A stretch of DNA of 64,000 nt. It comes from Vineibacter terrae. GTDB lineage: Bacteria > Pseudomonadota > Alphaproteobacteria > Reyranellales > Reyranellaceae. The notes beneath the pieces are model-generated. The model searched no databases and was not told where the DNA came from. It was given only the letters and a program-made list of their open reading frames with translations. Shown here one piece after another: positions 1 to 64,000 of this stretch (positions within the stretch are counted from its first letter, which is position 1; the number at the start of each line of letters is the position of its first letter). Location: contig NZ_VDUZ01000011.1 in the NCBI RefSeq assembly GCF_008039615.1, positions 62,001 to 126,000 on the forward strand. Reading direction: 5' to 3'. Made by a program: the position numbers and the translations under genes.

Positions 1-90
1 CCGCGGCGCCGGTCCGGCGAGCGGCGGCTCGACTTGGCCCGCGCGGCGGGCGATGCTGGCGCCGGCCGTTGGGTGGACGGCAGGGGGAGC

Positions 91-633
91 ATGGGCATGC
101 ATCGCATGATCGGGATGGCATGGGCATTCATGGCCGCGACGTTCGCGACGGCGCTGGCGGCGCCTCCCGGCGCGCCCGCCGATTCGGCACGGGCCTTCTA
201 TGCCGCCTACGAGGCGCTGCGGCCGTCCGGCGTGCCCAACGCCGACCAGCGCGGCAAGCTGCGGTCCCATGTCTCGCCGGCCCTGGACGGGCTCTTGGCG
301 GCAGCGGCCGCAGCCGAGGCGCGCCACGCCAGGCGCACCAGGAACGAGGTTCCGCCGCTGGTCGAAGGCGACCTGTTCACCTCGCTGTTCGAGGGCGCGA
401 CCCGCTTCACGGTGACGTCCTGCACCAACGACGACAAGGCGGCGGTCTGCCAGGTCGCGCTGAGCTACAAGGACGGGCGCTCGGAGACGGCCTGGCTGGA
501 CCGCGTGCACCTCGTGCCCGTGGCCGGACGCTGGGTGGTGGACGATATCGAGTATGCCGGCGGCTGGGATTTCGCGCGCCGCGGGCGCCTGAGCGACGTG
601 CTCAAGGCCGTGGCGCGCGAGGCCGACCGCTAG
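91..633 (+). CDS. Secreted DUF3828-like protein
   Basis: A 180-residue protein that I match to the DUF3828 pattern of small exported proteins of unknown function. An N-terminal hydrophobic segment (residues 8-24) ending in ALAA is a Sec signal peptide, so the mature protein is periplasmic. Family-like features are the FYAAYEAL start of the mature part, the GDLFTSLFEG motif near residue 93 and the GRWVVDDIEYAGGWDF block near the C-terminus. I chose the ATG at 91 because CAGGGGGAGC lies directly upstream and the signal peptide then starts at the right place; an in-frame ATG at 97 is also possible. It converges on plsY with only 9 bp between stop codons. No function can be assigned. Confidence 0.75.
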   Translation: MGMHRMIGMAWAFMAATFATALAAPPGAPADSARAFYAAYEALRPSGVPNADQRGKLRSHVSPALDGLLAAAAAAEARHARRTRNEVPPLVEGDLFTSLFEGATRFTVTSCTNDDKAAVCQVALSYKDGRSETAWLDRVHLVPVAGRWVVDDIEYAGGWDFARRGRLSDVLKAVAREADR

Positions 634-642
634 GGGCCGGCA

Positions 643-1299
643 TCACGTCTTCTTCGACTGGCCGATCCTGGGCTCGGTGCCGGCCAGCAGCCGGGCGATG
701 TTCTGATGGTGCATGGCCCATACCAGCGCCACGGTGATCGTCACCACCACGGCCAGCGGCAGCGATGACAAGGCATGGCCCCAGGGCGGCGCGATCGCCA
801 GCAGCCAGGCCAGCGCCGCCGTCAGCGCCAACCCCAGCAGCGCCGATAGCGAGGAGATGCGGAACAGCACCGCCAGCAGCAGCCATAGCAGGCAGGCGGC
901 GATGCCCAGCGGCCAGGACCACGCCGCCAGGCAGCCCAGCGTCGTGGCGACGCCCTTGCCGCCCTTGAAGCGCAGCCACACCGGGAAGCAGTGGCCCAGC
1001 ACGGCGCCCAGGCCGGCGGCCAGCGACGCCGGCTCACCGGCCATGGCGCCGGCTGCCAGGACCGCCACAGCGCCCTTGGCGGCGTCGGCGAGCAGGGTCG
1101 CGGCGGCGATGCCCTTGCGTCCTGTGCGCAGCACGTTGGTGGCGCCGATATTGCCGGAGCCGACCTGGCGGATGTCGCCGGCGCCGGCAAGGCGGGTGAA
1201 GATCAGTCCGAACGGGATCGAGCCCAGGACGTAGCCGAACGCCAGCGCGGCCAGCAGCCACGGCCACACGGCCGCGATGGCATAGGGAGAGGCGGGCAT
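643..1299 (-). CDS. plsY: Glycerol-3-phosphate acyltransferase PlsY
   Basis: An integral membrane acyltransferase that moves an acyl group from acyl-phosphate to sn-glycerol 3-phosphate, the first acylation of phospholipid synthesis. The 218-residue length and several hydrophobic segments fit PlsY. The three family motifs are visible: GSIPFG near residue 26 followed by [12 protein letters not shown] (residues ~47-58), FKGGKGVAT near residue 112, and the C-terminal [17 protein letters not shown] motif. It lies 28 bp downstream of the dienelactone hydrolase gene on the same strand and may be co-transcribed with it. Confidence 0.95.
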
Positions 1300-1327
1300 T
1301 GCCGGTCGGGTGCCGCGTCGCCGGCGG

Positions 1328-1990
1328 CTATTTCAGGGCCGCGGCCAGGAACGGCAGCATGCGCTCCCAGGCCAGGTTGGCGCATTTGATGTCGTAGGCC
1401 TCGCTGCGCTCGTTGGCGAACGCGTGCGCGGCGTCGTAGCGGTGGATATCGGGCTTGAGGCCGGCCTTCTTCATGGCCGCTTCCAGCGCATCGACCGCGG
1501 CGGGCGTGCACCAGTCGTCCTTGTTCGCGAAGTGGCCCTGGAACGGCCCGCGGATCTTCGCCGGGTCGGCGAATTCGGCGGGCGGGATGCCGTAGAAGCA
1601 GACGCCGGCATCGGCTTCCGGCACATGCACGCCGGCCGCCACGGTGAGCGCGCCGCCCATGCAGAACCCCATCACCGCCACCTTGCCGCCCAGACCCTTG
1701 AGGTGCTGCGCCGCGCCGCGGATGTCCTGGTGCGTGGCGCCGGGAAAGTCGAGGCCCTCCATCAGGTGATTGGCCTCGTCGGGCGTCGTGGTCACGCGCC
1801 CCTTGTACAGATCGGGCGCGATGGCGTTGTAGCCGGCGCGCGCGAAGCGGTCGGCCACACCCATGATCTGGTCGTTCAATCCCCACCATTCCTGGATCAC
1901 GACGATCCCCGGCTTGCCGCGGCCCGCCTCGGCAAGATAGCCACGCACTGTGCCGCCGTCCGGCCGCTTGATGTCGATCATCGAGCCCAT
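1328..1990 (-). CDS. Dienelactone hydrolase family protein
   Basis: A 220-residue cytoplasmic alpha/beta hydrolase of the dienelactone hydrolase family (carboxymethylenebutenolidase-like). The catalytic triad can be placed: nucleophile Cys110 in GFCMGG, an acid in the KDDW segment (D158/D159), and His189 in AAHAF. The EWWGLN motif near residue 35 is typical of the family. There is no signal peptide. The true substrate is unknown; many members act on lactones or esters in aromatic degradation, but no other ring-cleavage gene is adjacent. It is divergent from the PhzF-like gene and upstream of plsY. Confidence 0.9.
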
Positions 1991-2146
1991 CGCTTCCCTC
2001 CGTCGTGTAGGCTGGTTCGTCGGCCAATGCTAGACGACGGCGCTGGTGGCGTCACCATGAGGCTGATCCGCCGTATCGGGACAACGTAGTCGTTGCCGGC
2101 GGGGCGCGGCGCGCCTATGTCAGGCCTGCCGCTGCCGGAGATCGCC

Positions 2147-3022
2147 ATGTCCTACCGCTTCAAGCAGGTCGATGTTTTCACGGCCAAGCCCTTCGCCGGC
2201 AACCCGGTCGCGGTGATCCTCGACGCCGACGGGCTGGATGGCGACGCGATGCAGCGCATCGCCAACTGGACCAACCTGTCGGAAACCACCTTCGTGCTGA
2301 AGCCGCAGCAGGCCGGCGCCGACTACCGCGTGCGCATCTTCACACCGCGCCAGGAGCTGCCTTTCGCCGGCCACCCCACGCTCGGCACGGCGCATGCCGT
2401 GCTCGATGCCGGCGTGGCTGTGGCGCGCGAGGGGCGGCTGGTGCAGGAATGCAATGTCGGACTGGTGAACCTCGCGGCCAGCGGCGCGGGGGCGGAGCGC
2501 GTGCTGACGCTGGAGCTGCCGCCGGCGACCCCGCATGCGCTGGCGCCGGCCGATCTCGACGAGTTGTCCTCGGCGCTGGGGGCGCCGGTGGCGCCGGTGC
2601 CGGCGCCGTGCCTGATCGATGTCGGGCCACGCTGGATCGTGGCGCGGCTGCAGGATGCCGCCGCCGTGGCGGGGCTGCGGCCGGATCTCGCGCGCATGGT
2701 GGCGCTGGAGACGCGGCTGGGCGCCACCGGCGTCACCGTGTTCGGCCTCCATCCGTCCGGCGGGCCGGCCGCCATCGAGGTGCGCTCGTTCGCGCCCTCG
2801 AGCGGCGTCAACGAGGATCCGGTCTGCGGCAGCGGCAACGGCTGTGTTGCGGTGTTCGCGCGTGACGGCGGCCTGCTCGACGCCCTGGGCCGTCGCTACG
2901 TCGCCGCCCAGGGCGGCCAGGTGGGCCGGGCAGGCCGCGTCATGGTCGAGATCGACGGCCACGGCATCGTCCGCCTCGGCGGCCAGTGCGTGACCTGTGT
3001 CGATGGTGTGCTGAGTGTGTGA
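2147..3022 (+). CDS. PhzF family isomerase/epimerase-like protein
   Basis: A 291-residue PhzF/diaminopimelate-epimerase-fold protein. PhzF itself isomerises dihydro-3-hydroxyanthranilate in phenazine synthesis, but most homologues are of unknown role and no other phz gene is nearby. Visible motifs are AKPFAGNPVAV near the start, NLSETTF (the Glu corresponds to the catalytic acid/base), FAGHPTLGTAH and VCGSGNGC near the C-terminus. I place the start at the ATG at 2147 because GGAG lies 6 nt upstream and the protein then begins at the family's normal N-terminus; a longer in-frame reading from 2093 adds an unsupported 18 residues. Confidence 0.88.
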   Translation: MSYRFKQVDVFTAKPFAGNPVAVILDADGLDGDAMQRIANWTNLSETTFVLKPQQAGADYRVRIFTPRQELPFAGHPTLGTAHAVLDAGVAVAREGRLVQECNVGLVNLAASGAGAERVLTLELPPATPHALAPADLDELSSALGAPVAPVPAPCLIDVGPRWIVARLQDAAAVAGLRPDLARMVALETRLGATGVTVFGLHPSGGPAAIEVRSFAPSSGVNEDPVCGSGNGCVAVFARDGGLLDALGRRYVAAQGGQVGRAGRVMVEIDGHGIVRLGGQCVTCVDGVLSV

Positions 3023-3045
3023 TCACAAACGTCTAGGCAGGCCGG

Positions 3046-3070
3046 GACCGCTGATGTAAATTCAGCGGTC
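3046..3070. terminator. Perfect hairpin after the PhzF-like gene
   Basis: Nine-base arms GACCGCTGA and TCAGCGGTC flank a 7-nt AT-rich loop, 23 bp after the PhzF-like stop codon. No T tract follows, so it is not a classical intrinsic terminator, but its position between two co-directional units suggests a 3'-end or mRNA-stability structure. Confidence 0.4.
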
Positions 3071-3248
3071 GGATGGTGGTCGGTGCGGCTGAGGCTGTGC
3101 TCCGCCTGGAGCAATGCGCCTCCGCTGGCGCGGAGGAGGGGTGCGCAGCGATGTTTGAGCGTTTGTCCCGGCAGCGTCCGGCCCGGGTCCGGGCGGCGCA
3201 GCGACCCGGCATGGCCGGGTGGGACCGCGCGTGCCCGGGATCGATGCC

Positions 3249-4634
3249 ATGACCGGCCGCGCTGAAGACCTGCCGCCCGGCACATCGTTTCTCACGGTGC
3301 GCGGACGCCGCCACGGCCGTGTCATGGAATTGTTGGGGGCCGGCGGCCAGGGCGCCGTCTACACCGTCGACATCGACGGCTCGCGCTTTGCCCTGAAGTG
3401 GTATCACGACAGCATCGTCAAGGTTGACAAGACGCTGCGCGCGCGGCTGTCGCGCGCGATCGGCGTCGGGCCGCCCACCGACCGCTTCCTGTGGCCGATC
3501 GACCTGGTCGAGGTCGCCAACAGCGGCAGCTTCGGCTACGTGATGCCGTTGCGTCAGTCGGAATATGCCGGCATGCGCGGCCTGATCGCGCGGCCGCCCA
3601 ACCGCCTGGAGCTGCCGCTGGCCAAGCGCGTGATGGTCTGCCACAGCGTGGCGCACAATTTCCTGGAGCTGCATGCGCGTGGCTTCTGCTACCAGGACAT
3701 CAACTTCGGCAACATCTTCCTCAATCCCAACAGCGGCGATGTCGTCATCTGCGACAACGACAACGTCGATGTCGACGGCATGGACGCCTCGGTGTTCGGC
3801 ACCCGCAAGTTCATGGCGCCGGAAGTGGTGATGCGCCGCGCGCTGCCCAGCACCAAGACCGACCTGTTCTCGATGGCGGTGCTGTTCTTCTACATCCTGC
3901 ACGGCTGGCACCCGCTCGACGGCCGCCGCGAGGCCGAGATCCAGATCATGGATTCGTCGGCCGAGGTGCACCTGTACGGCAGCCATCCGGTGTTCCTGTT
4001 CGATCCCACCGACCCCGCCAACGGTCCGGTGCAGGGCTTCCACGAGCCGATCGTGGCGCGCTGGAACTCGCTGACGCCGGCGTTGCGCACGTTGCTCGTG
4101 CGCTCCTTCACGATCGGCCTGCGCCAGCCCGGCGAGCGCATCCTGGAGCCGGAATGGCGTGGCGCCTTCGCGCGCATGGTCGATGCCATCATCCCGTGCC
4201 GCGCCTGCGGCTTCGAGCAGTCGCTCCATCTGGAAGCCGGCGGCCAGTCCCTGGCGCCGCACGCCTGCGTCGCCTGCGGCGCGCCGCTGGTCAAGCCGCC
4301 GGTCCTGCTGTTCGGGCGCGACGTCGTGACGTTGGCGCCGGGCGGCCGCATCGCGCTGCGCCATCTCGATCCCGACCGGTCGCTGGATTTCACCAGCCAT
4401 GGCGGCGTCATCGAGGCGCATCCCGAGCGGCCCAATATCTGGGGCTTGCGCAACCTGACCAACACGGCGTGGCGGGCGACCCTGCCCGATGCCGGCGCGG
4501 TGACCGTGGAGCCGGGCCGGGCCGTGCGCATCATGCACGGTGCCGTCATTGATTTCGGCCGTCGCACGGGGCGTCTTCTTGCCGTTGCCGCGGCGCCGGC
4601 CGCGCCGAGGCAACCGCAATGGCAGACACGATGA
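3249..4634 (+). CDS. Ser/Thr protein kinase with zinc ribbon and FHA-like C-terminus (YegI-like)
   Basis: A 461-residue eukaryotic-type kinase. The glycine loop is GAGGQGAVY (residues 30-38) and the ATP-anchoring lysine is K50 in ALKWY. The catalytic loop reads YQDINFGN, with D150 and N155. The metal-binding DFG is replaced by D169-N-D, and FMAPEVV marks the activation segment. Four cysteines (C317, C320, C340, C343) form a zinc ribbon. The last ~100 residues resemble the C-terminal module of the PrsW-like protein at 5593. No membrane segment is present, so it is cytoplasmic. It is the first gene of a one-direction cluster and overlaps the phosphatase gene by 16 bp. An in-frame GTG at 3219 is an alternative start. 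The kinase/PP2C/vWA set matches YegI/YegK/YegL; the substrate is unknown. Confidence 0.88.
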   Translation: MTGRAEDLPPGTSFLTVRGRRHGRVMELLGAGGQGAVYTVDIDGSRFALKWYHDSIVKVDKTLRARLSRAIGVGPPTDRFLWPIDLVEVANSGSFGYVMPLRQSEYAGMRGLIARPPNRLELPLAKRVMVCHSVAHNFLELHARGFCYQDINFGNIFLNPNSGDVVICDNDNVDVDGMDASVFGTRKFMAPEVVMRRALPSTKTDLFSMAVLFFYILHGWHPLDGRREAEIQIMDSSAEVHLYGSHPVFLFDPTDPANGPVQGFHEPIVARWNSLTPALRTLLVRSFTIGLRQPGERILEPEWRGAFARMVDAIIPCRACGFEQSLHLEAGGQSLAPHACVACGAPLVKPPVLLFGRDVVTLAPGGRIALRHLDPDRSLDFTSHGGVIEAHPERPNIWGLRNLTNTAWRATLPDAGAVTVEPGRAVRIMHGAVIDFGRRTGRLLAVAAAPAAPRQPQWQTR

Positions 4635-5503
4635 TGGTCAACGGCACAGCGTGGTCGCTGGGCGGCGCCTCGGTGCGCGGCGCTGCGCATGTCCGGCGCG
4701 GCCAGCCCAACCAGGACGCCGTGGGCTGGGTACCGCCGGTCGCCGGCGCCGAGGTGACCGGCGCGTTCGCCGCCGCCGTTTCCGACGGGCATGGCGGCGC
4801 GGCCTACTACAGGTCGGAAGTCGGCGCGCGGCTGGCGGTCGAGGTCGCCAAGGCGGCCCTGGGCCGGTTCCTGGAGGCGCCGCTGCCGTCCGACGATGCC
4901 GGTCCGCTCGTGGCCGAGATCCTGGCGACGTGGCGGCAGGCGGTGATGCATGACCTGGCCGGCAATCCGGTCGAGAGCGACTGGGTCGAGTCGGAGCAGG
5001 AGAAGCTGCTGCCCTACGGCGCCACCCTCGCCGCCGTCGCCATCCGGCCGGACTGGCTGATGGCGCTGCAGATCGGCGACGGCGATATGCTGTTCGGCTA
5101 TCCGGACGGCCGGGTCGAGCGGCCGCTGCCCAACGACGAGGGGCTGTTCGGCGAGCAGACCTATTCGCTGTGCCTGGACAACGCCGCCGAGCGCTTTCGC
5201 GTGCGCACCCGGCGGCGGATCGAGGGCCAGCCCTGGCCCGATTTCGTCATGCTGTCGACCGACGGCGTCTCGAAATCCTTCGCCGACGAGAGGACCTTTC
5301 TGTCGATCGCGCGTGACTATCGCACGTCGGTGCGCAAGATAGGTCTGCGCGGCGTGCTCGACCAGCTTGAGAAATGGCTGAGCGACGTCTCGCACCGGGG
5401 CAGCGGCGACGATGTGACCTTGTGCCTGGCGGTCGGCGCGCCGTCAGCGGCCCCCGCCGCTGCGGCGCCAGCCGAGGAGCGGGCGCCGGAGACATCCGTG
5501 TGA
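4619..5503 (+). CDS. PP2C-family Ser/Thr phosphatase (YegK-like)
   Basis: A 294-residue metal-dependent phosphatase that most likely removes phosphate from targets of the kinase encoded immediately upstream. PP2C motifs are in order: NQDA (D33), VSDGHGG (D56), QIGDGDML (residues 151-158), LSTDGVSKSF (D215) and GSGDDVT (D264/D265). These supply the aspartates expected for the dimetal centre. There is no signal peptide or membrane span. The 16-bp overlap with the kinase gene implies translational coupling and matched expression. The last ~25 residues are a disordered Ala/Pro/Glu tail. Confidence 0.92.
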   Translation: MADTMMVNGTAWSLGGASVRGAAHVRRGQPNQDAVGWVPPVAGAEVTGAFAAAVSDGHGGAAYYRSEVGARLAVEVAKAALGRFLEAPLPSDDAGPLVAEILATWRQAVMHDLAGNPVESDWVESEQEKLLPYGATLAAVAIRPDWLMALQIGDGDMLFGYPDGRVERPLPNDEGLFGEQTYSLCLDNAAERFRVRTRRRIEGQPWPDFVMLSTDGVSKSFADERTFLSIARDYRTSVRKIGLRGVLDQLEKWLSDVSHRGSGDDVTLCLAVGAPSAAPAAAAPAEERAPETSV

Positions 5504-5592
5504 GGCTGGGGCCGCACGGGAGGCCGCGCGGCGTCGACCGCCGGCTGGCGACAAGCGCTGGTCGCAAGACCACGGGGAGATGAGGGTACAGA

Positions 5593-7197
5593 ATGGCCAA
5601 CCAAATGCCGCCGGTCCCGCGGGATCACGACGAGGCGTCGTTCTCCGAAATCGTGCCGATCCGGTCGGGCAAGATCAGCCTGTTCAAGAGCCCGCTGTTC
5701 ATCTTCGGGATCGTGACGGCGATCGCGACCGTGCTGCTGTTCGGCCTGATGCAGGGCCTGATGAACGCGCCGACGCCGCAGGAGCGCTACGGCGTGTTCC
5801 GGTCGCTGACCATGGTGATCACGGCCTACCTGCTGCTGCTCACCCTGTTCGCGATCTTCCTGTACTCCCGCACCGATCGCAAGATCTGGTACTTCGCGTT
5901 TCCCGTCGTGGTGATCTGCATCCTGCTGACGCCGCCGTTCCTGCGCCTGTTCTTCTTCGTCTTCCGCGAGATGCTGCCGGGCGGCTCCAACCTCACCGGC
6001 TCGCCGATCTTCTTCAACGCCTTCATCGGCATGTTCTTCGGCGCCGGGCTGATGGAAGAGCTGATGAAGGCGGTCGCCGTGCTGTTCGGCGCCTCGCTGA
6101 CGATCTTCGCCGCGCGCATGCGCTCGGTCGTGCCGGGGACGCTCTACGACCTGCTGCGCGTGCGCGGTCCGCTCGACGGCATCCTGATGGGCGTCGCCGC
6201 CGGCGCCGGCTTCATCTTCATCGAGACCTGGGACCAGTACGTCCCCAACATCGTGGCCCAGGTCTTCAAGGCCACGAAGGGCAACGACCTGGGCGCGTTC
6301 GGGCTCGGCCTGATGCTGCTCTTCCCGCGCGTCATCAACGGGCTGGCCGGCCACATGGCCTATGCCGGCATCTTCGGCTACTTCATCGGGCTGGCCGTCG
6401 TGCGCCCCCGCAAGGCGCCGATGCTGCTGCTGATCGGCTGGCTGACCGCCGCGATCCTGCACGCGCTGTGGAACTCGGTCGGCACCATCTGGGGCGGGCT
6501 CAGCTATGTCGTGGCGGCGGCCACCGTCATCGTGCTGGTGGCCTGCCTGCTGAAGGCGCGCCAGCTCGAGGCCAGCATCTTCGGCCGCAGCGTCGAGACC
6601 TCAGGCTCGATCATCGTCGGCATGCCCGGCTCCGGCCAGGTGCCGGGAATGGCGCCGGCGCCGCAATGGGGTGGCCAGGCCGCGCCGCCGTCGCCGCCGC
6701 AATGGGGCGCCGCCGCGCCGCGGCCGGCCCAGTGGGGGGCGCCGGCCGGCGGCTTCCCGGGCGCGCCGCCGCCGGGCGGGTTCCCCGGCGCCATGCCGGG
6801 CGGTGCGCCGGGCGCCTATCCGGGCGCGCCGCCGCAGCAGCCCTACCCCTATCCGGCGTCGCAGGCGGCGACCACGCCGATGCAGCCTACCATGCCGGTC
6901 CAGGCCGCGCTGGCGCTGCACGTGGCCGGTGCCAACGTGCCGCTGACGCCCGGCGCGCGCATCGATCTCTCCATGATCCCGGCGCTGGGCGAGCGCGGCC
7001 GCGGCCTGGTCGGCGAGGTCTCGGTGCATCCGCGCAACCCCGGTGTCATCGGATTGAAGAACCTCGGCAACGCGACGTGGTATGCTCGGCTGCGCGACGG
7101 ATCGGTCCAGCCGGTCGAGCCGCAGCGCAATGTGCGCCTGGCGGGCGGGATCAGCATTGACTTCGGCGGCGGCATCCAGGGCGCCGTCGTCGGCTGA
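5593..7197 (+). CDS. PrsW-family intramembrane protease with FHA-like C-terminal module
   Basis: A 534-residue polytopic membrane protein. PrsW-family motifs are present: EE..K (E155, E156, K159), the GFIFIE motif (E211), a helix with H254, and H290..N294 in LHALWNS. PrsW-type glutamic proteases cut membrane-bound anti-sigma factors elsewhere. Unlike ordinary PrsW it carries a Pro/Gly-rich linker (residues ~345-430) containing repeated PQWG motifs, then a ~95-residue soluble module. That module shares the pattern GL+NL.N..W, V.P.R.V.L..G..IDFG with the kinase encoded at 3249. The gene lies 89 bp after the phosphatase gene in the same direction. Its substrate may be one of the two single-span proteins downstream; that is inference. 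Confidence 0.82.
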   Translation: MANQMPPVPRDHDEASFSEIVPIRSGKISLFKSPLFIFGIVTAIATVLLFGLMQGLMNAPTPQERYGVFRSLTMVITAYLLLLTLFAIFLYSRTDRKIWYFAFPVVVICILLTPPFLRLFFFVFREMLPGGSNLTGSPIFFNAFIGMFFGAGLMEELMKAVAVLFGASLTIFAARMRSVVPGTLYDLLRVRGPLDGILMGVAAGAGFIFIETWDQYVPNIVAQVFKATKGNDLGAFGLGLMLLFPRVINGLAGHMAYAGIFGYFIGLAVVRPRKAPMLLLIGWLTAAILHALWNSVGTIWGGLSYVVAAATVIVLVACLLKARQLEASIFGRSVETSGSIIVGMPGSGQVPGMAPAPQWGGQAAPPSPPQWGAAAPRPAQWGAPAGGFPGAPPPGGFPGAMPGGAPGAYPGAPPQQPYPYPASQAATTPMQPTMPVQAALALHVAGANVPLTPGARIDLSMIPALGERGRGLVGEVSVHPRNPGVIGLKNLGNATWYARLRDGSVQPVEPQRNVRLAGGISIDFGGGIQGAVVG

Positions 7198-7217
7198 GCG
7201 AAGGTGGCGGGGCAGTC

Positions 7218-7910
7218 ATGGCAGCGGAACTTCCGAGTCTCAGCACGACGCGCATGGCGCGGCGCCAGCTTCATGTGATCCTGGCGCTCGACTGCTCCGG
7301 CTCCATGACCGGCGACAAGATCGCGTCGCTGAACTACGCCATGCGCGCCGCCATCCCGGAGATGCGCGCCGCGGCTGACGACAATCCGGAAACCGACGTG
7401 CTGATCCGCGTGCTGCGCTTCTCGTCGCGCGCCGAATGGCACCTCGCGGTGCCGACGCCGGTGGCCCAGTTCGAATGGCAGGATGTCGCCGCCGGCGGCG
7501 AGACCAGCATGGGCGAGGCCTTGGCCATGATTGCCGATGTCATGGGGCCGGAGCGCATGCCCGGACGCCAGCTGCCGCCGGTGCTGGTGCTGGTCTCGGA
7601 CGGCCAGCCTTCGGACGATTTCGAGATCGGGCTGAAGCGGCTGTTCGATTCGCCCTATGGCAGCCGCGCGCTGCGGGTGGCGATCGCAATCGGCAGCGAC
7701 GCCGACTACGAAGTCCTCGAGCGCTTCATTGCGCACCCTGAGTTCAAGCCGTTGCGGGCCAACAACGCGCAAGATTTGGTGAATCGCATCAAATGGGCGA
7801 CCACGGCGCCTGTGAAGTCGGTGTCATCGCCCAGCAATGCCCCCGATCCGGTGACCCAGCTCGCGCTCGATGCCGACCGTCAGCGGCGGTCGAGCGACAT
7901 GGTGTGGTGA
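7218..7910 (+). CDS. TerY/YegL-like vWA domain protein
   Basis: A 230-residue cytoplasmic von Willebrand factor A protein. A complete metal-ion-dependent adhesion site is visible: DCSGSM (D25, S27, S29), T96 in GGETSMGEAL and D128 in VSDGQPSDD. Length and the early position of the MIDAS motif match TerY/YegL. In the TerY-P triad the vWA protein is found with a kinase and a PP2C phosphatase, which is exactly the context here. It probably acts as a metal-dependent scaffold. The ~45 residues after the domain are Ser/Pro-rich and may be a flexible, phosphorylatable tail (inference). The gene starts 20 bp after the PrsW-like gene. Confidence 0.9.
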   Translation: MAAELPSLSTTRMARRQLHVILALDCSGSMTGDKIASLNYAMRAAIPEMRAAADDNPETDVLIRVLRFSSRAEWHLAVPTPVAQFEWQDVAAGGETSMGEALAMIADVMGPERMPGRQLPPVLVLVSDGQPSDDFEIGLKRLFDSPYGSRALRVAIAIGSDADYEVLERFIAHPEFKPLRANNAQDLVNRIKWATTAPVKSVSSPSNAPDPVTQLALDADRQRRSSDMVW

Positions 7911-7959
7911 CCGGGTCGGATGCCGTGCGCGGCAGCGCGATCCAACGGGGGAGAGCGTG

Positions 7960-9048
7960 ATGTTTCCTGACGACGACCGCGTCGTGGCGTTGTTTGCCGA
8001 GGCGCGGCGCAAGTTCGGCGACGACATCCTGCGCGACCCCCGCCGCAGCGTGCCGCTGCTGGCCGACCAGGCGCCTGAGCTGCGCGACACCATCAAGGCC
8101 GTGGCCGATGCGATCGGTGTCGGGGCGGCGCAGCGTCTGCGCGTTGCCGGCGACCAGGGGGCGGAGTTTCACCGCCTGGCGGCGGAGGTCGCGGGCCGCG
8201 CCGGCGTGGCGTTGCCGGATGCGATGGCCGGTGTGCGTATCGCGGCCCGGCTTGGGGGTGCCCCCGCCGGACCGGCTGCAGCGGCGGCGCCGCAGGAGCG
8301 CAGCTGGGTAGGGGGCTCGACGGTGGCCGGTGGGCCGGCCCCCGGCGGGCAAGGCTACGGCGCACCCGGCCAAGGAGCGCCGGGCTATGGGGCGCCGGGC
8401 TATGGCGCCGGCGCCACGCCGCAGGAGTTCATGAAGGGCAAGTGGGGCGTCGCGGCCCTGGTCGGCGTCGGCATCCTGGTCGTGGTCGGCCTCTCGACCG
8501 GCAACGAAAAGCCGGCGCCGCAGCAGCCTCAGGCGCCGCAAGCCCCGCAGGCCCCTCAAGGCGGCGACCCGCCGCCCGGCCGCCCGCCGCAGGGCGGGCC
8601 GCCACCGGGCGGGCGGGCGCCGCCGCAATCGGCCGGACTGCCCATCATCGTGCCGCCGGGCGGCAACCAGCAGGTGCCGGCCATCGGGGTGCGCGAGTCG
8701 CAGCAGGCCTATGTGCTCGAGTTCGGCGCCTCGGCCGGCAACCAGATCTATCGCGTCATCGTTGGCGTCTCGAAGCAGGGATGGGGGGCCGGGTTCGTGG
8801 CCGTCGCCAGCCAGGGCGCCAACGAGCCCGAGAGCGTCTCGAAGGCGAGCCCGTTCCAGCTCACCAACCAGAACAACAACGCCATCCGCGTGCTGCAGCC
8901 GCAATGGGAGCGCGATGGCCTCAACATCGGCGCGATGTGCGTGGCCTTCGTGCAGTCCGGCGCTCGCGATGTGCAGCTGCGCGGCAGCAATGTCTGTGTG
9001 CTGGCAGACAACTGCAACCAGATGATCGGCTGCGGAATGGTGCAATGA
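7960..9048 (+). CDS. Single-span membrane protein with helical N-domain, Pro/Gly linker and Cys-rich C-terminal domain
   Basis: A 362-residue protein of unrecognised family. Order of parts: a helical N-terminal domain (residues 1-100) with the pattern DPRR..PLLAD..PELRD.I; a RSWVGGS motif at 114-120; a Gly/Tyr/Pro-rich linker; one hydrophobic span (~162-178); a Pro/Gln-rich stretch; then a ~145-residue domain with several cysteines near its end (the last at ..CGMVQ). The N-domain and SWVGG motif recur in the next protein, so the two are architectural paralogues with different output domains. I chose the ATG at 7960 because GGGGGAG precedes it; in-frame extension to 7870 would overlap the vWA gene. 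By position it belongs to the kinase/phosphatase/vWA system. Confidence 0.75.
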   Translation: MFPDDDRVVALFAEARRKFGDDILRDPRRSVPLLADQAPELRDTIKAVADAIGVGAAQRLRVAGDQGAEFHRLAAEVAGRAGVALPDAMAGVRIAARLGGAPAGPAAAAAPQERSWVGGSTVAGGPAPGGQGYGAPGQGAPGYGAPGYGAGATPQEFMKGKWGVAALVGVGILVVVGLSTGNEKPAPQQPQAPQAPQAPQGGDPPPGRPPQGGPPPGGRAPPQSAGLPIIVPPGGNQQVPAIGVRESQQAYVLEFGASAGNQIYRVIVGVSKQGWGAGFVAVASQGANEPESVSKASPFQLTNQNNNAIRVLQPQWERDGLNIGAMCVAFVQSGARDVQLRGSNVCVLADNCNQMIGCGMVQ

Positions 9049-9139
9049 ACCGTTGCCACGCAGGGGCATGGTGCGGAATATGTTCGTGATTTAGGCTCAA
9101 CCTCCGTACGGCTGGACCTCGCCGAGGTCAGAGGGGTAG

Positions 9140-10591
9140 ATGGCGGCTGACAGTTACGATGCGCTCGCGAAGGTTCTGCGCGAGCTGCCGGACAGATTCG
9201 GCGCGGCGGTGTTCTCAGATCGGCGGCGTGTCGTGTCGGTTCTGTCCGACCGGGTTCCCGAGGCACGGCGCGAGATCAAGGTCCTGGGCAGCGCCATCGA
9301 CGACGGCGTGTTCGACGCCCTGTCCAACGCGCGGCCCGAGCAGATCGGCCTCGAGATCGACCGGCTGGCGGCCCGTATCGAGACCAATCTGGGCATCCGC
9401 AGCGACATCGCCCTGCCGGTTGTGCGCGCCTGTGCCCACGGCCTGGGGCGTGGGCCGCTGCCGTCAGAGTACGGCATGGTCGCTCCGGTCCAGCCGGTAT
9501 CGATGCCACGCCAGCCGGACGGCTCCTGGGTGGGCGGCTCGGCGCCGGCGGGTGGGATGCCGCAAGCCGGCATGTATCCCGGTGGCACGCCATCGGCGCC
9601 CATTCCCCGCCAGCCGGACGGCTCCTGGGTGGGCGTGTCGACGCCGGTCGGGGCGCCACCGCAATACGGCGCGCCGCCGCCCCAATATCCGCCGCAGGGC
9701 TGGCCGTCGTCAGGGCCGGGAATGGCGCCGCCGCCGGGCGCGATGTATCCGGGCGCGCCGGTGGCGCCGGCCAAGAGCGGCGGCTGGGTGAAAGGGCTGC
9801 TGATCGGGATCGGGGCCATCGTCGGTACCCTGGTCGTGCTGTACATCATCGGTTCGATGATGGAGCCGTCGCCACCGCCGCCGGATCCGAAACCCCCGAC
9901 AAAGCCGACGGGGCCAGGGACCACCACGCCGAAGACGGGACCGACCGGGCCAACGGGACCGACCGGGCCGACTGGCCCCGGGACCACCTCGCCAAAGACG
10001 GCCCAACCGGGCACCGATCCCGTCACCAAGCCGGAGCGTGAGCCGACGACGCCACCATCGGGTCCGACCACCACGACGCCGCAGCAGCCGCCATCGTCGC
10101 CGCCATCATCACCGCCGTCGGGCTCATACGCCGAGGAGAGCGTCGATTTCGGCGTGGCGCCGCAGCGCACGTTGCAAAGCAATATCGGCAGCCCGACCCC
10201 GACCTCGATGCCGCCGGGCATCGGCCGCATCCTGTCGACCCAGGCGCTCGAGAACGAGATCCGCAAGGGCACGGACTTCCTGCTGGTCGACGTGCTGGAA
10301 AACCCGCATCCGCGCACCCTGGTCAAGGCGCGCTACATCCCGTACGGCGGCCGCGGCGGCAGCTTCACCGACCTGGCGCAGCAGCAACTCGCCAGCGAGC
10401 TGGCCAGCCTGACCAACAACCGGACCAACTATCCGATCGTGTTCTTTTGCGCCGGCGTGCGCTGCTGGGAGTCCTACAACGCCGTGCTGCGGGCCTACGA
10501 AGCCGGCTACCGCAATCTCTACTGGTATCGCGGCGGCATCGCGGCCTGGACCGCCGCCGGCCTGCAGACGCAGCCGCTGGGTAGCCGCTGA
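9140..10591 (+). CDS. Single-span membrane protein with shared N-domain, collagen-like stretch and rhodanese domain
   Basis: A 483-residue protein. Residues 1-105 match the N-domain of the preceding protein (RF then D.RR....L.D..PE.R.EI..L). Two copies of RQPDGSWVG follow (residues ~124-132 and 157-165). After a Pro-rich linker there is one hydrophobic span (~216-238), then a Pro/Thr-rich segment with four GPT triplets (residues 267-281), and a C-terminal rhodanese-like domain (~360-480). The rhodanese active loop is CAGVRCW with C437 and C442, resembling the CxxCW-type rhodaneses linked to PQQ-dependent catabolism. The domain could move sulfane sulfur or sense redox state. It is the last gene of the cluster, and the terminator at 10603 lies just beyond. 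Confidence 0.8.
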   Translation: MAADSYDALAKVLRELPDRFGAAVFSDRRRVVSVLSDRVPEARREIKVLGSAIDDGVFDALSNARPEQIGLEIDRLAARIETNLGIRSDIALPVVRACAHGLGRGPLPSEYGMVAPVQPVSMPRQPDGSWVGGSAPAGGMPQAGMYPGGTPSAPIPRQPDGSWVGVSTPVGAPPQYGAPPPQYPPQGWPSSGPGMAPPPGAMYPGAPVAPAKSGGWVKGLLIGIGAIVGTLVVLYIIGSMMEPSPPPPDPKPPTKPTGPGTTTPKTGPTGPTGPTGPTGPGTTSPKTAQPGTDPVTKPEREPTTPPSGPTTTTPQQPPSSPPSSPPSGSYAEESVDFGVAPQRTLQSNIGSPTPTSMPPGIGRILSTQALENEIRKGTDFLLVDVLENPHPRTLVKARYIPYGGRGGSFTDLAQQQLASELASLTNNRTNYPIVFFCAGVRCWESYNAVLRAYEAGYRNLYWYRGGIAAWTAAGLQTQPLGSR

Positions 10592-10602
10592 CGTCACGAA
10601 AA

Positions 10603-10629
10603 AGCCCCCGAGGGAGACCCTCGGGGGCT
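10603..10629 (-). terminator. Intrinsic terminator between convergent transcription units
   Basis: A perfect 12-bp stem (AGCCCCCGAGGG / CCCTCGGGGGCT) with a 3-nt loop. On the minus strand the stem is followed by a short T run (the AAAA at 10599-10602 on the plus strand), so it is a standard rho-independent terminator for the rplI operon. It may also stop the rhodanese gene from the other side. Confidence 0.85.
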
Positions 10630-10658
10630 GTCGCAAATGCCGGGCCAGCCGGCGATCG

Positions 10659-11291
10659 CTACTTCTCTTCGGTGGCCGGCGCGGCCGGGGCCTCGCCGTC
10701 GGCCGGCGCTTCGGACTTGTTGTCCAGCAACGTCGCCGCCTGCTGCTCGGCCGCCTGGGCCGCGGCGGCGAGTTCCTGCGCCCGACGCTCGGTCTCGGCC
10801 ACCAGCGTGCCGCCGCCGGACAGGAACTCGGCTTCCTCGGCCGAGCGCGCCACCAGCACGGCGACGTTCACCACCACCTCGGGGTGGAGGTGGATCTCGA
10901 CGAGGTGCCTGCCCAGCGTCTTGATCGGCTTGGGCAGCTCGACCTGCCGGCGCTCGATCTTGGTGCCGGCGGCGATCACGGCCTCGGCGACGTCGCGCGC
11001 CGATACCGACCCGTACAGATGCAGGCTTTCCGATGCCTGGCGGATCAGGGTCACGGAGAAGTCCTTCATCTTCTCGGCGACCGCTTCGGCCTCCTGCTTG
11101 CGCTGCAGGTTGGTGGCCTCAAGCTCCTTGCGCTTGCCCTCGAAGAGCTTCTTGTTCGCCTCGGTGGCGCGCAGGGCCTTCTTCTGCGGCAGCAGGAAAT
11201 TGCGTGCGAAGCCCGGCTTCACCTTCACCACGTCGCCCATCTGGCCGACATGCATGACGCGCTCGAGCAGGATCACTTCCATGTTGGCCAT
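10659..11291 (-). CDS. rplI: 50S ribosomal protein L9
   Basis: L9 binds 23S rRNA near the L1 stalk. The MEVILLERV start, the [18 protein letters not shown] motif and the [11 protein letters not shown]-domain motif are unmistakable. At 210 residues it is longer than the usual ~150; the extra ~45 C-terminal residues are Ala/Glu-rich and probably disordered. The upstream ATG adds MAN before the canonical Met, so translation may start at 11282 instead. It is the third gene of the rpsF-rpsR-rplI operon, 15 bp after rpsR. Confidence 0.98.
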
Positions 11292-11306
11292 GGTCCGGTC
11301 CTCCGC

Positions 11307-11552
11307 TCAGCGCAGCACGTAGGGCAGCAGGCCCAGGAAGCGGGCGCGCTTGATGGCATTGGCCAGCTCGCGCTGCTTCTTGGTCGAGACTGCCGAGATG
11401 CGGCTGGGCACGATCTTGCCGCGCTCGGAGATGAAACGCCCGAGCAGGCGGATGTCCTTGTAGTCGATCTTCGGCGCGTTCGGGCCCGAGAACGGGCACG
11501 ACTTGCGGCGCCGCACGAACGGCCGGCGCGGGCCGCCACCACCCATGCTCAT
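11307..11552 (-). CDS. rpsR: 30S ribosomal protein S18
   Basis: An 81-residue S18, which binds the 30S platform as a heterodimer with S6. Diagnostic segments are [26 protein letters not shown] and the C-terminal [11 protein letters not shown]. It overlaps the end of rpsF by 4 bp, giving coupled translation of the two partners. Confidence 0.98.
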
Positions 11553-12022
11553 GCTGACTCTCCTGCTTCGGCTTCGGCCCCGGGGGCAGGCGCTGCAGCG
11601 TCGCGCGCGAAGCGCGGCCGCTCGCCCCGTGGCTCACGGTCGCCGCGCGGCTCGCGGTCGCCCCGGCGCCGGTCACCGCGGTCGCCGCGCTCCTCGCGGT
11701 CGCTCTTGCGCATCATGGCCGAGGGCCCGGCCTCGAGCTCCTCGACGCGCACGGTGAGGTAGCGCAGGATGTCTTCGTTGATCGACATCGTGCGCTCCAT
11801 CTCCTTCACCGCGTCCGCCGGCGAGTCGATGTTCATGAGCATGTAGTGGGCCTTGCGGTTCTTCTTCATCCGGAAGGCAAGCTGGCGCAGGCCCCAGTAC
11901 TCCTTCTTCGGCACTTGGCCGCCCATGGTGGCGATCAGGTCCGAGAACTGGGTGCCGAGCGCCTCCACCTGTGTCTGCGCCACGTCCTGGCGCACGACAA
12001 ACACGGTTTCATACAGAGGCAT
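11549..12022 (-). CDS. rpsF: 30S ribosomal protein S6 with repetitive charged tail
   Basis: S6 of the 30S platform. The [11 protein letters not shown] start, the [19 protein letters not shown] block and the [11 protein letters not shown] end of the core are conserved. The protein is 157 residues long, with an extension after residue ~105 that repeats DREPRG and related RGDR units before an Ala/Glu-rich end. Such tails are common in alphaproteobacterial S6 but this one is strongly Arg/Asp repetitive. It is the first gene of the operon. Confidence 0.98.
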
Positions 12023-12379
12023 GATGCTCCTTATGGCTCATGGTGACCCGGAGTCCGCCGGCCGTCATGGCCGGCCGTCGACCGGCCGGGTCGAGCCGGT
12101 CCCGGCGTCCGACGCGCGGACAGTGGAACCGGCAAGGAGCCGCCGGGGCTTTGGTCCCTGGCGGAAGCCGGGGGTTATACAGGTTTTCCCGGGGCAGGCA
12201 ACCATCCTGGCCGCCGGCGCGGGAGGGCTCGGCGGAGCGCCGTTCGGTCCGAAGCGGTGTCGATCCGGCAGCCGGAGAACGTCATTTTAGCCGATTTTGC
12301 TGATATGGCAGTTTAAGATCGATCGGTGAAGGAGACGTAAAAAGAGGCGGTAGTGTTTTGCTTTAGAAAGATAAATTAG
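12023..12379. other. Intergenic region between rpsF and the hydroxylase gene
   Basis: About 150 bp next to rpsF would be its transcribed leader. This part is full of GGCCGG-type inverted repeats, and S6:S18 autoregulatory leaders are known upstream of rpsF in other bacteria, but I cannot fold it to confirm one. The half nearer 12379 is visibly AT-richer and presumably holds the promoter of the divergent hydroxylase gene. No small gene was seen. Confidence 0.4.
12174..12201 (-). promoter_or_regulatory. Candidate promoter of rpsF-rpsR-rplI
   Basis: Read on the minus strand, a -35-like TTGCCT (12196-12201) and a -10 TATAAC (12174-12179) are separated by 16 bp. Transcription would start about 145 nt before rpsF. 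Confidence 0.5.
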
Positions 12380-13261
12380 ATGGACGTCATGCTGGACTCG
12401 CTGGCGCCCCTGGTGGTCGATGCGAGTGCTGCCCTCTCTCACGCGTTCTGGGGTCTGCTTACCCCGGCTGCCGTGTTCGGCAGCCTTGCGGCGCTGGTGA
12501 AGGGGCGCCGCGTATTCGCGGGCATTTGGCAAGTCCTTTCAGAAACACGGGTCAATCTCTTGATCGCATGCTTCAACGCGGTCCTGATGGCGCCCCTGTT
12601 CTCATTGCTCTTCGTCTGGATGAACGCGCGGCTCCAGGACAATGCCCTGTATCGGCTGAGCTCTTCCGTCTGGGACGGGATGCCCATCGCCCTGGTTGTC
12701 CTGGCCGCGATCTTCGCCGGCGATTTCGCCGGCTACTGGAGGCATCGGCTGGAGCACACGCGGCTGCTGTGGCCAGCGCATGCCGTCCATCACTCGGACA
12801 CCCGAATGACGTGGCTGACCCTGGAGCGCTTTCACCCCATCAACTCGTTTACAACATTGATGCTCGACAACACGTTCCTGTTGCTGCTCGGTTTTCCGCC
12901 TTATGCCCTGGTGGCCAACAATCTCGTGCGCCACTACTATGGCTATCTCATCCACGCCGATCTGCCCTGGACCTACGGAAAGCTGGGTGCGGTGCTCGTG
13001 TCGCCGGCGATGCATCGATGGCATCATGCCGATGATGCAGATGCCTTCAACACGAACTACGCCACCGTCTTTTCCGTATTCGACAGGTGGTTCGGCACGT
13101 TGCGGGTCCCCGGACCATGCCTCGCGGCGCTCGGCGTCAAGGCCGACATGGGGCCGGGGGCGGTCGGGCAGTTGACCTATCCGCTGAGGCCGTCCTTGTA
13201 TCGGCATTCAGCCGGGCAGATCATCCGCAGGGTCCGTCGGGCATGCAAGCTCCCGGTCTGA
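12380..13261 (+). CDS. Sterol desaturase/fatty acid hydroxylase family membrane protein
   Basis: A 293-residue integral membrane diiron enzyme of the fatty acid hydroxylase superfamily. The histidine clusters are in family order: RHRLEH (H122, H126), HAVHH (H134, H137, H138) and HRWHH (212-216), giving most of the ligands for a diiron site. Three to four hydrophobic segments lie before and between the clusters. Its reaction is probably oxygen-dependent hydroxylation or desaturation of a lipid, but the substrate is not evident. The gene is transcribed alone, preceded by an AT-rich stretch with no strong ribosome binding site. Confidence 0.85.
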   Translation: MDVMLDSLAPLVVDASAALSHAFWGLLTPAAVFGSLAALVKGRRVFAGIWQVLSETRVNLLIACFNAVLMAPLFSLLFVWMNARLQDNALYRLSSSVWDGMPIALVVLAAIFAGDFAGYWRHRLEHTRLLWPAHAVHHSDTRMTWLTLERFHPINSFTTLMLDNTFLLLLGFPPYALVANNLVRHYYGYLIHADLPWTYGKLGAVLVSPAMHRWHHADDADAFNTNYATVFSVFDRWFGTLRVPGPCLAALGVKADMGPGAVGQLTYPLRPSLYRHSAGQIIRRVRRACKLPV

Positions 13262-13389
13262 GCGCCTTATGCTGGCCTGGGACGGATATCGCCGATCCGA
13301 TCGCGCCGCCTGAGCCAGCACCAGGACTGTAGACGTCGACTTGCGTGCTCGCTAAGACGACGCGGCTGCAACAATAAGGTGACGTCGAG

Positions 13390-14331
13390 ATGGGCAGGGC
13401 CTTTGTTTTCCCGGGGCAGGGATCGCAGGCGGTCGGGATGGGCGGCGAGCTGGCAGCGGCGTTCCCGGCGGCGCGCGAGGTCTTCCAGGAGGTCGACGAG
13501 GCGCTGAAGCAGAATCTCTTCCGCCTGATGCAGGAGGGGCCGGAGGCCGATCTGACCCTGACCGAGAACGCCCAGCCGGCGTTGATGGCGGTGAGCCTGG
13601 CTGCCGTGCGCGTCATCGAGAAGGAGGGCGGCAAGACCCTGCCGCAGGTCTGCAGCTATGTCGCCGGGCATTCGCTGGGCGAGTACTCGGCGCTGGCCGC
13701 AGCCGGCGCCCTGACGCTGGCCGACGCCGCGCGCCTGCTGAAGCTGCGCGGTCAGGCCATGCAGAAGGCGGTGCCGGTGGGCACCGGCGCGATGGCGGCC
13801 CTGCTGGGCGCGGAGGTGGACCAGGCGGTGGCCGTCTGCGCCGAGGCGGCACAGGGCGAGGTGGTCGAGGTCGCCAATGACAATGGCGGCGGGCAGGTGG
13901 TGATTTCCGGCCACAAGGAGGCCGTCGCCCGCGCCGTCGACGTGGCCAAGACCAAGGGCATCAAGCGCGCGATGATGCTGTCGGTCAGCGCGCCGTTCCA
14001 TTGCGCGTTGATGCGGCCGGCCGCCGACGCCATGGAGGAGGCGCTCGACCGCGTGGCCCTGGCGCCGCCGCTGGTGCCCGTGGTTGCCAACGTCACGGCC
14101 GACGAGACCAGCGACCCGGCCCGGATCAAGGCGCTGCTGGTGCGGCAGGTCACCGGCCGCGTGCGCTGGCGCGAATGCGTGCTGGCGATGAAGGCCAAGG
14201 GTGTTGAAACCGAGGTCGAGGTCGGTGCCGGCAAGGTGCTGACCGGCATGCTCAAGCGCATCGACAAGGACGTCGCCGGCATTGCTGTCGGCACGCCGGC
14301 CGACATCGAGGCCTTCCTGAAGACGATGTGA
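13390..14331 (+). CDS. fabD: Malonyl-CoA:ACP transacylase
   Basis: Transfers malonyl from CoA to acyl carrier protein to supply fatty-acid elongation. The 313-residue length is standard. The FPGQGSQ start, the nucleophile Ser95 in GHSLGEYS and the catalytic His205 in SAPFHCALM are all present, with VVISG before the His. It opens the fabD-fabG-acpP-fabF cluster. Confidence 0.97.
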   Translation: MGRAFVFPGQGSQAVGMGGELAAAFPAAREVFQEVDEALKQNLFRLMQEGPEADLTLTENAQPALMAVSLAAVRVIEKEGGKTLPQVCSYVAGHSLGEYSALAAAGALTLADAARLLKLRGQAMQKAVPVGTGAMAALLGAEVDQAVAVCAEAAQGEVVEVANDNGGGQVVISGHKEAVARAVDVAKTKGIKRAMMLSVSAPFHCALMRPAADAMEEALDRVALAPPLVPVVANVTADETSDPARIKALLVRQVTGRVRWRECVLAMKAKGVETEVEVGAGKVLTGMLKRIDKDVAGIAVGTPADIEAFLKTM

Positions 14332-14379
14332 CGCCTTTCGGATGCGCGCGGTCCGAGTGAAGAGTGAAGGGGTTCCCGC

Positions 14380-15117
14380 ATGTTCGATCTGACAGGCAAG
14401 ACCGCCCTCGTGACAGGCGCTTCCGGCGGCATCGGCGGCGCCATCGCCCGTGCCCTGCATGGGCAGGGCGCGACGGTGACGGTATCGGGCACGCGCGCCG
14501 ATGCCCTGGAGGCGCTCAAGGCGTCGCTCGGCGAGCGCGTCCATGTGGTGGCTGCCCGGATGGATGACGGCGCCGAGATCGACCGCCTGGCCAAGGAGGC
14601 GGAGGCGGCGATGGGCCGGATCGATATCCTGGTCAACAACGCCGGCATCACGCGCGACAACATCTCCATGCGGCTGAAGGATGAGGAGTGGGACAAGGTC
14701 CTGCAGGTCAACCTCAGCGGCACATTCCGGCTCACCCGCGCCGTGATGCGGGGCATGATGCGCCGCCGCTTCGGCCGCATCATCAGCATCACCTCGGTGG
14801 TCGGCGTCACGGGCAACCCTGGCCAGGCCAACTACGCCGCATCGAAGGCGGGGCTGATCGGCATGTCCAAGTCGCTGGCGCAGGAGCTGGCGTCGCGCGC
14901 CATCACCGTGAATTGCGTGGCGCCGGGATTCATCGCCACGCCCATGACCGATGTGCTGAGCGAGGAGCAGAAGAAGGCCATCCTCACCCGTGTGCCGGGC
15001 GAGCGGCTGGGCACGCCGCAGGAGATCGCCGCCGGTGTCGTCTACCTGGCCTCCGATGAAGCCGGCTATGTCACCGGCCAGACCCTGCACATCAACGGCG
15101 GCATGGCGATGATCTGA
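14380..15117 (+). CDS. fabG: 3-oxoacyl-ACP reductase
   Basis: NADPH-dependent ketoreductase of type II fatty-acid synthesis. It is a 245-residue short-chain dehydrogenase with the TGASGGIGGA cofactor loop (residues 12-21), NNAG, and the catalytic set S139, Y152, K156 (YAASK). The C-terminal GGMAMI end is typical of FabG. An AAGGGG ribosome binding site precedes the ATG, 48 bp after fabD. Confidence 0.97.
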   Translation: MFDLTGKTALVTGASGGIGGAIARALHGQGATVTVSGTRADALEALKASLGERVHVVAARMDDGAEIDRLAKEAEAAMGRIDILVNNAGITRDNISMRLKDEEWDKVLQVNLSGTFRLTRAVMRGMMRRRFGRIISITSVVGVTGNPGQANYAASKAGLIGMSKSLAQELASRAITVNCVAPGFIATPMTDVLSEEQKKAILTRVPGERLGTPQEIAAGVVYLASDEAGYVTGQTLHINGGMAMI

Positions 15118-15284
15118 GCGCCGTGGCGTGGCGCGGCGTTGTCGCATATGGGACGGGATGGCACGCCGCGGCTTCCCTCGCTGCGCTTGGGGTGACAGAA
15201 AGGCATATGCGGCCGCCCTGTTCGCGGGGCGGACCGTCCAAGCGCACCATGCGCTTGTTTCCTATGACCTTTCACCGGCCGGCC

Positions 15285-15313
15285 TTGAAATCGGTCGGCA
15301 TGTCGGATAAGCG
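15285..15313 (+). promoter_or_regulatory. Possible acpP promoter
   Basis: TTGAAA (15285-15290) lies 17 bp before a weak -10 TAAGCG (15308-15313) in the 274-bp gap between fabG and acpP. The gap is unusually wide for this cluster, which is consistent with acpP having its own strong promoter. Confidence 0.3.
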
Positions 15314-15391
15314 GGCACAGCCGGTTCCTCCGGCGACAGAGGCCGGCCGCCCGGCGTGAAGGCGGATAACCAACGACTCCAGAGGACCGAC

Positions 15392-15625
15392 ATGAGCGAC
15401 GTCGCGGACCGTGTGAAGAAGATCGTCATTGAACATCTGGGCGTCGAGGACGCGCAGGTGAAGCCCGAGGCGAAGTTCATCGATGATCTCGGTGCCGACA
15501 GCCTTGATACCGTCGAGCTGGTCATGGCGTTCGAAGAGGAGTTCGGCGTCGAGATCCCCGACGACGCGGCCGAGAAGATTCAGACCGTCGGCGACGCCAT
15601 CAAGTTTATTGAAGCGAATTCCTGA
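15392..15625 (+). CDS. acpP: Acyl carrier protein
   Basis: A 77-residue acidic carrier protein. The phosphopantetheine attachment site is Ser37 in GADSLDT. The sequence from [11 protein letters not shown] to the end is a standard AcpP. I chose the ATG at 15392 since AGAGGA precedes it; an upstream in-frame start at 15356 would add 12 unrelated residues. Confidence 0.98.
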
Positions 15626-15703
15626 CGCCAGCCGGCGCCGGCCGGCATAGGGCCGAGCCGGCGATTGGCCCCGTAGGGGCGCTGGAACGGGATAGGGTGT
15701 ACG

Positions 15704-16959
<1,256 letters not shown>

Positions 16960-16963
<4 letters not shown>

Positions 16964-18015
16964 GGCGTCTCCCTCACGACCGCTTGCTGCTGCAGTCCCG
17001 CGCCCGGCGAGGCCTCGGTTCGAGGTGGCGCATGGCGCGCGTCGGCGCTCGCGTGATGGCGCGAGCCGAATGATGGCGCCGGTGACGGCGGCGCGCTGCG
17101 GACGATCCGCCGCACGATCCAGATCGAAGCCGCCGCCACGGCGGCGCCGGCGATCATGTCGACCAGATAGTGGCTGCCGTGCATGGGGGTGGCGGCGAGC
17201 ATGAGGACATTGGCGGCCAGCACCACCCACTTCACGATGCGTGTCGTCCATGCCGCCCAGATGAAGATCAACGCGCAGATGGTGTGGAACGACGGAAAAT
17301 ATACCAGCCCCACGCCTCCTGCTTTCAGGGCCTGTTCCGGTTCGCCGTTGCGCATCAGCGCAAGGGGCTCGGTTGCGTTGTCGGCCGTGACGAGGTGGCT
17401 GCCCCTCAGGTCAAGTGTGCCACCGTGATAGTGCTCGTATGGACCCGATGCCGGGAAGAAGAAGACCATCACGGTCAAGATGACCATGGACAGCAGCATG
17501 GCGTTGGTGAACGTGTAGAGGCGCTGGGCATCCTGCGCCATGATCATGAAGTACATCAATATGAAGGGCTGATAGAATATTGAAAGATAAGCATATCTTA
17601 GCGATTTCACGGCTGTGGGGTATTGTGCCAGCCACTCGACGTGAGCCCGCCAGTTGAACCCCAGGGCGTGGTCGAGGCCGGCCAGCGTGGGATCGATGAG
17701 GGGCTGGCTGCGTCCGCTGAAGAGCATCAGCGAGCTCGCCAGGCCGTTTGTTGCCAGGGACATGTAGAGAAGGCCAAGAGCAGTGGCGGTCAGGGCGAGA
17801 CGCCGCTGATGCATTGCCTCGAAGGCCAATCCGGCAGCAAGAAGCGACAAGCAGATGGGGATGTACTGCCAGTCGGCAGCGCCGTTCGCGAGGACAGCGT
17901 CGATATAAATCACTTCAATGAGGGTCACTGTCCCGACGAACGCCAGGGTGCCGAAATGCAGTCTTTTGAAACCCGGATCGTACAAAGAACGTGAGAACAC
18001 GACAGCTAGGCTCAT
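16960..18015 (-). CDS. PAP2/inositolphosphotransferase-like membrane protein
   Basis: A 351-residue multi-span membrane protein. The PAP2-type signature is split as PSFHT (H244) and HGSHYLVD (H279/H282, D286), followed by a final membrane helix; the arrangement resembles the Aur1/Ipt1-like branch of the superfamily. Likely reaction: lipid phosphate hydrolysis or phospho-headgroup transfer on the periplasmic side. The last ~45 residues after the final helix are polar and disordered. It converges on fabF with overlapping stops. Confidence 0.85.
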
Positions 18016-18517
18016 GTGTTTTCAAGATTTTTGAGTGCCTCAGTGCCTGAACCATGTCGGTCCTGCCCATGATGCGCAATGCGATTCGACACCGAACTGG
18101 CATGGATCCAAGGTGGCTATAAATTCCTGAAAAGAGAAATCCCCACGACAAAGCTGACGACGTCTCGAAACATATGTCGATCCCGGCCGCAACGTATTGA
18201 TTTGGCTGGATCATTGCCCGATGCCGGAGGCCCGGTGGAGCGGCGATCGCTCCGTTTCGGATTGAATCGTGTCAAAACAAAGAAATATTGTGTTTACTTA
18301 AAGATGGGAATGGGGTTCTATGTAGGCGTACATTTTAGTTTAAGTAGAGCTTCTAATGTCGTGCCAGAAAACGAGCCTTTGGACGACTGGGCGTCGGAGT
18401 TCCCTCCGGCGCCTGAATATGGCTCCACCGCCAATGTCCGATTTCCACGTCTTCCTCCACAAAATTGTTTTCAAATGGAAAATCGGAAGCCTCCTATAGA
18501 TTGATGGAGATACCGTA
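18016..18517. other. AT-richer regulatory region before the Flp pilin gene
   Basis: About 500 bp with no convincing gene, visibly richer in A/T than its surroundings. An 8-bp inverted repeat TACTTAAA / TTTAAGTA occurs at 18295-18302 and 18339-18346. It must contain the promoter of flp and that of the divergent PAP2-family gene. Confidence 0.5.
18262..18291 (+). promoter_or_regulatory. Possible flp promoter
   Basis: TTGAAT (18262-18267) and TATTGT (18286-18291) are separated by 18 bp. It would give a ~220-nt leader before flp. Confidence 0.3.
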
Positions 18518-18703
18518 ATGCTGTCCAAGATCCGCAAGCTCGCGAAGAATGAAGACGGTGCCACCGCGATCGAGTATGCCCTTATCGCCGCGCTGATCTC
18601 CGTCGCCGCCGTCGTGGCGTTCCAGAGCGTTGGCACCCAGATCTCCACCACGATGACGACCGTGAAGGAGAAGATGGCGAACGCTCCTGCGTCCAGCCCG
18701 TGA
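18518..18703 (+). CDS. flp: Flp/Fap-type major pilin
   Basis: A 61-residue prepilin of the tad (Flp) pilus. The leader ends at G14 (NEDG), followed by ATAIEYALIAAL with the Glu5 and Tyr6 of the mature pilin that are conserved in Flp pilins, then a single hydrophobic helix. The prepilin peptidase CpaA encoded next would process it. A GGAGA ribosome binding site lies 7 nt before the ATG. Confidence 0.96.
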   Translation: MLSKIRKLAKNEDGATAIEYALIAALISVAAVVAFQSVGTQISTTMTTVKEKMANAPASSP

Positions 18704-18777
18704 TGGCTAGGGGCCCGCGGGCGGCTTGAGGCCGCTCGCGTTCCCCGGCAAGGCCAGGGGAGGTCAGGGAGGTCCGC

Positions 18778-19320
18778 ATGTCGCAGGCGCTCCAGATCCT
18801 CGACCAAGCGTGTGTAGTGGCGTTCCCGGTTGTGGCGCTGCTGGCGGCGCGAAGTGACTGGTCTCGCTTCACCATCCCCAATCGACTGCCTGTCGCGATC
18901 GCCGGTCTTTGGGTGCTGCATGCGGTCCTGCTCCTGCTGCAGGGGGAGGCGCTGGCCTCCCTGGTATGGTCCGTCGGTATCGCGCTTGTCGTCTTCCTGA
19001 TCGGTGCCGGCCTGTTTGCAGCCAATCTGCTCGGGGGCGGCGATGTCAAGCTGCTGGCCGCCGCGACCCTCTGGGCGCCGCTGCAGTTCGTTCTCCCCTT
19101 CATTGCGGTTGTGACCGTATCCGGCGCTGTCCTGGCGCTCGCTTTCCTCGTGCCGGGATTTGGCAATCGGCCGCCGGATCAAGCGGCGCCGGCCGGCGGG
19201 GCGGGCCACGGAAGCACCGCCGGGTTGCTGAAACGCAAGACGCCCTACGGCGTGTCGATCGCTGTCGGCTCGATAGCGATCGCGTTGAAGCTGCTGAATG
19301 TCCTGCCCGCCGGAGGCTGA
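18778..19320 (+). CDS. cpaA: Prepilin peptidase CpaA/TadV
   Basis: A 180-residue inner-membrane aspartic peptidase of the A24 family that cleaves Flp prepilin and TadE/TadG-like pseudopilins. The two catalytic aspartates are D27 (AARSDW) and D89 in the GGGD motif (LLGGGDVKLLAA). Several hydrophobic segments fit the family. It lies 74 bp after flp. Confidence 0.93.
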   Translation: MSQALQILDQACVVAFPVVALLAARSDWSRFTIPNRLPVAIAGLWVLHAVLLLLQGEALASLVWSVGIALVVFLIGAGLFAANLLGGGDVKLLAAATLWAPLQFVLPFIAVVTVSGAVLALAFLVPGFGNRPPDQAAPAGGAGHGSTAGLLKRKTPYGVSIAVGSIAIALKLLNVLPAGG

Positions 19321-19323
19321 CCT

Positions 19324-20265
19324 GTGAATCCGTCGCGGATCCTGATGCTGCTCGTCGCCCTGGTCATTGCCGGCGGCACCGTCCTGTTCCTCCGTTCATA
19401 TCTGAATGCCGAGCGGATGGCGGCTCAGCGCACCGTGGTTCAGCCCGTCCAGGAACCGCCCAAGCCGGCGCTGCAGGTTCTGGTGGCGCGCGGCGACGTG
19501 CGTACCGGCCAGATCGTCAAGCCCGACGACCTGCGCTGGCAGGCATGGCCGGAAGGCTCGCTCGCCCCGGCCTATGTCGTCGAGGGCCGCCGGCCGCTGT
19601 CCGACTTCGTTGGTGCCGTCGCCCGCTTCCCCATCTCGGCCGGCGAGCCGATCACCGAGGGGCGTGTCGTGCTGCCCGGCTCGCGCGGCTTCATGGCTGC
19701 CGTCCTGCAGCCGGGGATGCGAGCCATCTCGGTGCCGGTGACGGTGACCTCCGGGATCTCGGGCTTCGTATTTGCCGGCGACAAGGTCGATCTCATCCTG
19801 ACGCATGCCCTTCAGCCGGCGGTCCAGGGCGAGAAGGAGGCGCATGCCAGCGAGACGATCCTGCGCGATATCCGGGTGATCGCCATGGACCAGCGGGTGG
19901 ATGCGAAGCCGGGAGACCCGGCCCAGGTCGCCAAGACGGCGACCTTCGAGGTGACCCCCAAGCAAGGCGAGATCATCACGCTGGCCCAGGAGATGGGCAA
20001 GCTGTCCCTGGTCTTGCGCAGCCTGCAGGAATCGTCCGACGAGCCCGCGCCCGAAGGGCCGAGCTACACGCGCGACAACGAAGTCAGCTTTCTGCTGGCA
20101 CCACGCCCCTCGAGCCGCCCCGCGGAACCCCCTCCGCCGGCGCCAACAACGACCGCACCGCCACCGCCGGCGGCGACGATCACGATCATCCGCGGCAGCG
20201 TCGTCGCGGACAGCGTGCCCGCCGCCGACGGCAAGAACGGCAGCGGCGGAGGTACAAAGCCATGA
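19324..20265 (+). CDS. cpaB: Flp pilus assembly protein CpaB/RcpC
   Basis: A 313-residue periplasmic protein anchored by one N-terminal hydrophobic segment. The SAF/RcpC domain spans residues ~48-230 (LVARGDVRTGQIV, then PISAGEPI and the GMRAISVPV core). CpaB proteins link the secretin to the inner-membrane platform. The C-terminal ~50 residues are Pro-rich. Translation starts at a GTG 3 bp after cpaA, and the gene overlaps cpaC by 4 bp. Confidence 0.92.
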   Translation: MNPSRILMLLVALVIAGGTVLFLRSYLNAERMAAQRTVVQPVQEPPKPALQVLVARGDVRTGQIVKPDDLRWQAWPEGSLAPAYVVEGRRPLSDFVGAVARFPISAGEPITEGRVVLPGSRGFMAAVLQPGMRAISVPVTVTSGISGFVFAGDKVDLILTHALQPAVQGEKEAHASETILRDIRVIAMDQRVDAKPGDPAQVAKTATFEVTPKQGEIITLAQEMGKLSLVLRSLQESSDEPAPEGPSYTRDNEVSFLLAPRPSSRPAEPPPPAPTTTAPPPPAATITIIRGSVVADSVPAADGKNGSGGGTKP

Positions 20266-22241
20266 CAGCTCTCGTCCTGCCATCGTCTCGCCGGTCGTCG
20301 ATCCGGTATTGGTTGCCGCTGCTGGCGGTTGCCGCGGTCGCGGCCCTGGCCATGGGCCTGCCGGACAGGGCAATGGCCCAGACGCGAACCGACGGCCAGC
20401 CGGCTGCACGGACACCCGACAAACGATCCGCACCACAGCGTCCGGCGGCGCGCCAGCGCCCCGCCGCGGATCCTGCCGACACTTCGGCGGATGAGCTGAA
20501 CCGCCGGTACAACGAGCGCCTGCGGCGGCAGGCGCAGGCGGGCGAGGAGGCGGCCCGTGCCGCCGACGAGGCGCGCCGTCGCCAGCAATCGTCGCCGGGC
20601 TTCTTCGGCCGCCTTTTCGGCTCGTCTTCGGATGATGAGCCGGACGCGCCACCGCCCGCGACACAGATCGGGGACCCGACCGCGTCGCCTGTCTACAGGC
20701 CACAGGATCGGGTGGCGCAGGTGCCGCCACCCGCGCCGCGCCGTCCCGACCAGGTCGCGCAGGCACCGCAGCCGCCGGTGACCATTCCGCCGCCGCCTGC
20801 CCCGCAGCCGGTGCCGATCCAGCCGCCGTCGCCGACGCTGATCACGCCGCCCGCGCCGCCGCCGGCCGTCGCGCCGCCGGTGACGCCGGTGCAGGTGCCG
20901 GTCGACGAGGCGCCGTCGCGCCGGTTTGGCCGCAGCGCGGTGGTGCCCACCGAGCAGCCCAGCCTGGCGGTCGATGCCGGCAAGGGCACGATCATCAGGC
21001 TGAAGGCGGCGGCGTCGACAGTCTTTGTCGCCAACCCCGACGTCGCCGATGTCCAGGTGAAGACGGGCAACACCATCTACGTCTTCGGCAAGAAGCCGGG
21101 TGAGACGGTGCTGTACGCCGTCGACGAGCAGGACCGTGTGCTGCTGAACACCGTCGTCGTCGTGGGCCACCCCGTCGGGCGCGTCGTCAGCAACGTGGCG
21201 TCGATGCCGGGCGGCTCGAACATCCAGGCCACGACCGTCGGCGGCACCGTCGTCCTGCAGGGCCGGTCGGACAACCCGGCGGCCATCGAGCAGGCGCGGC
21301 GCATGGCGGTCGGCGTGACCGGCGACCCCGCCAAGGTCATCAACAACGTGGCGCTCGACGGCTCCAACCAGGTGCTGCTGAAGGTCCGCATCGTCGAGGC
21401 CCAGCGCGAGACATTGAAGCGAATCGGGTTCAACTGGGAGGCGGTCTTCAAGCTGTCGGGCCGGCTGGCCGCCGGATTTGCGACCCCGACCGATATCGTC
21501 ACCAGTCCGCTCACGCGGATCGGCGATCCGGCCGGCGGCGCCATCGCGGGCCGGTACGTCAAGGGCGGCACGGACATCACTGGCCTGATCGACCTGCTGG
21601 CGACCGAGAACATGCTGACTGTCCTTGCCGAGCCCAACCTGGCAGCCATGTCGGGCGAGACGGCGAGCTTCCTGGCGGGCGGCGAGTTTCCGATCGTCGT
21701 GCCGCAGCAGAACGGCCTGGCGACGATCACCTTCAAGCAGTTCGGCGTCAGCCTCGCCTTCACGCCGACCATCCATGGCAACGGCCGCATCACGTTGCGC
21801 TGCAAGCCCGAGGTCAGCCAGCTCAGCACCAATGGCCAGGTCACGATCCAGGGCTTCACGATTCCGGCGCTGACGACGCGTCGTGTCGACACGACCGTGG
21901 AGCTGGCGAGCGGCCAGAGCTTCGCGATCGCCGGCCTGATCCAGAAGACCGGCGTCCAGGACGTCAGCAAGCTGCCGGGCCTCGGCGAGATCCCGATCCT
22001 GGGGGCATTGTTCCGATCGGATTCCTTCCAGCGCAGCGAGAGCGAGCTGGTGGTGATCGTCACTCCCTACCTCGTGCGGCCGTCGAGCCGGCAGCTTTCG
22101 ACGCCGCTGGACGGCTACGTGCCGCCCACCGATGCCGATCGCTACCTGCGGGATCGCACCTACCGGCCGCAGAGCGTCAGCAGCCAGCCGGCGCGGGGCG
22201 GCTCGACGCCGGCGCGGTCCGGCGGCTTCATGCTCGAGTAG
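20262..22241 (+). CDS. cpaC: Flp pilus secretin CpaC/RcpA
   Basis: A 659-residue outer-membrane secretin of the type II/III superfamily that forms the pilus pore. After a signal peptide (cleavage near AMAQ, residue ~40) there is an unusually long Pro/Arg/Gln-rich region (~45-215), then a short N-domain beginning near QPSLAVDAGKG, a BON-like part (GNTIYVFGKKPG), and the secretin core ending at VIVTPYLVRP. The start overlaps the cpaB stop (ATGA). The same reading frame stays open for 451 codons upstream through cpaA and cpaB, but that part is out of frame with those genes and not coding. Confidence 0.93.
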   Translation: MTALVLPSSRRSSIRYWLPLLAVAAVAALAMGLPDRAMAQTRTDGQPAARTPDKRSAPQRPAARQRPAADPADTSADELNRRYNERLRRQAQAGEEAARAADEARRRQQSSPGFFGRLFGSSSDDEPDAPPPATQIGDPTASPVYRPQDRVAQVPPPAPRRPDQVAQAPQPPVTIPPPPAPQPVPIQPPSPTLITPPAPPPAVAPPVTPVQVPVDEAPSRRFGRSAVVPTEQPSLAVDAGKGTIIRLKAAASTVFVANPDVADVQVKTGNTIYVFGKKPGETVLYAVDEQDRVLLNTVVVVGHPVGRVVSNVASMPGGSNIQATTVGGTVVLQGRSDNPAAIEQARRMAVGVTGDPAKVINNVALDGSNQVLLKVRIVEAQRETLKRIGFNWEAVFKLSGRLAAGFATPTDIVTSPLTRIGDPAGGAIAGRYVKGGTDITGLIDLLATENMLTVLAEPNLAAMSGETASFLAGGEFPIVVPQQNGLATITFKQFGVSLAFTPTIHGNGRITLRCKPEVSQLSTNGQVTIQGFTIPALTTRRVDTTVELASGQSFAIAGLIQKTGVQDVSKLPGLGEIPILGALFRSDSFQRSESELVVIVTPYLVRPSSRQLSTPLDGYVPPTDADRYLRDRTYRPQSVSSQPARGGSTPARSGGFMLE

Positions 22242-22264
22242 ACACGCCAGAGGAGGCTTCCGAC

Positions 22265-22918
22265 ATGCGCTTCCTTCGCGCGCTCTTCGTCGTCGCCGGG
22301 CTGGCGACTCCCCTGGCCGCCTGCGACGATCCCGAGACGGCCGTCCACTATGCGCCCAAGCAGCCGCGGGCCGACCGTGCCACGGCCTTGCACGGCGTCA
22401 CCTTCGCGCCGCTGCGCGATGACCTTTCCGTCGGCGAGCGGCAGCGTCTGTCGGCCTTCGTGCGCGACCTTCCCGCGGATCGCACGTCGGTCACCCTGTT
22501 GACGGCAACGGACGGTGCATTGCAGGCGCAACGTGCCGCCGCGGTGCGCAGCCAGCTCCAGGGCCTGGGCCTGCCGGTGGCGGCCGTCGTCCGTGCGCAG
22601 GGTATTTCGGTCGGGCCCGACACGGTCGTCGTGTCCGCCGAGAGCTACTCGGCGCGCGCGCTCAACTGCCCCGACTGGAGCAAGTCGCCCGGCTACGATC
22701 CGCTGAACCTGCCGCACAGCAACCTCGGCTGCGCCAACGCCCGCAACATCGCCGACATGGTCGCCGATCCCCGTGACCTCGAGGTCGGGCGCACGCCGGG
22801 ACCGGCCAGCGGGCATCTCGGCGCCTCGGCCGTTGATCGCCTGTACAACGACAAGGCCAAGAGCCCGGTCGCAACCCAATCGAATGTCACCGGCATCACT
22901 GGCGGCGGCGGGAACTGA
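22265..22918 (+). CDS. cpaD: Pilus assembly lipoprotein CpaD
   Basis: A 217-residue lipoprotein with an LAAC lipobox (C20), as in CpaD proteins that help place the secretin in the outer membrane. Typical family text includes LNCPDWSKSPG, NLGCANARNIADMVADPRDL and the RTPGPA block. AGGAGG precedes the ATG. It is 23 bp after cpaC. Confidence 0.92.
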   Translation: MRFLRALFVVAGLATPLAACDDPETAVHYAPKQPRADRATALHGVTFAPLRDDLSVGERQRLSAFVRDLPADRTSVTLLTATDGALQAQRAAAVRSQLQGLGLPVAAVVRAQGISVGPDTVVVSAESYSARALNCPDWSKSPGYDPLNLPHSNLGCANARNIADMVADPRDLEVGRTPGPASGHLGASAVDRLYNDKAKSPVATQSNVTGITGGGGN

Positions 22919-22946
22919 CGGACACAGGCAGCCGAATTCTGGAGAC

Positions 22947-24296
22947 ATGTTGACCATGGCCGTGCCAGCCACGCGCGATATGAACGTGACGATCCTGCCG
23001 CCGCTGCCGCCCGGCGCCTTCGTTGCGTTCGTGGAGGAACCGGAAACCCATGGACGCATCGCGGCCGACGTGCCGCCGGTGCTGGCCGGCCGGGCGGCGC
23101 TGCATGTCGTGGCCGGCGGCTTCATGGCGGCGATGCACATGTCCGACTGGCCGGCCGACCTGGGTGGCCTGATCCTCGACATCACGGAGTCGCCATCGCC
23201 CGTTGCCGACATGGCCGCGCTCGTGGGCGTGCTTCCCGAGGATTGCGTCATCATCGCCATCGGCGACGCCAATGATGTCCATCTGTTCCGTGATCTGGTA
23301 GGGGCAGGTGCCTCGGACTATCTCGTTCGTCCGCTCCCTGACGGCGCCCTGGGCAAGGCCGTTGAGACGGCGATCGCCGCCAAGGCGCGCGAGGTGGAGC
23401 TGCGGCACGCCAGGGCCGCCATCCAGGCCGCCGCGGCCGGAAAGGAAGCGGGGCCGCCGGATATCGCGCCGCTGGTTGTCGCCTGTATCGGCACGCGCGG
23501 CGGCGTTGGCACGACGACGATTGCCGTGGCGCTGGCCTCCATGCTCGGCCAGGCGCGGCGGCGCGAATCGCTGATTCTCGATCTCGACATTCACTACGGC
23601 TCGGTGATGCTGGCGCTCGACCTCGATCCCGCCGATGCGCTGCGCGAGGCGCTGTCGTCGCCACAGCGTGTGGACAATCTGTTTGTCGACCAGTCGGTGC
23701 AGCGCAAGACCGAATTTCTATGTGCGCTGGGTGCGGAAGACCCGCCGCGCGACGCGACCAGCCTGGAGGATGGGGCGATCGCCACGGTCGTGGCCGCCTA
23801 CCAGCGGCGCTTTCGCCAGGTGGTGCTCGACACGCCGCGAGGTGATCCGTCGCTGCTGTGCCAGGCGCTCGAGGCGGCGACGGATCTCGTCCTGGTATGC
23901 GATCTGACGCTGGCGGGGACGCGTGATGCGATGCGGCTGCTGACCCTGGCGACCGATGTGGCGCCGCAGCTGCGCATTCACATGATCGCCGGCGGTGCCA
24001 CCGATCCGAGGAAGGCGCCGATCAAGCTCGCCGACCTCGAGCGCAGCGTGAAGCAGAAGGCTGTCTGCCAGGTGGCCTTCGACGACAAGAACGTGGCGGC
24101 GGCGATCAATGCCGGCAAGCCGCTGAACGAGGCGATGCCGCGCAGCGTCGCGGTCAAGTCCCTGCAGCCGCTGGTGAATGCCATGCTGGCGGCCGTCGAT
24201 CCCGATGCTGCCGCGGCGCGCAGCGATCCGTTCTGGTCCAGGCTGCTGAAGCCGAAGGGCAGGGTCAATACGGCCGCCGCAGGGGCGGGAGCCTGA
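22947..24296 (+). CDS. cpaE: Pilus assembly ATPase CpaE/TadZ
   Basis: A ~449-residue MinD/ParA-like protein that positions the pilus machine. The N-terminal ~130 residues are a receiver-like domain lacking a clear phospho-Asp site. The ATPase domain starts with the deviant Walker A TRGGVGTTT (residues ~191-199), which lacks the signature Lys of KGG. The start is uncertain: GGAG is 2 nt from the ATG at 22947 and 11 nt from the ATG at 22956. Confidence 0.9.
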   Translation: MLTMAVPATRDMNVTILPPLPPGAFVAFVEEPETHGRIAADVPPVLAGRAALHVVAGGFMAAMHMSDWPADLGGLILDITESPSPVADMAALVGVLPEDCVIIAIGDANDVHLFRDLVGAGASDYLVRPLPDGALGKAVETAIAAKAREVELRHARAAIQAAAAGKEAGPPDIAPLVVACIGTRGGVGTTTIAVALASMLGQARRRESLILDLDIHYGSVMLALDLDPADALREALSSPQRVDNLFVDQSVQRKTEFLCALGAEDPPRDATSLEDGAIATVVAAYQRRFRQVVLDTPRGDPSLLCQALEAATDLVLVCDLTLAGTRDAMRLLTLATDVAPQLRIHMIAGGATDPRKAPIKLADLERSVKQKAVCQVAFDDKNVAAAINAGKPLNEAMPRSVAVKSLQPLVNAMLAAVDPDAAAARSDPFWSRLLKPKGRVNTAAAGAGA

Positions 24297-24299
24297 CGA

Positions 24300-26081
24300 A
24301 TGTTCGGCCGCGGTCCGCGCAAGGGTGCTGCAGCGACGCCGCAGAAGGAGGATGTGCCGGGCGACATCCTCGCCGACCGGGTGGTGCGCCGCGCTCGGGC
24401 CGACGACATCGACTCCGACGATCGGGCCGCGCGGCTGGCGCGCTTGAGCGCAGCTCTGGAGGAGCCGTTGCGCCAGCGGCTGGAGGCGGAGCGTGCTGCC
24501 GGCCGCGCACCTGGCGAGGTCGCGCGCATCGCGGGCGAGGCTGTCCAGGCGCATTTCCGGGCTGCGGGCGTGACGCTGAGCGTTCTGGAGCTGCGCGGCT
24601 TCGTCAACCAGGCACTGACGTTGCCAGTCCCTGCGTCCGTCCGGCCGCAGATCGCCGAGGCGGCGGCTCAGGGCGTCGTTCCGTCGATGCCGACGGCACC
24701 GCGGGCCGCCGTCGTGCAGCTTCCGGCCATGCCCAAGGCTGTGCAGGCGCCTGTATTGTTCGCTGTGCCCGAGCCGGTTCCGGAAGCGGCGCGATCGGCT
24801 GACGCGGCCGGCAAGGCGATCCGGGCGCGCCTGGAGCAGTCGCGCCGGACCGTGCAGTCCATGCTGCTCAAGCGCATGGACGTCGCGGCGGCGGCCGAGC
24901 TGCCGCGGCATGAGCTGGAGCACCAGCTCGACGACCTCGTGCGCGAGATCCTGATCGAGATGAAGGTGCAGCTCAATCGCGCCGAGCAGAATGAGCTGCT
25001 TGCCATGCTGCTCGACGAGATGCTGGGCCTGGGGCCGGTCGAGCCCCTGCTGCGCGACGAGACGGTCACGGACATCCTGGTCAACGGGCCCAAGCAGGTC
25101 TATGTCGAGCGCCGCGGCAAGCTGGAGATGACCGATGTCGTCTTCGACGACAACGCCCATGTGCTGAACGTCTGCAACCGGATCGTCAGCCGCATCGGCC
25201 GCCGGGTCGATGAATCGAGCCCGATCGCCGACGCCCGCCTGCTCGACGGCAGCCGCGTCAACATCATCATCCCGCCGCTGGCGCTGGATGGGCCCAGCAT
25301 CTCGATCCGCAAGTTCGGCAAGAAGTCGATCGGCTTCGATCAGATGGCAACACAGGGCAACATGTCGCCGCAGATGGCCACGGTGCTGCGCATCGCCTCG
25401 CGCTGCCGGCTCAACGTCCTGATCTCGGGCGGCACCGGCTCGGGCAAGACCACGCTGCTGAACGCCCTCTCGGGCATGATCGGGCTGGACGAGCGCGTGG
25501 TGACCATCGAGGACGCCGCCGAGCTGCGGCTGCAGCAGCCGCATGTGGTGCGCCTGGAGACGCGGCCGCCGAACCTCGAGGGCAGCGGCGAGATCACCAT
25601 GCGCGACCTGGTGAAGAACGCGCTGCGCATGCGGCCGGAGCGGATCATCCTGGGCGAGGTGCGCGGGCCGGAGGCGGTCGACATGCTGCAGGCGATGAAC
25701 ACCGGCCATGACGGCTCGATGGGCACGCTGCACGCCAACCGGCCGCGCGAGGCGCTGACCCGGCTCGAGAACATGTTGGCGATGGCCAACCTCAACATCC
25801 CGAACAAGGCGATGCGTACCCAGATCGCCGGATCGCTGCACATGATCGTGCAGATCCAGCGCATGCGCGACGGCATGCGTCGCATCACCCACATCACCGA
25901 GGTGACGGGCATGGAAGGCGACGTCATCACCACCCAGGACCTGTTCACCTTCGAGTTCAAGGGCGAGGGGCCCGACGGCAAGCTGCTGGGCGTCTTCAAG
26001 AGCTCGGGCCTGCGGCCCAACTTCATGCCCAAGGCGGCGTATTTCGGCCTCGAGAAGGCGCTGATGGAGGCCATGGGGTGA
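24300..26081 (+). CDS. cpaF: Pilus assembly secretion ATPase CpaF/TadA
   Basis: A 593-residue secretion ATPase that powers pilus extension and retraction. Walker A is GGTGSGKTT near residue 378; the [22 protein letters not shown] segment, LGEVRGPEA and [15 protein letters not shown] are diagnostic of CpaF. The first ~150 residues are variable and Ala-rich. The stop overlaps the GTG start of tadB by 4 bp. Confidence 0.96.
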
Positions 26082-27094
26082 GCGGCCTGGAGCAGATCTT
26101 CGGCACCGCCGACCCCTCGGTTCTGCTGGCGCTGGCGACCATCATCCTCGGCTTCTTCTGCGTGACGTACTTCACGCTGTTTGCCGGCCGCCAGGAGCGG
26201 CGCGTGCGCGAGCGCCTCGACGCGATGAGCCGGCGCATGCGGGGCATGGACTCACGTCAGGCGGAGCAGGCGCGGGCGCACCTCAGGAAGGTGGATGTCG
26301 ACAGCCGGCATCCGTTGCTGGACCAGCTCGTTAAGCGCTTCCTGCCCAACCGCGAGGAGCTGCGCGCGCGCTTGCAGCGCACCGGCCGCAAATGGACAGT
26401 GGGTGACTACCTCCTTGGCTGCCTCGCCGTCGGGATCGCCTGCAGCGGTGCCTTGTATTTCGTCGGGCAGAGCCTGCCGCTGGTTCTGATCGGCGGCGTG
26501 GCGGTCGGCGTGGGCGTGCCGCACATGGTGGTCGGCATTCTGGGGCAGCGCCGGACCGACCGGTTCAATGCGCTGTTCCCCGACGCCATCGACCTGATCG
26601 TGCGTGCCTTGCGCTCCGGCATTCCGATCCAGGAGGCGGTCGCCACCGTCGGGCGCGACATGAGCGAACCCGTGGGGCCGTTGTTTGCCCAGGTGACGAA
26701 CGAGGTCAGGCTCGGCGGCTCGCTCGAAGACTCGTTCTGGAACGCGGCCGACACCATCCGCGCCGCGGAGTTCAACTTCCTGATCATCAGCATGTCGATC
26801 CAGCGCGAGACCGGCGGCAACCTCGGCGAGACCCTGGCCAACCTCAGCAAGCTGCTGCGCGACCGGCGCCAGATGAGGCTCAAGATCAAGGCGTTCAGCT
26901 CGGAGGCACGGGCAACCTCGATGATCATCGGTGCGCTGCCGTTCACGGTCTGCGGGCTCATCTATTTTCTCAGCCCCGAATACATGTCGCTGCTGTTCAC
27001 CGATCCCCGCGGCATCATGATGCTCATGATCGCCGGCGGCATGATGGCGGTGGGCCTCTTCATCATGAAGCGCCTGGCCACATTCGATATCTGA
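26078..27094 (+). CDS. tadB: Pilus assembly platform protein TadB
   Basis: A 338-residue inner-membrane T2SF-family platform protein. It has hydrophobic helices near residues 15-35, 110-150 and 285-330, and the T2SF domain with [21 protein letters not shown] and [15 protein letters not shown]. It starts at a GTG inside the cpaF stop (GTGA), so the two are translationally coupled. Confidence 0.94.
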
Positions 27095-27109
27095 AAGGCA
27101 GGCGCCGCC

Positions 27110-28075
27110 ATGATGGACCACGTGTTCTTCCTCGGGTTGACCGGCGAGGACATCGTCGTCTTTGCGGCCGGGATGGCAGCGTTGGTTGTCACCCTGGCGG
27201 CGTGGCGGGCCTTGCTGCCGGCGGAGAGCTACGCCGGCCGCCTGCGCGCGCTGCAGGACCGACGCACGCGGCTGAAGCACGAGCTGATGGCGGGGCAGCG
27301 CCGGTCGCGGCGGGTGGCGACGACAAGCATGCTGCGCCGCCTGTTGACCAGGCTGAACGCCTTGAAGGGAGACAGCTCGGCCAAGGCGCAGCAGCAGCTC
27401 ACGGCAGCCGGCTTTCGCGGCAAGGATGCCATCGTGCTCTTCCTGTTCCTGAAGATGTGCCTGCCGATGGTCTTCGGCCTGCTGGCCGTGCTCGCCATCT
27501 ATGTTCTCAAGGTCCTGGCGCTGCCGGACATGATGAAGCCGATCGCTGCCGTGGGCAGCGTGCTGCTGGGGTGGCTGGCACCGGATATCTTCCTGAAGAA
27601 CATGGCTGAGCGCCGCAAGCTGGCTCTCACCCGGGCATTGCCGGAAGGGCTCGACCTTCTGACCATCTGTGTCGAGGCAGGATTGGGGCTGGATGCTGCG
27701 CTCACCCGGGTTGCGAAGGAGCTGCAGAACCTGTCCGCCGAGCTGTCGTACGAGCTGCAGCTCACCGCGATCGAGCTCACCTTCCTGCCCGATCGCCAGG
27801 CGGCGCTGGAGAACCTGTCAACGCGCAATGACGTGGCCGGCATCAGAGGGTTGGTCAATACGTTCCGGCAGACGGAGAAGTTCGGCACGCCCCTGGCGCA
27901 GTCGCTCAAGGTGCTGGCGGCGGAGTACCGCAGCGAGCGCATGATGAAGGCCGAAGAGAAGGGCGCCCGCTTGCCGGCGGTGATGACCGTTCCCTTGATG
28001 GTGTTCATTCTTCCGACCCTTTTCATCGTCATTCTGGGGCCGTCGATCATCAACATCATGGACGCCATGAAGTAG
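27110..28075 (+). CDS. tadC: Pilus assembly platform protein TadC
   Basis: A 321-residue T2SF-family partner of TadB. The LPEGLDLLTICVEAGLGLDAAL motif and the C-terminal MMKAEEKGARLPA followed by two hydrophobic helices are typical. It closes the first transcription unit of the tad locus, 15 bp after tadB. Confidence 0.94.
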   Translation: MMDHVFFLGLTGEDIVVFAAGMAALVVTLAAWRALLPAESYAGRLRALQDRRTRLKHELMAGQRRSRRVATTSMLRRLLTRLNALKGDSSAKAQQQLTAAGFRGKDAIVLFLFLKMCLPMVFGLLAVLAIYVLKVLALPDMMKPIAAVGSVLLGWLAPDIFLKNMAERRKLALTRALPEGLDLLTICVEAGLGLDAALTRVAKELQNLSAELSYELQLTAIELTFLPDRQAALENLSTRNDVAGIRGLVNTFRQTEKFGTPLAQSLKVLAAEYRSERMMKAEEKGARLPAVMTVPLMVFILPTLFIVILGPSIINIMDAMK

Positions 28076-28456
28076 GGGCGGCCCTGACCCGGGTCATCGA
28101 GAAGGGGCGGAGCAGGTTTTGATTGTTTCATTTTGACATCGCTTGTTGGTCAATGTATGGAAACCCATAAGGCGAGTTGGCATTAAGAAAATATCTGCTC
28201 GCCACCAAGAAGAGATGTAGTAGGCGTGCCGGGTTCATTCCTCCACCCGGATGTATTTCAAAACAAGTCATAACAAGCGTGGCTGTTCGAGATCGTTGGT
28301 TCAGGCATCAGGCTGTCCGGAAATCTGCAGTGTCAGGCGAAGCGGTGTGTCGAGGCGGTTGCCCGCGGGCGCCGTTTGCTGTGTCGCGCTGCCGGTATCG
28401 AAGGCTGTCTCCGCCGCCGCGTCATCGAGTGGGCCTCGCTGCACCGTGAGGCTGTC
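28076..28456. other. Intergenic region splitting the tad locus
   Basis: About 380 bp without a convincing gene. The first ~190 bp are AT-richer than the flanks and hold the promoter described at 28133; the rest would be a long untranslated leader of the TadG-like gene. Confidence 0.5.
28133..28161 (+). promoter_or_regulatory. Candidate sigma70-type promoter of the second tad unit
   Basis: A perfect -35 TTGACA (28133-28138), a 17-bp spacer and a -10 TATGGA (28156-28161). It lies downstream of tadC and about 290 bp before the vWA TadG-like gene, so the pseudopilin and TPR genes could be expressed apart from the export machinery. Confidence 0.55.
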
Positions 28457-29818
28457 ATGTCGCGTTCCACTGTCACCGAGAAGCTGCTCGGCACGATCCG
28501 CCGGCTGCAGAGCGGACGAGACGGCGCGTCGCTGGTGATGGTCGCGCTTGCCGCGCCGTTGATCATCGGCTCGCTGGCGTTGGCGATCGATACCGGCGCC
28601 TGGTACATGGAGAAGCGCCGGACGCAGCAGATGGCCGATGCCGCCACCGTCGCGGGCGTGCGCGTCATCAAGAGTGGCGGCTCGGCGACGGCGGCCCGGC
28701 AGGTGGCGCTCAACGACGCCAAGAGGAACGGCTACGTCGAGGCGGCCAGCCATTCCTTCACGCTCGATTCACCGGCCGTGACGGGGCCGTATGCCGGCCA
28801 GCCGAATACGGTCGAGGTCACGATATCGCGGCCCCTGCCGCGCTTCTTCAGCCCCGTGGCGGCGACGGCCAGTGCCCGGTCGGTGGCCTACAAGCCCGCC
28901 ATCCTCGGCAAGAACCTCGAGGTGGCCATGATGCTCGATGTCAGCGGATCCATGCGCTACGACACTGAGCTTCCCGGCATCACCAAGCTGAAGGCGATGC
29001 AGGATGCCGCCAAGGCGTTGATCGACACCGTCGTTCAGGATCAGCAGACGCCCTACACGTCGCGTGTCGCGCTGGTGCCGTACTCGTCCGCCGTGAATGT
29101 CGGCACCGGCACGATCGGCAGTGTCACGCTGTTCAAGAAGGTGACGAACCTGACGATCCCAACCACCACCTCGGGGTATGGGCAGAACGCCACCACGATC
29201 CAGTGGAGCAGCGTGGTCGAGCGCACCGGCAGCGCGCAGTACACCGACGATCTGCCGGAAGCCAACAAGTATCTCGGTGACTTCTATGGCTACCGGAGCT
29301 GGGGCATCAGCACCAACCAGCCGTCAGCGGCTTCGACGATCCAGTCGCTGTCGACCAGCCGCGACACCCTGAAGGCCACGATCGACGGCCTCAGCGCGGC
29401 CGGCTCGACCGCCGGCCACCTGGGCGCGGCATGGAGCTGGTATCTGCTGTCGCCGAAATGGGCGAGCCTGTGGACCGGCGGCAGCACGCCCAACAGCTAC
29501 GGCACTGGCACTTACAAGGCCGTGGTGATCCTGTCGGATTTCGACATGAACACCTACTACCGGGGCAGCGACAGCTCGACGACGCAGACACGCAAGCTCT
29601 GTGATGCGATGCGGACCGCCGGGATCGTGGTCTACACGGTCGGCTACAACATTCCCGCCAACAACACCCGGGCTGATGGCCTGTGGAAGGATTGCGCCTA
29701 CGACGAGACCAAGCGGTATTCGGCGAACACCGTCAGCGAGCTCTTGGCGGCGTTCCGGGCGATCGCGCAGGCGACGCTCAACGGCGCGTTGAACGATGAC
29801 ATCCGCCTGGGCGAGTGA
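28457..29818 (+). CDS. TadG-like pilus protein with vWA domain
   Basis: A 453-residue membrane-anchored protein. The N-terminus carries a TadE/TadG-type hydrophobic segment (ASLVMVALAAPLIIGSLALAID), followed by DTGAWYMEKRRTQQMADAA, which is characteristic of TadG/Flp pseudopilins. A vWA domain follows with MIDAS DVSGSM near residue 160; the rest of the MIDAS is less obvious. It is probably exported and cleaved, then placed in or at the base of the pilus. The GAGG ribosome binding site 5 nt before the ATG at 28457 fixes the start over the longer frame beginning at 28376. Confidence 0.88.
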   Translation: MSRSTVTEKLLGTIRRLQSGRDGASLVMVALAAPLIIGSLALAIDTGAWYMEKRRTQQMADAATVAGVRVIKSGGSATAARQVALNDAKRNGYVEAASHSFTLDSPAVTGPYAGQPNTVEVTISRPLPRFFSPVAATASARSVAYKPAILGKNLEVAMMLDVSGSMRYDTELPGITKLKAMQDAAKALIDTVVQDQQTPYTSRVALVPYSSAVNVGTGTIGSVTLFKKVTNLTIPTTTSGYGQNATTIQWSSVVERTGSAQYTDDLPEANKYLGDFYGYRSWGISTNQPSAASTIQSLSTSRDTLKATIDGLSAAGSTAGHLGAAWSWYLLSPKWASLWTGGSTPNSYGTGTYKAVVILSDFDMNTYYRGSDSSTTQTRKLCDAMRTAGIVVYTVGYNIPANNTRADGLWKDCAYDETKRYSANTVSELLAAFRAIAQATLNGALNDDIRLGE

Positions 29819-29831
29819 AGGGAGGCGCAGC

Positions 29832-30293
29832 ATGGCATCGCTCCGTGATCTCTGGCGTCGCCTCGGCGCGGACCAGCGCGGCGTCTCGGCGATCGAGGCG
29901 GCCATCGCGCTGCCGGTGCTGGCGCTGGCCCTGTGCGGCGTGCTCGAGTTCGGGCTCAACGTCTATAATCGCCAGCAGCTGCAGGTCGCCGTGCAGGCCG
30001 GCATGCAGTTCGCGCTGCGCAATCCGAACGACACGACAGGCATCATGAGCGCGATCAGCGCCGCCTTGCCGGCCAATGCCAATGCCACCGTGAGCACGCC
30101 GACCTATGTCTGCGAATGCAACAACGGCACACAGATCAGCTGCAGCCCGATGGGGACATGCTCCGTCGGCACGCCGCGGCGGATCATGACCGTCTCGGTC
30201 TCGCGCCCGCCCGTGGCGCTGGTGTCCATGCTGATCGGGTTGCGGCCGACGACGCTGCAGGCCCAGGGCGCCATCACCGTGCCGCCATCCTGA
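29832..30293 (+). CDS. TadE-like pseudopilin
   Basis: A 153-residue minor pseudopilin. The RGVSAIEAAIALPVLALALCGVLEFGL segment is a TadE-type N-terminus with the conserved Glu (IEAA) and a Gly before the hydrophobic helix. A pair of cysteines (CECNNG.QISC) lies in the C-terminal half. The start is the ATG at 29832, preceded by GGGAGGCGC. It lies 13 bp after the vWA TadG-like gene. Confidence 0.88.
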   Translation: MASLRDLWRRLGADQRGVSAIEAAIALPVLALALCGVLEFGLNVYNRQQLQVAVQAGMQFALRNPNDTTGIMSAISAALPANANATVSTPTYVCECNNGTQISCSPMGTCSVGTPRRIMTVSVSRPPVALVSMLIGLRPTTLQAQGAITVPPS

Positions 30294-30303
30294 GGATCTC
30301 GCC

Positions 30304-30717
30304 ATGCGTGCTTTTGCGCGATGCCTTGCGCGTGATGAGGGCGGCGGGCCGGCCATCGAGTTCGCGATCGCGGGTCCCGTCGTGCTGCTGGTATTGTTCG
30401 GGTGCATCGAATTCGGCCGCGTGTTCTGGATACGCAACACCCTGGAGTATGCGGTCGAGGAGGCCGCGCGCTATGCCACGCTCAACAAGAGCGCGACGCA
30501 AAGCGACATCCAGACCAAGGTGCGCAGCAACGTCCTGGGGATCAACCCCGGCATCGTCCAGGTCGCGGTGGTTTCCGCGCCGGGGGCGAATGTGGACTAC
30601 AAGACCATCACCGCGACCCTCAGCACCAACGGCGGCCAGATCAGCCTCATCTCCGGTCTGCTTCCCGTGAAGATGCTGACGGTCTCGGCGCAGACTCGCA
30701 GCGTCGTGCCGAAGTAG
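30304..30717 (+). CDS. TadE-family pseudopilin
   Basis: A 137-residue TadE-like protein. DEGGGPAIEFAIAGPVVLLVLFGCIEFGR is the processed N-terminus plus hydrophobic helix, with the conserved Glu in AIEFA. The rest is a short periplasmic domain. It lies 10 bp after the previous pseudopilin gene. Confidence 0.9.
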   Translation: MRAFARCLARDEGGGPAIEFAIAGPVVLLVLFGCIEFGRVFWIRNTLEYAVEEAARYATLNKSATQSDIQTKVRSNVLGINPGIVQVAVVSAPGANVDYKTITATLSTNGGQISLISGLLPVKMLTVSAQTRSVVPK

Positions 30718-30811
30718 GCGCGACGCTGGCACTTCATACAATTAGTCGTTTTCTGTGCTGTTGACCCACCGCAACATCTAGTATCACACTTGCGCGCGCC
30801 CGAACAAAACC

Positions 30812-31666
30812 ATGGAGCGAGGCAAGGAGCCGGTGGAGTCGATTGCAGCATTCAAAGGGGCCCGTCGCGTCCGGTGGTGGCTGCTCGGCGCCGCGCTGGC
30901 GATCGCGACTTCCTGCTCGGCAGGCGGCGAAAGCGGCGGCGCCGCCAACAACTACGAGGCGTTGATGCGGGTTGCCGACCGGGCGCGCGAAGGCGGCGAC
31001 CCGTCGAATGCCGTGCCGATCTACCAACGCGCGCACGAGATCAATCCGCGTGAGCCCGAGCCTCTGGTGCGCATCGGCCAGTCCCTGCTTCAGACCGGCA
31101 ACGTGCCGCAGGCCGCAGCATCATTCCAGGAAGCCCTCAAGCTGCGCCCAAGCGATCCCGAGGCCCTGCGCGGGTTGGGTGGGGCGCTGATCGCGATGGA
31201 TCAGCCGGAGCTGGCGCTGGAGCAGTACGAGGCGGCGCTGCGCGCCGAGCCCGGCGATGCGCGCGCGCTCAACGGCGCCGGCGTTGCGCTCGACCTGCTG
31301 GGCCGGCCGGCCGAGGCGCAGGCCCGCTATGATGCGGCGCTGAAGGTCGATCCCGCCAATCTCGCGGCCCGCAACAATTTCGGGCTTTCGCTCATATCCA
31401 CCGGCCGCTACCCGGAAGCGATCCTGCTGCTCCAGGACGCGGCCGGGCAGCCTGGGGCGAACAGCCGTACGCGCGGCAACCTCGCGCTGGCCTATGGCCT
31501 GCAGGGCGACATGCCTCAGGCCATGCGCTGGCTGCGCGCCGACATGGACGATCCCAGCGCGCAGCGCTACCTGGCCTATTTCGGCCAGCTTCGCGGCGCG
31601 ACACCCGAGGTCAGGACAGCCTCGATCCGAGCCAACCCGGAGTACTATCCGCGGGGCAGGCGCTGA
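30812..31666 (+). CDS. tadD: TPR-repeat pilus protein (TadD-like)
   Basis: A 284-residue protein with an N-terminal hydrophobic segment ending near C35 (IATSC, a weak lipobox), then about five tetratricopeptide repeats (residues ~48-220; e.g. PEALRGLGGALIAMDQPELALEQYEAAL). TadD lipoproteins assist tad secretin assembly, and this gene ends the tad locus, which supports the call. The start is not firm: a GTG at 30833 is also in frame, with AAGGAG close before it. A weak TTGACC / TATCAC pair at 30761-30787 may be a local promoter. Confidence 0.8.
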   Translation: MERGKEPVESIAAFKGARRVRWWLLGAALAIATSCSAGGESGGAANNYEALMRVADRAREGGDPSNAVPIYQRAHEINPREPEPLVRIGQSLLQTGNVPQAAASFQEALKLRPSDPEALRGLGGALIAMDQPELALEQYEAALRAEPGDARALNGAGVALDLLGRPAEAQARYDAALKVDPANLAARNNFGLSLISTGRYPEAILLLQDAAGQPGANSRTRGNLALAYGLQGDMPQAMRWLRADMDDPSAQRYLAYFGQLRGATPEVRTASIRANPEYYPRGRR

Positions 31667-31841
31667 GTTTGACGCACGGTGGCGTGTGCCGGACCGCGCG
31701 CCTCCCGGCGCGCTCATGTATTGCCGCGGCAAGACGAAGAGCGCGGCAGGAGCCGCGTGGTCCGTCCGCGCAATCGTGCCTCAAAGGTTGGTGCCGACAG
31801 ACGTATCGCCCGCGCTGTGGTGGCGGCTCTTCGCCGCGCCG

Positions 31842-32609
31842 CTATCCCTGTACCGAATAGCCACCGTCGACCGGGATGGCGGTGCCGGTCACGAAGTCGC
31901 TGGCCCGGCTGCACAGGAAGACGGCGATGCCGGCATGGTCGTCGGGCGTGCCCCAGCGGCCGGCCGGGGTGCGGGCCAGCACGCGATCATGCAGGCCGGC
32001 GACCTCCTGGCGGGCGCGGGTCGTGAGGTCGGTGTCGATCCAGCCCGGCAGCACGGCGTTCACCTGGATGTTGTCGCGCGCCCAGGCCGTGGCGCAGGCC
32101 TTGGTGAACTGCACGATGCCGCCCTTGCTGGCGGCATAGGCCGGCGTGTACGAGGTGCCGAAGATCGACATCATCGAGCCGATATTCACGATCTTGCCGC
32201 CGCCCGCCGCCTTCATGTGCGGATAGGCGGCATGGCTGCAGAGATAGGCGCTGGTCAGGTTGGTCTCGATCACCTGGGTCCATTCCGACAGCGCGATCTC
32301 GTGCGGCGGCTTGCGCACGTTGATGCCGGCGTTGTTGACCAGGATGTCCAGGCGCCCATGGCGGGCGACAGCGCTGGCCACCATCGACCGCACGGACGTT
32401 TCGTCGCGGACATCGACCTCGATCTGGCCGGCGGTGGCGCCCAGCGCCGCCAGGTTCCTCACCGCCGCGGCCGATTTGGTGGCGTTGCGGCCGGCCACGA
32501 CCACGGCCGCGCCGGCAGAGGCGAGGCCGCGCGCCACGCCCAGGCCAATGCCGCCGTTGCCGCCGGTCACGATGGCCACCTTTCCCGTCAGATCGAACAT
32601 GGTCTTCAT
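31842..32609 (-). CDS. Short-chain dehydrogenase/reductase
   Basis: A 255-residue NAD(P)-dependent oxidoreductase. TGGNGGIGLG is the cofactor loop, NNAG follows, and the catalytic Ser (IGSMMS), Tyr and Lys (YAASK) are present. The PGWIDTDLT and VTGTAIPVDGGYSVQG parts are closest, by eye, to gluconate/2-deoxygluconate dehydrogenase-like SDRs. The substrate is unknown and the gene stands alone. A GGGGGG run precedes the ATG on its strand. Confidence 0.88.
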   Translation of the reverse strand: MKTMFDLTGKVAIVTGGNGGIGLGVARGLASAGAAVVVAGRNATKSAAAVRNLAALGATAGQIEVDVRDETSVRSMVASAVARHGRLDILVNNAGINVRKPPHEIALSEWTQVIETNLTSAYLCSHAAYPHMKAAGGGKIVNIGSMMSIFGTSYTPAYAASKGGIVQFTKACATAWARDNIQVNAVLPGWIDTDLTTRARQEVAGLHDRVLARTPAGRWGTPDDHAGIAVFLCSRASDFVTGTAIPVDGGYSVQG

Positions 32610-32673
32610 GTTTCCCCCCTGCGCCTACGGCTACGCATTCACATATCTTCACTGTCAGCCCAAGCGCCAGTTC

Positions 32674-32766
32674 ACTGTCATCCCGAGCGCCAGCGAGGGA
32701 TCTCCTGTGAATGGCGCATTGTGCGTCTTGCGCAGGAGATCCCTCGCTGGCGCTCGGGGTGACAGT
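32674..32766. repeat. Dispersed palindromic repeat, family A, copy 1
   Basis: A ~93-bp imperfect palindrome. The left arm begins ACTGTCATCCCGAGCGC and the right arm ends CGCTCGGGGTGACAGT; both arms carry the AGCGAGGGATCTCC core. A partial extra left arm lies just before it at 32651-32670. Related copies are at 37793, 59911 and 63151, and a single half near 15172. Confidence 0.85.
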
Positions 32767-33139
32767 CCTCCTTTTCGAGACGCAAGCTCTCTGAGACCGG
32801 ATGTGTGAATCCCGTAGGCGTCTACGGAGGGCGCGGTGCATCGGAACGGCACCGCTGTGAGGGGGCAGCGCAAGCCCGCGCCAGCGCAATCACATACGAG
32901 AGTGGGAAATTCGGGCAAAAAATTTGCCCGAGAGGGGAAGCGGTGCGATGGTTGGATCGCAATCTCGACTTCCGTATCCGACGACGGGTGATGGCTGTCC
33001 TACATCACCGCTCGGCGGAACCTCTCGGGCTATAGTGATGTCCGCATTCAGCGAACCATCCTCCGCCGCCTATATGCCGTGAAGTGCGGTGGCGGCGGCG
33101 TATCAATGCTGTGATAGAGCTGTGATGGAGGCTCGATCC
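32767..33139. other. Gene-free region with nested hairpins
   Basis: No gene seen. A perfect hairpin with 9-bp arms TCGGGCAAA / TTTGCCCGA and a 3-A loop lies at 32911-32931. Its GCCCGAGAGG also pairs with CCTCTCGGGC about 90 bp downstream (33019-33028), so two alternative structures are possible. A GCCGCC / GGCGGC pair near 33063-33100 could end the histidine kinase transcript. Confidence 0.4.
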
Positions 33140-34669
33140 CTACCGCTCGAGCGGCAGGCTGACGACAACCCGTAGCCCGCCGGCGGCGATGTTCTCGGCC
33201 TGTACCGTGCCGCCCATGGCCTCGGTGTTGCGCCGCACGAACCACAGCCCCATGCCGAAATGATGCATGCCGGGTGCCGTCAGGGTATTGCGGCTGGTGC
33301 AGGCGGGTGCCACCGCCCGGCGGCTGAAATTCTGCTCGAAGATCCGCTCCAGGTCGTCGGGCGGGACGCCCGGGCCGCCATCCTCGATCACGATCTCGGC
33401 GTTGGCGCCGGCCGGGCGGACCGTGAGGTGGATGCGGCCGTCGCGCGGCGAGAAGCTGATGGCATTCTCGATCAGGTTGCCCAGGATGGCATCGAACAGC
33501 CGCTCGGCGCCGCGGACATGCACGCCCGGTGCGATATTCCGCTCCAGCGTGATGCCGGCCAGCTCGAGCTCGTCCTCGTAGTCGACCACCGCGTCGTTGA
33601 GCAGGTCCGAGATGTTGAGGCGCTGCCGGCGCGGGTCGAGCAGGTCCGCGATCATCCAGTCCATGCGTCGTCCGGCCGAGATGATGCGGTCGATCTTGTC
33701 GAGCGAGCGGCTGATGCCGTCCAGCGCCTCGCGGCTGCGGTCATCGCCCTGCGGCACGGTCTGGCGCAGCGGCACCACCAGCTGGCCGATCGTCGCCACC
33801 GGCGTCTTGAGCGCGTGGATGTTCTCCTCGGCGACGTGGCGGATCAGCTCGGCCGACGAGCGCAGGCCGCCGATCAGGCGGTCGAACTCGCGCGCCACGC
33901 CCGACAGCTCGGGCATGCGGTTGAGGGTCTCGAAGGAGTCGCTGCTGCGGCCGGCCCGCAGGTCATAGGCCAGGCGCTGGAAGCGCCGCAGGTGCAGCCA
34001 CACGCTCAGGAACAGGCCCACCACCAGAATCGCCAGGCCGCCATAGACCATGGCCGCCATCCGCATCTCGCTGGATTGCCAGTACGGCCGGCCGATCGAG
34101 GTCTCGAGGTAGGTGGCCTCGGTCCAGCTCGTGAGCACCGACCAGCAGCCGGCCTTGGTACGTGTCGAGGCGATGGCGAACAGCAGCTCGTTGGAGCCGG
34201 TCTCGGTGCCGATCCGCGCCTCGATCGGCGCGCTGCCGTCGCAGGTCTTGGGCGCCTCCGTCAGCAGCCCGAGCTGGCTCAGCTTCTGCCGCACCGGCTC
34301 GAACGCGCCCTGCGTCTCGTCCGGTGCCGCGGCCACCAGGAACACGCCTTCGCCCTCGGGCTCGGCAGCATGCAGCAGCAGGCGGATGGTGAGGCCGTCA
34401 TTGGCCATGGCCTTGACGGCGTCGGCCACCAGGATGATCGAGCTCGGGTTGAACTGGTCGAGCAGGGGACGCAGGCCGTTCATGATCAGCGCCGCCTGCT
34501 GCTGCGCCGAGCGCAGCACGATCGTGCGCTTGTCCTCGTCGGCCTTGCGGAATTGCACGTAGAGGATCAGCGGCACCGCGCTGCAGGCGATCAGCAGGAT
34601 CAGCAGGCTGGCGACAATCGAACGGCCTGGCGAGAGATAGCGCCGCAACAGGTCAAACGGGCGGGCCAT
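33140..34669 (-). CDS. Sensor histidine kinase (ChvG-like)
   Basis: A 509-residue inner-membrane sensor kinase. Two membrane spans (~18-38 and ~205-226) enclose a ~165-residue periplasmic domain. The phospho-acceptor is H285 in ENIHALKTP, the N box is GNLIENAISFS (~397-407), G1 is DGGPGVP (~428) and G2 is GMGLWFVRR (~463). I chose the ATG at 34669, giving a 17-nt overlap with the regulator gene; a longer frame back to 34831 lies wholly inside that gene and is out of frame with it. It phosphorylates the adjacent response regulator. The signal is unknown. Confidence 0.9.
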   Translation of the reverse strand: MARPFDLLRRYLSPGRSIVASLLILLIACSAVPLILYVQFRKADEDKRTIVLRSAQQQAALIMNGLRPLLDQFNPSSIILVADAVKAMANDGLTIRLLLHAAEPEGEGVFLVAAAPDETQGAFEPVRQKLSQLGLLTEAPKTCDGSAPIEARIGTETGSNELLFAIASTRTKAGCWSVLTSWTEATYLETSIGRPYWQSSEMRMAAMVYGGLAILVVGLFLSVWLHLRRFQRLAYDLRAGRSSDSFETLNRMPELSGVAREFDRLIGGLRSSAELIRHVAEENIHALKTPVATIGQLVVPLRQTVPQGDDRSREALDGISRSLDKIDRIISAGRRMDWMIADLLDPRRQRLNISDLLNDAVVDYEDELELAGITLERNIAPGVHVRGAERLFDAILGNLIENAISFSPRDGRIHLTVRPAGANAEIVIEDGGPGVPPDDLERIFEQNFSRRAVAPACTSRNTLTAPGMHHFGMGLWFVRRNTEAMGGTVQAENIAAGGLRVVVSLPLER

Positions 34670-35420
34670 TGCTGCTCCAGCGATAGCCGAACCCGGGATA
34701 GTTCTCGATGCATTCGAACGTGTCGTCCAGGTCGCGGAATTTCTGCCGGATGCGTTTGACGAAGGAGCGGACGTTGGCGCGGTAGCCCTCGGAGCCGAAG
34801 CCGGCGGCGAAGCCGGGGCCGCGCACGGCATTGTAGAGGTCGCGATAGCGCACGTCCTGGCCGGCGTTGCGCGCCAGGTGCTCGACCACCGCGAACTCGG
34901 CGACGGTGAGGTCGACCTGGCGGCCCTTCCACACGGCGCGGCACGAGACCGGGTTGAGCTCCAGATGGCCGATGGAGAGGGGCTCGCCGCCGCTGTCGAG
35001 CGTGCCGCCGCCGTCCTCGCGGCCGCGCGCCAGGATCATCTCGATCCGCTTCTGGATGATGGTGAAGGTGCGCGACTTGTCGATGAAGTCGACGGCGCCG
35101 TCGGCCAGCGCCGTCTCTTCGTAGAACGGCTCGCCCAGCACCGTCAGGAAGACCACGGGCACATCGATCTCGGCTTCCCGCATCTTGCGCAGCAGCTCGA
35201 TGCCGCTCATGGCCGGCATCTTCCAGTCCAGCAGGGCGAGCGTGGCCGAGCGGTCGACCTTGAGGTGCTCCAGCGCGACCCGGCTGTCGCCGAAGGCGAG
35301 CACGTCCAGGCCCGCGTCCTTGAGATTGTTGCGCAGCGCCTCGCGGAACATGTCGTCGTCGTCGACGAGGATGACCCGCGATGGATTGACGTCCTTTGAC
35401 TGACTACCCTTGCTTACCAT
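34653..35420 (-). CDS. OmpR-family response regulator
   Basis: A 255-residue two-domain regulator. The receiver has the acidic pocket DDDD (residues 20-23), phospho-acceptor D65 in LLDWKMP, the conserved Thr in FLTVLG and Lys in FIDKS. The C-terminal winged helix (~150-250) shows DLTVAEFAVVEHLARN and RTF-type recognition-helix text (YRANVRSFVKRIRQKF). Its neighbours, a lipoprotein gene before and the histidine kinase after, each overlap by 17 nt, so all three are coupled. Confidence 0.93.
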   Translation of the reverse strand: MVSKGSQSKDVNPSRVILVDDDDMFREALRNNLKDAGLDVLAFGDSRVALEHLKVDRSATLALLDWKMPAMSGIELLRKMREAEIDVPVVFLTVLGEPFYEETALADGAVDFIDKSRTFTIIQKRIEMILARGREDGGGTLDSGGEPLSIGHLELNPVSCRAVWKGRQVDLTVAEFAVVEHLARNAGQDVRYRDLYNAVRGPGFAAGFGSEGYRANVRSFVKRIRQKFRDLDDTFECIENYPGFGYRWSSNGPPV

Positions 35421-35952
35421 TGTGTCCTAGCCGTTCCAGGCAGCCTCGCTCGCCTAGGGTTTCTCGGCCGCTGCCGCCGAACTGGTAGGTAAGAACCTTT
35501 TGCGCCCCTGTCCGCATGTCGGTGAACAGGAACAGGTCAAGTGTGCAGGCCTGGTCGTGATACGTCCAGACATTGGCCGAGGGCGTCTTGCGGATCGTCG
35601 CCGGCGGCCCGAACCGGCGCGTCACGGCGTCCTCTGACAGCCCCGCTAGCGACGGCGCCTGCTGCGGCATCGGCGCGGTGGCCTCCTGGGGCTCCGGCCC
35701 CTTCACCGTGCTGGTGGTCGGCTTGCCCTCCAGCGGGCCTTCCTGGGGGGTGAAGGATATCTCGGTGGCGGCGGCCTGGGCCGCCGGCGGCGGCTTGGGC
35801 GGCGCCGGCCGCGCCACCGGCTTGGGAGCCATCGCGACAGGCAGCGGCGGCGGCGGTGGCGGCGGCGTGCTGCAGGCTGCCACGCCTGCCACGATCCAGG
35901 CGGCTGAAATGCCGCGGAAAAATCTCGACTGCAGAATCAACGTCCTGGTCAT
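35404..35952 (-). CDS. Proline-rich lipoprotein with BamE-like C-terminal part
   Basis: A 182-residue lipoprotein: signal segment, VAAC lipobox with C27, then a long Pro/Ala-rich spacer (28-100) and a ~70-residue globular end. The end reads LAGLSEDAVTRRFGPPATIR..NVWTYHDQACTLDLFLF, the pattern of SmpA/OmlA (BamE)-type small domains. It is the first gene of an operon with the response regulator and sensor kinase, so it may be an envelope sensor input to that pair (inference). Confidence 0.75.
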   Translation of the reverse strand: MTRTLILQSRFFRGISAAWIVAGVAACSTPPPPPPPLPVAMAPKPVARPAPPKPPPAAQAAATEISFTPQEGPLEGKPTTSTVKGPEPQEATAPMPQQAPSLAGLSEDAVTRRFGPPATIRKTPSANVWTYHDQACTLDLFLFTDMRTGAQKVLTYQFGGSGRETLGERGCLERLGHNGKQG

Positions 35953-36172
35953 GACCTGCCTCTACAGCACGACGTCGTCGCCCGGGAATGCGCAACCCCG
36001 CGCACCCCGCGGCGACTTTCGCCAGCGTCGGCGTCCTATTCACACGCAACTGAAATATTCTTATGAACAGCTGGCCAAGAATATCAGATCACCGCACGTG
36101 AGATGAAGTGCTATTGCGTCCCAAAAACTAGACGGGGGAGGTGCGAAAACGGTCCCGAGCGGACCGTTCGCG

Positions 36173-37777
36173 TCACGCTGTGGCGCGCAGCAGGTCGGCA
36201 GCCTTCTCGCCGATCATGATGCAGGCAGCGTTTGTGTTGCCTGACGGCATGGTCGGCATGATCGAGGCATCGGCGATGCGCAGTCCGCCGATGCCGTGGA
36301 CCTTGAGCTGGTCATCGACCACGGCGTTGGGGCCGGGCGCCATGCGGCAGGTGCCGATCGGATGATATGCTGTCTCTGAATTCTGCCGGATCCAGGACAG
36401 GATCTGCTCGTCGCTGGTGACGGCCGCGCCGGGTGAGTACTCGTCGCCGCGCAGCGCATCCATCGGCGGCGCCTCGACGATGCGCCGCATCATGCGGAAG
36501 CCGTCGACCATGGCGCGCTGGTCGATCGGGTCGGCCAGGAAGTTGAAGCGGATCGCCGGGTCGGCATGCGGGTCGGCCGAGCGGATATGGATCGAGCCCA
36601 GGCTCTCCGGTCGCAGCTGGTAGCAGGCTACCGTCATGCTGGGGAAGGTCTGCAGCTTGCGCCGCTTGGGGTCCTTGATCGAGTACGGCACCAGGTGCAT
36701 CTGCACGTCGGGCGTGTCGAGCTCGGGGCGGGTCTTGAGGAAGGCCAGCAAGGGTGCCGAGGGCAGGCTCAGGAAGCCTCCGCCGGTTGTGAGGTATTTC
36801 AGGACCTGCCCGACCAGGCCGACGCCGCGCGCCATCTCGTTGTAGGACACGCCATGGGCCTTGATGCGCCACTGGATGCGGGCGTTGATGTGGTCGCGGA
36901 AATTCTCGCCCACCGCCGGCAGGGCGTGCCGCACGGCGATGCCGTGCGCCGCCAGCACCTCCGGCCGCCCGATGCCGGACAGCTCCAGGATCTGCGGCGA
37001 CTTCACGGCACCCGCCGACAGGACCACCTCGCGGCCGGCGCGCGCCTCGACGACCTGGCCGTGCTGCTCGTAGGCGACGCCGGTGCAGTGCGCGCCGTCG
37101 AGCAGCAGCCGCAGCGCCGGCGCTTCGGTGACGATGCGCAGGTTGGCGCGCTTGCGCGCCGGCGCCAGGTAGCAATGCGCCGTGCTCATGCGCCGGCCAT
37201 GGCTGATCGTGGCCTGCGTCTTGACGATGCCTTCCTGGTCGGCGCCGTTGTAGTCGGGATTGCGCTTGTAGCCGGCGGCGACGGCGGCGGCGAACAGCGC
37301 TTCGTAGAGCGGATTCTGGTCCGGCACCTCCGATACGCGCAGCGGGCCTGACCTGCCGCGCCAATCGCCGCCGTCGCCTTTCTCGTAGGTCTCCATGCGG
37401 CGGAAGATCGGCAGCACGTCGTCCCAGCCCCAGCCGCGATTGCCGAACTGCGCCCAGGAGTTGTAGTCGAGCGGCTGGCCGCGCACGAAGACCAGGCCGT
37501 TGATGGCGCTGGAGCCGCCCAGCAGCTTGCCGCGCGGCACCGGGATGGCGCGGTTGGCGGTGCCCGGCTCGGGCTCGGACTTGAAGCGCCAGTTGGCCGC
37601 CGGATGATCGATCAGCAGGCCGAAGCTCACGGGCAGGCGTGACCAGAAGTGGTTGGCCCGGCCGGCCTCGAGCAGCAGCACGCGCGTGCGCCCGTCCTCC
37701 GTCAGCCGCGACGCGAGCGCGGCGCCGGCCGAGCCGGCGCCCACGATGATGTAGTCGTATTGGATGTCGGTGCCCAT
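36173..37777 (-). CDS. GMC-family FAD oxidoreductase (choline dehydrogenase-like)
   Basis: A 534-residue flavoprotein. The FAD-binding IIVGAGSAGAALASRL segment starts at residue ~9, the GMC signature GKLLGGSSAINGLVFVRG follows near 80, and the C-terminal active-site His lies in TAYHPIGTCRM with the partner Asn in SGNTNAA. It oxidises an alcohol to an aldehyde; the substrate is unknown. I place the start at the ATG at 37777 (AGGTAA on its 5' side); a longer frame to 37798 would begin inside repeat family A and is less likely. Confidence 0.92.
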   Translation of the reverse strand: MGTDIQYDYIIVGAGSAGAALASRLTEDGRTRVLLLEAGRANHFWSRLPVSFGLLIDHPAANWRFKSEPEPGTANRAIPVPRGKLLGGSSAINGLVFVRGQPLDYNSWAQFGNRGWGWDDVLPIFRRMETYEKGDGGDWRGRSGPLRVSEVPDQNPLYEALFAAAVAAGYKRNPDYNGADQEGIVKTQATISHGRRMSTAHCYLAPARKRANLRIVTEAPALRLLLDGAHCTGVAYEQHGQVVEARAGREVVLSAGAVKSPQILELSGIGRPEVLAAHGIAVRHALPAVGENFRDHINARIQWRIKAHGVSYNEMARGVGLVGQVLKYLTTGGGFLSLPSAPLLAFLKTRPELDTPDVQMHLVPYSIKDPKRRKLQTFPSMTVACYQLRPESLGSIHIRSADPHADPAIRFNFLADPIDQRAMVDGFRMMRRIVEAPPMDALRGDEYSPGAAVTSDEQILSWIRQNSETAYHPIGTCRMAPGPNAVVDDQLKVHGIGGLRIADASIMPTMPSGNTNAACIMIGEKAADLLRATA

Positions 37778-37792
37778 GACGCCATTACCTGA

Positions 37793-37873
37793 TGTCATTC
37801 CGAGCGTAGCGAGGAATCTCCTGCGAAGGGAGCTTCATTTCGAGGAGATGTCTCGCTGCGCTCGACATGACAG
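37793..37873. repeat. Dispersed palindromic repeat, family A, copy 2
   Basis: A ~80-bp palindrome from TGTCATTCCGAGCGTAGC to GCTGCGCTCGACATGACAG. It lies between the GMC gene start and the end of the amino-acid-binding protein gene, where it can also act as a hairpin 3' end for the latter. Confidence 0.8.
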
Positions 37874-37880
37874 TGTTGCG

Positions 37881-39092
37881 TTACTTCTTCGTCACCAGCG
37901 GGCAGTCACCCTTGTCCATCGGCCGGAAGGCCTGGTCGCCGGGGATCGTGGCCAGCAGCTTGTAGAAATCCCACGGGCCCTTGGATTCGGCCGGCTTCTT
38001 GACCTCGAACAGATACGTGTCGTGGACCTTGCGGCCGTCGGCGCGGATCACGCTCTTGCCGAAGATCTCGTCGTCGGCCGGCGACGACTTCAGCTTCGCC
38101 ATCACCTTGTCGGCGTCGTCGGTGCCCAGCTTCTGCACCGTCTTCAGGTAGAGCTTGGCCGCCGAGTAGTTGCCGGCCTGCACGCTGGTGGGCATGCGCC
38201 CGCCCATCTTGGCGGCGAAGCGCTTGGCGAAGGCGCGGGTGCCCTCGGTGCGATCCCAGTAGAACGCTTCGGTGAGCTGCAGCCCCTGGGCCAGGGGCAG
38301 GCCCAGGCTGTTGACGTCGGTGACGAAGATCACCATGGCCGCCAGCTTCTGCCCGCCCTTGGCGATGCCGAACTCGCCGGCCTGCTTGATGGCGTTGGTG
38401 GTGTCGCTGCCGCCATTGGCCAGCGCCACGATCTGCGCCTTGGAGGCCTGCGCCTGCAGCAGGAAGGACGAGAAGTCCGACGTGTTCAGGGGATGGCGCA
38501 CGCTGCCCAGCACCTTGCCGCCGTTGGCGGTCACGACCGCCGAGATGTCGCGCTCCAGGGCATGGCCGAAGGCGTAGTCGGCGGTGAGGAAGTACCACGA
38601 GGCGCCGCCCGACTTCACGATCGCCGCGCCGATGCCGTTGGCCACCGACGCCGTGTCGTATGTCCAGTGGATCGTGTAGGCGTTGCAGTGCTTGCCGGTG
38701 ACGTCCGAGGAGGCGGGGTCGGTCGCGAGGAAGACACGCTTCTTGTCGGCGGCCACGCGCCCGGCCGCGATCGACGAGGCCGAGCCGCCGGCGCCGAGGA
38801 TGACGTCCACCTTGTCGGTATCGTACCAGCGGCCGGCCGTGGTGGCCGCGACGTCGGCCTTGTTCAGCACATCGCCATGGATCAGCTCGATCTTCTTGCC
38901 GGCGACCGTGCCGCCGAAATCGTCGATCGCCAGCTGCGTGGCCGCCACCGAGCCCGGGCCCAGGATGTCGGCATAGACGCTCGACATGTCCGTCAACACG
39001 CCAAGCTTCACCACGTCGTCGGAAATCTGCGCCATTGCCGGCGCCATCGCCGCCCCCAACAGCACTACGCTCATCGTCAACGCCTTGCGCAT
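37881..39092 (-). CDS. ABC transporter substrate-binding protein, branched-chain amino acid type (first of two)
   Basis: A 403-residue periplasmic binding protein of the LivJ/Peripla_BP_6 family. A signal peptide ends at AMAQ (~21), followed by ISDDVVKLGVLTDMSSVYADILGPG, the usual start of this group. It would capture an amino acid, amide or aromatic acid. It is highly similar along its whole length to the protein encoded 129 bp upstream (39222-40427), including the identical C-terminal block around GDQAFRPMDKGDCPLV. No LivHMGF permease or ATPase genes are near, so both binding proteins are orphans in this window. Confidence 0.92.
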   Translation of the reverse strand: MRKALTMSVVLLGAAMAPAMAQISDDVVKLGVLTDMSSVYADILGPGSVAATQLAIDDFGGTVAGKKIELIHGDVLNKADVAATTAGRWYDTDKVDVILGAGGSASSIAAGRVAADKKRVFLATDPASSDVTGKHCNAYTIHWTYDTASVANGIGAAIVKSGGASWYFLTADYAFGHALERDISAVVTANGGKVLGSVRHPLNTSDFSSFLLQAQASKAQIVALANGGSDTTNAIKQAGEFGIAKGGQKLAAMVIFVTDVNSLGLPLAQGLQLTEAFYWDRTEGTRAFAKRFAAKMGGRMPTSVQAGNYSAAKLYLKTVQKLGTDDADKVMAKLKSSPADDEIFGKSVIRADGRKVHDTYLFEVKKPAESKGPWDFYKLLATIPGDQAFRPMDKGDCPLVTKK

Positions 39093-39221
39093 CTCGTTTC
39101 TGCTCCCATTGCGGTGGGCATCACGCAGCCCGTCTTGTTTGCCGGGCCACCCTAGGCGACCGGCAACGGCGAAGCCAGCGCCGACGCGGCTGCGCGGCGC
39201 TGGCTGTTGTGGACGGATGCG

Positions 39222-40427
39222 CTATTTCTTCGCGACCAGCGGGCAGTCGCCCTTGTCCATCGGCCTGAAGGCCTGGTCGCCGGGGATCGTGGCCAGCAGC
39301 TTGTAGTAGTCGTAGGGGCCCTTGGATTCGGACGGCTTCTTGACCTCGAACAGGTACATGTCGTGGACCTTGCGGCCGTCGGCGCGGATCACGCTCTTGC
39401 CGAAGATCTCGTCGTCGGCCGGCGACGACTTCAGCTTCGCCATCACCTTGTCGGCGTCGTCGGTGCCCAGCGCCTTGATCGCCCTCAGGTACTGCTTGGT
39501 CGCGGAATAGAAGCCGGCCTGGATGCTGGTCGGCATCTTGCCATTCATCTTGGCGGCGAAGCGCTTGGCGAAGGCGCGGGTGCTGTCGTTGAGGTCCCAG
39601 TAGAACGCTTCCGTGAGCTGCAGCCCCTGGGTCCGCTCCAGGCCGAGGCTGTGGACGTCGCTGACGAAGACCAGCAGGCCGGCGAGCTTCTGGCCGCCCT
39701 TGACGATGCCGAACTCGGATGCCTGCTTGATGGCGTTGATGGTGTCACCGCCGGCATTGGCGAGGCCGATGATCTGCGCCTTGGAGGCCTGCGCCTGAAG
39801 CAGGAAGGAGGAGAAGTCCGACGTGTTCAGCGGATGGCGCACGCTGCCCAGCACGGTGCCGCCGTTGGCCGTGACGATGGCCGACACGTCGCGCTCCAGC
39901 GCGTGGCCGAAGGCGTAGTCGGCGGTGAGGAAGTACCATGTCTTGCCGCCCGACTTCACCACCGCCGAGCCGGTGCCGTTGGCCAGCGCCACCGTGTCGT
40001 AGACCCAATGCACGGTGTAGGCGTTGCACAGCTTGCCGGTGATGTCGGAGGAGGCGGGGTCGGTGGCGAAGAAGATCCGCTTCTTGTCGGCCGCCACGCG
40101 CGAGCCGGAGATCGACGACGCCGAGCCGCCGGCGCCGAGGATGGCGTCGACCTTCTCGGAATCGTACCAGCGGCCGGCGATGGTGGCGGCCACGTCAGCC
40201 TTGTTCTGCACGTCGGCGTTGACCAGCTCGATCTTCTTGCCGGCGACCGTGCCGCCGGCGTCGTCGATCGCCATCTGCGTCGCGACCACCGCGCCGGGGC
40301 CGTTGATGTCGGCGTAGAGGCTCGACATGTCGGTCAGCACGCCGATCTTGACCACATCGTCGGAGATCTGCGCCGTTGCCGGCGCCGCCGCCAGCAGCAG
40401 CACGCTCATTGCCATTGTCTTGCGCAT
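39222..40427 (-). CDS. ABC transporter substrate-binding protein, branched-chain amino acid type (second of two)
   Basis: A 401-residue paralogue of the preceding entry. The signal peptide ends at ATAQ, and the mature part matches the neighbour nearly throughout, with scattered replacements (e.g. the ILGPGSV versus INGPGAV segment near the ligand site). A strong GGGAGG ribosome binding site precedes it on its strand. This copy is transcribed first, so it may be the original with the other a tandem duplicate. Confidence 0.92.
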   Translation of the reverse strand: MRKTMAMSVLLLAAAPATAQISDDVVKIGVLTDMSSLYADINGPGAVVATQMAIDDAGGTVAGKKIELVNADVQNKADVAATIAGRWYDSEKVDAILGAGGSASSISGSRVAADKKRIFFATDPASSDITGKLCNAYTVHWVYDTVALANGTGSAVVKSGGKTWYFLTADYAFGHALERDVSAIVTANGGTVLGSVRHPLNTSDFSSFLLQAQASKAQIIGLANAGGDTINAIKQASEFGIVKGGQKLAGLLVFVSDVHSLGLERTQGLQLTEAFYWDLNDSTRAFAKRFAAKMNGKMPTSIQAGFYSATKQYLRAIKALGTDDADKVMAKLKSSPADDEIFGKSVIRADGRKVHDMYLFEVKKPSESKGPYDYYKLLATIPGDQAFRPMDKGDCPLVAKK

Positions 40428-40541
40428 CTTGCTTTTCCTCCCGGTCTGGTGGGCATTGTCTGCAGCCCATCCCTTGACCGGGAAAACCTAAAGCACGTTG
40501 CGCCGAATTGCGAACAGGTCTGTCATGGTCGAGCCGCCGCC

Positions 40542-41294
40542 TCAGAACCGCGGCCGGCTCATGGCCCAGTCGAGCACCAGCAGCGCGCCCAGCGGGAGCA
40601 TCGCCGTGACCACGACGGCGATGCTGGCCGGCAGGAGGCGGCCCATGTCGAAGACGACCATGCCCTCCCAGGTTCGCGCGTCCAGGCCCTGCTTGCCGTA
40701 GATGCTCTCGCAGACAAGCGTGCCGAGCAGGGCGAGCGCGAAGGCCTGCCGCAGGGCTCGGACCAGCACGCGGCCCAGCGCCAGCGCCGCTGAAACGGAT
40801 GCCAGCAGCGCCAGCGCCGCGCCCATGGTGGCGGCCGCGACCACGCCGCCCTCGGCGCCGCCGGACAGCACGGCGATGGCCGGGATCAGCGCCAGCACGA
40901 TGATGGCCTGAAGGTCGCGCAGCCAGAGCGCGGCGAAGAGCACGGCGCCGGCAGCCCGCGTTGCCGCCAGGGCCGCCACAGCGGCGCATGCCGGGGCGGC
41001 GATCACGCTGCCGACGATCACGCCTGCCAGCGCCGTCACGAGCGTCTGCCCCGCGGCGACAACCAGGGTGGGCGCGACGCCCCGGGCCTGCGCGGCGATC
41101 GGGCTCGGCCGCGGCAGGAGCAGGGGCGGGACCACGGCCGCGACGGCCAGGACCTCCCACAGGGCGAGCCCGAGCGCCGTGACACCGACGGCCAGCAGCA
41201 CGCCGCCGACCGGCCGCGACAGTCCCGCCTCCAGGGCGTGCCTGTCGCGGACGCCGTGCATCATCGCACCGGACGCTGGGCTGTCGCCTGCCAT
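40542..41294 (-). CDS. Divergent NitT/TauT-type ABC permease-like protein
   Basis: A 250-residue hydrophobic protein with about six membrane spans. The N-terminal ALWEVLAVAAVVPPLLLPRPSPIAAQ pattern is that of SsuC/TauC permeases. The EAA cytoplasmic loop that docks to the ATPase is not recognisable, and the sequence between spans is compressed and Ala-rich. No cognate ATPase or binding protein is adjacent. It could be a decayed permease or a divergent subunit. Start at the ATG at 41294, directly after AGGAGGCAGAC on its strand; a frame back to 41369 lacks support. Confidence 0.6.
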   Translation of the reverse strand: MAGDSPASGAMMHGVRDRHALEAGLSRPVGGVLLAVGVTALGLALWEVLAVAAVVPPLLLPRPSPIAAQARGVAPTLVVAAGQTLVTALAGVIVGSVIAAPACAAVAALAATRAAGAVLFAALWLRDLQAIIVLALIPAIAVLSGGAEGGVVAAATMGAALALLASVSAALALGRVLVRALRQAFALALLGTLVCESIYGKQGLDARTWEGMVVFDMGRLLPASIAVVVTAMLPLGALLVLDWAMSRPRF

Positions 41295-41466
41295 GTCTGC
41301 CTCCTGTCCCCATGCCTGTGTCGGCGAAAGGCGCGCGCGCCATGCTTTGCTGCGGTGAATGCCGGCCACAGCTGGCGACAGCCTGACGGGGCCGGTGCCG
41401 CGCCGGCTGGGCGAAGCCCGTCAGCCCGTGCCACTATCGCGCGTCCTCATCGACGGGAGAGCGCTC

Positions 41467-42189
41467 ATGACCGACCTTACCCCAGACCTGCGCGAGGCGC
41501 TCGCCCGCGTCGGCACCTCGACCCTGACCGGCGTGCTGAACCGGCGTGGCTTGCGCAGCATGTGCCTGTACGACGTGTGGCCGCTGCGGCCCGACACGCC
41601 GCGCATGGTCGGGCTCGCCTTCACCATGCGCTTTATCCCCTCGCGCGAGGACAAGGACGGGCCGACCTCCACCAGCCGCAGCATGGTGCAGCCGCAGGCC
41701 ATGGAGGAGTGCCCGCCGGGGCACGTGCTGATGATCGATTCGCGCGGCGATTCGCGCGCCGCCTCGGCAGGCGATCTCTATGTCGGGCGGCTCAAGGCGC
41801 GCGGCTGCGCCGGCATCGTCACCGACGGCGGCCTGCGCGACACCGACGGCATCGCCAAGACCGGGCTGCCGGCCTATTGCCGCCGTCCGTCCTCGCCGCC
41901 CAGCCCCATCGTGCATCGCCCGATCGACCTCAACCTGCCGATCGCCTGCGGCGGCGTCGCGATCTATCCCGGCGACGTGATCGTGGGCGACCGCGACGCG
42001 GTGGTCGTGATCCCCCCCGACATCGTGGCGGCGGTGGCCGAGGAGGCCCTGGCGGCCTACCACTACGAGGAGTTCGCCGAAGCCGAGGTGGCGCGCGGCC
42101 GGTCGCTGAAGGGCCTGTTCCCCGTCGCCGGCGAGGAGGCCAAGCGCGACTACGAGGCCTGGAAGAAGGCGCGCGAGGGCAAGGCCTAG
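41467..42189 (+). CDS. RraA-like / HMG aldolase-like protein
   Basis: A 240-residue protein of the RraA/4-hydroxy-4-methyl-2-oxoglutarate aldolase fold. Typical segments are ALARVGTSTLTGVLNRRG at the start, VTDGGLRDTDGI (residues ~119-130, the active-site motif) and GDVIVGDRDAVVVIP near 180. Stand-alone members usually act as metal-dependent aldolases or decarboxylases on dicarboxylate-type acids rather than as RNase E regulators. The start is the ATG at 41467 after GGGAGAGC. It is divergent from the permease-like gene and upstream of the hydrolase/luciferase-like pair. Confidence 0.83.
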   Translation: MTDLTPDLREALARVGTSTLTGVLNRRGLRSMCLYDVWPLRPDTPRMVGLAFTMRFIPSREDKDGPTSTSRSMVQPQAMEECPPGHVLMIDSRGDSRAASAGDLYVGRLKARGCAGIVTDGGLRDTDGIAKTGLPAYCRRPSSPPSPIVHRPIDLNLPIACGGVAIYPGDVIVGDRDAVVVIPPDIVAAVAEEALAAYHYEEFAEAEVARGRSLKGLFPVAGEEAKRDYEAWKKAREGKA

Positions 42190-42196
42190 TCTTCTA

Positions 42197-42340
42197 CCTC
42201 TCCCGCAAGCGGGAGAGGTCGCCGGGCGCGCAGCACCCGGCGGGTGAGGGCCCAAGGACCAGTCGCTTCGTCTGTTGCCCCTCACCTTCCCATCGCGCTT
42301 CGCGCAATGGGCCCCTTCCTCTCCCGCTTGCGGGAGAGAA
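42197..42340. repeat. Dispersed palindromic repeat, family C, copy 1
   Basis: Begins and ends with short hairpins (CCTCTCCCGC / GCGGGAGAGG at 42197-42218, and an equivalent at 42319-42339) that also pair with each other over the whole ~145 bp. The inner arms carry GGTGAGGGCCC / GGGGCCC-type text. It lies in the gap before the hydrolase gene. Shorter relatives are at 54786 and 57645. Confidence 0.8.
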
Positions 42341-42351
42341 GATGGCCGAAT

Positions 42352-42365
42352 TAGTAATAGTACGA
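42352..42365. promoter_or_regulatory. Candidate MarR operator upstream of the hydrolase gene
   Basis: TAGTA-N4-TACGA, matching TAGTA-N4-TACTA upstream of the peptide-importer genes (45920). ATTAGTA at 42350 is repeated inverted as TACTAAT at 42394. It lies ~75-90 bp before the hydrolase start. Confidence 0.45.
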
Positions 42366-42439
42366 ATCATTCTTGCGAGATATGTTCAATACATACTAAT
42401 GTCCGCTCCACTGGATGCTGAGAACGTGGAGAAGGACCC

Positions 42440-43240
42440 ATGGCCGTGGCCAGCGCCGACATCGGCCCGCGCGAGGACTACATCACCGTCGCCGGCTGCC
42501 GCACCTACGTGCAACGCGCCGGCAAGGGCACGCCGGTGCTCTATCTCCACGGCGCCAACGGCGGCGGCAGGTGGCTGCCCTTCATGGAGCGCCTGGCGGC
42601 CGACCATGAAGTGATCGCGCCCGAGCATCCCGGCTTCGGCCGCAGCGACACGCCTGACTGGTTCGACAACATCCACGACGTCGCCTATTTCTACCTCGAC
42701 CTCATCGACGCGCTGGGGCTGAAGGGCGTGCATCTGGTCGGCTCCTCGCTGGGCGGCTGGGTGGCCTGCGAGATGGCGGTGCGCAGCACGGCGCGCCTGG
42801 CCAGCCTGGCGCTGATCGGCTCGGCCGGCCTGCACCTGAAAGGCGTGGCGCGGCCCGACACCTTCATGTGGACCCCGGAGGAGGCGGCGCGCGGCCTGTT
42901 CCATGACCAGGCCCTGGCTGAGAAGATGCTGGCGGCGGCGCCGTCCGATGACGAGCTCGAGCGCCAGATGAAGAACCGCTTCGCCACGGCCCGGCTGGCC
43001 TGGGCGCCGCGCTTCTATGATCCGCACCTGCACAAGTGGCTGCACCGCATCGACGTGCCGACCGTGGTCTTCTGGGGCGCCCAGGACCAGCTGGTGCCGG
43101 CCGTCTACGCCGAGCGCTTCGGCGAGCTTATCCCGAAGGCGACGGTCCACTATTTCGACGCCTGCGGGCACCTGCCGCAGGTCGAGCAGCCGGCGGCGTT
43201 CGCCGAGGCGCTGGCGACGTTCGTGCGGAGGGCTGCGTAA
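42440..43240 (+). CDS. Alpha/beta hydrolase
   Basis: A 266-residue alpha/beta-hydrolase-fold enzyme. The nucleophile is the Ser of GSSLGG (~residue 101), the acid is in WGAQDQLV (~residue 218) and the His is in CGHLPQVEQP (~246). The sequence order is like that of meta-cleavage product hydrolases of aromatic degradation, but the substrate cannot be fixed. A strong GGAGAAGGA precedes the ATG. Its stop codon overlaps the start of the next gene by one base (TAATG), so the two are one operon. Confidence 0.88.
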   Translation: MAVASADIGPREDYITVAGCRTYVQRAGKGTPVLYLHGANGGGRWLPFMERLAADHEVIAPEHPGFGRSDTPDWFDNIHDVAYFYLDLIDALGLKGVHLVGSSLGGWVACEMAVRSTARLASLALIGSAGLHLKGVARPDTFMWTPEEAARGLFHDQALAEKMLAAAPSDDELERQMKNRFATARLAWAPRFYDPHLHKWLHRIDVPTVVFWGAQDQLVPAVYAERFGELIPKATVHYFDACGHLPQVEQPAAFAEALATFVRRAA

Positions 43241-44415
43241 TGCGTTTCTTCTTCTTCCACCTGATGCCGTATGCGCCGCTGGATCTCGACTACGACAAGA
43301 CGCACAAATCGGCCTGGGTGACGCTGCCCAACAGCTACTACGATCCTAAGCTGGGCGCCGATCTCTACAACCGCTACCTCGACGAGCTTGAGTATGCCGA
43401 CGAGCTCGGCTTCGAGGGCATCAGCGTCAACGAGCATCACCAGACCGCCTACGGCCTGATGCCGGCGCCCAACGTCTTTGCCGGCATGCTCGCGCGGCGC
43501 GTCAAGCAGGCCAAGATCTGCATCCTGGGCCGCGCCCTGCCGGTGCTCTCCAATCCGCTGACCGTGGCCGAGGAGTTTGCGGTCCTCGACAATGTCACCC
43601 GCGGCCGCATCATCACCGGCTTCGTGCGCGGCATCGGCGCGGAGTACCATTCGATGGCGGTGAATCCGGCGGAAAGCCACGCCCGGTTCCATGAGGCGCA
43701 CGACCTCATCGTGCAGGCCTGGACCCGGCCGGGGCCGTTCGCCTACGAGGGCAAGTACTACCACTTCCCGTACGTGAACATCTGGCCGCGTCCCTACCAG
43801 ACGCCGCATCCGGCCATCTGGGTGCCCTCGCAGGGCTCGCGCGAGACCATCGAGTTCGCGGCGGCGCGCGAGCGCAAGTACGTCTACCTGCAGACCGCCA
43901 CGCCGGCGGAGATGCTGTTCAAGTACATGCGCGCCTATCGCGAGGCGGCGCTGCGCCAGGACTACGAGGCGAGCGCCGACCAGCTCGGCTGGTCGGTGAA
44001 GATCTATGTCGCCGAGACCGACGAGATCGCCAGGCGCGAGGCCAAGCCGCATGTCGAGGCCTTCGTGAACAAGTTCCTGCGCATGCCGGTGGAGATGCTG
44101 CTGCCGCCGGGCTACAGCTCCATCGAATCGATGAAGGGTGTGATAGCCGCCAAGAAGACGATCACCGGCGGCGCCCGCACCATCGACCAGCTCCTGGAGC
44201 AGGGCACCTTCATCTGCGGCAGCCCGGCGACGGTGCGCGCCAGGCTGGAGGAGTACCAGCACAAGGGCGGCTTCAACATCGTGATGGCCGGCCTGCATTT
44301 CGGCACCCTGCCGGCCGAGCTGACGCGCAAGAACATGGAGATGTTCGCCCGCGAGGTGATGCCGCACCTGAAGGACCGCGTCCCCGAAGGCTACCGCCCC
44401 ATCGCGGCCGAATAA
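43240..44415 (+). CDS. LLM-class (bacterial luciferase-like) flavin oxidoreductase
   Basis: A 391-residue FMN/F420-type monooxygenase. Segments such as LDELEYADELGFEGISVNEHHQ, ILGRALPVLSNPLTVAEEFAVLDNVTRGR and the C-terminal CGSPATVRARLEEYQHKGGFN belong to the luciferase-like monooxygenase family. It probably oxidises a small organic substrate that the preceding hydrolase also handles. Start ATG at 43240 overlaps the hydrolase stop codon. Confidence 0.9.
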   Translation: MRFFFFHLMPYAPLDLDYDKTHKSAWVTLPNSYYDPKLGADLYNRYLDELEYADELGFEGISVNEHHQTAYGLMPAPNVFAGMLARRVKQAKICILGRALPVLSNPLTVAEEFAVLDNVTRGRIITGFVRGIGAEYHSMAVNPAESHARFHEAHDLIVQAWTRPGPFAYEGKYYHFPYVNIWPRPYQTPHPAIWVPSQGSRETIEFAAARERKYVYLQTATPAEMLFKYMRAYREAALRQDYEASADQLGWSVKIYVAETDEIARREAKPHVEAFVNKFLRMPVEMLLPPGYSSIESMKGVIAAKKTITGGARTIDQLLEQGTFICGSPATVRARLEEYQHKGGFNIVMAGLHFGTLPAELTRKNMEMFAREVMPHLKDRVPEGYRPIAAE

Positions 44416-44443
44416 CGACGGCGTCGTCGTTGCAGAAAGATTA

Positions 44444-44728
44444 ACCACAGAGGCACAGAGACACAGAGGAAGCACAGAGGGAAGAAACTGCGCGCCTTTG
44501 GCGCGCGAAAGAATTCATTTCTCTGTGCTTCCTCTGTGTCTCTGTACTACTGACCTCGAGAATCTCTGCGAGCCGTGGTGATTTGGATAGCCTTCATGGT
44601 GAGCCTGTCGAACCATGAAGGCGTCGCACGAGCGGTGGTGCGGCGCTTCATGGTTCGACAGGCTCACCATGAAGCACTCCTCCGCTATTTGGTTGCGGCC
44701 AAAGGCTACGCTGTGCCTCTGTGGTGAA
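44444..44728. repeat. Composite repeat: family B with nested family D, copy 1
   Basis: Fills most of the 347-bp gap after the luciferase-like gene. Family B arms ACCACAGAGGCACAGAG (44444) and the reverse form at 44519-44546 enclose a GCGCGCC...GGCGCGC core. A further stretch has two mutually inverted ~28-bp units CTTCATGGTGAGCCTGTCG (44592) and GTTCGACAGGCTCACCATG (44651), and ends GTGCCTCTGTGGT at 44725. A related composite lies in the opposite orientation at 62059-62363. Confidence 0.85.
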
Positions 44729-44762
44729 ATCTTTCTTCCCGCGACCAGACAAGACGTCGGGA

Positions 44763-45221
44763 TCAGCCGTCCAGGCCGACGATGCGCCGCAGGTAGCCGA
44801 CGAACTGCGCCTGCTCGCCAGGCTTGAGCGGCGCGAGGAAGCGCTGCTGGGTGCGGCGCACGGCGGCATCCATCGCCTTGACCAGCTTGTCGCCCTTGGC
44901 GGTGAGCGACAGGATGCGGCCGCGATGGTCGGCCGGGTTGACCCGGCGTGAGATCAGGCCGCGCCGCTCCAGCCGCGTGATCACGTTGCCGGTCGTCGAC
45001 CGGTCGAGCGCCACCAGGCTCGCCACCGTGTTCTGGTCGACGCCGGGATGATGCGCCAGCGCCACCAGCACCACGTGCTGCGGCCCGGTGATGCGGAAGG
45101 GCCGCGCCTCCTCGCTGAAGATCGTGACCGAGAGCTGATGCGCCCGCCGCACGAGATGTCCCGGCTTCTCGTCGAGCTGATGCAGGCCTTCCGCCGCGCG
45201 GCGCTGGGTACGCTTCGTCAT
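44763..45221 (-). CDS. MarR-family transcriptional regulator (first of a divergent pair)
   Basis: A 152-residue winged-helix regulator. The helix-turn-helix region is HPGVDQNTVASLVALDRSTTGNVITRLERRGLI (~58-90) and the wing is RRVNPADHRGRILSLTAKG. It is similar in length and order to the protein encoded divergently at 45348 (both start with EKPGHL+RRAHQ and share GITGPQHVV/ITAPQHVV). It probably controls the flanking catabolic or importer genes in response to a small aromatic or fatty ligand. Confidence 0.92.
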   Translation of the reverse strand: MTKRTQRRAAEGLHQLDEKPGHLVRRAHQLSVTIFSEEARPFRITGPQHVVLVALAHHPGVDQNTVASLVALDRSTTGNVITRLERRGLISRRVNPADHRGRILSLTAKGDKLVKAMDAAVRRTQQRFLAPLKPGEQAQFVGYLRRIVGLDG

Positions 45222-45347
45222 GGCCGCGAGAGTAGCGGCAGCTTCAGCTTCTGACTACGTCGGCGAACGCCTGCAGCGCGCCGATGCCTTGCTGCGATGC
45301 TGGATTTCCTCTAGCTTCGCCGCAGGATCAGTGGCGCGCGAGCAGGA

Positions 45348-45842
45348 TTGATGAAGAAGCCAAGGCCGGCGGTGATAGCCGATCTGCTCGAGAAGCCCGG
45401 CCACCTCATCCGACGGGCGCATCAGTTCTCAGTGGCTGTGTTCGAGGATCTGGCGGCGCGCGATCGCATCACCGCGCCGCAGCACGTGGTGATGACGGCT
45501 CTGTTCAAGCATCCCGGCATCGACCAGGTGACGCTGGCCAATCTCGTCGCCCTGGACAAGGTCACGACCGGCACCATCGTGTCGCGCCTGGAGCGGCGGG
45601 GGCTGCTGCGGCGCGAGCAGTCGATGCAGGACCGGCGCGCCCGCGTCCTGCTGCTGAGCGAGGCCGGCCGCCAGCTGCTGCTGCAGATGCAGCAGACCGT
45701 GCGGCAGTCGCAGGCCAACCTGCTGGCCAACCTGTCGGCGGCCGAGGGCCGCGAGCTGGTGCGGCTGCTGCGCAAGCTGATCGGCGCCGAGCCGGCGCGG
45801 CCCCGGCGCAGTTCAGGCCGGAGCCGGGCCGCCAGGCAGTAG
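45348..45842 (+). CDS. MarR-family transcriptional regulator (second of a divergent pair)
   Basis: A 164-residue MarR paralogue of the previous entry. Conserved parts are EKPGHLIRRAHQFSVAVF, PQHVVMTALFKHPGIDQVTLANLVALDKVTTGTIVSRLERRGLL and the RRARVLLLSEAG wing. The C-terminal ~20 residues are an Arg/Ser-rich tail missing from the neighbour. It lies upstream of the peptide-importer genes and is a strong candidate for their regulator. Confidence 0.92.
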   Translation: MMKKPRPAVIADLLEKPGHLIRRAHQFSVAVFEDLAARDRITAPQHVVMTALFKHPGIDQVTLANLVALDKVTTGTIVSRLERRGLLRREQSMQDRRARVLLLSEAGRQLLLQMQQTVRQSQANLLANLSAAEGRELVRLLRKLIGAEPARPRRSSGRSRAARQ

Positions 45843-45919
45843 GTGGACGGGATCGGCCGCGCCCCTGCCGCCGGGCCGGAACTTGCTTGACGACGCGCAT
45901 ATCCCGCGGCATTTTGAAA

Positions 45920-45933
45920 TAGTAACAATACTA
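45920..45933. promoter_or_regulatory. Candidate MarR operator upstream of the peptide importer
   Basis: A perfect inverted repeat TAGTA-N4-TACTA, followed at once by ACTAAT, in an AT-rich island about 90 bp before the binding-protein gene. It is similar to the site at 42352. Spacing and symmetry suit a MarR dimer. Confidence 0.5.
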
Positions 45934-46021
45934 ACTAATGAGACGAGGGTATTCCGGGCCCGAGCGCGGCCTGCCGTCAGCGACTGTCCGAAGGCCATCC
46001 GGGGAACAAGGAAGGAAACAC

Positions 46022-47563
46022 ATGACCGAGATCAATCGCCGCGACCTGCTGCGCGGCTCCGCCGCGGCCGGCGCGCTGGCGCTGGCAGGCTTGCCGATCG
46101 AGGCGCTCGCCGCCGGCGTGCAGCAGCTCGTGGTGCAGAGCGGGGCGCTCAATTCGCTCGATCCGGCGCACCAGATTTCGGCCGGGGACGAGGGCCGCGT
46201 CGCCATCCTGGTCAGCAACGCGCTGCTGCGCTACGCCGCGGGCGACAAGTTCGACCTGGTGCCCGACCTCGCCACCGGCTACGAGGTCGGCGACGGCGGC
46301 AAGACCTACACCTTCAAGCTGCGCCAGGACGTGCAGTGGCACGGCGGCTTCGGCAAGTTCACGGCCCGCGACGTGAAGTGGTCGATCGAGCGCATCCTCG
46401 ACCCGGCCACCAAGTCGCGCAACGCCGGCCAGTTCAAGGACGTGGCGGGCGTCGACATCGTCGATGACCACACAGTGCGCTTCCGCCTGAAGGAGCCGTC
46501 GGCGGTGTTCCCGCACGCGGTGGCCACGTTCCGCGGCGGCTTCATGATGTGCGAGGCGGCGGCCAAGGCGCAGGGCGCCGACTACGGCAAGATGGTGATC
46601 GGCACCGGTCCCTTCATGCTGGAGAAGGCCGTGCTCGACCAGGAGATCGTGCTCAAGCGCAACGATGCGTATTTCGGCGACAAGCCGAAGCTGGAGAAGA
46701 TCACCTTCCGCGTCATCCGCGAGTCGAGCACCGCGTCGCTGGCCTTCGAGCGCGGCCAGCTCGACCTGATCGACGTCAACGACCGCGAGCAGACCGACCG
46801 CTACGCCAAGGATCCCAAGTCCACGCTCATGATCTCGAGCGTGACCACCGGGCTGTACCTGCTGACCTTCAACACCGCCAAGGCGCCTTTCGACAAGAAG
46901 GAGGTGCGCCAGGCCTTCCAGCACGCCCTCAACAAGAAGGCGATCGTGGATGCCGTCTACGCCCAGCGCGGCCGGGTCGTGGACTCGGTCGTGCCGCCGG
47001 GTGTCGAGGGCTACACCGAGGTCAAGTCGTATCCCTACAACCCCGAGCTGGCGAAGAAGATGCTGGCCGATGCCGGGGTCAAGGACCTCAAGTGCAGCCT
47101 CACCGTGCCCACCAGCTACCAGCGCGAGGCGGTGATGATCCAGGCCCAGCTCAAGCAGGTCGGCATCACGCTCGACATCAAGCTGATCGACCGGCCGACC
47201 TGGTTCCGCGCCCTGGGCCAGTCCGAGCACGACATCATCTGGAATGCGCATTTCCGCGCCCCCGCGGCCGACGCCTTCCTGTACCCAAGCTATCACTCCT
47301 CGAACCAGCCGCCGAAGGGCACGAACTGCGCCTTCTACGCCGGCGTCGACGAGCTGATCGACAAGGCGCGCGTCACTTTCGACGAGAAGGCGCGCACCGA
47401 TCTCTACGCCCAGGCGCTGCGCCGCATCGCCGAAGACAGTCCGGCGATCCCGCTGACCCTGGAGCTGAACACCTACGTCACGCGCAAGTCGGTGAAGGAC
47501 ATCAACGTCTACCGCGTGCCGGAGAATGCGCCCGTGCTGGAACGGGCGTATATCGAGAAGTAG
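46022..47563 (+). CDS. Peptide/opine-type ABC transporter substrate-binding protein
   Basis: A 513-residue family-5 solute-binding protein (DppA/OppA-like). The N-terminus NRRDLLRGSAAAGALALAG is a Tat-type signal with the twin arginine. Family segments include LNSLDPAHQI, DVKWSIERILDP, VIGTGPFMLEKAV and LNKKAIVDAVY. It captures peptides, opines or other small organic compounds for the importer encoded downstream. AAGGAAGG precedes the ATG at 46022; the frame from 45938 is not needed. Confidence 0.93.
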   Translation: MTEINRRDLLRGSAAAGALALAGLPIEALAAGVQQLVVQSGALNSLDPAHQISAGDEGRVAILVSNALLRYAAGDKFDLVPDLATGYEVGDGGKTYTFKLRQDVQWHGGFGKFTARDVKWSIERILDPATKSRNAGQFKDVAGVDIVDDHTVRFRLKEPSAVFPHAVATFRGGFMMCEAAAKAQGADYGKMVIGTGPFMLEKAVLDQEIVLKRNDAYFGDKPKLEKITFRVIRESSTASLAFERGQLDLIDVNDREQTDRYAKDPKSTLMISSVTTGLYLLTFNTAKAPFDKKEVRQAFQHALNKKAIVDAVYAQRGRVVDSVVPPGVEGYTEVKSYPYNPELAKKMLADAGVKDLKCSLTVPTSYQREAVMIQAQLKQVGITLDIKLIDRPTWFRALGQSEHDIIWNAHFRAPAADAFLYPSYHSSNQPPKGTNCAFYAGVDELIDKARVTFDEKARTDLYAQALRRIAEDSPAIPLTLELNTYVTRKSVKDINVYRVPENAPVLERAYIEK

Positions 47564-47632
47564 TTGAGCGCAGCGAAGGACCTTGCGGTGTGTTGTGCGC
47601 GCACGATGGTGCAGGAGAGCGAAGAAGGCTTC

Positions 47633-47734
47633 ACCACAGAGGCACAGAGATCACAGAGAAGCACGGAGATGACGCGTTGCGCGCCTCCGGCATGCAGGAA
47701 ATTTCTTCCTCAGTGACCTCTGTGTCTCTGTGGT
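47633..47734. repeat. Dispersed repeat, family B, copy 2
   Basis: ACCACAGAGGCACAGAGA arm at 47633 and the inverted TCTGTGTCTCTGTGGT arm ending at 47734, around a GCGCGCC-type core. It sits between the binding-protein gene and the first permease gene. Confidence 0.85.
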
Positions 47735-47836
47735 CAATCTTCTCTTGATCGTTCAACAGCGACTCTGCATGAGCTTGACGCGCCGCAAAGTCCTTCGCGC
47801 CACTCGGGACGAAGGTAGGGAAAGTCACCTGCGTTC

Positions 47837-48772
47837 ATGGGCATCCTGATCCGCTTCCTGTCCCAGGCGTTGCCGACCCTGCTGGGGGCAGTCACCATCC
47901 TGTTCCTGCTGCTGCGCATGATCCCCGGCGATCCGGCGCAGGCCATGCTGGGCGCCGATGCGACCGCTGCCGACCTGGCGCGCCTGCGCCAGGACCTCGG
48001 GCTGGATCAGCCGCTATGGGTGCAGTACGGCGTCTTCCTGCGCAGCTTCGTGGTTGGCGACTGGGGCAACTCGATCGTCACCAAGACCCCGGCGCTGGAG
48101 CGGGTGCTCGAGGCCCTGCCCAGCACGCTGATGCTGTGCGTGGCGGCGATCGTGCTGATCATCGCCATCAGCCTGCCTGCCGGCGTCGTGAGCGCCGTGC
48201 GGCGCGACAGCTGGGTGGATTACGGTGTTTCCCTGGTGGTCTTCCTGCTGATGTCGATGCCGCAGTTCTGGCTCGGCCTGCTGCTGCTTCTGGTGCTGTC
48301 CTACTGGCTTGACTGGTTCCCGATCTTCGGCGCCGGCGAGGCCGGCGACCTGCTGTCGCAGCTGCATCACCTCGTGCTGCCGTCGCTGACCCTGGCGGCG
48401 GGCTTCCTCGGGCTGGTGACGCGGCTGACCCGCTCCAGCATGCTGGAAGTGCTGGGCCGCGACTATGTGCGCACGGCGCGCGCCAAGGGCCTGCGCGAGC
48501 CGGTGGTGATCGTGAAGCACGCGCTGCGCAACGCGCTGTTGTCGGTGGTGACGGTGATCGGCCTGACCATGGGCCAGCTGCTGGGCGGCGCCGTGATCGT
48601 CGAGGTGGTGTTCGCGCGGCCCGGCGTCGGCACCATGATCTGGGACGCCATCCTGCAGCGCGACTACCCGCAGGTGCAGGCCGGGGTGGCGGTGTTCGCG
48701 GCGCTGTTCATCGCCACGAACTTCCTCACCGACCTGCTCTACGGCCTGCTCAACCCCCGGATCCGGGTCTGA
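47837..48772 (+). CDS. Peptide-type ABC transporter permease (DppB-like)
   Basis: A 311-residue inner-membrane permease with six spans. It has the N-terminal LLLRMIPGDPAQAMLG motif, VQYGVFLRSFVVGDWGNSI, and the EAA-type loop RTARAKGLREPVVIVKHALRNALL. It pairs with the permease encoded 2 bp downstream. It is separated from the binding-protein gene by a family B repeat. Confidence 0.94.
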   Translation: MGILIRFLSQALPTLLGAVTILFLLLRMIPGDPAQAMLGADATAADLARLRQDLGLDQPLWVQYGVFLRSFVVGDWGNSIVTKTPALERVLEALPSTLMLCVAAIVLIIAISLPAGVVSAVRRDSWVDYGVSLVVFLLMSMPQFWLGLLLLLVLSYWLDWFPIFGAGEAGDLLSQLHHLVLPSLTLAAGFLGLVTRLTRSSMLEVLGRDYVRTARAKGLREPVVIVKHALRNALLSVVTVIGLTMGQLLGGAVIVEVVFARPGVGTMIWDAILQRDYPQVQAGVAVFAALFIATNFLTDLLYGLLNPRIRV

Positions 48773-48774
48773 CC

Positions 48775-49605
48775 ATGCCGGCGCTCATCCTGAAGAAGCC
48801 CAAGGCGCTGGCCGGCCTGCTGCTGGTCGCCGTCATGGTGCTGCTGGCGCTGCTGGCGCCGTGGATCGCGCCCTACGATCCGCTGGCGCTCGATCCGGCG
48901 GTCAGCAACCAGGCGCCGTCGGCGCAGTTCTGGCTGGGCACCGACTTCTTCGGCCGCGATGTGCTGTCGCGCATGATCTGGGGCGCGCGCCCGTCGCTGC
49001 TGATCGGCTTCTCCAGCGTCGCCATCGGCTGCCTGATCGGCGCCGCCATCGGCCTCGCGGCGGGCTATTTCCGCGGCTGGGTCGACACGGTGCTGATGCG
49101 GCCGGTCGACGTGCTGCTGAGCTTCCCGATCGTGGTGCTGGCCCTGGCGCTGGTCGCGGCGCTGGGTCCCAGCCTGCTCAACCTGATCCTCACCATCAGC
49201 CTGCTGTTCGTGCCGCGCTTCGCGCGCGTGGTGCGGGCTGAGGCGATGGCGCTGCGCGAGCTGGACTACATCGACGCCGCGCGCGTGGCAGGCCAGACGC
49301 CCGTCGTGATCATCATGCGCCACGTGCTGCCCAATGCGCTGGCGCAGATCATCGTCACCTGCACGGTGTTCATGGCCAACGCGATCCTGGTCGAGGCCGG
49401 CCTGTCGTTCCTCGGCGTCGGGGTGACGCCGCCCGAACCGTCCTGGGGCAACATGCTGGCGGAAGGGCGCAACAACATCCTGGGGGCGCCGTGGCTCACG
49501 ACCTTCCCCGGCGTGATGCTGACCCTGACCCTGATCGGCTTCAACCTGCTGGGCGACGCCCTGCGCGACATCCTCGACCCGCGCCTGCGCGGCCTGCAGG
49601 CCTGA
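48775..49605 (+). CDS. Peptide-type ABC transporter permease (DppC-like)
   Basis: A 276-residue permease. The PYDPLALD..VSNQAPSAQFWLGTDFFGRDVLSRMIWGAR segment and the loop YIDAARVAGQTPVVIIMRHVLPNALA are typical of DppC. It forms the heterodimeric channel with the DppB-like protein. The gene starts 2 bp after that permease gene. Confidence 0.94.
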   Translation: MPALILKKPKALAGLLLVAVMVLLALLAPWIAPYDPLALDPAVSNQAPSAQFWLGTDFFGRDVLSRMIWGARPSLLIGFSSVAIGCLIGAAIGLAAGYFRGWVDTVLMRPVDVLLSFPIVVLALALVAALGPSLLNLILTISLLFVPRFARVVRAEAMALRELDYIDAARVAGQTPVVIIMRHVLPNALAQIIVTCTVFMANAILVEAGLSFLGVGVTPPEPSWGNMLAEGRNNILGAPWLTTFPGVMLTLTLIGFNLLGDALRDILDPRLRGLQA

Positions 49606-49644
49606 GGAGGACGCGATGAAGCCGGCGCTCCACCTTGAAGGCAA

Positions 49645-49757
49645 ACCACAGAGGCACAGAGACACAGAGGTTGCACAGAGAAAGCCTTCAGGCGCGCCGC
49701 AGGCGCGCAACCTGATCATGCTCTGTGCTTTTCTCTGTGCCTCTGTGTCTCTGTGGT
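49645..49757. repeat. Dispersed repeat, family B, copy 3
   Basis: ACCACAGAGGCACAGAGAC arm at 49645 and the inverted arm ending CTCTGTGTCTCTGTGGT at 49757, around GCGCGCCGCAGGCGCGC. It lies between the DppC-like and the first ATPase gene, within one importer unit. Confidence 0.88.
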
Positions 49758-49820
49758 TAGTCTTCATGGAGACAAACGTGCACCTGTTCGGAGCAAACCC
49801 GACAGGCGGCGAGGCCTGAC

Positions 49821-50795
49821 ATGGCGCTGCTCGCGGTCAGCAATCTTGCCACCGAGTTCAAGACCCAGGCCGGTCCGCGCCGCGCGGTCGACGGCGTCAG
49901 CTTCGCCGTCGAGCGCGGCGAGGTGCTGGGCATCGTCGGCGAGAGCGGCTCGGGCAAGAGCGTGACGGCGCTCTCGATCATGGGCCTGATCGACCCGCAG
50001 GTCGGGCGCATCGCGGGCGGCTCGATCAGCTTCGACGGCCAGGATCTCGTCGGCCTGAGGCTGGCCGAGCTGCAGGCGCTGCGCGGCAGGCGCATCTCCA
50101 TGATCTTCCAGGAGCCGCTGTCGGCGCTCAACCCGTGCTACACGATCGGCGACCAGATCGGCGAGGTCTTCGTGGCCCATGGCGACGGCGCCGGCCCGGC
50201 GACCCGGGGGCGCGTGCTGGAGCTGCTGAAGCTGGTGCACATCCCCGATCCCGAGGGCATCCTGCGGCGCTATCCGCACGAGATCAGCGGCGGCATGCGC
50301 CAGCGCGCGATGATCGCCATGGCGCTGGCCTACACGCCGGACCTGCTGATCGCCGACGAGCCCACCACGGCGCTTGATGTCACCATCCAGGCCCAGGTGC
50401 TGAACCTGATCGACCGGCTGCGCCGCGAGCTGAAGCTGGCCGTGATGCTGATTACGCACGATATCGGCATCGTGGCGCAATACGCCGACCGCGTCGCGGT
50501 GATGTATGGCGGCCGCATCGTCGAGACCGGCCCGGCCGAGACCTTGCTGATTGCGCCGCAGCATCCCTACACGATCGGGCTGCTGGCGTCGGTGCCGCGT
50601 CTGGGCACCGGGCGGTCGCGCGAGCGTCTGCGCGAGATCCCCGGCACCGTGCCTTCGATCACCGAATTGGTGCCGGGCTGCCGCTTCGCGCCGCGCTGTG
50701 CGCATCGCATGGCGCGCTGCGGCGAGCAGGCGCCGCCGCTGGAGGCGCGCGCGGCCGGGCATGACGCGGCGTGCTGGTGGACGGGGGCGGCATGA
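49821..50795 (+). CDS. Peptide-type ABC transporter ATPase (DppD-like)
   Basis: A 324-residue ATPase. Walker A is GESGSGKS, the ABC signature is ISGGMRQR, Walker B ends LLIADEPTTALD, and the C-terminal oligopeptide-transport extension has VPGCRFAPRCAHRM with the Cys residues typical of the family. GAGG precedes the ATG. It overlaps the next ATPase gene by 4 bp. Confidence 0.95.
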   Translation: MALLAVSNLATEFKTQAGPRRAVDGVSFAVERGEVLGIVGESGSGKSVTALSIMGLIDPQVGRIAGGSISFDGQDLVGLRLAELQALRGRRISMIFQEPLSALNPCYTIGDQIGEVFVAHGDGAGPATRGRVLELLKLVHIPDPEGILRRYPHEISGGMRQRAMIAMALAYTPDLLIADEPTTALDVTIQAQVLNLIDRLRRELKLAVMLITHDIGIVAQYADRVAVMYGGRIVETGPAETLLIAPQHPYTIGLLASVPRLGTGRSRERLREIPGTVPSITELVPGCRFAPRCAHRMARCGEQAPPLEARAAGHDAACWWTGAA

Positions 50796-51766
50796 GCGGG
50801 ACGGAAGACCTGCTGCTCGAGGTCAGCGCGCTCTCGATGCGCTATCCGGTGCGCCGCCGCTCGCCGTTCGCCGAGCGGCGCTATGTGCATGCCGTGAACG
50901 GCATCGATATCCGCCTGCGCCGCGGCGAGACCCTGGGCATCGTGGGCGAGAGCGGCTGCGGCAAGACCACCCTGGCGCGCTGCATCCTGCGGCTGCTGGA
51001 GCCGACCGGCGGCCGCATCGTGCTCGACGGCCGCGACATCACCCATGCCCGGGGGCGCGCGCTGCGCGCGGCGCGGCGCGACATGCAGTTCGTGTTCCAG
51101 GACCCGTATGCCTCCCTCGACCCGCGGCTGCGCGCCGTCGAGCTGGTGCGCGAGCCGCTGGATGCGCTGTCTGGCCTGTCGCGCGCCGAGGCCACCGAAC
51201 GCGCGATCGCCCTGCTGGAGAAGGTCGGCCTGACGCGGGCGCAGGCGCTGCGCTATCCGCACCAGTTCTCCGGCGGCCAGCGCCAGCGCATCGGCATCGC
51301 CCGCGCGCTGGCGCTGAACCCCAAGCTGGTGCTGGCCGACGAGCCGGTGAGCGCGCTCGACGTCTCGATCCGGGCCCAGATCCTGAACCTGATGGCCGAC
51401 CTGCGCCAGGAGCTGGGGCTGAGCTACATCGTGATCTCGCATGACCTGGCGATCATCGACTATGTCTGCGACCGCGTGGCCATCATCTATCTCGGCCGCA
51501 TCGTGGAGCAGGGCGGGGTGGCCGAGGTCTTCAGCCGGCCGCGCCATCCCTACACGCAGGCGCTGCTGGCGGCGATCCCGCATCACGATCCGCGCCAGCG
51601 CCGGCGCACCGCCGAGATCACCGGCGACCTGCCCAACCCGACCGCGCCGCCGCCCGGCTGCGCCTTCCATCCCCGCTGCCCCAAGGCCACCGACCTGTGC
51701 AAGCGCCAGGCGCCGCTTCCCGTCGCCACCGGCGGCCACGAAGTCGCCTGCCACCATGCCGACTAG
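50792..51766 (+). CDS. Peptide-type ABC transporter ATPase (DppF-like)
   Basis: A 324-residue ATPase paired with the DppD-like protein. Walker A GESGCGKTT, signature FSGGQRQR, Walker B LVLADEPVSALD, and the C-terminal PPGCAFHPRCPKATDLC Cys motif. The start ATG lies in the stop of the previous gene (ATGA). It completes the importer. Confidence 0.95.
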   Translation: MSGTEDLLLEVSALSMRYPVRRRSPFAERRYVHAVNGIDIRLRRGETLGIVGESGCGKTTLARCILRLLEPTGGRIVLDGRDITHARGRALRAARRDMQFVFQDPYASLDPRLRAVELVREPLDALSGLSRAEATERAIALLEKVGLTRAQALRYPHQFSGGQRQRIGIARALALNPKLVLADEPVSALDVSIRAQILNLMADLRQELGLSYIVISHDLAIIDYVCDRVAIIYLGRIVEQGGVAEVFSRPRHPYTQALLAAIPHHDPRQRRRTAEITGDLPNPTAPPPGCAFHPRCPKATDLCKRQAPLPVATGGHEVACHHAD

Positions 51767-51794
51767 CCACCGTGCGACCGGGAGATGAAGACTC

Positions 51795-51920
51795 ACCACA
51801 GAGGCACAGAGGCACAGAGGCACAGAGACACAGAGGAAGCACAGAGAACTGCTTTCTCGCGCGCCGAAGGCGCGCAGTCTTTTCTCTCTGTGTTCCTCTG
51901 TGTCTCTGTGCCTCTGTGGT
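51795..51920. repeat. Dispersed repeat, family B, copy 4
   Basis: The left arm has AGAGGCAC repeated in tandem (ACCACAGAGGCACAGAGG then GCACAGAGGCACAGAGAC), with a GCGCGCCGAAGGCGCGC core and a right arm ending CTGTGCCTCTGTGGT at 51920. It lies between the second ATPase gene and the GlcD-like gene. Confidence 0.88.
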
Positions 51921-51991
51921 GAATCTTCCTCTTCCCGTCCCGACCCCGCCAACCGACGTGCTCGACGCACCGGCGACATTGGAGACACCCC

Positions 51992-53359
51992 ATGCACCCC
52001 GTCGTTGACCTGATCCGCGAGAAGCTCGGCGACACGGCGGTGCTGACCGGCGATGACGTCACCGCCCGGCCGGTGTCGCGCATCATCAAGAGCGGCTGCG
52101 CCGCCATGGCCATCATCCGCCCCAGGAGCACCGAGGAGGTCGCGCTGGTGATGCGGCTGTGCCATGACGCCGGCGTCGCGGTGGTGCCGCGCGGCGGCAT
52201 GACCGGGCTGGTCGGCGGCACGCTGGTGGGGCCGCACGAGATCGCGCTGTCGCTGGAGCGCATGACCGGCATCGAGGAGGTCGACACGCTGACCCAGACC
52301 ATGACGGTGCAGGCCGGCGTGCCGCTGCAGGCGATCCAGGACGCCGCCGCGGCCCACGACCTGCTGTTCCCGCTCGATCTGGGGGCCCGCGGCTCGGCCA
52401 CCATCGGCGGCAACATCGCCACCAACGCCGGCGGCAACAAGGTGCTGCGCTACGGCATGGTGCGCGACATGGTGCTGGGCCTGGAGGCGGTCCTGCCCGA
52501 CGGCGAGATCGTGTCCTCGATGTTCAAGATCCTGAAGAACAACACCGGGGTCGACCTCAAGCAGCTCTTCATCGGCACCGAGGGCACGCTGGGCATCGTC
52601 ACCCGCGCCGTGCTGCGCCTGCAGCCGGCGCCGCGCTCGCGCCAGACCATGCTGGGCGCCTTCCGCGACTTTGCCGCCGTCACCCGGATGCTGGCCCATA
52701 TGCGCGCCGCCTCCGGCGGCAACCTCAGCTCCTACGAGGTGATGTGGCGCGACTACTACATGCTGCTCACCGCGCCCGGCCGCCACGCGCCGCCGCTCGA
52801 CCAGAACCATCCCTTCTACGCCCTGGTCGAATGCGAGGGCGCCGACCCGGCCGGCGATGACGCCGCCTTCCAGGCGCATCTCGAGGCGGCGATGGAGCGG
52901 GGCTGGCTGGCCGACGCGGTGATCGCGCGCTCCGAGGCCGAGCGCCTGCAGCTGTGGCGCATCCGCGACGACGTGCACTACCTGACGACGCTGTCGCCGC
53001 TGTTCGTCTTCGACGTCAGCCTGCCGGTCTCGGCGATGGACGCCTACGTCAAGGATCTGCGCGCCGCGCTTCAGCGGCGCTGGGCGGACCCGACCCTGAT
53101 CTCCTACGGCCATCTCGGCGACGGCAACCTGCACCTGGCGCTGTCCTGCGGCACCGCCGCCGACAAGGAAGCGGTCGAGCAGCTGGTCTACACGCCGCTG
53201 CAGGCGCTGCGCGGCTCGGTCTCGGCCGAGCACGGCATCGGCGTCGACAAGAAGAAGTATCTCGGCGTGACCCGCACCCCGGCCGAGATCAGGCTGATGC
53301 GGGCGTTGAAGGCCGCCATCGACCCCGCCGGCCGCCTGAACCCGGGCAAGATCGTGTGA
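51992..53359 (+). CDS. FAD-linked oxidase (GlcD/D-lactate dehydrogenase-like)
   Basis: A 455-residue flavoprotein. The FAD-binding part has PRSTEEVALVMRLCHDAGVAVVPRGG and GGNIATNAGGNKVLRYG; the C-terminal part has SYGHLGDGNLHLAL and AEHGIGVDKK, as in glycolate oxidase GlcD and D-2-hydroxyglutarate dehydrogenases. It probably oxidises a D-2-hydroxy acid. The partner subunits GlcE/GlcF are absent, so it is more likely a single-subunit D-2-hydroxy-acid dehydrogenase. GGAG precedes the ATG. Confidence 0.9.
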   Translation: MHPVVDLIREKLGDTAVLTGDDVTARPVSRIIKSGCAAMAIIRPRSTEEVALVMRLCHDAGVAVVPRGGMTGLVGGTLVGPHEIALSLERMTGIEEVDTLTQTMTVQAGVPLQAIQDAAAAHDLLFPLDLGARGSATIGGNIATNAGGNKVLRYGMVRDMVLGLEAVLPDGEIVSSMFKILKNNTGVDLKQLFIGTEGTLGIVTRAVLRLQPAPRSRQTMLGAFRDFAAVTRMLAHMRAASGGNLSSYEVMWRDYYMLLTAPGRHAPPLDQNHPFYALVECEGADPAGDDAAFQAHLEAAMERGWLADAVIARSEAERLQLWRIRDDVHYLTTLSPLFVFDVSLPVSAMDAYVKDLRAALQRRWADPTLISYGHLGDGNLHLALSCGTAADKEAVEQLVYTPLQALRGSVSAEHGIGVDKKKYLGVTRTPAEIRLMRALKAAIDPAGRLNPGKIV

Positions 53360-53441
53360 CCGGCCAAGCTATGATCGGCTATCCTGTCGCCCGGTGCGAA
53401 GCGAGGCATGCTGCGGTGGCGGATGGATCGCAAGAAGACAA

Positions 53442-53546
53442 ACCACAGAGGCACAGAGGCACAGAGCTTCACCGAGAGGCAGTAGCGCGCCGAAGGCGCG
53501 CAGTCTTTTTTCTCTGTGCTCCTCTGTGTCTCTGTGCCTCTGTGGT
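53442..53546. repeat. Dispersed repeat, family B, copy 5
   Basis: ACCACAGAGGCACAGAGGC arm, a GCGCGCCGAAGGCGCGC core and an inverted arm ending GTGCCTCTGTGGT. It lies between the GlcD-like and monooxygenase genes. Confidence 0.88.
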
Positions 53547-53597
53547 GAAGTCTTCGCGTCTCCACACCATGAGCTTGGCGTATAGGCGAGAACGAGC

Positions 53598-54773
53598 ATG
53601 ACTGATCATCCGATCCTGATCTCCGGCGGCGGCATCGGCGGCCTGGCGGCGGCCCTGGGCCTGGCGAACAAGGGCTTTGCCGTGACCGTGCTGGAGCAGG
53701 CGGCGTCGCTGGGCGAGATCGGCGCCGGCATCCAGATCGGGCCCAACGCCTTCCACGCCTTCGATCGCCTGGGCGTCGGCCCGGCGGCGCGCGCCAAGGC
53801 GGTCTATGTCGATGCGCTGGTGCTGATGGACGCGCTGTCCGACGAGCAGGTCTGCGCCATCCCGCTCGACGAGCCGTTCCGCCGGCGCTTCGGCAATCCC
53901 TATGCCGTGGTCCATCGCGCCGACCTGCACGGCGTGCTGGTCGATGCCTGCCGCGCCCATGCCCGCGTGAGCTTGCGCACCGGCGCGCGCGTGTCGGGCT
54001 ACGCCCAGGACGGCTCAGGCGTCACCGCGACCCTGGCCGATGGCGAGGCCCTCAAGGGCATGGCGCTGATCGGCGCCGACGGCCTGCACTCGGCGATCCG
54101 CGCCCAGCTGGTGGGTGACGGCGCGCCCGTCGTGTCCGGCCACACCACCTTCCGTTCCGTCATCGCCACCGGGCTCATGCCCGAGGCCCTGCGCTGGAAC
54201 GGCGCCACGCTGTGGGCCGGGCCGAAATGCCATATCGTCCACTACCCGCTGCAGGGCTGGAAGGTGTTCAACCTGGTGGCGACGGTCCAGAACGATGCCA
54301 CTGAGGCGGTGGCCGGCGAGCCGGTGCCCACCGAGCTGGTGCATCGCAGCTTCGCGCATCTGGCGTCGCGGGCGCAGAGCATCATCCACGCCGCCGGGAG
54401 CTGGAAGCGCTGGGTGCTGTGCGATCGCGAGCCGCAGGAGAAATGGGTCGACGGCCGCGTCACGCTGCTGGGCGACGCGGCGCATCCCATGCTGCAGTAC
54501 ATGGCGCAGGGCGCCTGCATGGCCCTGGAGGACGCGGTCTGCCTGGCCGAGTCGGTGGCGGCGAACACCAGCGATATCGCTGCCGGCCTGGAGGCCTACC
54601 GCCAGGAGCGCCTGCCGCGCACCACGCGCCTGCAGCTCTCCTCGCGCGCGATCGGCGAATACGTCTACCATCCCGACGGCGCCCGCCGCCTGGCGCGCAA
54701 CGCCTGGCTGAAGGCCAAGAGCCCGACCGAGTTCTACGACAGCCTGCAATGGCTCTACGGCGCCCGCGGCTGA
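53598..54773 (+). CDS. FAD-dependent aromatic monooxygenase (salicylate/3-hydroxybenzoate 6-hydroxylase-like)
   Basis: A 391-residue flavin monooxygenase. GGGIGGLAAALGLANKG is the FAD-binding N-terminus, the middle has ALIGADGLHSAIR (the DG motif), and LLGDAAHPMLQYMAQGACMALEDAV is the GD motif with an extra MLQYMAQGA stretch common in 3-hydroxybenzoate 6-hydroxylases. It hydroxylates an aromatic ring with NAD(P)H and O2. It follows the GlcD-like gene and may be co-expressed with the importer. Confidence 0.9.
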   Translation: MTDHPILISGGGIGGLAAALGLANKGFAVTVLEQAASLGEIGAGIQIGPNAFHAFDRLGVGPAARAKAVYVDALVLMDALSDEQVCAIPLDEPFRRRFGNPYAVVHRADLHGVLVDACRAHARVSLRTGARVSGYAQDGSGVTATLADGEALKGMALIGADGLHSAIRAQLVGDGAPVVSGHTTFRSVIATGLMPEALRWNGATLWAGPKCHIVHYPLQGWKVFNLVATVQNDATEAVAGEPVPTELVHRSFAHLASRAQSIIHAAGSWKRWVLCDREPQEKWVDGRVTLLGDAAHPMLQYMAQGACMALEDAVCLAESVAANTSDIAAGLEAYRQERLPRTTRLQLSSRAIGEYVYHPDGARRLARNAWLKAKSPTEFYDSLQWLYGARG

Positions 54774-54785
54774 CGGGTTGATGAT

Positions 54786-54808
54786 CCTCTCCCGCTTTGC
54801 GGGAGAGG
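54786..54808. repeat. Short hairpin, family C, copy 2
   Basis: CCTCTCCCGC / GCGGGAGAGG hairpin 13 bp after the monooxygenase stop codon. It is the outer part of family C only, and may terminate the transcript. Confidence 0.65.
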
Positions 54809-54857
54809 ACGGGGCCGGTCGCGCCCGGCACGACGGAAGACCCGGTTCCACCACAAG

Positions 54858-54874
54858 ACTGGAAATTTTCTAAA
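54858..54874. promoter_or_regulatory. Possible Irr box before the rubrerythrin-like gene
   Basis: ACTGGAA-ATT-TTCTAAA fits the alphaproteobacterial Irr (ICE) consensus TTTAGAA-N3-TTCTAAA in the whole right half and in 4 of 7 left-half bases, with the exact 3-bp spacer. It lies ~80 bp before the gene, next to a TTGACT -35-like hexamer (54879). Confidence 0.35.
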
Positions 54875-54951
54875 CTGTTTGACTCCCGGTTCCGGCGGGC
54901 GCACACAGTCCTCATCGTCACTGGCTTTTCCGACCAGGCTGAGGAGGGGAC

Positions 54952-55368
54952 ATGCCTTCTCTCAGAGGAACCGTGACACAGCAGAATCTCGAGAATGCGT
55001 TTGCCTGGGAGAGCCGCGCGAACCCGCGCTATCTCCATTTCGCGCAGAAGGCCGACGCCGAGGGCTTCAACGGCGTGGCGGCCGTGTTCCGCTCGACGGC
55101 CGAGAGCAGGACCGGGCACGCGCATCGCCATATCGCATATCTCGAAGAAGCGCGCGACCCCGCAACCGGCAAGCCGATCGGCGCCACGCGCGACAACCTG
55201 AAGGCCGCGATCGCCGCCGAGACCCACGAATACGTCGACATCTATCCGGGCATGGCTCGCGCCGCCCGCGATGAAGGCTTCGACGAGATCGCCGACTGGT
55301 TCGAGACGCTCGCCAAGGCCGGGAGGTCGCATGCCCGCCGCTTCCAGAAGGCGCTCGACGCGCTTTGA
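54952..55368 (+). CDS. Rubrerythrin-like protein with incomplete diiron site
   Basis: A 138-residue rubrerythrin-fold four-helix protein without a rubredoxin domain. Family text is clear: NLENAFAWESRANPRYLHFAQKA, AAVFRSTAES, AAIAAETHEYVDIYPGMARAARDEGF and IADWFETLAKAG. By alignment to the usual diiron ligands, E20, H56, E90, E93 and H127 are kept, but the Glu expected at 53 is Arg and the Glu expected at 124 is Gly. A normal diiron centre is therefore doubtful. GAGGAGGGG precedes the ATG. It lies 56 bp before katG, pointing to a peroxide-stress unit. Confidence 0.87.
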   Translation: MPSLRGTVTQQNLENAFAWESRANPRYLHFAQKADAEGFNGVAAVFRSTAESRTGHAHRHIAYLEEARDPATGKPIGATRDNLKAAIAAETHEYVDIYPGMARAARDEGFDEIADWFETLAKAGRSHARRFQKALDAL

Positions 55369-55376
55369 TCTGATGA

Positions 55377-57629
<2,253 letters not shown>

Positions 57630-57644
57630 TCTACCGGCATCAAT

Positions 57645-57742
57645 CCTCTCCCGCTTCGCGGGAGAGGAAGGGGCCCGTCGCGCGAAGCGCGACGGGAAGG
57701 TGAGGGCCCACAGACGAGGCATCGCGTTCCTGGGCCCTCACC
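57645..57742. repeat. Dispersed palindromic repeat, family C, copy 3
   Basis: CCTCTCCCGCTTCGCGGGAG hairpin, then CCCGTCGCGCGAAGCGCGAC hairpin, then GGTGAGGGCCCA / TGGGCCCTCACC. It begins 15 bp after katG and probably serves as its 3' end. Its right edge abuts the decayed gene described next. Confidence 0.8.
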
Positions 57743-57747
57743 GCTGA

Positions 57748-58077
57748 GAGCCCGATCTACGCGCCGAGCAATCACCGCGGCTGGTCCTCGAGGAGTACAG
57801 TCACTGCGAGGCGCCCGCGGGTTGCGGCGGCGCCGTGCTGCGCTGGCGCCGGGCGAGCGACACGCCAGTCTCGTTCCTGACCTTCTGCCGCGGCGGCACG
57901 CTGTCGCCGTTGATCGATGGCGTTCCCCTGGAGACGCTATGAAAGCGTGGCCGAGGCAGGGGCTCGGCGCCCAATATCGGCTGTCGCCTCTGCCTGAGCG
58001 CCGTGCCCGAGCCGCCGGCCAAGCGGCCCGCGACAGGGCTGGGTAAGCTGCTGTCGATGCTCGGAATCAAGGGCTGA
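57748..58077 (+). pseudogene. Probable decayed small Cys-containing gene
   Basis: Reading frame 57748-57939 codes for ...RLVLEEYSHCEAPAGCGG...FLTFCRGG...DGVPLETL, then meets an in-frame TGA at 57940-57942. The same frame continues as ...APNIGCRLCLSAVPEPP...LLSMLGIKG to a TGA at 58075. Both parts have G/C at nearly every third codon position, as in the genuine genes here, and contain paired Cys (GCRLC). There is no start codon; the 5' end abuts the family C repeat. I read this as one gene truncated by the repeat and interrupted by a stop. The family is not recognised. Confidence 0.4.
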
Positions 58078-58132
58078 CCCGGCGCGATCAGGCCTGTTCG
58101 GCGACGCCTTCCCGCAACCGTCAGGAAAGCCA

Positions 58133-58165
58133 ATTTCACTTCATCTTATGGCTGCTTTGTGAAAT
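58133..58165. promoter_or_regulatory. Small inverted repeat before the deaminase-like gene
   Basis: ATTTCAC (58133-58139) and GTGAAAT (58159-58165) are 19 bp apart in an AT-rich island ~125 bp before the gene. It could be an operator or part of the promoter. Confidence 0.25.
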
Positions 58166-58288
58166 ATCTCTTCTACTCGAATTTCCACGAAGGCTTCCGT
58201 TCTTTTCCGGGAAATTCCATACTTTTGGCTTGTAAGGGCGAGCGTCACATGTACCTGTGGTGGCAACTGGACCGTCGGTAGGTGCGCC

Positions 58289-58735
58289 ATGGGTGTGAAC
58301 TGCCAACCCTACTACTCTACTGACAATGCGAATTGGCACGCCAGCCGGCTGGGCTATGGCAACAAGGGCAAGCCCCATCTGCACGCCGAACGATATGCGA
58401 TGAGCAACCTGACGCAGAGCCTGAATGCTGCAGGGGTCGCATGGAGAAACGCGACTGTGCTGCTGATCCAGAATGCCTTTCCCTGCATGGACACCAACGG
58501 CTGTCATGACTGGTTGTGCGGCCAGTCGAACCAGTTCGCTTACATATATGTCCGCGTCGATGGTGACCAGGGATCATACTCCACGGTTCACGTGACGAAC
58601 GGCCTGTTGCAGGGCGGGTATCCACGCGTGCTCTATTACCGCAACGGCAGCGGCAAATATCTCAGGCCCGGGGCAACGCTGCACGGCGGCCATATGGAGC
58701 GTATCCTCGGTTTGCCGTCGGTCATCGACACGTAG
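58289..58735 (+). CDS. Stand-alone deaminase-fold-like protein (HAE / PC-x5-C)
   Basis: A 148-residue protein I do not recognise as a named family. It has H32-A-E34 in PHLHAERYAM at the start of a helix, then a beta strand ATVLLIQNAF leading into P65-C66 and C72 (PCMDTNGCHDW). This order (HAE, strand, PC..C) is the zinc-site layout of the cytidine deaminase-like superfamily, including many toxin and nucleic-acid deaminases; the spacing PC-x5-C is wider than the common PCxxC. A C-terminal part with GGYPRVLYYRNGSGKYLRPG follows. There is no signal peptide or toxin delivery domain. Base composition around its 5' side is AT-richer than its neighbours, suggesting recent acquisition. Start: GGTAGG before the ATG at 58289. 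Confidence 0.65.
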   Translation: MGVNCQPYYSTDNANWHASRLGYGNKGKPHLHAERYAMSNLTQSLNAAGVAWRNATVLLIQNAFPCMDTNGCHDWLCGQSNQFAYIYVRVDGDQGSYSTVHVTNGLLQGGYPRVLYYRNGSGKYLRPGATLHGGHMERILGLPSVIDT

Positions 58736-58877
58736 CTGACGCGAAATTTCTCCTCGGACGCTCTGTGCCTCATCTATAGCCTTGCGGTTTCACTTTGCGG
58801 CCAATGGGCCTCGAAGCGTTTGTCCAAGCACTGCGACATCAGATGTGCCGATGGCGGCGGCTGCCGCTGCTGAGCCC

Positions 58878-59861
58878 TCAGGCGGCTCCTTCAGTGGCCT
58901 CGAGCGAGCGCCCTGCGAGCGGCATGACACGGACATAGACCAGCTCCGCAAGCAGCTCCACCAGCGTCTGCATGACGATGACGGCCGGCAGGACGGGAAC
59001 GGCGCCCGGCACCGCAAGCGCCAGCGGCAGGACGACGAGCGAATTGCGCGTGGCGCCGGAGAACGCGATCGAGCGCGACGCCGCGGCGCCGAGCCGAAAC
59101 GTGCGCGCCGTGAGCCATCCCAGCATCGGCGCGACGACCGCGAAGCCGGCATAGAGCGGCAGGATCGCCAGCGCGTGGCCGAGCGCGCCGCCCAGCAGCG
59201 GCATCGTCGCGGCGACGACGAGGAAGAGCACCAGCGCCGTCGCGGGCACGGGCAGCAGCCCGAGCCCGTCCGCGGCGCGGCGGCCGATACGGCTGCGGGA
59301 AGCCCAGAGCTGGACCAGCGCGGCCAGCGCAAGCGGGACCGCGATCAGCCAGGCGAACGCGTGCAGGAAGGGGCCGATGGTGACCAGGCCGGACGCGCCG
59401 GTCCCCAGGAAGGCCGCGAGGTAGAAGGGCAGCAGCACCATCTGGGCGGCCAGCAGCAAGGGCGTCGCGGCGAGCAGGGAGCGTGCGTCCGCGCGTCCGA
59501 GCTGCGAGAAGGTGATGACGTAGTCGATGCAGGGCGTCAGGAGCACCATCAGCATGCCCAGCCGCACTAGGGGATCGTCGGGGGCGAGCTGGAGCAGGAG
59601 GAGCACGAGAAAGGGCACGACGATGAAGTTCGCGGCCAGCAGTGCCGCCACGAAGCGGACATCGCGGAACGCCGCGCCGATGTCGCGAAGCGGAACCTGC
59701 AGGAACGTGGCGAAGAGCATCAGCGCCAGCGCCGGGTTGACGAGCCCGTCGAGCGCCTCGGTCCCGGTGATCGCCCATGCCGCGGCCGCGCCCGCCGCCA
59801 CGCTGGCGAAGTAGATCAGGACCTGATGCCGTTCGAGACGCTGCCGCACCATGTGCTCCAT
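58878..59861 (-). CDS. BASS-family permease (arsenic resistance/bile acid symporter-like)
   Basis: A 327-residue permease with about ten membrane spans. The middle LLTPCIDYVITFSQLGRADARSLLAATP and the later FSGATRNSLVVLPLALAVPG segments match the bile acid:sodium symporter group annotated as arsenic resistance permeases. The Cys in LTPC is at the position important in Acr3-type carriers, but no ars genes are adjacent, so the substrate is open. Start ATG at 59861 (or 59852); the longer frame to 60095 would translate through repeat family A and is rejected. Confidence 0.8.
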   Translation of the reverse strand: MEHMVRQRLERHQVLIYFASVAAGAAAAWAITGTEALDGLVNPALALMLFATFLQVPLRDIGAAFRDVRFVAALLAANFIVVPFLVLLLLQLAPDDPLVRLGMLMVLLTPCIDYVITFSQLGRADARSLLAATPLLLAAQMVLLPFYLAAFLGTGASGLVTIGPFLHAFAWLIAVPLALAALVQLWASRSRIGRRAADGLGLLPVPATALVLFLVVAATMPLLGGALGHALAILPLYAGFAVVAPMLGWLTARTFRLGAAASRSIAFSGATRNSLVVLPLALAVPGAVPVLPAVIVMQTLVELLAELVYVRVMPLAGRSLEATEGAA

Positions 59862-59910
59862 TCGAATGCCGCTTCCCTGGCACCGGCGATCGGTGGAGGG
59901 TGAGTCATGA

Positions 59911-60015
59911 CTGTCATCCCGAGCGCAGCGAGGGATCTCCCGCGAATGGCGCACCGTGCGTTCCTCGCAGGAGATCCCTCTCCTGAGCCTTTCGAAGGGG
60001 CGCTCGGGATGACAG
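59911..60015. repeat. Dispersed palindromic repeat, family A, copy 3
   Basis: Starts CTGTCATCCCGAGCGCAGCG and ends GCGCTCGGGATGACAG. The right arm is interrupted by an extra CTGAGCCTTTCGAAGG segment missing from the other copies. It lies between the divergent permease and NDH-2 genes. Confidence 0.82.
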
Positions 60016-60133
60016 GCGTATCCCAAGCGCAGCATGGCACGACAACGGGTCGCCTGTGATATGATAGGGATCGCGATCAACCGCCTGATCCGCACCAGGG
60101 CTCCAGCCAGGCTCAGGACTGAAAGTGCAGACC

Positions 60134-61450
60134 ATGCCGCAAAGCCAGACGCCCGTGGACCCTGCGGGCAAGAGCCGGGCTGAACCCAAGCAGCATCATC
60201 TCGTTGTCGTCGGCGCCGGCTTCGCCGGCCTTGCGCTGGTCAAGGCGCTGAAGGCGCCGGGCCTCAGGATCACGATCGTCGACCAGCGCAACCATCACCT
60301 GTTCCAGCCGCTTCTGTACCAGGTCGCGACCACCATCCTGCCCACGTCCGATGTCGCCTGGCCGATCAGGAACCTGTTCAAGACGCGCCAGGACGTGACC
60401 ACGCTTCTCGGCGAAGTGGTCGGCGTCGACACGTCCGCGCGTCGCGTCGCGCTGAAGGACGGCCCGCCCTTGTCCTACGACACCCTGGTCCTCGCCACGG
60501 GCGCGCGGCACTCCTATTTCGGCCATGATGAATGGGAGGGCGCAGCACCCGGCCTCAAATCGCTGGAAGACGCCACCACGATCCGCCGTCGCGTCCTGTC
60601 GGCATTCGAGCGGGCCGAGGTCTCGCAGGACGAGGCCGAGCGTTCGGCGCTTCTGACGTTCGTGGTGGTGGGCGCCGGTCCGACCGGCGTGGAGCTTGCC
60701 GGCATCATCGCCGACCTGGCGCAACGGATCCTGCCGAAGGAGTTCCGCAACATCGACACGCGCCAGGCGCGCGTCATCCTGGTGGAGGCCGGCCCGCGCG
60801 TGCTGCCGGCCTTCCCGGAAAAGCTGTCGGCCTACGTCGACAGGGCATTGGCTCGCCTTGGCGTCACCGTTCTCACCCGCCACGCGGTGTCGAGCATATC
60901 GGACAGCGCCGTCACGATCGGCGATGCCGGGACGCCGGCACGCACCGTCATCTGGGCGGCCGGCGTGACAGCGTCGCCGGCGGCGTCGTGGCTCGACGTC
61001 GAGGCCGACCGCGCCGGGCGGGTCAAGGTCGAGCGCGACCTCAGCGTGCCGGGACATCCCGGGATCTTCGTCATCGGCGACACCGCCTGCGTCATGCGCG
61101 ATGACGGCAGGCAGGTGCCGGGCCTGGCGCCCGCCGCCAAGCAGCAGGGGCAGTTCGTGGCAGGCGTCCTCAAGGCGCGGTTGTCCGGCCGATCGACGCG
61201 CCGCGCGTTCTCCTATCGCGACATGGGCAACCTCGCGACGGTCGGCAAGGGCGCCGCGGTCGTGGACTTCGGCCGCATCCAGCTCAAGGGCGCCATCGCG
61301 TGGTGGCTCTGGGGCATCGCCCATATCTATTTCCTGATCGGCACGCGCAGCCGCATCGCCGTGGCCCTGAGCTGGCTCTGGTCCTACGCGACCGGCCGCA
61401 ACAGCGCGCGGCTCATCACGCAGAGGGATGTCCACGCGGGCAAGCCGTAG
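60134..61450 (+). CDS. ndh: Type II NADH dehydrogenase
   Basis: A 438-residue FAD-dependent NADH:quinone oxidoreductase at the inner membrane face. VVVGAGFAGLALVKAL is the FAD dinucleotide fold, YDTLVLATGARHSYFGHDEWE follows, TFVVVGAGPTGVELAG is the NADH fold, and IFVIGDTA plus APAAKQQGQFVA complete the flavin site. The C-terminal hydrophobic part gives membrane attachment. It feeds electrons to quinone without pumping protons. The ATG at 60134 is preferred to the GTG at 60125. Confidence 0.93.
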   Translation: MPQSQTPVDPAGKSRAEPKQHHLVVVGAGFAGLALVKALKAPGLRITIVDQRNHHLFQPLLYQVATTILPTSDVAWPIRNLFKTRQDVTTLLGEVVGVDTSARRVALKDGPPLSYDTLVLATGARHSYFGHDEWEGAAPGLKSLEDATTIRRRVLSAFERAEVSQDEAERSALLTFVVVGAGPTGVELAGIIADLAQRILPKEFRNIDTRQARVILVEAGPRVLPAFPEKLSAYVDRALARLGVTVLTRHAVSSISDSAVTIGDAGTPARTVIWAAGVTASPAASWLDVEADRAGRVKVERDLSVPGHPGIFVIGDTACVMRDDGRQVPGLAPAAKQQGQFVAGVLKARLSGRSTRRAFSYRDMGNLATVGKGAAVVDFGRIQLKGAIAWWLWGIAHIYFLIGTRSRIAVALSWLWSYATGRNSARLITQRDVHAGKP

Positions 61451-61466
61451 CCGCGGTGACGCCACG

Positions 61467-61991
61467 ATGACGCTCACGGTCCATACATTCGCGGTCGTGG
61501 AGGGCCAGGAATGGATATTCCCGGCGGACGAAAGCCATTTCGGGATGTTCGACGCGATGGACGGGAGGGCTTTCACCGATTGGGACCCACCGCTGATGGC
61601 GATCGATCGCGAGGGCAGGACCTATTCCGACTTCCCGTGGCTCGGCGAGCACGTGCCGATCTTGAGGAAGCCGGCGGTCGAGGCTCTGGGAGATGTCCTG
61701 CTGCAGCACGGGCAGCTTCTGCCCGTCCGGGGAGAGGACGTTTGGCTCTTCAACGCGACGGCGGTGCGCGACGCGCTTGATCATGCGCGCTCCCGGATCG
61801 TGTATTTCGGCGACGGCAGCATCCTGGCCATCGAGCGCCATGTGTTCGACGCCACGCGGATCGCAGCGGCGGAGGTCTTCAAGCTGCCGATGCGAGCGTC
61901 ACCCGTCTATGTCACCGATCACTTCGTCGAACGGGTACGGCGCGCCGGGCTGCGCGGTGTCGCGTTCCGGGCGGTATGGAGCGCCGTGTGA
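61467..61991 (+). CDS. Imm11-like (DUF1629) protein
   Basis: A 174-residue protein that I match to the Imm11/DUF1629 pattern: FDAMDGRAFTDWDPPLMAIDREG, YSDFPWLGEHVPILRKPAVEALGDVL, LLPVRGEDVWLFNATAVRDALD, then VFKLP..ASPVYVTDHFVERVRRAGLRGVAFRAVW at the end. Imm11 proteins are immunity partners in polymorphic toxin systems. No toxin is next to it; the nearest candidate is the deaminase-like protein 2.7 kb away. Start at ATG 61467, 16 bp after ndh; an earlier in-frame ATG at 61428 would overlap ndh. Confidence 0.7.
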   Translation: MTLTVHTFAVVEGQEWIFPADESHFGMFDAMDGRAFTDWDPPLMAIDREGRTYSDFPWLGEHVPILRKPAVEALGDVLLQHGQLLPVRGEDVWLFNATAVRDALDHARSRIVYFGDGSILAIERHVFDATRIAAAEVFKLPMRASPVYVTDHFVERVRRAGLRGVAFRAVWSAV

Positions 61992-62058
61992 CTTGATCCT
62001 TCTCCCGGAGGGCAGGGCTATCTCATATGGCACTATCGGCCGAACCGGCAGAAGACGA

Positions 62059-62363
62059 ACCACAGAGGCACAGCGCAGCCTTTGGCCGCAACCAAATGCG
62101 GGGAAAGCGCTTCATGGTGAGCACAGGTGAATGCTTCGCATTCACCGAGTCGAACCATGAAGCGGCGCACCACTGCCCGTGCGACGCCTTCATGGTTCGA
62201 CAGGCTCACCATGAAGGCTACAAAAATCATCGCGGCGTGCGAAGATTTTTGAGGTCAGTAGTACAGAGACACAGAGTTCATGCAGAGGAAGACGCGACCG
62301 CGCGCCGAAGGCGCGCAACCCTTCGTTCTCTGTGTTGTCTCTGTGCCTCTGTGTCTCTGTGGT
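62059..62363. repeat. Composite repeat: family B with nested family D, copy 2 (inverted relative to copy 1)
   Basis: Occupies most of the 432-bp gap after the Imm11-like gene. Opens ACCACAGAGGCACAG and closes CTGTGTCTCTGTGGTT. The inner part repeats, in reverse orientation, the text of the copy at 44444 (GCAACCAAAT, the two CTTCATGG...CCATGAAG units and GTCAGTAGTACAGAGACAC). One inner unit is interrupted by a perfect 21-bp palindrome with arms GGTGAATGC / GCATTCACC. A GCGCGCCGAAGGCGCGC core is at ~62301. Confidence 0.85.
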
Positions 62364-62423
62364 TAGCTTTCATGGCGCTATAAGCGATCGCCCTGCGCGT
62401 CCCGGGCTCGCGGCTGAGGCGGC

Positions 62424-63071
62424 TCACAGGCCCGCGCGCGTGAACGTCACATGCGTGATGCCGCTGGGCGAGGCGGTTGCCTCGACCTTGTAGTCCTTCT
62501 CCAGGCTCTCCAGGCCGTCCCACAGGCGCACGCCGCGCCCGAGCAGGACCGGGACCACCACGATATGCATGTGGTCGACGAGCCCGGCGGCAATGAAGTC
62601 ACGGACCACGGTGGGACCGCCGCCGATGCGTACATCCAGGCCGTTCGCGGCGTCGCGGGCGGCCGCGAGCGCCTCGGCAGGCGAGGCATCGATGAAGTGG
62701 AAAGTCGTGCCGCCCTTCATCGCGATCGGCGGGCGCGGGTGATGGGTCAGCACGAAGACCGGTGTGTGGAAGGGCGGGTTGGGCCCCCACCAGCCTTTCC
62801 ATGCCGGGTCCTCGTGCCATCCGGGAGGACCGAACTTCCCGGCACCCATGATCTCGGCGCCGATCCCCGGGGCGAACAGGCGCACGAAGGCGTCATCGAC
62901 GCCGCCGGTGCCGCCTTGCTGGCCGAACATCTGGCGGCCCCCGCGGGTCCCGAGCATCCATTCGTGCAACCTGTGGCCGGCGTGGCCGAACGGTGCCTCG
63001 AGGCTTAGCCCTTCGCCGGTGCCGAAGCCGTCGAGCGAGACGCAGAAATGTTGGATGCGTGTGAGCGGCAT
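62424..63071 (-). CDS. RibD/dihydrofolate reductase-like protein
   Basis: A 215-residue member of the RibD C-terminal (DHFR-like) family. VSLDGFGTGEG at the start, FVLTHHPRPP in the middle and DVRIGGGPTVVRDFIAAGLVDHMHIVVVPVLLGRGVRLW near the end are the family's substrate and NADPH-binding segments. Stand-alone members are NADPH-dependent reductases of unknown substrate. GGAGAAA precedes the ATG on its strand. Confidence 0.9.
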   Translation of the reverse strand: MPLTRIQHFCVSLDGFGTGEGLSLEAPFGHAGHRLHEWMLGTRGGRQMFGQQGGTGGVDDAFVRLFAPGIGAEIMGAGKFGPPGWHEDPAWKGWWGPNPPFHTPVFVLTHHPRPPIAMKGGTTFHFIDASPAEALAAARDAANGLDVRIGGGPTVVRDFIAAGLVDHMHIVVVPVLLGRGVRLWDGLESLEKDYKVEATASPSGITHVTFTRAGL

Positions 63072-63150
63072 GGTCGGTGTTTCTCCTTCTGTTGGTCAGG
63101 ATACGTGGGATCGGCTCGGTCATGGCACAACGATGGCGGCCCAGCAGGGC

Positions 63151-63270
63151 ATTCGCATATGCCCCTACCGTCATCCCGAGCGTAGCGAGGGATCTCCCGC
63201 GAATACCGCACCGTGCGCCGTGCCGCAGGAGGTCCCTCGCTGGCGCTCGGGATGACAGCGATATGCGAAT
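63151..63270. repeat. Dispersed palindromic repeat, family A, copy 4 with extended stem
   Basis: The family A core (CCGTCATCCCGAGCGTAGC to GCGCTCGGGATGACAG, ~63169-63258) is flanked by a further perfect pair ATTCGCATAT (63151) and ATATGCGAAT (63261), so the palindrome spans 120 bp. It lies between the divergent reductase and methyltransferase genes. Confidence 0.82.
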
Positions 63271-63434
63271 CGTGGTCTCGGCTCTGGGCGTGAGCCGCCG
63301 CGGGTGTCGTCTGTCTCCCTTTACGGCAGTTCTGGACAGGTGGGAGCAGTGGGGGGATATCATGAGGTATGCAGGGGAGCGAGTGACTGTACTTCCGTCG
63401 TAGCAATGTTTCCACGACAGGCAGGAGTTCAGCC

Positions 63435-64000
63435 ATGGCTGGGGGACCAGTTCGTTTCGAAGACGGCGCCACGTATGAAGAAGTGATGGGAGTCTGGAGC
63501 CGTCTTGCGGGGGATGAGTTTCTCGATTGGTTGTCCCCGCCATCCGGTTTGAAATGGATCGACATCGGTTGCGGCAATGGTGCGTTTACGGAGCTGCTCA
63601 TCGAGCGATGCGGTCCCGTTGAGGTGCACGGCGTTGATCCTTCGGACGGTCAGCTTGCGTATGCACGCACGCGACCTGCGGCTCGCGTGGCGACGTTTCA
63701 GAACGGTGACGCCATGGCGCTGCCGTTCGCTGAGGCCGCGTTCGATGCGGCCGTCATGGCGCTGGTCATCGTGTTCGTGTCGGATCCCGCGAAGGGCATG
63801 GCCGAGATGGTCCGCGTGGTCCGCCCGGGCGGCCTGATCGCGACGTATGTCTGGGACATGATCGATGGTGGATTTCCCCTGGATCCCATTCTCGAAGAGA
63901 TGCGCGCGATGGGCATCGCCCATCCGCGTCCGCCTCAAGCAGGCAAGTCGCGAATGGAGGCGCTCGAGGATTTGTGGCGGCAGGCGGGATTGGAGGCCAT
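63435..64000 (+). CDS. Class I SAM-dependent methyltransferase (5' part; runs off the window)
   Basis: Open to the last base with no stop, so the gene is partial at its 3' end; 188 complete codons are visible. The SAM-binding motif is LKWIDIGCGNGAFTELL (~residues 38-54), followed by VHGVDPSDGQLAYAR (motif II acid) and the ALPFAEAAFDAAVMALV segment of Methyltransf_11/25-type enzymes, with RVVRPGGLIATYVWD as motif III. AGGAG lies 7 nt before the ATG. The substrate cannot be inferred. Confidence 0.85.
   Translation, partial: MAGGPVRFEDGATYEEVMGVWSRLAGDEFLDWLSPPSGLKWIDIGCGNGAFTELLIERCGPVEVHGVDPSDGQLAYARTRPAARVATFQNGDAMALPFAEAAFDAAVMALVIVFVSDPAKGMAEMVRVVRPGGLIATYVWDMIDGGFPLDPILEEMRAMGIAHPRPPQAGKSRMEALEDLWRQAGLEA

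Follow-up and report, generated by a model that had tools for sequence, protein, structure and literature searches.

A candidate TerY-P-type phospho-switch for an FHA-PrsW protease and exchangeable adN membrane proteins

Six genes in the window (the whole stretch of 64,000 nucleotides of Vineibacter terrae DNA that was analysed) almost certainly form one system, in which a TerY-P-type phospho-switch may drive an FHA-PrsW protease that acts on exchangeable membrane proteins sharing an N-terminal domain, here termed adN. We give this mechanism, as read from sequence, a probability of about one half. The genes lie between positions 3249 and 10591, with short gaps or overlaps between neighbours according to the ORF calls (Table 1). 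An earlier note on this DNA described them as running in one direction and as encoding a kinase, a PP2C phosphatase, a PrsW protease, a vWA protein and two single-span proteins, one with a rhodanese end, which is confirmed by the ORF coordinates, all on the + strand, and by Pfam matches above cut-off (Pkinase, PP2C_2, PrsW, VWA and Rhodanese). No sigma-70-like promoter was found in a promoter search, and no embedded RNA family in an RNA family search. The hairpin beyond adaptor 2 is terminator-like on the − strand, and its symmetric stem may also serve the operon.

Table 1. Features of the six-gene operon and its downstream hairpin (positions within the window).
Feature	Positions	Strand	Size	Remarks
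Ser/Thr kinase	3249..4634	+	461 aa	Pfam Pkinase 51.6 bits; YegI homology
Kinase, C-terminal Zn ribbon	4197-4277			C317, C320, C340, C343
Kinase, FHA-fold module	4281-4583			residues 345-445
PP2C phosphatase	4619..5503	+	294 aa	Pfam PP2C_2 130.7 bits; PphC homology
PrsW-type intramembrane protease	5593..7197	+	534 aa	Pfam PrsW 89.7 bits, cut-off 23.5
PrsW, C-terminal FHA-fold module (from model)	6910-7194			residues 440-534
TerY-like vWA protein	7218..7910	+	230 aa	Pfam VWA 32.7 bits; YegL homology
Adaptor 1, single-span	7960..9048	+	362 aa	start ATG at 7960 agrees with homologues
Adaptor 1, helical adN domain	7960-8259			
Adaptor 1, WVGGS motif	8305-8319			
Adaptor 1, TM helix	8446-8502			preceded by Lys; Pro-rich stretch after
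Adaptor 1, C-terminal beta domain	8629-9045			four largely conserved Cys
Adaptor 2, single-span	9140..10591	+	483 aa	Pfam Rhodanese 28.8 bits, cut-off 22.2
Adaptor 2, adN domain	9140-9475			
Adaptor 2, two WVG[GV]S motifs	9527-9541, 9626-9640			
Adaptor 2, TM helix	9794-9850			followed by Pro/Thr-rich stretch
Adaptor 2, rhodanese domain	10355-10555			C437, catalytic, invariant in homologue alignment; C442-W443
Hairpin	10603..10629	.	12 bp	G+C-rich; between adaptor 2 and convergent bL9 gene

The proposal that the kinase, phosphatase and vWA protein represent the YegI/YegK/YegL (TerY-P) triad is borne out by homology, with E values of 5e-9 for the kinase against YegI, 6e-8 for the phosphatase against PphC/YegK and 3e-8 for the vWA protein against YegL. 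The kinase harbors a P-loop (GAGGQG), K50, and the YQDINFGN and DND motifs; among 12 diverse homologues its four Zn-ribbon cysteines are all invariant, as are most of the catalytic residues. The metal-site aspartates of the phosphatase (D33, D56, D154, D215 and D264/D265) are likewise invariant in the homologue alignment. The MIDAS of the vWA protein is complete, with D25, S27, S29, T96 and D128 invariant in a 12-sequence alignment that also reveals an invariant hydrophobic-Trp end (...SDMVW). All the components that characterize TerY-P are present: a MIDAS vWA protein, a PP2C phosphatase and a kinase with a C-terminal Zn ribbon.

The protease is a member of the PrsW family by both profile and motifs, and is predicted to cleave membrane substrates. 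The family motifs are EExxK, a histidine in TMH5 and HxxxD (PMC4602095). In this protein E155E156xxK159, H254 and H290xxxN294 are invariant in 14 homologues, the last motif reading HxxxN, a form shared with type II CAAX proteases (PMC4602095). A Pro-rich linker leads to a C-terminal module that is 41% identical to the kinase C-terminus over 78 aa (E 2e-11). The AlphaFold model of the PrsW module has a pLDDT of 96.4, and the top 46 rows of its PDB fold comparison are all FHA-domain entries (Z up to 9.9 over 84 residues), the model thus identifying the module common to kinase and PrsW as an FHA-fold domain that is invisible to Pfam. Neither the Pfam FHA families nor a PDB-sequence search gave a significant match to it, its profile did not align to canonical cyanobacterial FHA, and the FHA signature (GR, SxxH, NG) is not conserved. 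Because the canonical signature and a profile match are absent, classical phosphothreonine binding by this module is doubtful. PrsW fused to FHA domains has been proposed to be a signalling peptidase (PMC3482391).

A second module is common to the two single-span proteins, the N-termini of which are 34% identical over 87 aa (E 7e-8), and the notion that shared modules tie the members of the operon together holds for both pairs. This adN domain is all-helical in its structure model and matched no known family, Pfam and PDB-sequence searches returning nothing significant. The membrane proteins that carry it follow a common plan: adN is succeeded by a W-x-G-x-S linker, a single TM helix, a Pro-rich stalk and, at the C-terminus, an exchangeable domain. 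The linker motif, W-x-G-x-[ST], is present in 16/19 linkers (0.56 expected) and always lies between adN and the TM helix. Adaptor 1 has no Pfam match, and comparison of its model with the PDB yielded no convincing fold for the C-terminal beta domain (best Z 6.3, a value in the range of common arrangements). Adaptor 2 was also considered as a TIGR03865 PQQ-associated CXXCW protein, an assignment rejected at 69.2 bits against the NCBIfam cut-off of 128.05. With topology judged solely from hydropathy and Lys/Arg placement, the rhodanese of adaptor 2 is predicted to be extracytoplasmic. The sulfur or redox output suggested in the earlier note is unsupported as a general rule, because the rhodanese, besides its predicted location, is only one among several exchangeable C-terminal domains.

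The coherence of the operon is apparent from its distribution. The same six genes recur in the same order in other genomes and amid different chromosomal surroundings, well in excess of chance; the flanking PhzF-like and ribosomal bL9 genes are housekeeping genes also present in other g1 genomes, and the g5 genomes carry the operon without PhzF, bL9 and FabD neighbours. A search for co-occurrence across genomes, the check proposed beforehand, found the set conserved: the core order kinase-PP2C-PrsW-vWA is kept in 17/17 complete loci, and one to three adN proteins with interchangeable C-terminal domains follow the core in 16 of the 17. The hosts are Alpha- and Gammaproteobacteria (Reyranellaceae, Caulobacter, Sphingomonadales, Roseibium and Gammaproteobacteria). 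Pairwise distances of the core genes correlate in a mirror-tree comparison (r 0.72-0.83; 0/2000 Mantel permutations), and PrsW adjoins the kinase in every sampled genome that bears a kinase of the same clade. In the sampled genomes, adN is found solely beside kinases of this clade and its sister group. Among 200 genomes of the phylum it is confined to G000 and five g340 genomes; four of these five also yielded the kinase, with adN directly adjoining wherever DNA was read. The operon is rare, and distantly related bacteria inherit its genes as a unit. That an ordinary TerY-P triad simply sits among chance neighbours is highly improbable: triads without PrsW do exist, such as E. coli yegI/pphC/yegL and the Ter-linked triad L055 beside TerD/TerB-like genes, but the order kept in distant bacteria, the perfect kinase-PrsW co-occurrence in the samples and the FHA-fold module and adN held in common led to rejection of this explanation. 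A plasmid-borne element was rejected as well, with 0 PrsW matches in 72,556 plasmids, the best plasmid relatives of the kinase being members of PrsW-less branches. No paper describing the six-gene set was found, in agreement with the earlier note, in a literature that represents Anantharaman et al. 2012 through the papers citing it.

A sister group without PrsW keeps the FHA-fold kinase, the phosphatase, the vWA protein and adN. Its adN partners are soluble, with no clear TM helix, whereas those of PrsW-bearing loci are TM-anchored. Because this group retains the trio and soluble adN, a single system is indicated in which PrsW tracks membrane-anchored outputs, and the two may have arisen in one evolutionary transition. 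The claim that PrsW and the adaptors are parts of one system consequently stands within the kinase clade but does not extend to all triads, since distant ones (L055 and the sister group) lack PrsW; PrsW is thus a clade-specific addition, and adN-tagged outputs are more widespread. In Enterovirga (L047), the locus comprises kinase, PP2C, two PrsW genes and vWA, with no adN protein detectable within the DNA covered, and an nSTAND1-WD40 gene lies directly upstream of the kinase. In a Xanthobacteraceae MAG, a sub-threshold TIR-WD40 gene lies directly downstream.

The diversity of adN partners also bears on a conflict or immunity variant, in which adN, in the manner of the effector-associated domains (EADs) of bacterial conflict systems, would recruit interchangeable recognition or effector domains to the phospho-regulated core, membrane forms monitoring the envelope and PrsW triggering the response. 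In sister loci, the fusion partners of adN include FGE-sulfatase-type, Sel1, Tim44-like, Clp_N and ClpX-zinc-finger domains, with five tandem copies in Methylomonas, and both WD40 genes fit such a role, as do the presence of TerY-P modules in CoCoNuT systems (PMC11090510) and of a related kinase-ZnR-beta/PP2C/vWA trio near GAP1-N2 conflict systems in Actinobacteria (Kaur et al. 2020, PMC7159879). This variant is nevertheless unlikely: the window operon contains no nuclease, nucleotide-cyclase or toxin domain, sits beside housekeeping genes and drew only weak generic kinase matches from PADLOC, which called no known defence system, and, unlike most EADs, adN is absent from the core components (kinase, PP2C, vWA and PrsW). 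A search of viral contigs with the Methylomonas query found no adN relative.

In the favored phospho-switch mechanism, adN and the linker motif would be cytoplasmic and would dock onto the kinase/PP2C/vWA complex, and the adaptors would be type-II membrane proteins whose C-terminal domains serve as periplasmic sensor or output heads. Kinase and phosphatase would set the phosphorylation state of the adaptor linker or of the PrsW tails. The FHA-fold modules would gather kinase and PrsW in the same complex, so that PrsW could cut an adaptor close to the membrane when required, which would either set free adN or the outer head or turn the adaptor off; PrsW would be required only where outputs are membrane-tethered. 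That the PrsW substrates are adN proteins is slightly favored, while gating of the cleavage by kinase and phosphatase is somewhat doubtful. The constant N-terminus and the variable C-terminus beyond a TM helix and Pro-rich stalk would also suit an export pathway, with PrsW shedding the outer domains, as proposed for PrsW-dependent polymorphic toxins (PMC3482391), and the phospho-trio timing their release. This is quite improbable, as the cargo (rhodanese, small beta domains) is not fused to PrsW and shows no toxin family, no immunity genes were noted, and PMC3482391 itself sets signalling PrsW (FHA, Zn ribbon) apart from toxin PrsW.

To our knowledge, TerY-P triads are widespread, yet their substrates are largely unknown. 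The operon names candidate targets, namely the adN proteins with their W-x-G-x-S motif and a PrsW bearing the FHA-fold module of the kinase. As Hanks-type kinase/PP2C signalling and intramembrane proteolysis are combined in one compact unit, the question of the triad's targets becomes directly testable, and PrsW can be genetically tied to specific membrane partners. More tentatively still, adN may be a recruitment domain that has so far escaped description and that marks out a family of TerY-P-derived signalling or defence systems. One branch of this family would have moved its outputs into the membrane and gained an FHA-fold PrsW to cleave them under the control of kinase, phosphatase and vWA protein, a bacterial counterpart of phospho-gated receptor proteolysis in which the ectodomains are plug-in parts.

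Several known systems resemble parts of this one. In the PrsW-RsiW regulated proteolysis of B. subtilis, the proteins on which PrsW acts cross the membrane once and have their N-domain in the cytoplasm, similar to the layout proposed here, but the six genes include no sigma/anti-sigma pair, adN matched no known family and a kinase trio is attached. In PrsW-dependent polymorphic toxins, PrsW is fused to a C-terminal toxin domain, the place of which is taken here by the FHA-fold module. FHA-PrsW signalling peptidases (Zhang et al. 2012, PMC3482391; cyanobacterial L048-L050) have PrsW fused to an FHA-fold domain, as here; in L048-L050, however, the FHA domain is canonical and N-terminal and no triad is nearby, whereas the module here is C-terminal, divergent and also on the kinase. 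EADs of conflict systems (Kaur et al. 2020, 2021) are, like adN, small helical non-catalytic domains found on diverse partners in several copies per locus, but their core is MoxR/STAND/GTPase rather than a kinase/PP2C/vWA trio, and a Pfam search of 17 adN members gave no EAD-named match. The trio of PMC7159879 has a kinase with a Zn ribbon and beta-rich domain, an adjacent PP2C and a standalone vWA, as here; it is placed in Actinobacteria with GTPases, the text of that paper does not mention PrsW, and its passages on the trio do not term the beta domain FHA-like. With the TerY-P triad itself (TerY vWA, PP2C and kinase-Zn ribbon; YegI/PphC/YegL in E. coli; also CoCoNuT-associated), all three components are homologous; the kinase here likewise has its C-terminal Zn ribbon, and the sites of the MIDAS and of PP2C are intact. 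Tellurite or restriction genes are frequent near such triads, although not obligatory, and none adjoins the window operon. What is already known is the triad; what appears to be new is the addition of PrsW and the adN membrane proteins, and the FHA-fold module that the kinase shares with PrsW.

The kinase, PP2C phosphatase, PrsW protease, vWA protein and two single-span proteins form one run of genes in a genome of 8.76 Mb, and the nearest named relatives of the locus include Reyranella sp. CPCC 100927 and a Reyranellaceae MAG. The second single-span protein ends in a rhodanese domain. The kinase and PrsW have a C-terminal module in common (41% over 78 aa), and the single-span proteins have an N-terminal domain in common (34% over 87 aa), referred to here as adN. 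Gene positions, domain matches and pairwise comparisons thus bear out the earlier note's description of the six genes and their shared modules.

Coordinates of the operon in the window and of features at comparison loci
Locus	Position	Strand	Feature
Window	3249-10591	+	Six genes: kinase, PP2C, PrsW, vWA, two single-span proteins; short gaps or overlaps
Window	10603-10629		Strong hairpin between the six genes and the convergent bL9 gene
L039	323-1078		Extra rhodanese-type adaptor C-terminal domain upstream of kinase; adN not detected
L040	13266-14114		Extra four-Cys beta domain between adaptors; adN not detected
L044 (Xanthobacteraceae MAG)	13431-16595	same as adaptor	WD40 protein, TIR-like (sub-threshold Pfam), directly after adaptor
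L047 (Enterovirga)	1104-5978		nSTAND1-WD40 gene ending 8 nt before kinase
L047 (Enterovirga)	12181-14067		RyR/TrkA-like gene after vWA
L056 (g340 genome)	4920-6632		Methyl-accepting chemotaxis receptor gene between vWA and PP2C
L060 (Methylomonas plasmid CP157007)	12834-17370		Five tandem genes, nearly identical adN, each with a different partner domain (Sel1, unknown, Tim44-like, Clp_N, ClpX zinc finger); striking partner-swapping array
L061 (Prevotella plasmid pE2-28)	9570-21182		One run: TerY_C-like, kinase, vWA, PP2C, FGE-sulfatase protein, UvrD-like helicase/exonuclease, FtsK

The genus has the same six-gene order in three more genomes, and so does a second Reyranellaceae genus, in which the surrounding genes differ and two loci are cut by contig ends. 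The core order kinase-PP2C-PrsW-vWA is present in each of the 17 loci that lie whole on their contigs (named loci found via PrsW together with genomes from an unbiased search), which range over Caulobacter, Sphingomonadales, Xanthobacteraceae, Roseibium, Enterovirga and gammaproteobacterial MAGs. Two loci, L037 and L047, carry two PrsW copies. Having been located by way of PrsW, the named loci are no test of kinase-PrsW co-occurrence, for which the kinase search served as the unbiased test. Kinase matches above 600 bits occur in 8 of 75 family genomes, exactly those bearing PrsW, and among 385 class genomes strong kinase matches and PrsW matches fall in the same three. In G689, a genome picked out solely by its kinase, PrsW likewise adjoins the kinase. 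The four core proteins have correlated pairwise distances (r 0.72-0.83; none of 2000 permutations as high). Invariant core order, co-occurrence in the searched genomes and correlated distances uphold the proposal that the additions are parts of one system, and the gene set is securely a real and well-conserved one.

The C-terminal module of PrsW is modelled by AlphaFold at pLDDT 96.4, and the best 46 PDB entries aligned to it are all FHA domains (Z up to 9.9, rmsd 2.1 over 84 residues). On this model, the module common to kinase and PrsW is an FHA-fold module. Pfam does not detect it, comparing its profile against the canonical FHA found in cyanobacterial PrsW proteins gives no match, and residues of the canonical FHA signature are not conserved in it. 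The nearest PrsW relatives in cyanobacteria have an N-terminal canonical FHA and no adjoining triad. Beside three such fusions, in Leptolyngbyaceae-type cyanobacteria (L048, L049, L050), lies a peptide deformylase gene.

Each adaptor starts with an all-helical adN (residues 1-99 modelled at pLDDT about 90), continues through a linker into a single TM helix, in most cases with Lys or Arg before it, and ends, beyond a stretch rich in Pro or Gly, in a C-terminal domain that varies. The placement of basic residues relative to the TM helix suggests an N-in, C-out topology. The C-terminal domain may be a rhodanese, a beta domain in which four Cys are largely conserved or, in gammaproteobacteria and Roseibium, a small domain unrelated to these. 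Rhodanese heads, where present, keep the catalytic Cys and a second Cys. Since rhodanese is one among several exchangeable heads, a sulfur or redox output, as earlier envisaged, is not supported as the general function. The motif W-x-G-x-[ST] is present in 16 of 19 linkers (0.56 expected after shuffling). In the PrsW branch, the last residue of the vWA protein is always Trp and the one before it hydrophobic, as in the Methylomonas relative (DVW); YegL lacks this ending. Both Trp motifs are candidate docking sites. At L047, with its PrsW copies in tandem, no adN protein was detected.

A sister group of kinases carries the same FHA-fold module at lower scores (313-336 bits full length in the g340 genome group; plasmid-borne members 36.6% identical in Methylomonas and 33.4% in Prevotella), with vWA and PP2C in the vicinity on contigs of sufficient length. 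No PrsW lies beside the g340, Methylomonas or Prevotella kinases. The g340 and Methylomonas loci encode adN proteins without a clear TM helix, fused to FGE-sulfatase-type, Sel1, Tim44-like, Clp_N or ClpX zinc-finger domains. Of 200 phylum genomes searched for adN, the window genome and five g340 genomes were the only ones to have it; a separate search also gave the kinase in four of those five. Accordingly, adN is a system-specific tag for interchangeable partners. PrsW appears where these partners are membrane-anchored, a correlation that is suggestive only, as it possibly reflects one evolutionary transition.

The active-site residues of PrsW, vWA and PP2C are intact, and the P-loop glycines, K50, D150 and D169 of the kinase are invariant; L044 and L047 have another residue in place of N155. 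We infer a mechanism in which kinase, PP2C and vWA would form a phospho-switch to which adN proteins dock; the FHA-fold modules would gather kinase and PrsW into the same complex and, when the switch flips, PrsW would cleave the adaptors near the membrane. One main rival is that the system serves as a release pathway for the adaptor C-terminal domains. The other is a role in conflict or immunity, which the FGE-sulfatase, nSTAND1 and TIR-WD40 neighbours favor.

The kinase/PP2C/vWA trio satisfies the definition of the TerY-P triad (PMC11090510) and is homologous to YegI/PphC/YegL. The Prevotella run resembles the FtsK-linked TerY-P islands of the literature. An actinobacterial trio of kinase-Zn ribbon-beta domain, PP2C and vWA is mentioned in PMC7159879, and FHA-PrsW fusions have been reported (PMC3482391). 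In the openly readable literature, no description was found of the triad combined with PrsW, of the FHA-fold identity of the beta module or of adN. The triad and FHA-PrsW fusions are known, and what appears to be new here is PrsW joined to the triad, the beta module recognised as FHA-fold, and adN.

Follow-up and report, generated by a model that had tools for sequence, protein, structure and literature searches.

What might a protein kinase share with the intramembrane protease encoded in its operon? A preliminary description of the window, as we call the whole 64,000-nucleotide stretch of DNA from the soil bacterium Vineibacter terrae analysed here, had noticed the same C-terminal module on a kinase and a PrsW-like protease, and our comparisons bear this out. 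When the whole kinase was aligned with the whole protease by BLASTP, the sole strong segment lay at both C-termini, with 32 of 78 residues identical (41%) and a pairwise E of 3e-11. The local-alignment score of the tails was 132, about 19 SD above what shuffled sequences gave (n = 5000; maximum 63, mean 29.3, SD 5.3), and the residue order read in the preliminary description, H..+P...GL+NL.N..W.A.L.....V.P.R.V.L..G..IDFG, is correct in both tails. We conclude that the two enzymes carry homologous C-terminal domains of about 90 residues each. Because the predicted strands place these at 4302-4580 and 6913-7191, the earlier estimate of "the last ~100 residues" was also right, and the start of the interval given for them (4300) agrees with the kinase domain. 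That interval extends to 7197 and also holds a PP2C phosphatase gene (4619-5503), which had gone unmentioned. A two-row profile search of the 8.76 Mb genome containing the window found these two copies only, the third row having an E of 0.46. The presence of the same small domain on a kinase and a protease suggests that it directs the two enzymes to partners they have in common.

The module had been likened to an FHA fold, a guess that structure prediction supports. AlphaFold2 models of the kinase and PrsW domains, built from separate alignments, had mean pLDDT values of 86.9 and 91.5, and the best Foldseek matches of both were FHA domains (E about 1e-3, prob 1.00). Among the 50 PDB matches listed for the kinase model, nearly all either had FHA in the title or were proteins or complexes known to contain an FHA domain. 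The matches listed for the PrsW model comprised FHA and SMAD MH2, a related fold. Using VIA-align, solved FHA chains could be aligned over nearly the entire domain in both predicted models (kinase: Z 9.5, 91 residues, 3.0 Å; PrsW: Z 10.2, 96 residues, 2.7 Å). Both tails are therefore predicted to adopt the same FHA-like beta-sandwich, resembling canonical FHA domains (PF00498; APLF, DgcB and MDC1 structures) by all three methods, although these are models and not solved structures. Profile-profile comparison with 25 alphaproteobacterial FHAs gave a score of 27.7 (pairwise P 1e-4), which none of 100 column-shuffled controls reached, and a reversed control scored 17.3. Similarity to FHA is thus seen by this route too, but taken by itself it is weak (probability 36-59%), and the case for the predicted fold rests on the structural models. 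Searched against the sequences of solved structures, neither domain profile matched an FHA: the PrsW profile returned one match (E 0.18), and the kinase profile returned zinc-ribbon matches plus chance ones. For 48 members (25 PrsW and 23 kinase), the listed families with E <= 10 included no Pfam FHA model (one scan gave the best 25 of 34 families). Matches to DUF4880 (best E 0.023), which extend over 18 residues in the one member displayed, were treated as chance.

Canonical FHA domains have a phosphothreonine signature that the window's domains lack, as the preliminary description had remarked. The pattern GR...[ST]xxH...NG, which we checked on 25 reference FHAs, occurs in 19 of those 25 and in none of 54 FHA-like domains. 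Where FHA domains have the Asn, most of these have P, T, A or S, and no conservation is seen at the SxxH positions. The FHA-like domains have an invariant N and a near-invariant W and P. The proposal that both tails bind the same phosphorylated partner is therefore not supported as far as the phosphate is concerned, consistent with the lack of a Pfam FHA match among the families listed; a common partner is plausible. The evidence points to a peptide site that departs from the canonical one, or to a surface for pairing.

Table 1. Features of the kinase-protease operon in the window.
Feature	Position	Strand	Basis
Ser/Thr protein kinase, 471 aa: kinase domain, zinc ribbon, FHA-like C-terminal domain	3219..4634	+	PF00069 E 1.2e-13
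Kinase zinc ribbon (CxxC...CxxC)	4197..4277	+	four Cys invariant in 23 kinases (C33, C36, C56, C59 of A2); profile match to the zinc ribbon of RNA polymerase subunit P, E 1e-4
FHA-like domain of kinase	4302..4580	+	AF2 strands, residues 68-160 of modelled segment; FHA matches
PP2C-type phosphatase	4619..5503	+	PF13672 E 7e-38
PrsW-like intramembrane metalloprotease, long low-complexity linker, FHA-like tail	5593..7197	+	PF13367 E 2.3e-25; EE..K, FxxxE, GHMAYA, LHALWN motifs
FHA-like domain of PrsW protein	6913..7191	+	AF2 model, mean pLDDT 91.5; FHA matches
VWA protein (TerY-like)	7218..7910	+	PF00092 E 1.1e-7; tblastn matches among plasmid TerY-C/VWA proteins, E about 1e-8
Partner P392: helical N-terminal domain (NTD), linker, one TM, C-terminal domain	7870..9048	+	no Pfam family
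Helical NTD of P392	7978..8139	+	profile E 8.7e-22
WVGGS motif, P392 linker; candidate docking or phosphorylation motif	8305..8319	+	
Predicted TM segment of P392	8428..8505	+	Kyte-Doolittle scan
Partner RHOD: NTD, linker, one TM, rhodanese-like domain	9140..10591	+	PF00581 E 1.8e-6; TIGR03865 PQQ_CXXCW E 3.6e-19, below curated cut-off
Helical NTD of RHOD	9164..9322	+	profile E 6.5e-25
WVGGS motif, first copy, RHOD linker	9527..9541	+	
WVGVS motif, second copy, RHOD linker	9626..9640	+	
Predicted TM segment of RHOD	9779..9865	+	Kyte-Doolittle scan

The surrounding genes resemble the TerY-P triad, which PMC11090510 describes as a VWA protein, a PP2C phosphatase and a kinase with a C-terminal zinc ribbon. 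All three components are present and homologous in the window: the VWA protein is 27-29% identical to plasmid proteins annotated TerY-C/VWA (E about 1e-8), and the kinase matches Ter-plasmid kinases over residues 26-363 (E about 1e-20). The original paper on the triad is Anantharaman 2012. Beyond the triad, the window holds PrsW, which bears the shared FHA-like tail, and two single-pass proteins that resemble each other in their N-terminal domain; the cluster is a TerY-P-type triad extended by a protease and two anchored proteins. PMC11090510 also links such triads to tellurite resistance, restriction and defence systems; no Ter or restriction gene was found among the nine window proteins scanned. 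PADLOC matches (PD-T4-6, mad6) were confined to the kinase domain, with no match for other operon members at E 0.01, and we therefore did not adopt an anti-phage defence label. Kinases with a zinc ribbon plus a beta-rich domain are already in print and share the architecture and neighbours of the window's kinase. The beta-rich domain of these kinases probably corresponds to the FHA-like domain seen here; the passage describing them does not label it FHA-like and does not mention PrsW.

The protease belongs to the PrsW family by both its profile and its catalytic motifs, and hydropathy and flanking charges suggest that its tail is cytosolic. Fusions of PrsW to FHA, PilZ, cNMP-binding or zinc-ribbon domains, with a proposed role as a signalling peptidase, are likewise in print (PMC3482391). 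The window's protein is similar in being a PrsW protease that would carry a cytosolic signalling domain. It differs from the fusions described in that paper, whose supplement may list such proteins, in having an FHA-like domain that Pfam does not recognise, that lacks the phospho-signature and that is duplicated on the operon's kinase. We found no paper on a PrsW-kinase operon with a common domain among the open-access papers searched.

Is the arrangement conserved? Among related loci, the domain is found in each of the 22 whose kinase tail is complete and in each of the 21 whose PrsW is complete, and all of the latter carry both copies. The gene order kinase-PP2C-PrsW-VWA-partner(s) is conserved, with gene directions differing at L040 and L041. 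The same motifs are kept on both copies in several families of Alphaproteobacteria and in gammaproteobacterial bins. The PrsW copy shows drift in a few loci (HP is absent in L037, L038, L040 and L041), with the protease motifs mostly kept. The domain is also present on kinases of triads whose fetched stretch holds no PrsW, and the PrsW copy is therefore probably derived. A tree of 54 domains (88 columns, many open forks) lends no support to a direction of transfer; it does support a separation of kinase from PrsW copies, with 3 label changes and 1 forced, and places the kinase rows of L034 and L035 in the PrsW group, a placement flagged for the risk of long branches meeting. Weak matches in three genomes (L006/L088, L007/L089 and L051/L087; E 0.001-0.01) were not counted as members: L087 resembles a FecR protein, the L089 frame appears to be non-coding, and no match came from L088 in a later search.

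The two anchored proteins, P392 and RHOD, are encoded just downstream. Their membrane topology comes from a simple Kyte-Doolittle hydropathy scan, which together with flanking charges suggests that both linkers are cytosolic. A motif defined after inspection of the sequences, W[VAIL]Gx[ST], is conserved: 25 of 32 NTD partner proteins have it in their predicted cytosolic linker (expected 0.31), and 25 of its 27 copies have D or E within the four preceding residues. Outside NTD proteins it occurs in 13 of 895 ORFs, mostly in PrsW transmembrane parts, and eight ORFs with an NTD that neighbour kinases lacking PrsW (L083-L085, L093) do not have it. The seven NTD proteins without the strict motif are those of L022, L035, L036, L040, L041 and L042 and the P392 of L044; the L022 protein has a one-residue-longer variant twice, and the L035 frame is truncated, with the motif present in another frame. 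Whether the motif goes together with a canonical PrsW tail was judged by eye: both are missing at L040 and L041, but at L036 and L042 the tail is canonical and the strict motif is absent. This argues against a strict link, and we therefore do not claim one. We infer that the motif is the best candidate ligand of the FHA-like domain, but its reader could instead be the VWA protein, the kinase domain or another protein.

We tentatively favor reading the shared tail as a divergent FHA-fold docking module, no longer with a phosphothreonine site, that brings the kinase and PrsW to shared clients. The domain would have arrived with the kinase of a TerY-P-type triad and later been copied onto the PrsW-type protease of the same operon. 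In the cytosol, both enzymes would reach the same clients through their tails, the likeliest being P392 and RHOD, with acidic-x-W[VAIL]Gx[ST] in the predicted cytosolic linkers as the candidate ligand. Kinase and PP2C would control whether the client's linker is phosphorylated and PrsW would cut the client's membrane anchor, so that a signal would become regulated proteolysis. We know of no substrates of TerY-P-type triad kinases; a docking domain on kinase and protease, together with a motif in neighbouring proteins, supplies concrete candidates for a kinase substrate, a protease substrate and a recognition peptide.

Other roles for the tail have to be weighed against docking. The FHA-like domains may pair with each other and hold the kinase on PrsW at the membrane without reading a third partner, which we consider unlikely. 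Such pairing would agree with two copies on enzymes of one operon, both found wherever PrsW is complete, and with the loss of any canonical ligand site. However, the kinases of PrsW-less triads have the domain too, which makes pairing with PrsW unlikely as its original role, although homodimers would still be compatible. It is quite unlikely, in our judgement, that the domain still reads phosphopeptides through a rebuilt site, for instance with the conserved H-P, N and W replacing R/S/N, a weaker form of the phospho-binding idea. The fold, the kinase and phosphatase in the operon, and the conserved N, W and P are consistent with it, as is the S/T of the linker motif, which is there by construction of the pattern and has conserved adjacent positions. 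Against this stand the missing phospho-contacting pattern, the P/T/A/S at the Asn position and the unconserved SxxH positions. Finally, the tail may be a beta-sandwich with a structural or regulatory role, folded back on its own enzyme, and the shared domain may reflect an old duplication without a common partner. Drift of the PrsW copy beside mostly intact protease motifs fits this idea, but the retention of the same motifs on both copies in these alpha- and gammaproteobacterial groups, with the domain in all loci, makes it improbable.

The docking reading has a wider form, which we regard as rather doubtful: a phosphate-independent FHA-fold module reading W[VAIL]Gx[ST], common to kinase and intramembrane protease and recruiting both to the same membrane-anchored clients, would, if real, link kinase signalling in bacteria to regulated intramembrane proteolysis and be an overlooked general domain of TerY-P-type kinases. 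The tails of classical Ter-plasmid kinases (Raoultella, Azospirillum, Bartonella and Klebsiella sp.) are in register with it by eye and by hhalign, though not significantly (P 0.02, probability 2.3%), and their profile gave no match to FHA (P 0.085). Taken as one set, the tails of the Rhodoferax, Pseudanabaena, Nostoc and Deinococcus triad kinases did not match FHA and matched the domain over 33 columns only (probability 32%); the Nostoc tail alone matched it with an E of 1.7e-7.

The C-terminal tails of the kinase and the PrsW-type protease of this operon are homologous by sequence: 32 of 78 residues are identical (pairwise E 3e-11), and their alignment scores 132 versus a best of 63 among 5000 shuffles. 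We modeled the kinase tail with its zinc ribbon (pLDDT 86.9; 23-row alignment, kinases only) and the PrsW tail (pLDDT 91.5; 25 rows, PrsW only). Foldseek searches of the PDB gave best E values of 1.4e-3 and 1.1e-3, respectively, with a probability of 1.00, and no match for either tail passed E 0.001. Nearly all of the 50 matches listed for the kinase tail are FHA domains, while the 50 listed for the PrsW tail are FHA domains plus SMAD MH2, a related fold. VIA-align superimposed the kinase tail on 5w7x_A (Z 9.5, 91 residues, 3.0 Å) and the PrsW tail on 5w7w_A (Z 10.2, 96 residues, 2.7 Å), both APLF FHA structures. Consistent with an FHA fold, a profile-profile score of 27.7 (P 1e-4) was obtained against 25 alphaproteobacterial FHA domains, versus 14.8 for the best of 100 column shuffles and 17.3 for the reversed control. 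Because the models, Foldseek, VIA-align and profile-profile comparison all point to FHA, the fold guessed for both tails in the preliminary description is well supported, by prediction only.

Whereas 19 of 25 reference FHAs contain the GR...[ST]xxH...NG pattern, 0 of 54 FHA-like domains do; nor do the FHA-like domains conserve the SxxH positions, and none of the scanned members matches Pfam FHA. The residue aligned with the FHA Asn is N in 2 of 32 rows and in most others P, T, A or S. The family keeps an invariant Asn, a Trp (31 of 32 rows) and an H (27) followed by P (30). Many kinases contain a GR, which we read as part of the first hairpin, not past strand 3. A phospho-site might have been rebuilt in the domain, the two tails might pair directly with each other, or the tail might have a merely structural role. 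We propose instead a docking module whose phosphate dependence was lost, and which would recruit both the kinase and PrsW to shared anchored clients, PP2C being the counteracting and VWA the sensing part. As far as the open-access literature shows, assigning the tail to a predicted FHA fold without the phospho-site is new, as is its duplication onto PrsW within a triad operon. PrsW-FHA fusions are already known: according to PMC3482391, several bacteria have PrsW domains joined to FHA, zinc-ribbon and further domains, and these probably act as signalling peptidases.

Coordinates of the operon, its products and related features
Feature	Stretch	Position	Strand	Content
Operon	window	3219-10591	+	order: protein kinase, PP2C phosphatase, PrsW-type protease, VWA protein, P392 (392 residues), rhodanese-like RHOD
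Kinase	window	3219-4634	+	
PrsW-type protease	window	5593-7197	+	
PrsW linker	window	6650-6750		repeated QWG segments within a Pro/Gly/Ala-rich stretch
P392	window	7870-9048	+	
RHOD	window	9140-10591	+	
Ter-plasmid kinase	L095	3977-5476		
Ter-plasmid kinase	L098	4941-6431		
Tandem PrsW genes	L038 (Enterovirga)	4690-9229		three, with FHA-like tails
Tandem PrsW genes	L037 (Enterovirga)	10320-13341		two, with FHA-like tails
NTD ORFs	L093 (Methylomonas sp. AM2-LC plasmid)	10447-14998		five

We surveyed 24 loci from a species-level collection, including two close pairs (L027/L028 and L034/L035). The domain is present on the kinase in all 22 loci with a complete kinase tail (contig ends cut L026 and L043) and on PrsW in all 21 with a complete PrsW (L023 is cut), or 24 proteins, since L037 has two PrsW genes and L038 three. 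These Enterovirga tandem tails do not have the HP motif. Most copies have the PrsW motifs; EE..K is absent by pattern in L040, and single other motifs are missing in a few copies. From the charges flanking the last TM segment, we read the PrsW tail as lying inside the cell. The 8.76 Mb genome containing the window has no third copy in a two-tail profile search (next row E 0.46). Of 37 genomes sampled from the window's family, 8 carry the domain (4/4 in its own genus, 4/4 in a second). The domain is rare at large, with at least 4 of 289 genomes positive class-wide (two weak matches) and at least 7 of 398 phylum-wide (one weak match), lower bounds because only the best 17 and best 12 candidates per genome, respectively, were scored.

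The operon holds all three parts of the TerY-P triad, described in PMC11090510 as VWA, PP2C and a kinase with a zinc ribbon. The ribbon (CxxC...CxxC) lies C-terminal to the catalytic domain, and its four Cys are invariant across 23 aligned rows; Reyranella sp. CPCC 100927 is among the nearest named kinase loci. The kinase matches Ter-plasmid kinases over residues 26-363 (E about 1e-20), and the VWA protein matches plasmid proteins annotated TerY-C/VWA (27-29% identity, E about 1e-8). Triad kinases whose fetched stretch contains no PrsW also bear the domain: those of L083-L086, which belong to one family within the window's phylum (E 1e-18 to 1e-20; L085 alone extends far enough to reveal VWA and PP2C as well), a Methylomonas plasmid kinase (E 2e-20) and a Prevotella plasmid kinase with VWA and PP2C annotated alongside (E 9e-14). 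A weaker match comes from a Nostoc kinase (E 1.7e-7). The kinase copy of the domain therefore probably predates the PrsW copy. In a tree of 54 domains, weak because the sequences are short, the kinase and PrsW kinds fall apart with three label changes, one of them forced, consistent with one old copying event. Past the zinc ribbon, classical Ter-plasmid kinase tails (L095, L098) align in register with the domain, not significantly.

A helical N-terminal domain (NTD), a low-complexity linker and one predicted TM segment are common to both candidate partners, P392 and RHOD, which differ in their C-terminal domains. That of P392-type proteins is conserved, has several Cys, closing with a CG pair near the C-terminus, and has no Pfam family. 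The rhodanese-like part of RHOD resembles a PQQ-associated CXXCW family whose members are exported, which makes a cytosolic linker probable. Of 32 distinct NTD proteins, 25 contain W[VAIL]G.[ST] past the NTD and 7 do not, versus 0.31 expected from shuffles, a guide and not a test because the pattern was picked after viewing the sequences. Its typical form is (D/E)xW(V/A)GxS, and D or E lies within four residues before 25 of 27 copies. Of 895 further ORFs with 150 or more residues in the same loci, 13 match, mostly inside PrsW membrane segments and one in another frame of the L035 partner gene. This linker motif is also new as far as the open-access literature shows. On the L093 plasmid, ORFs with NTD relatives adjoin a PrsW-less triad, and the four scanned with Pfam are fusions to Sel1 repeats, Tim44-like, Clp amino-terminal and ClpX zinc finger domains. 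The NTD seems to serve these triads as a general adaptor domain, and proteolysis is a theme that recurs among them.
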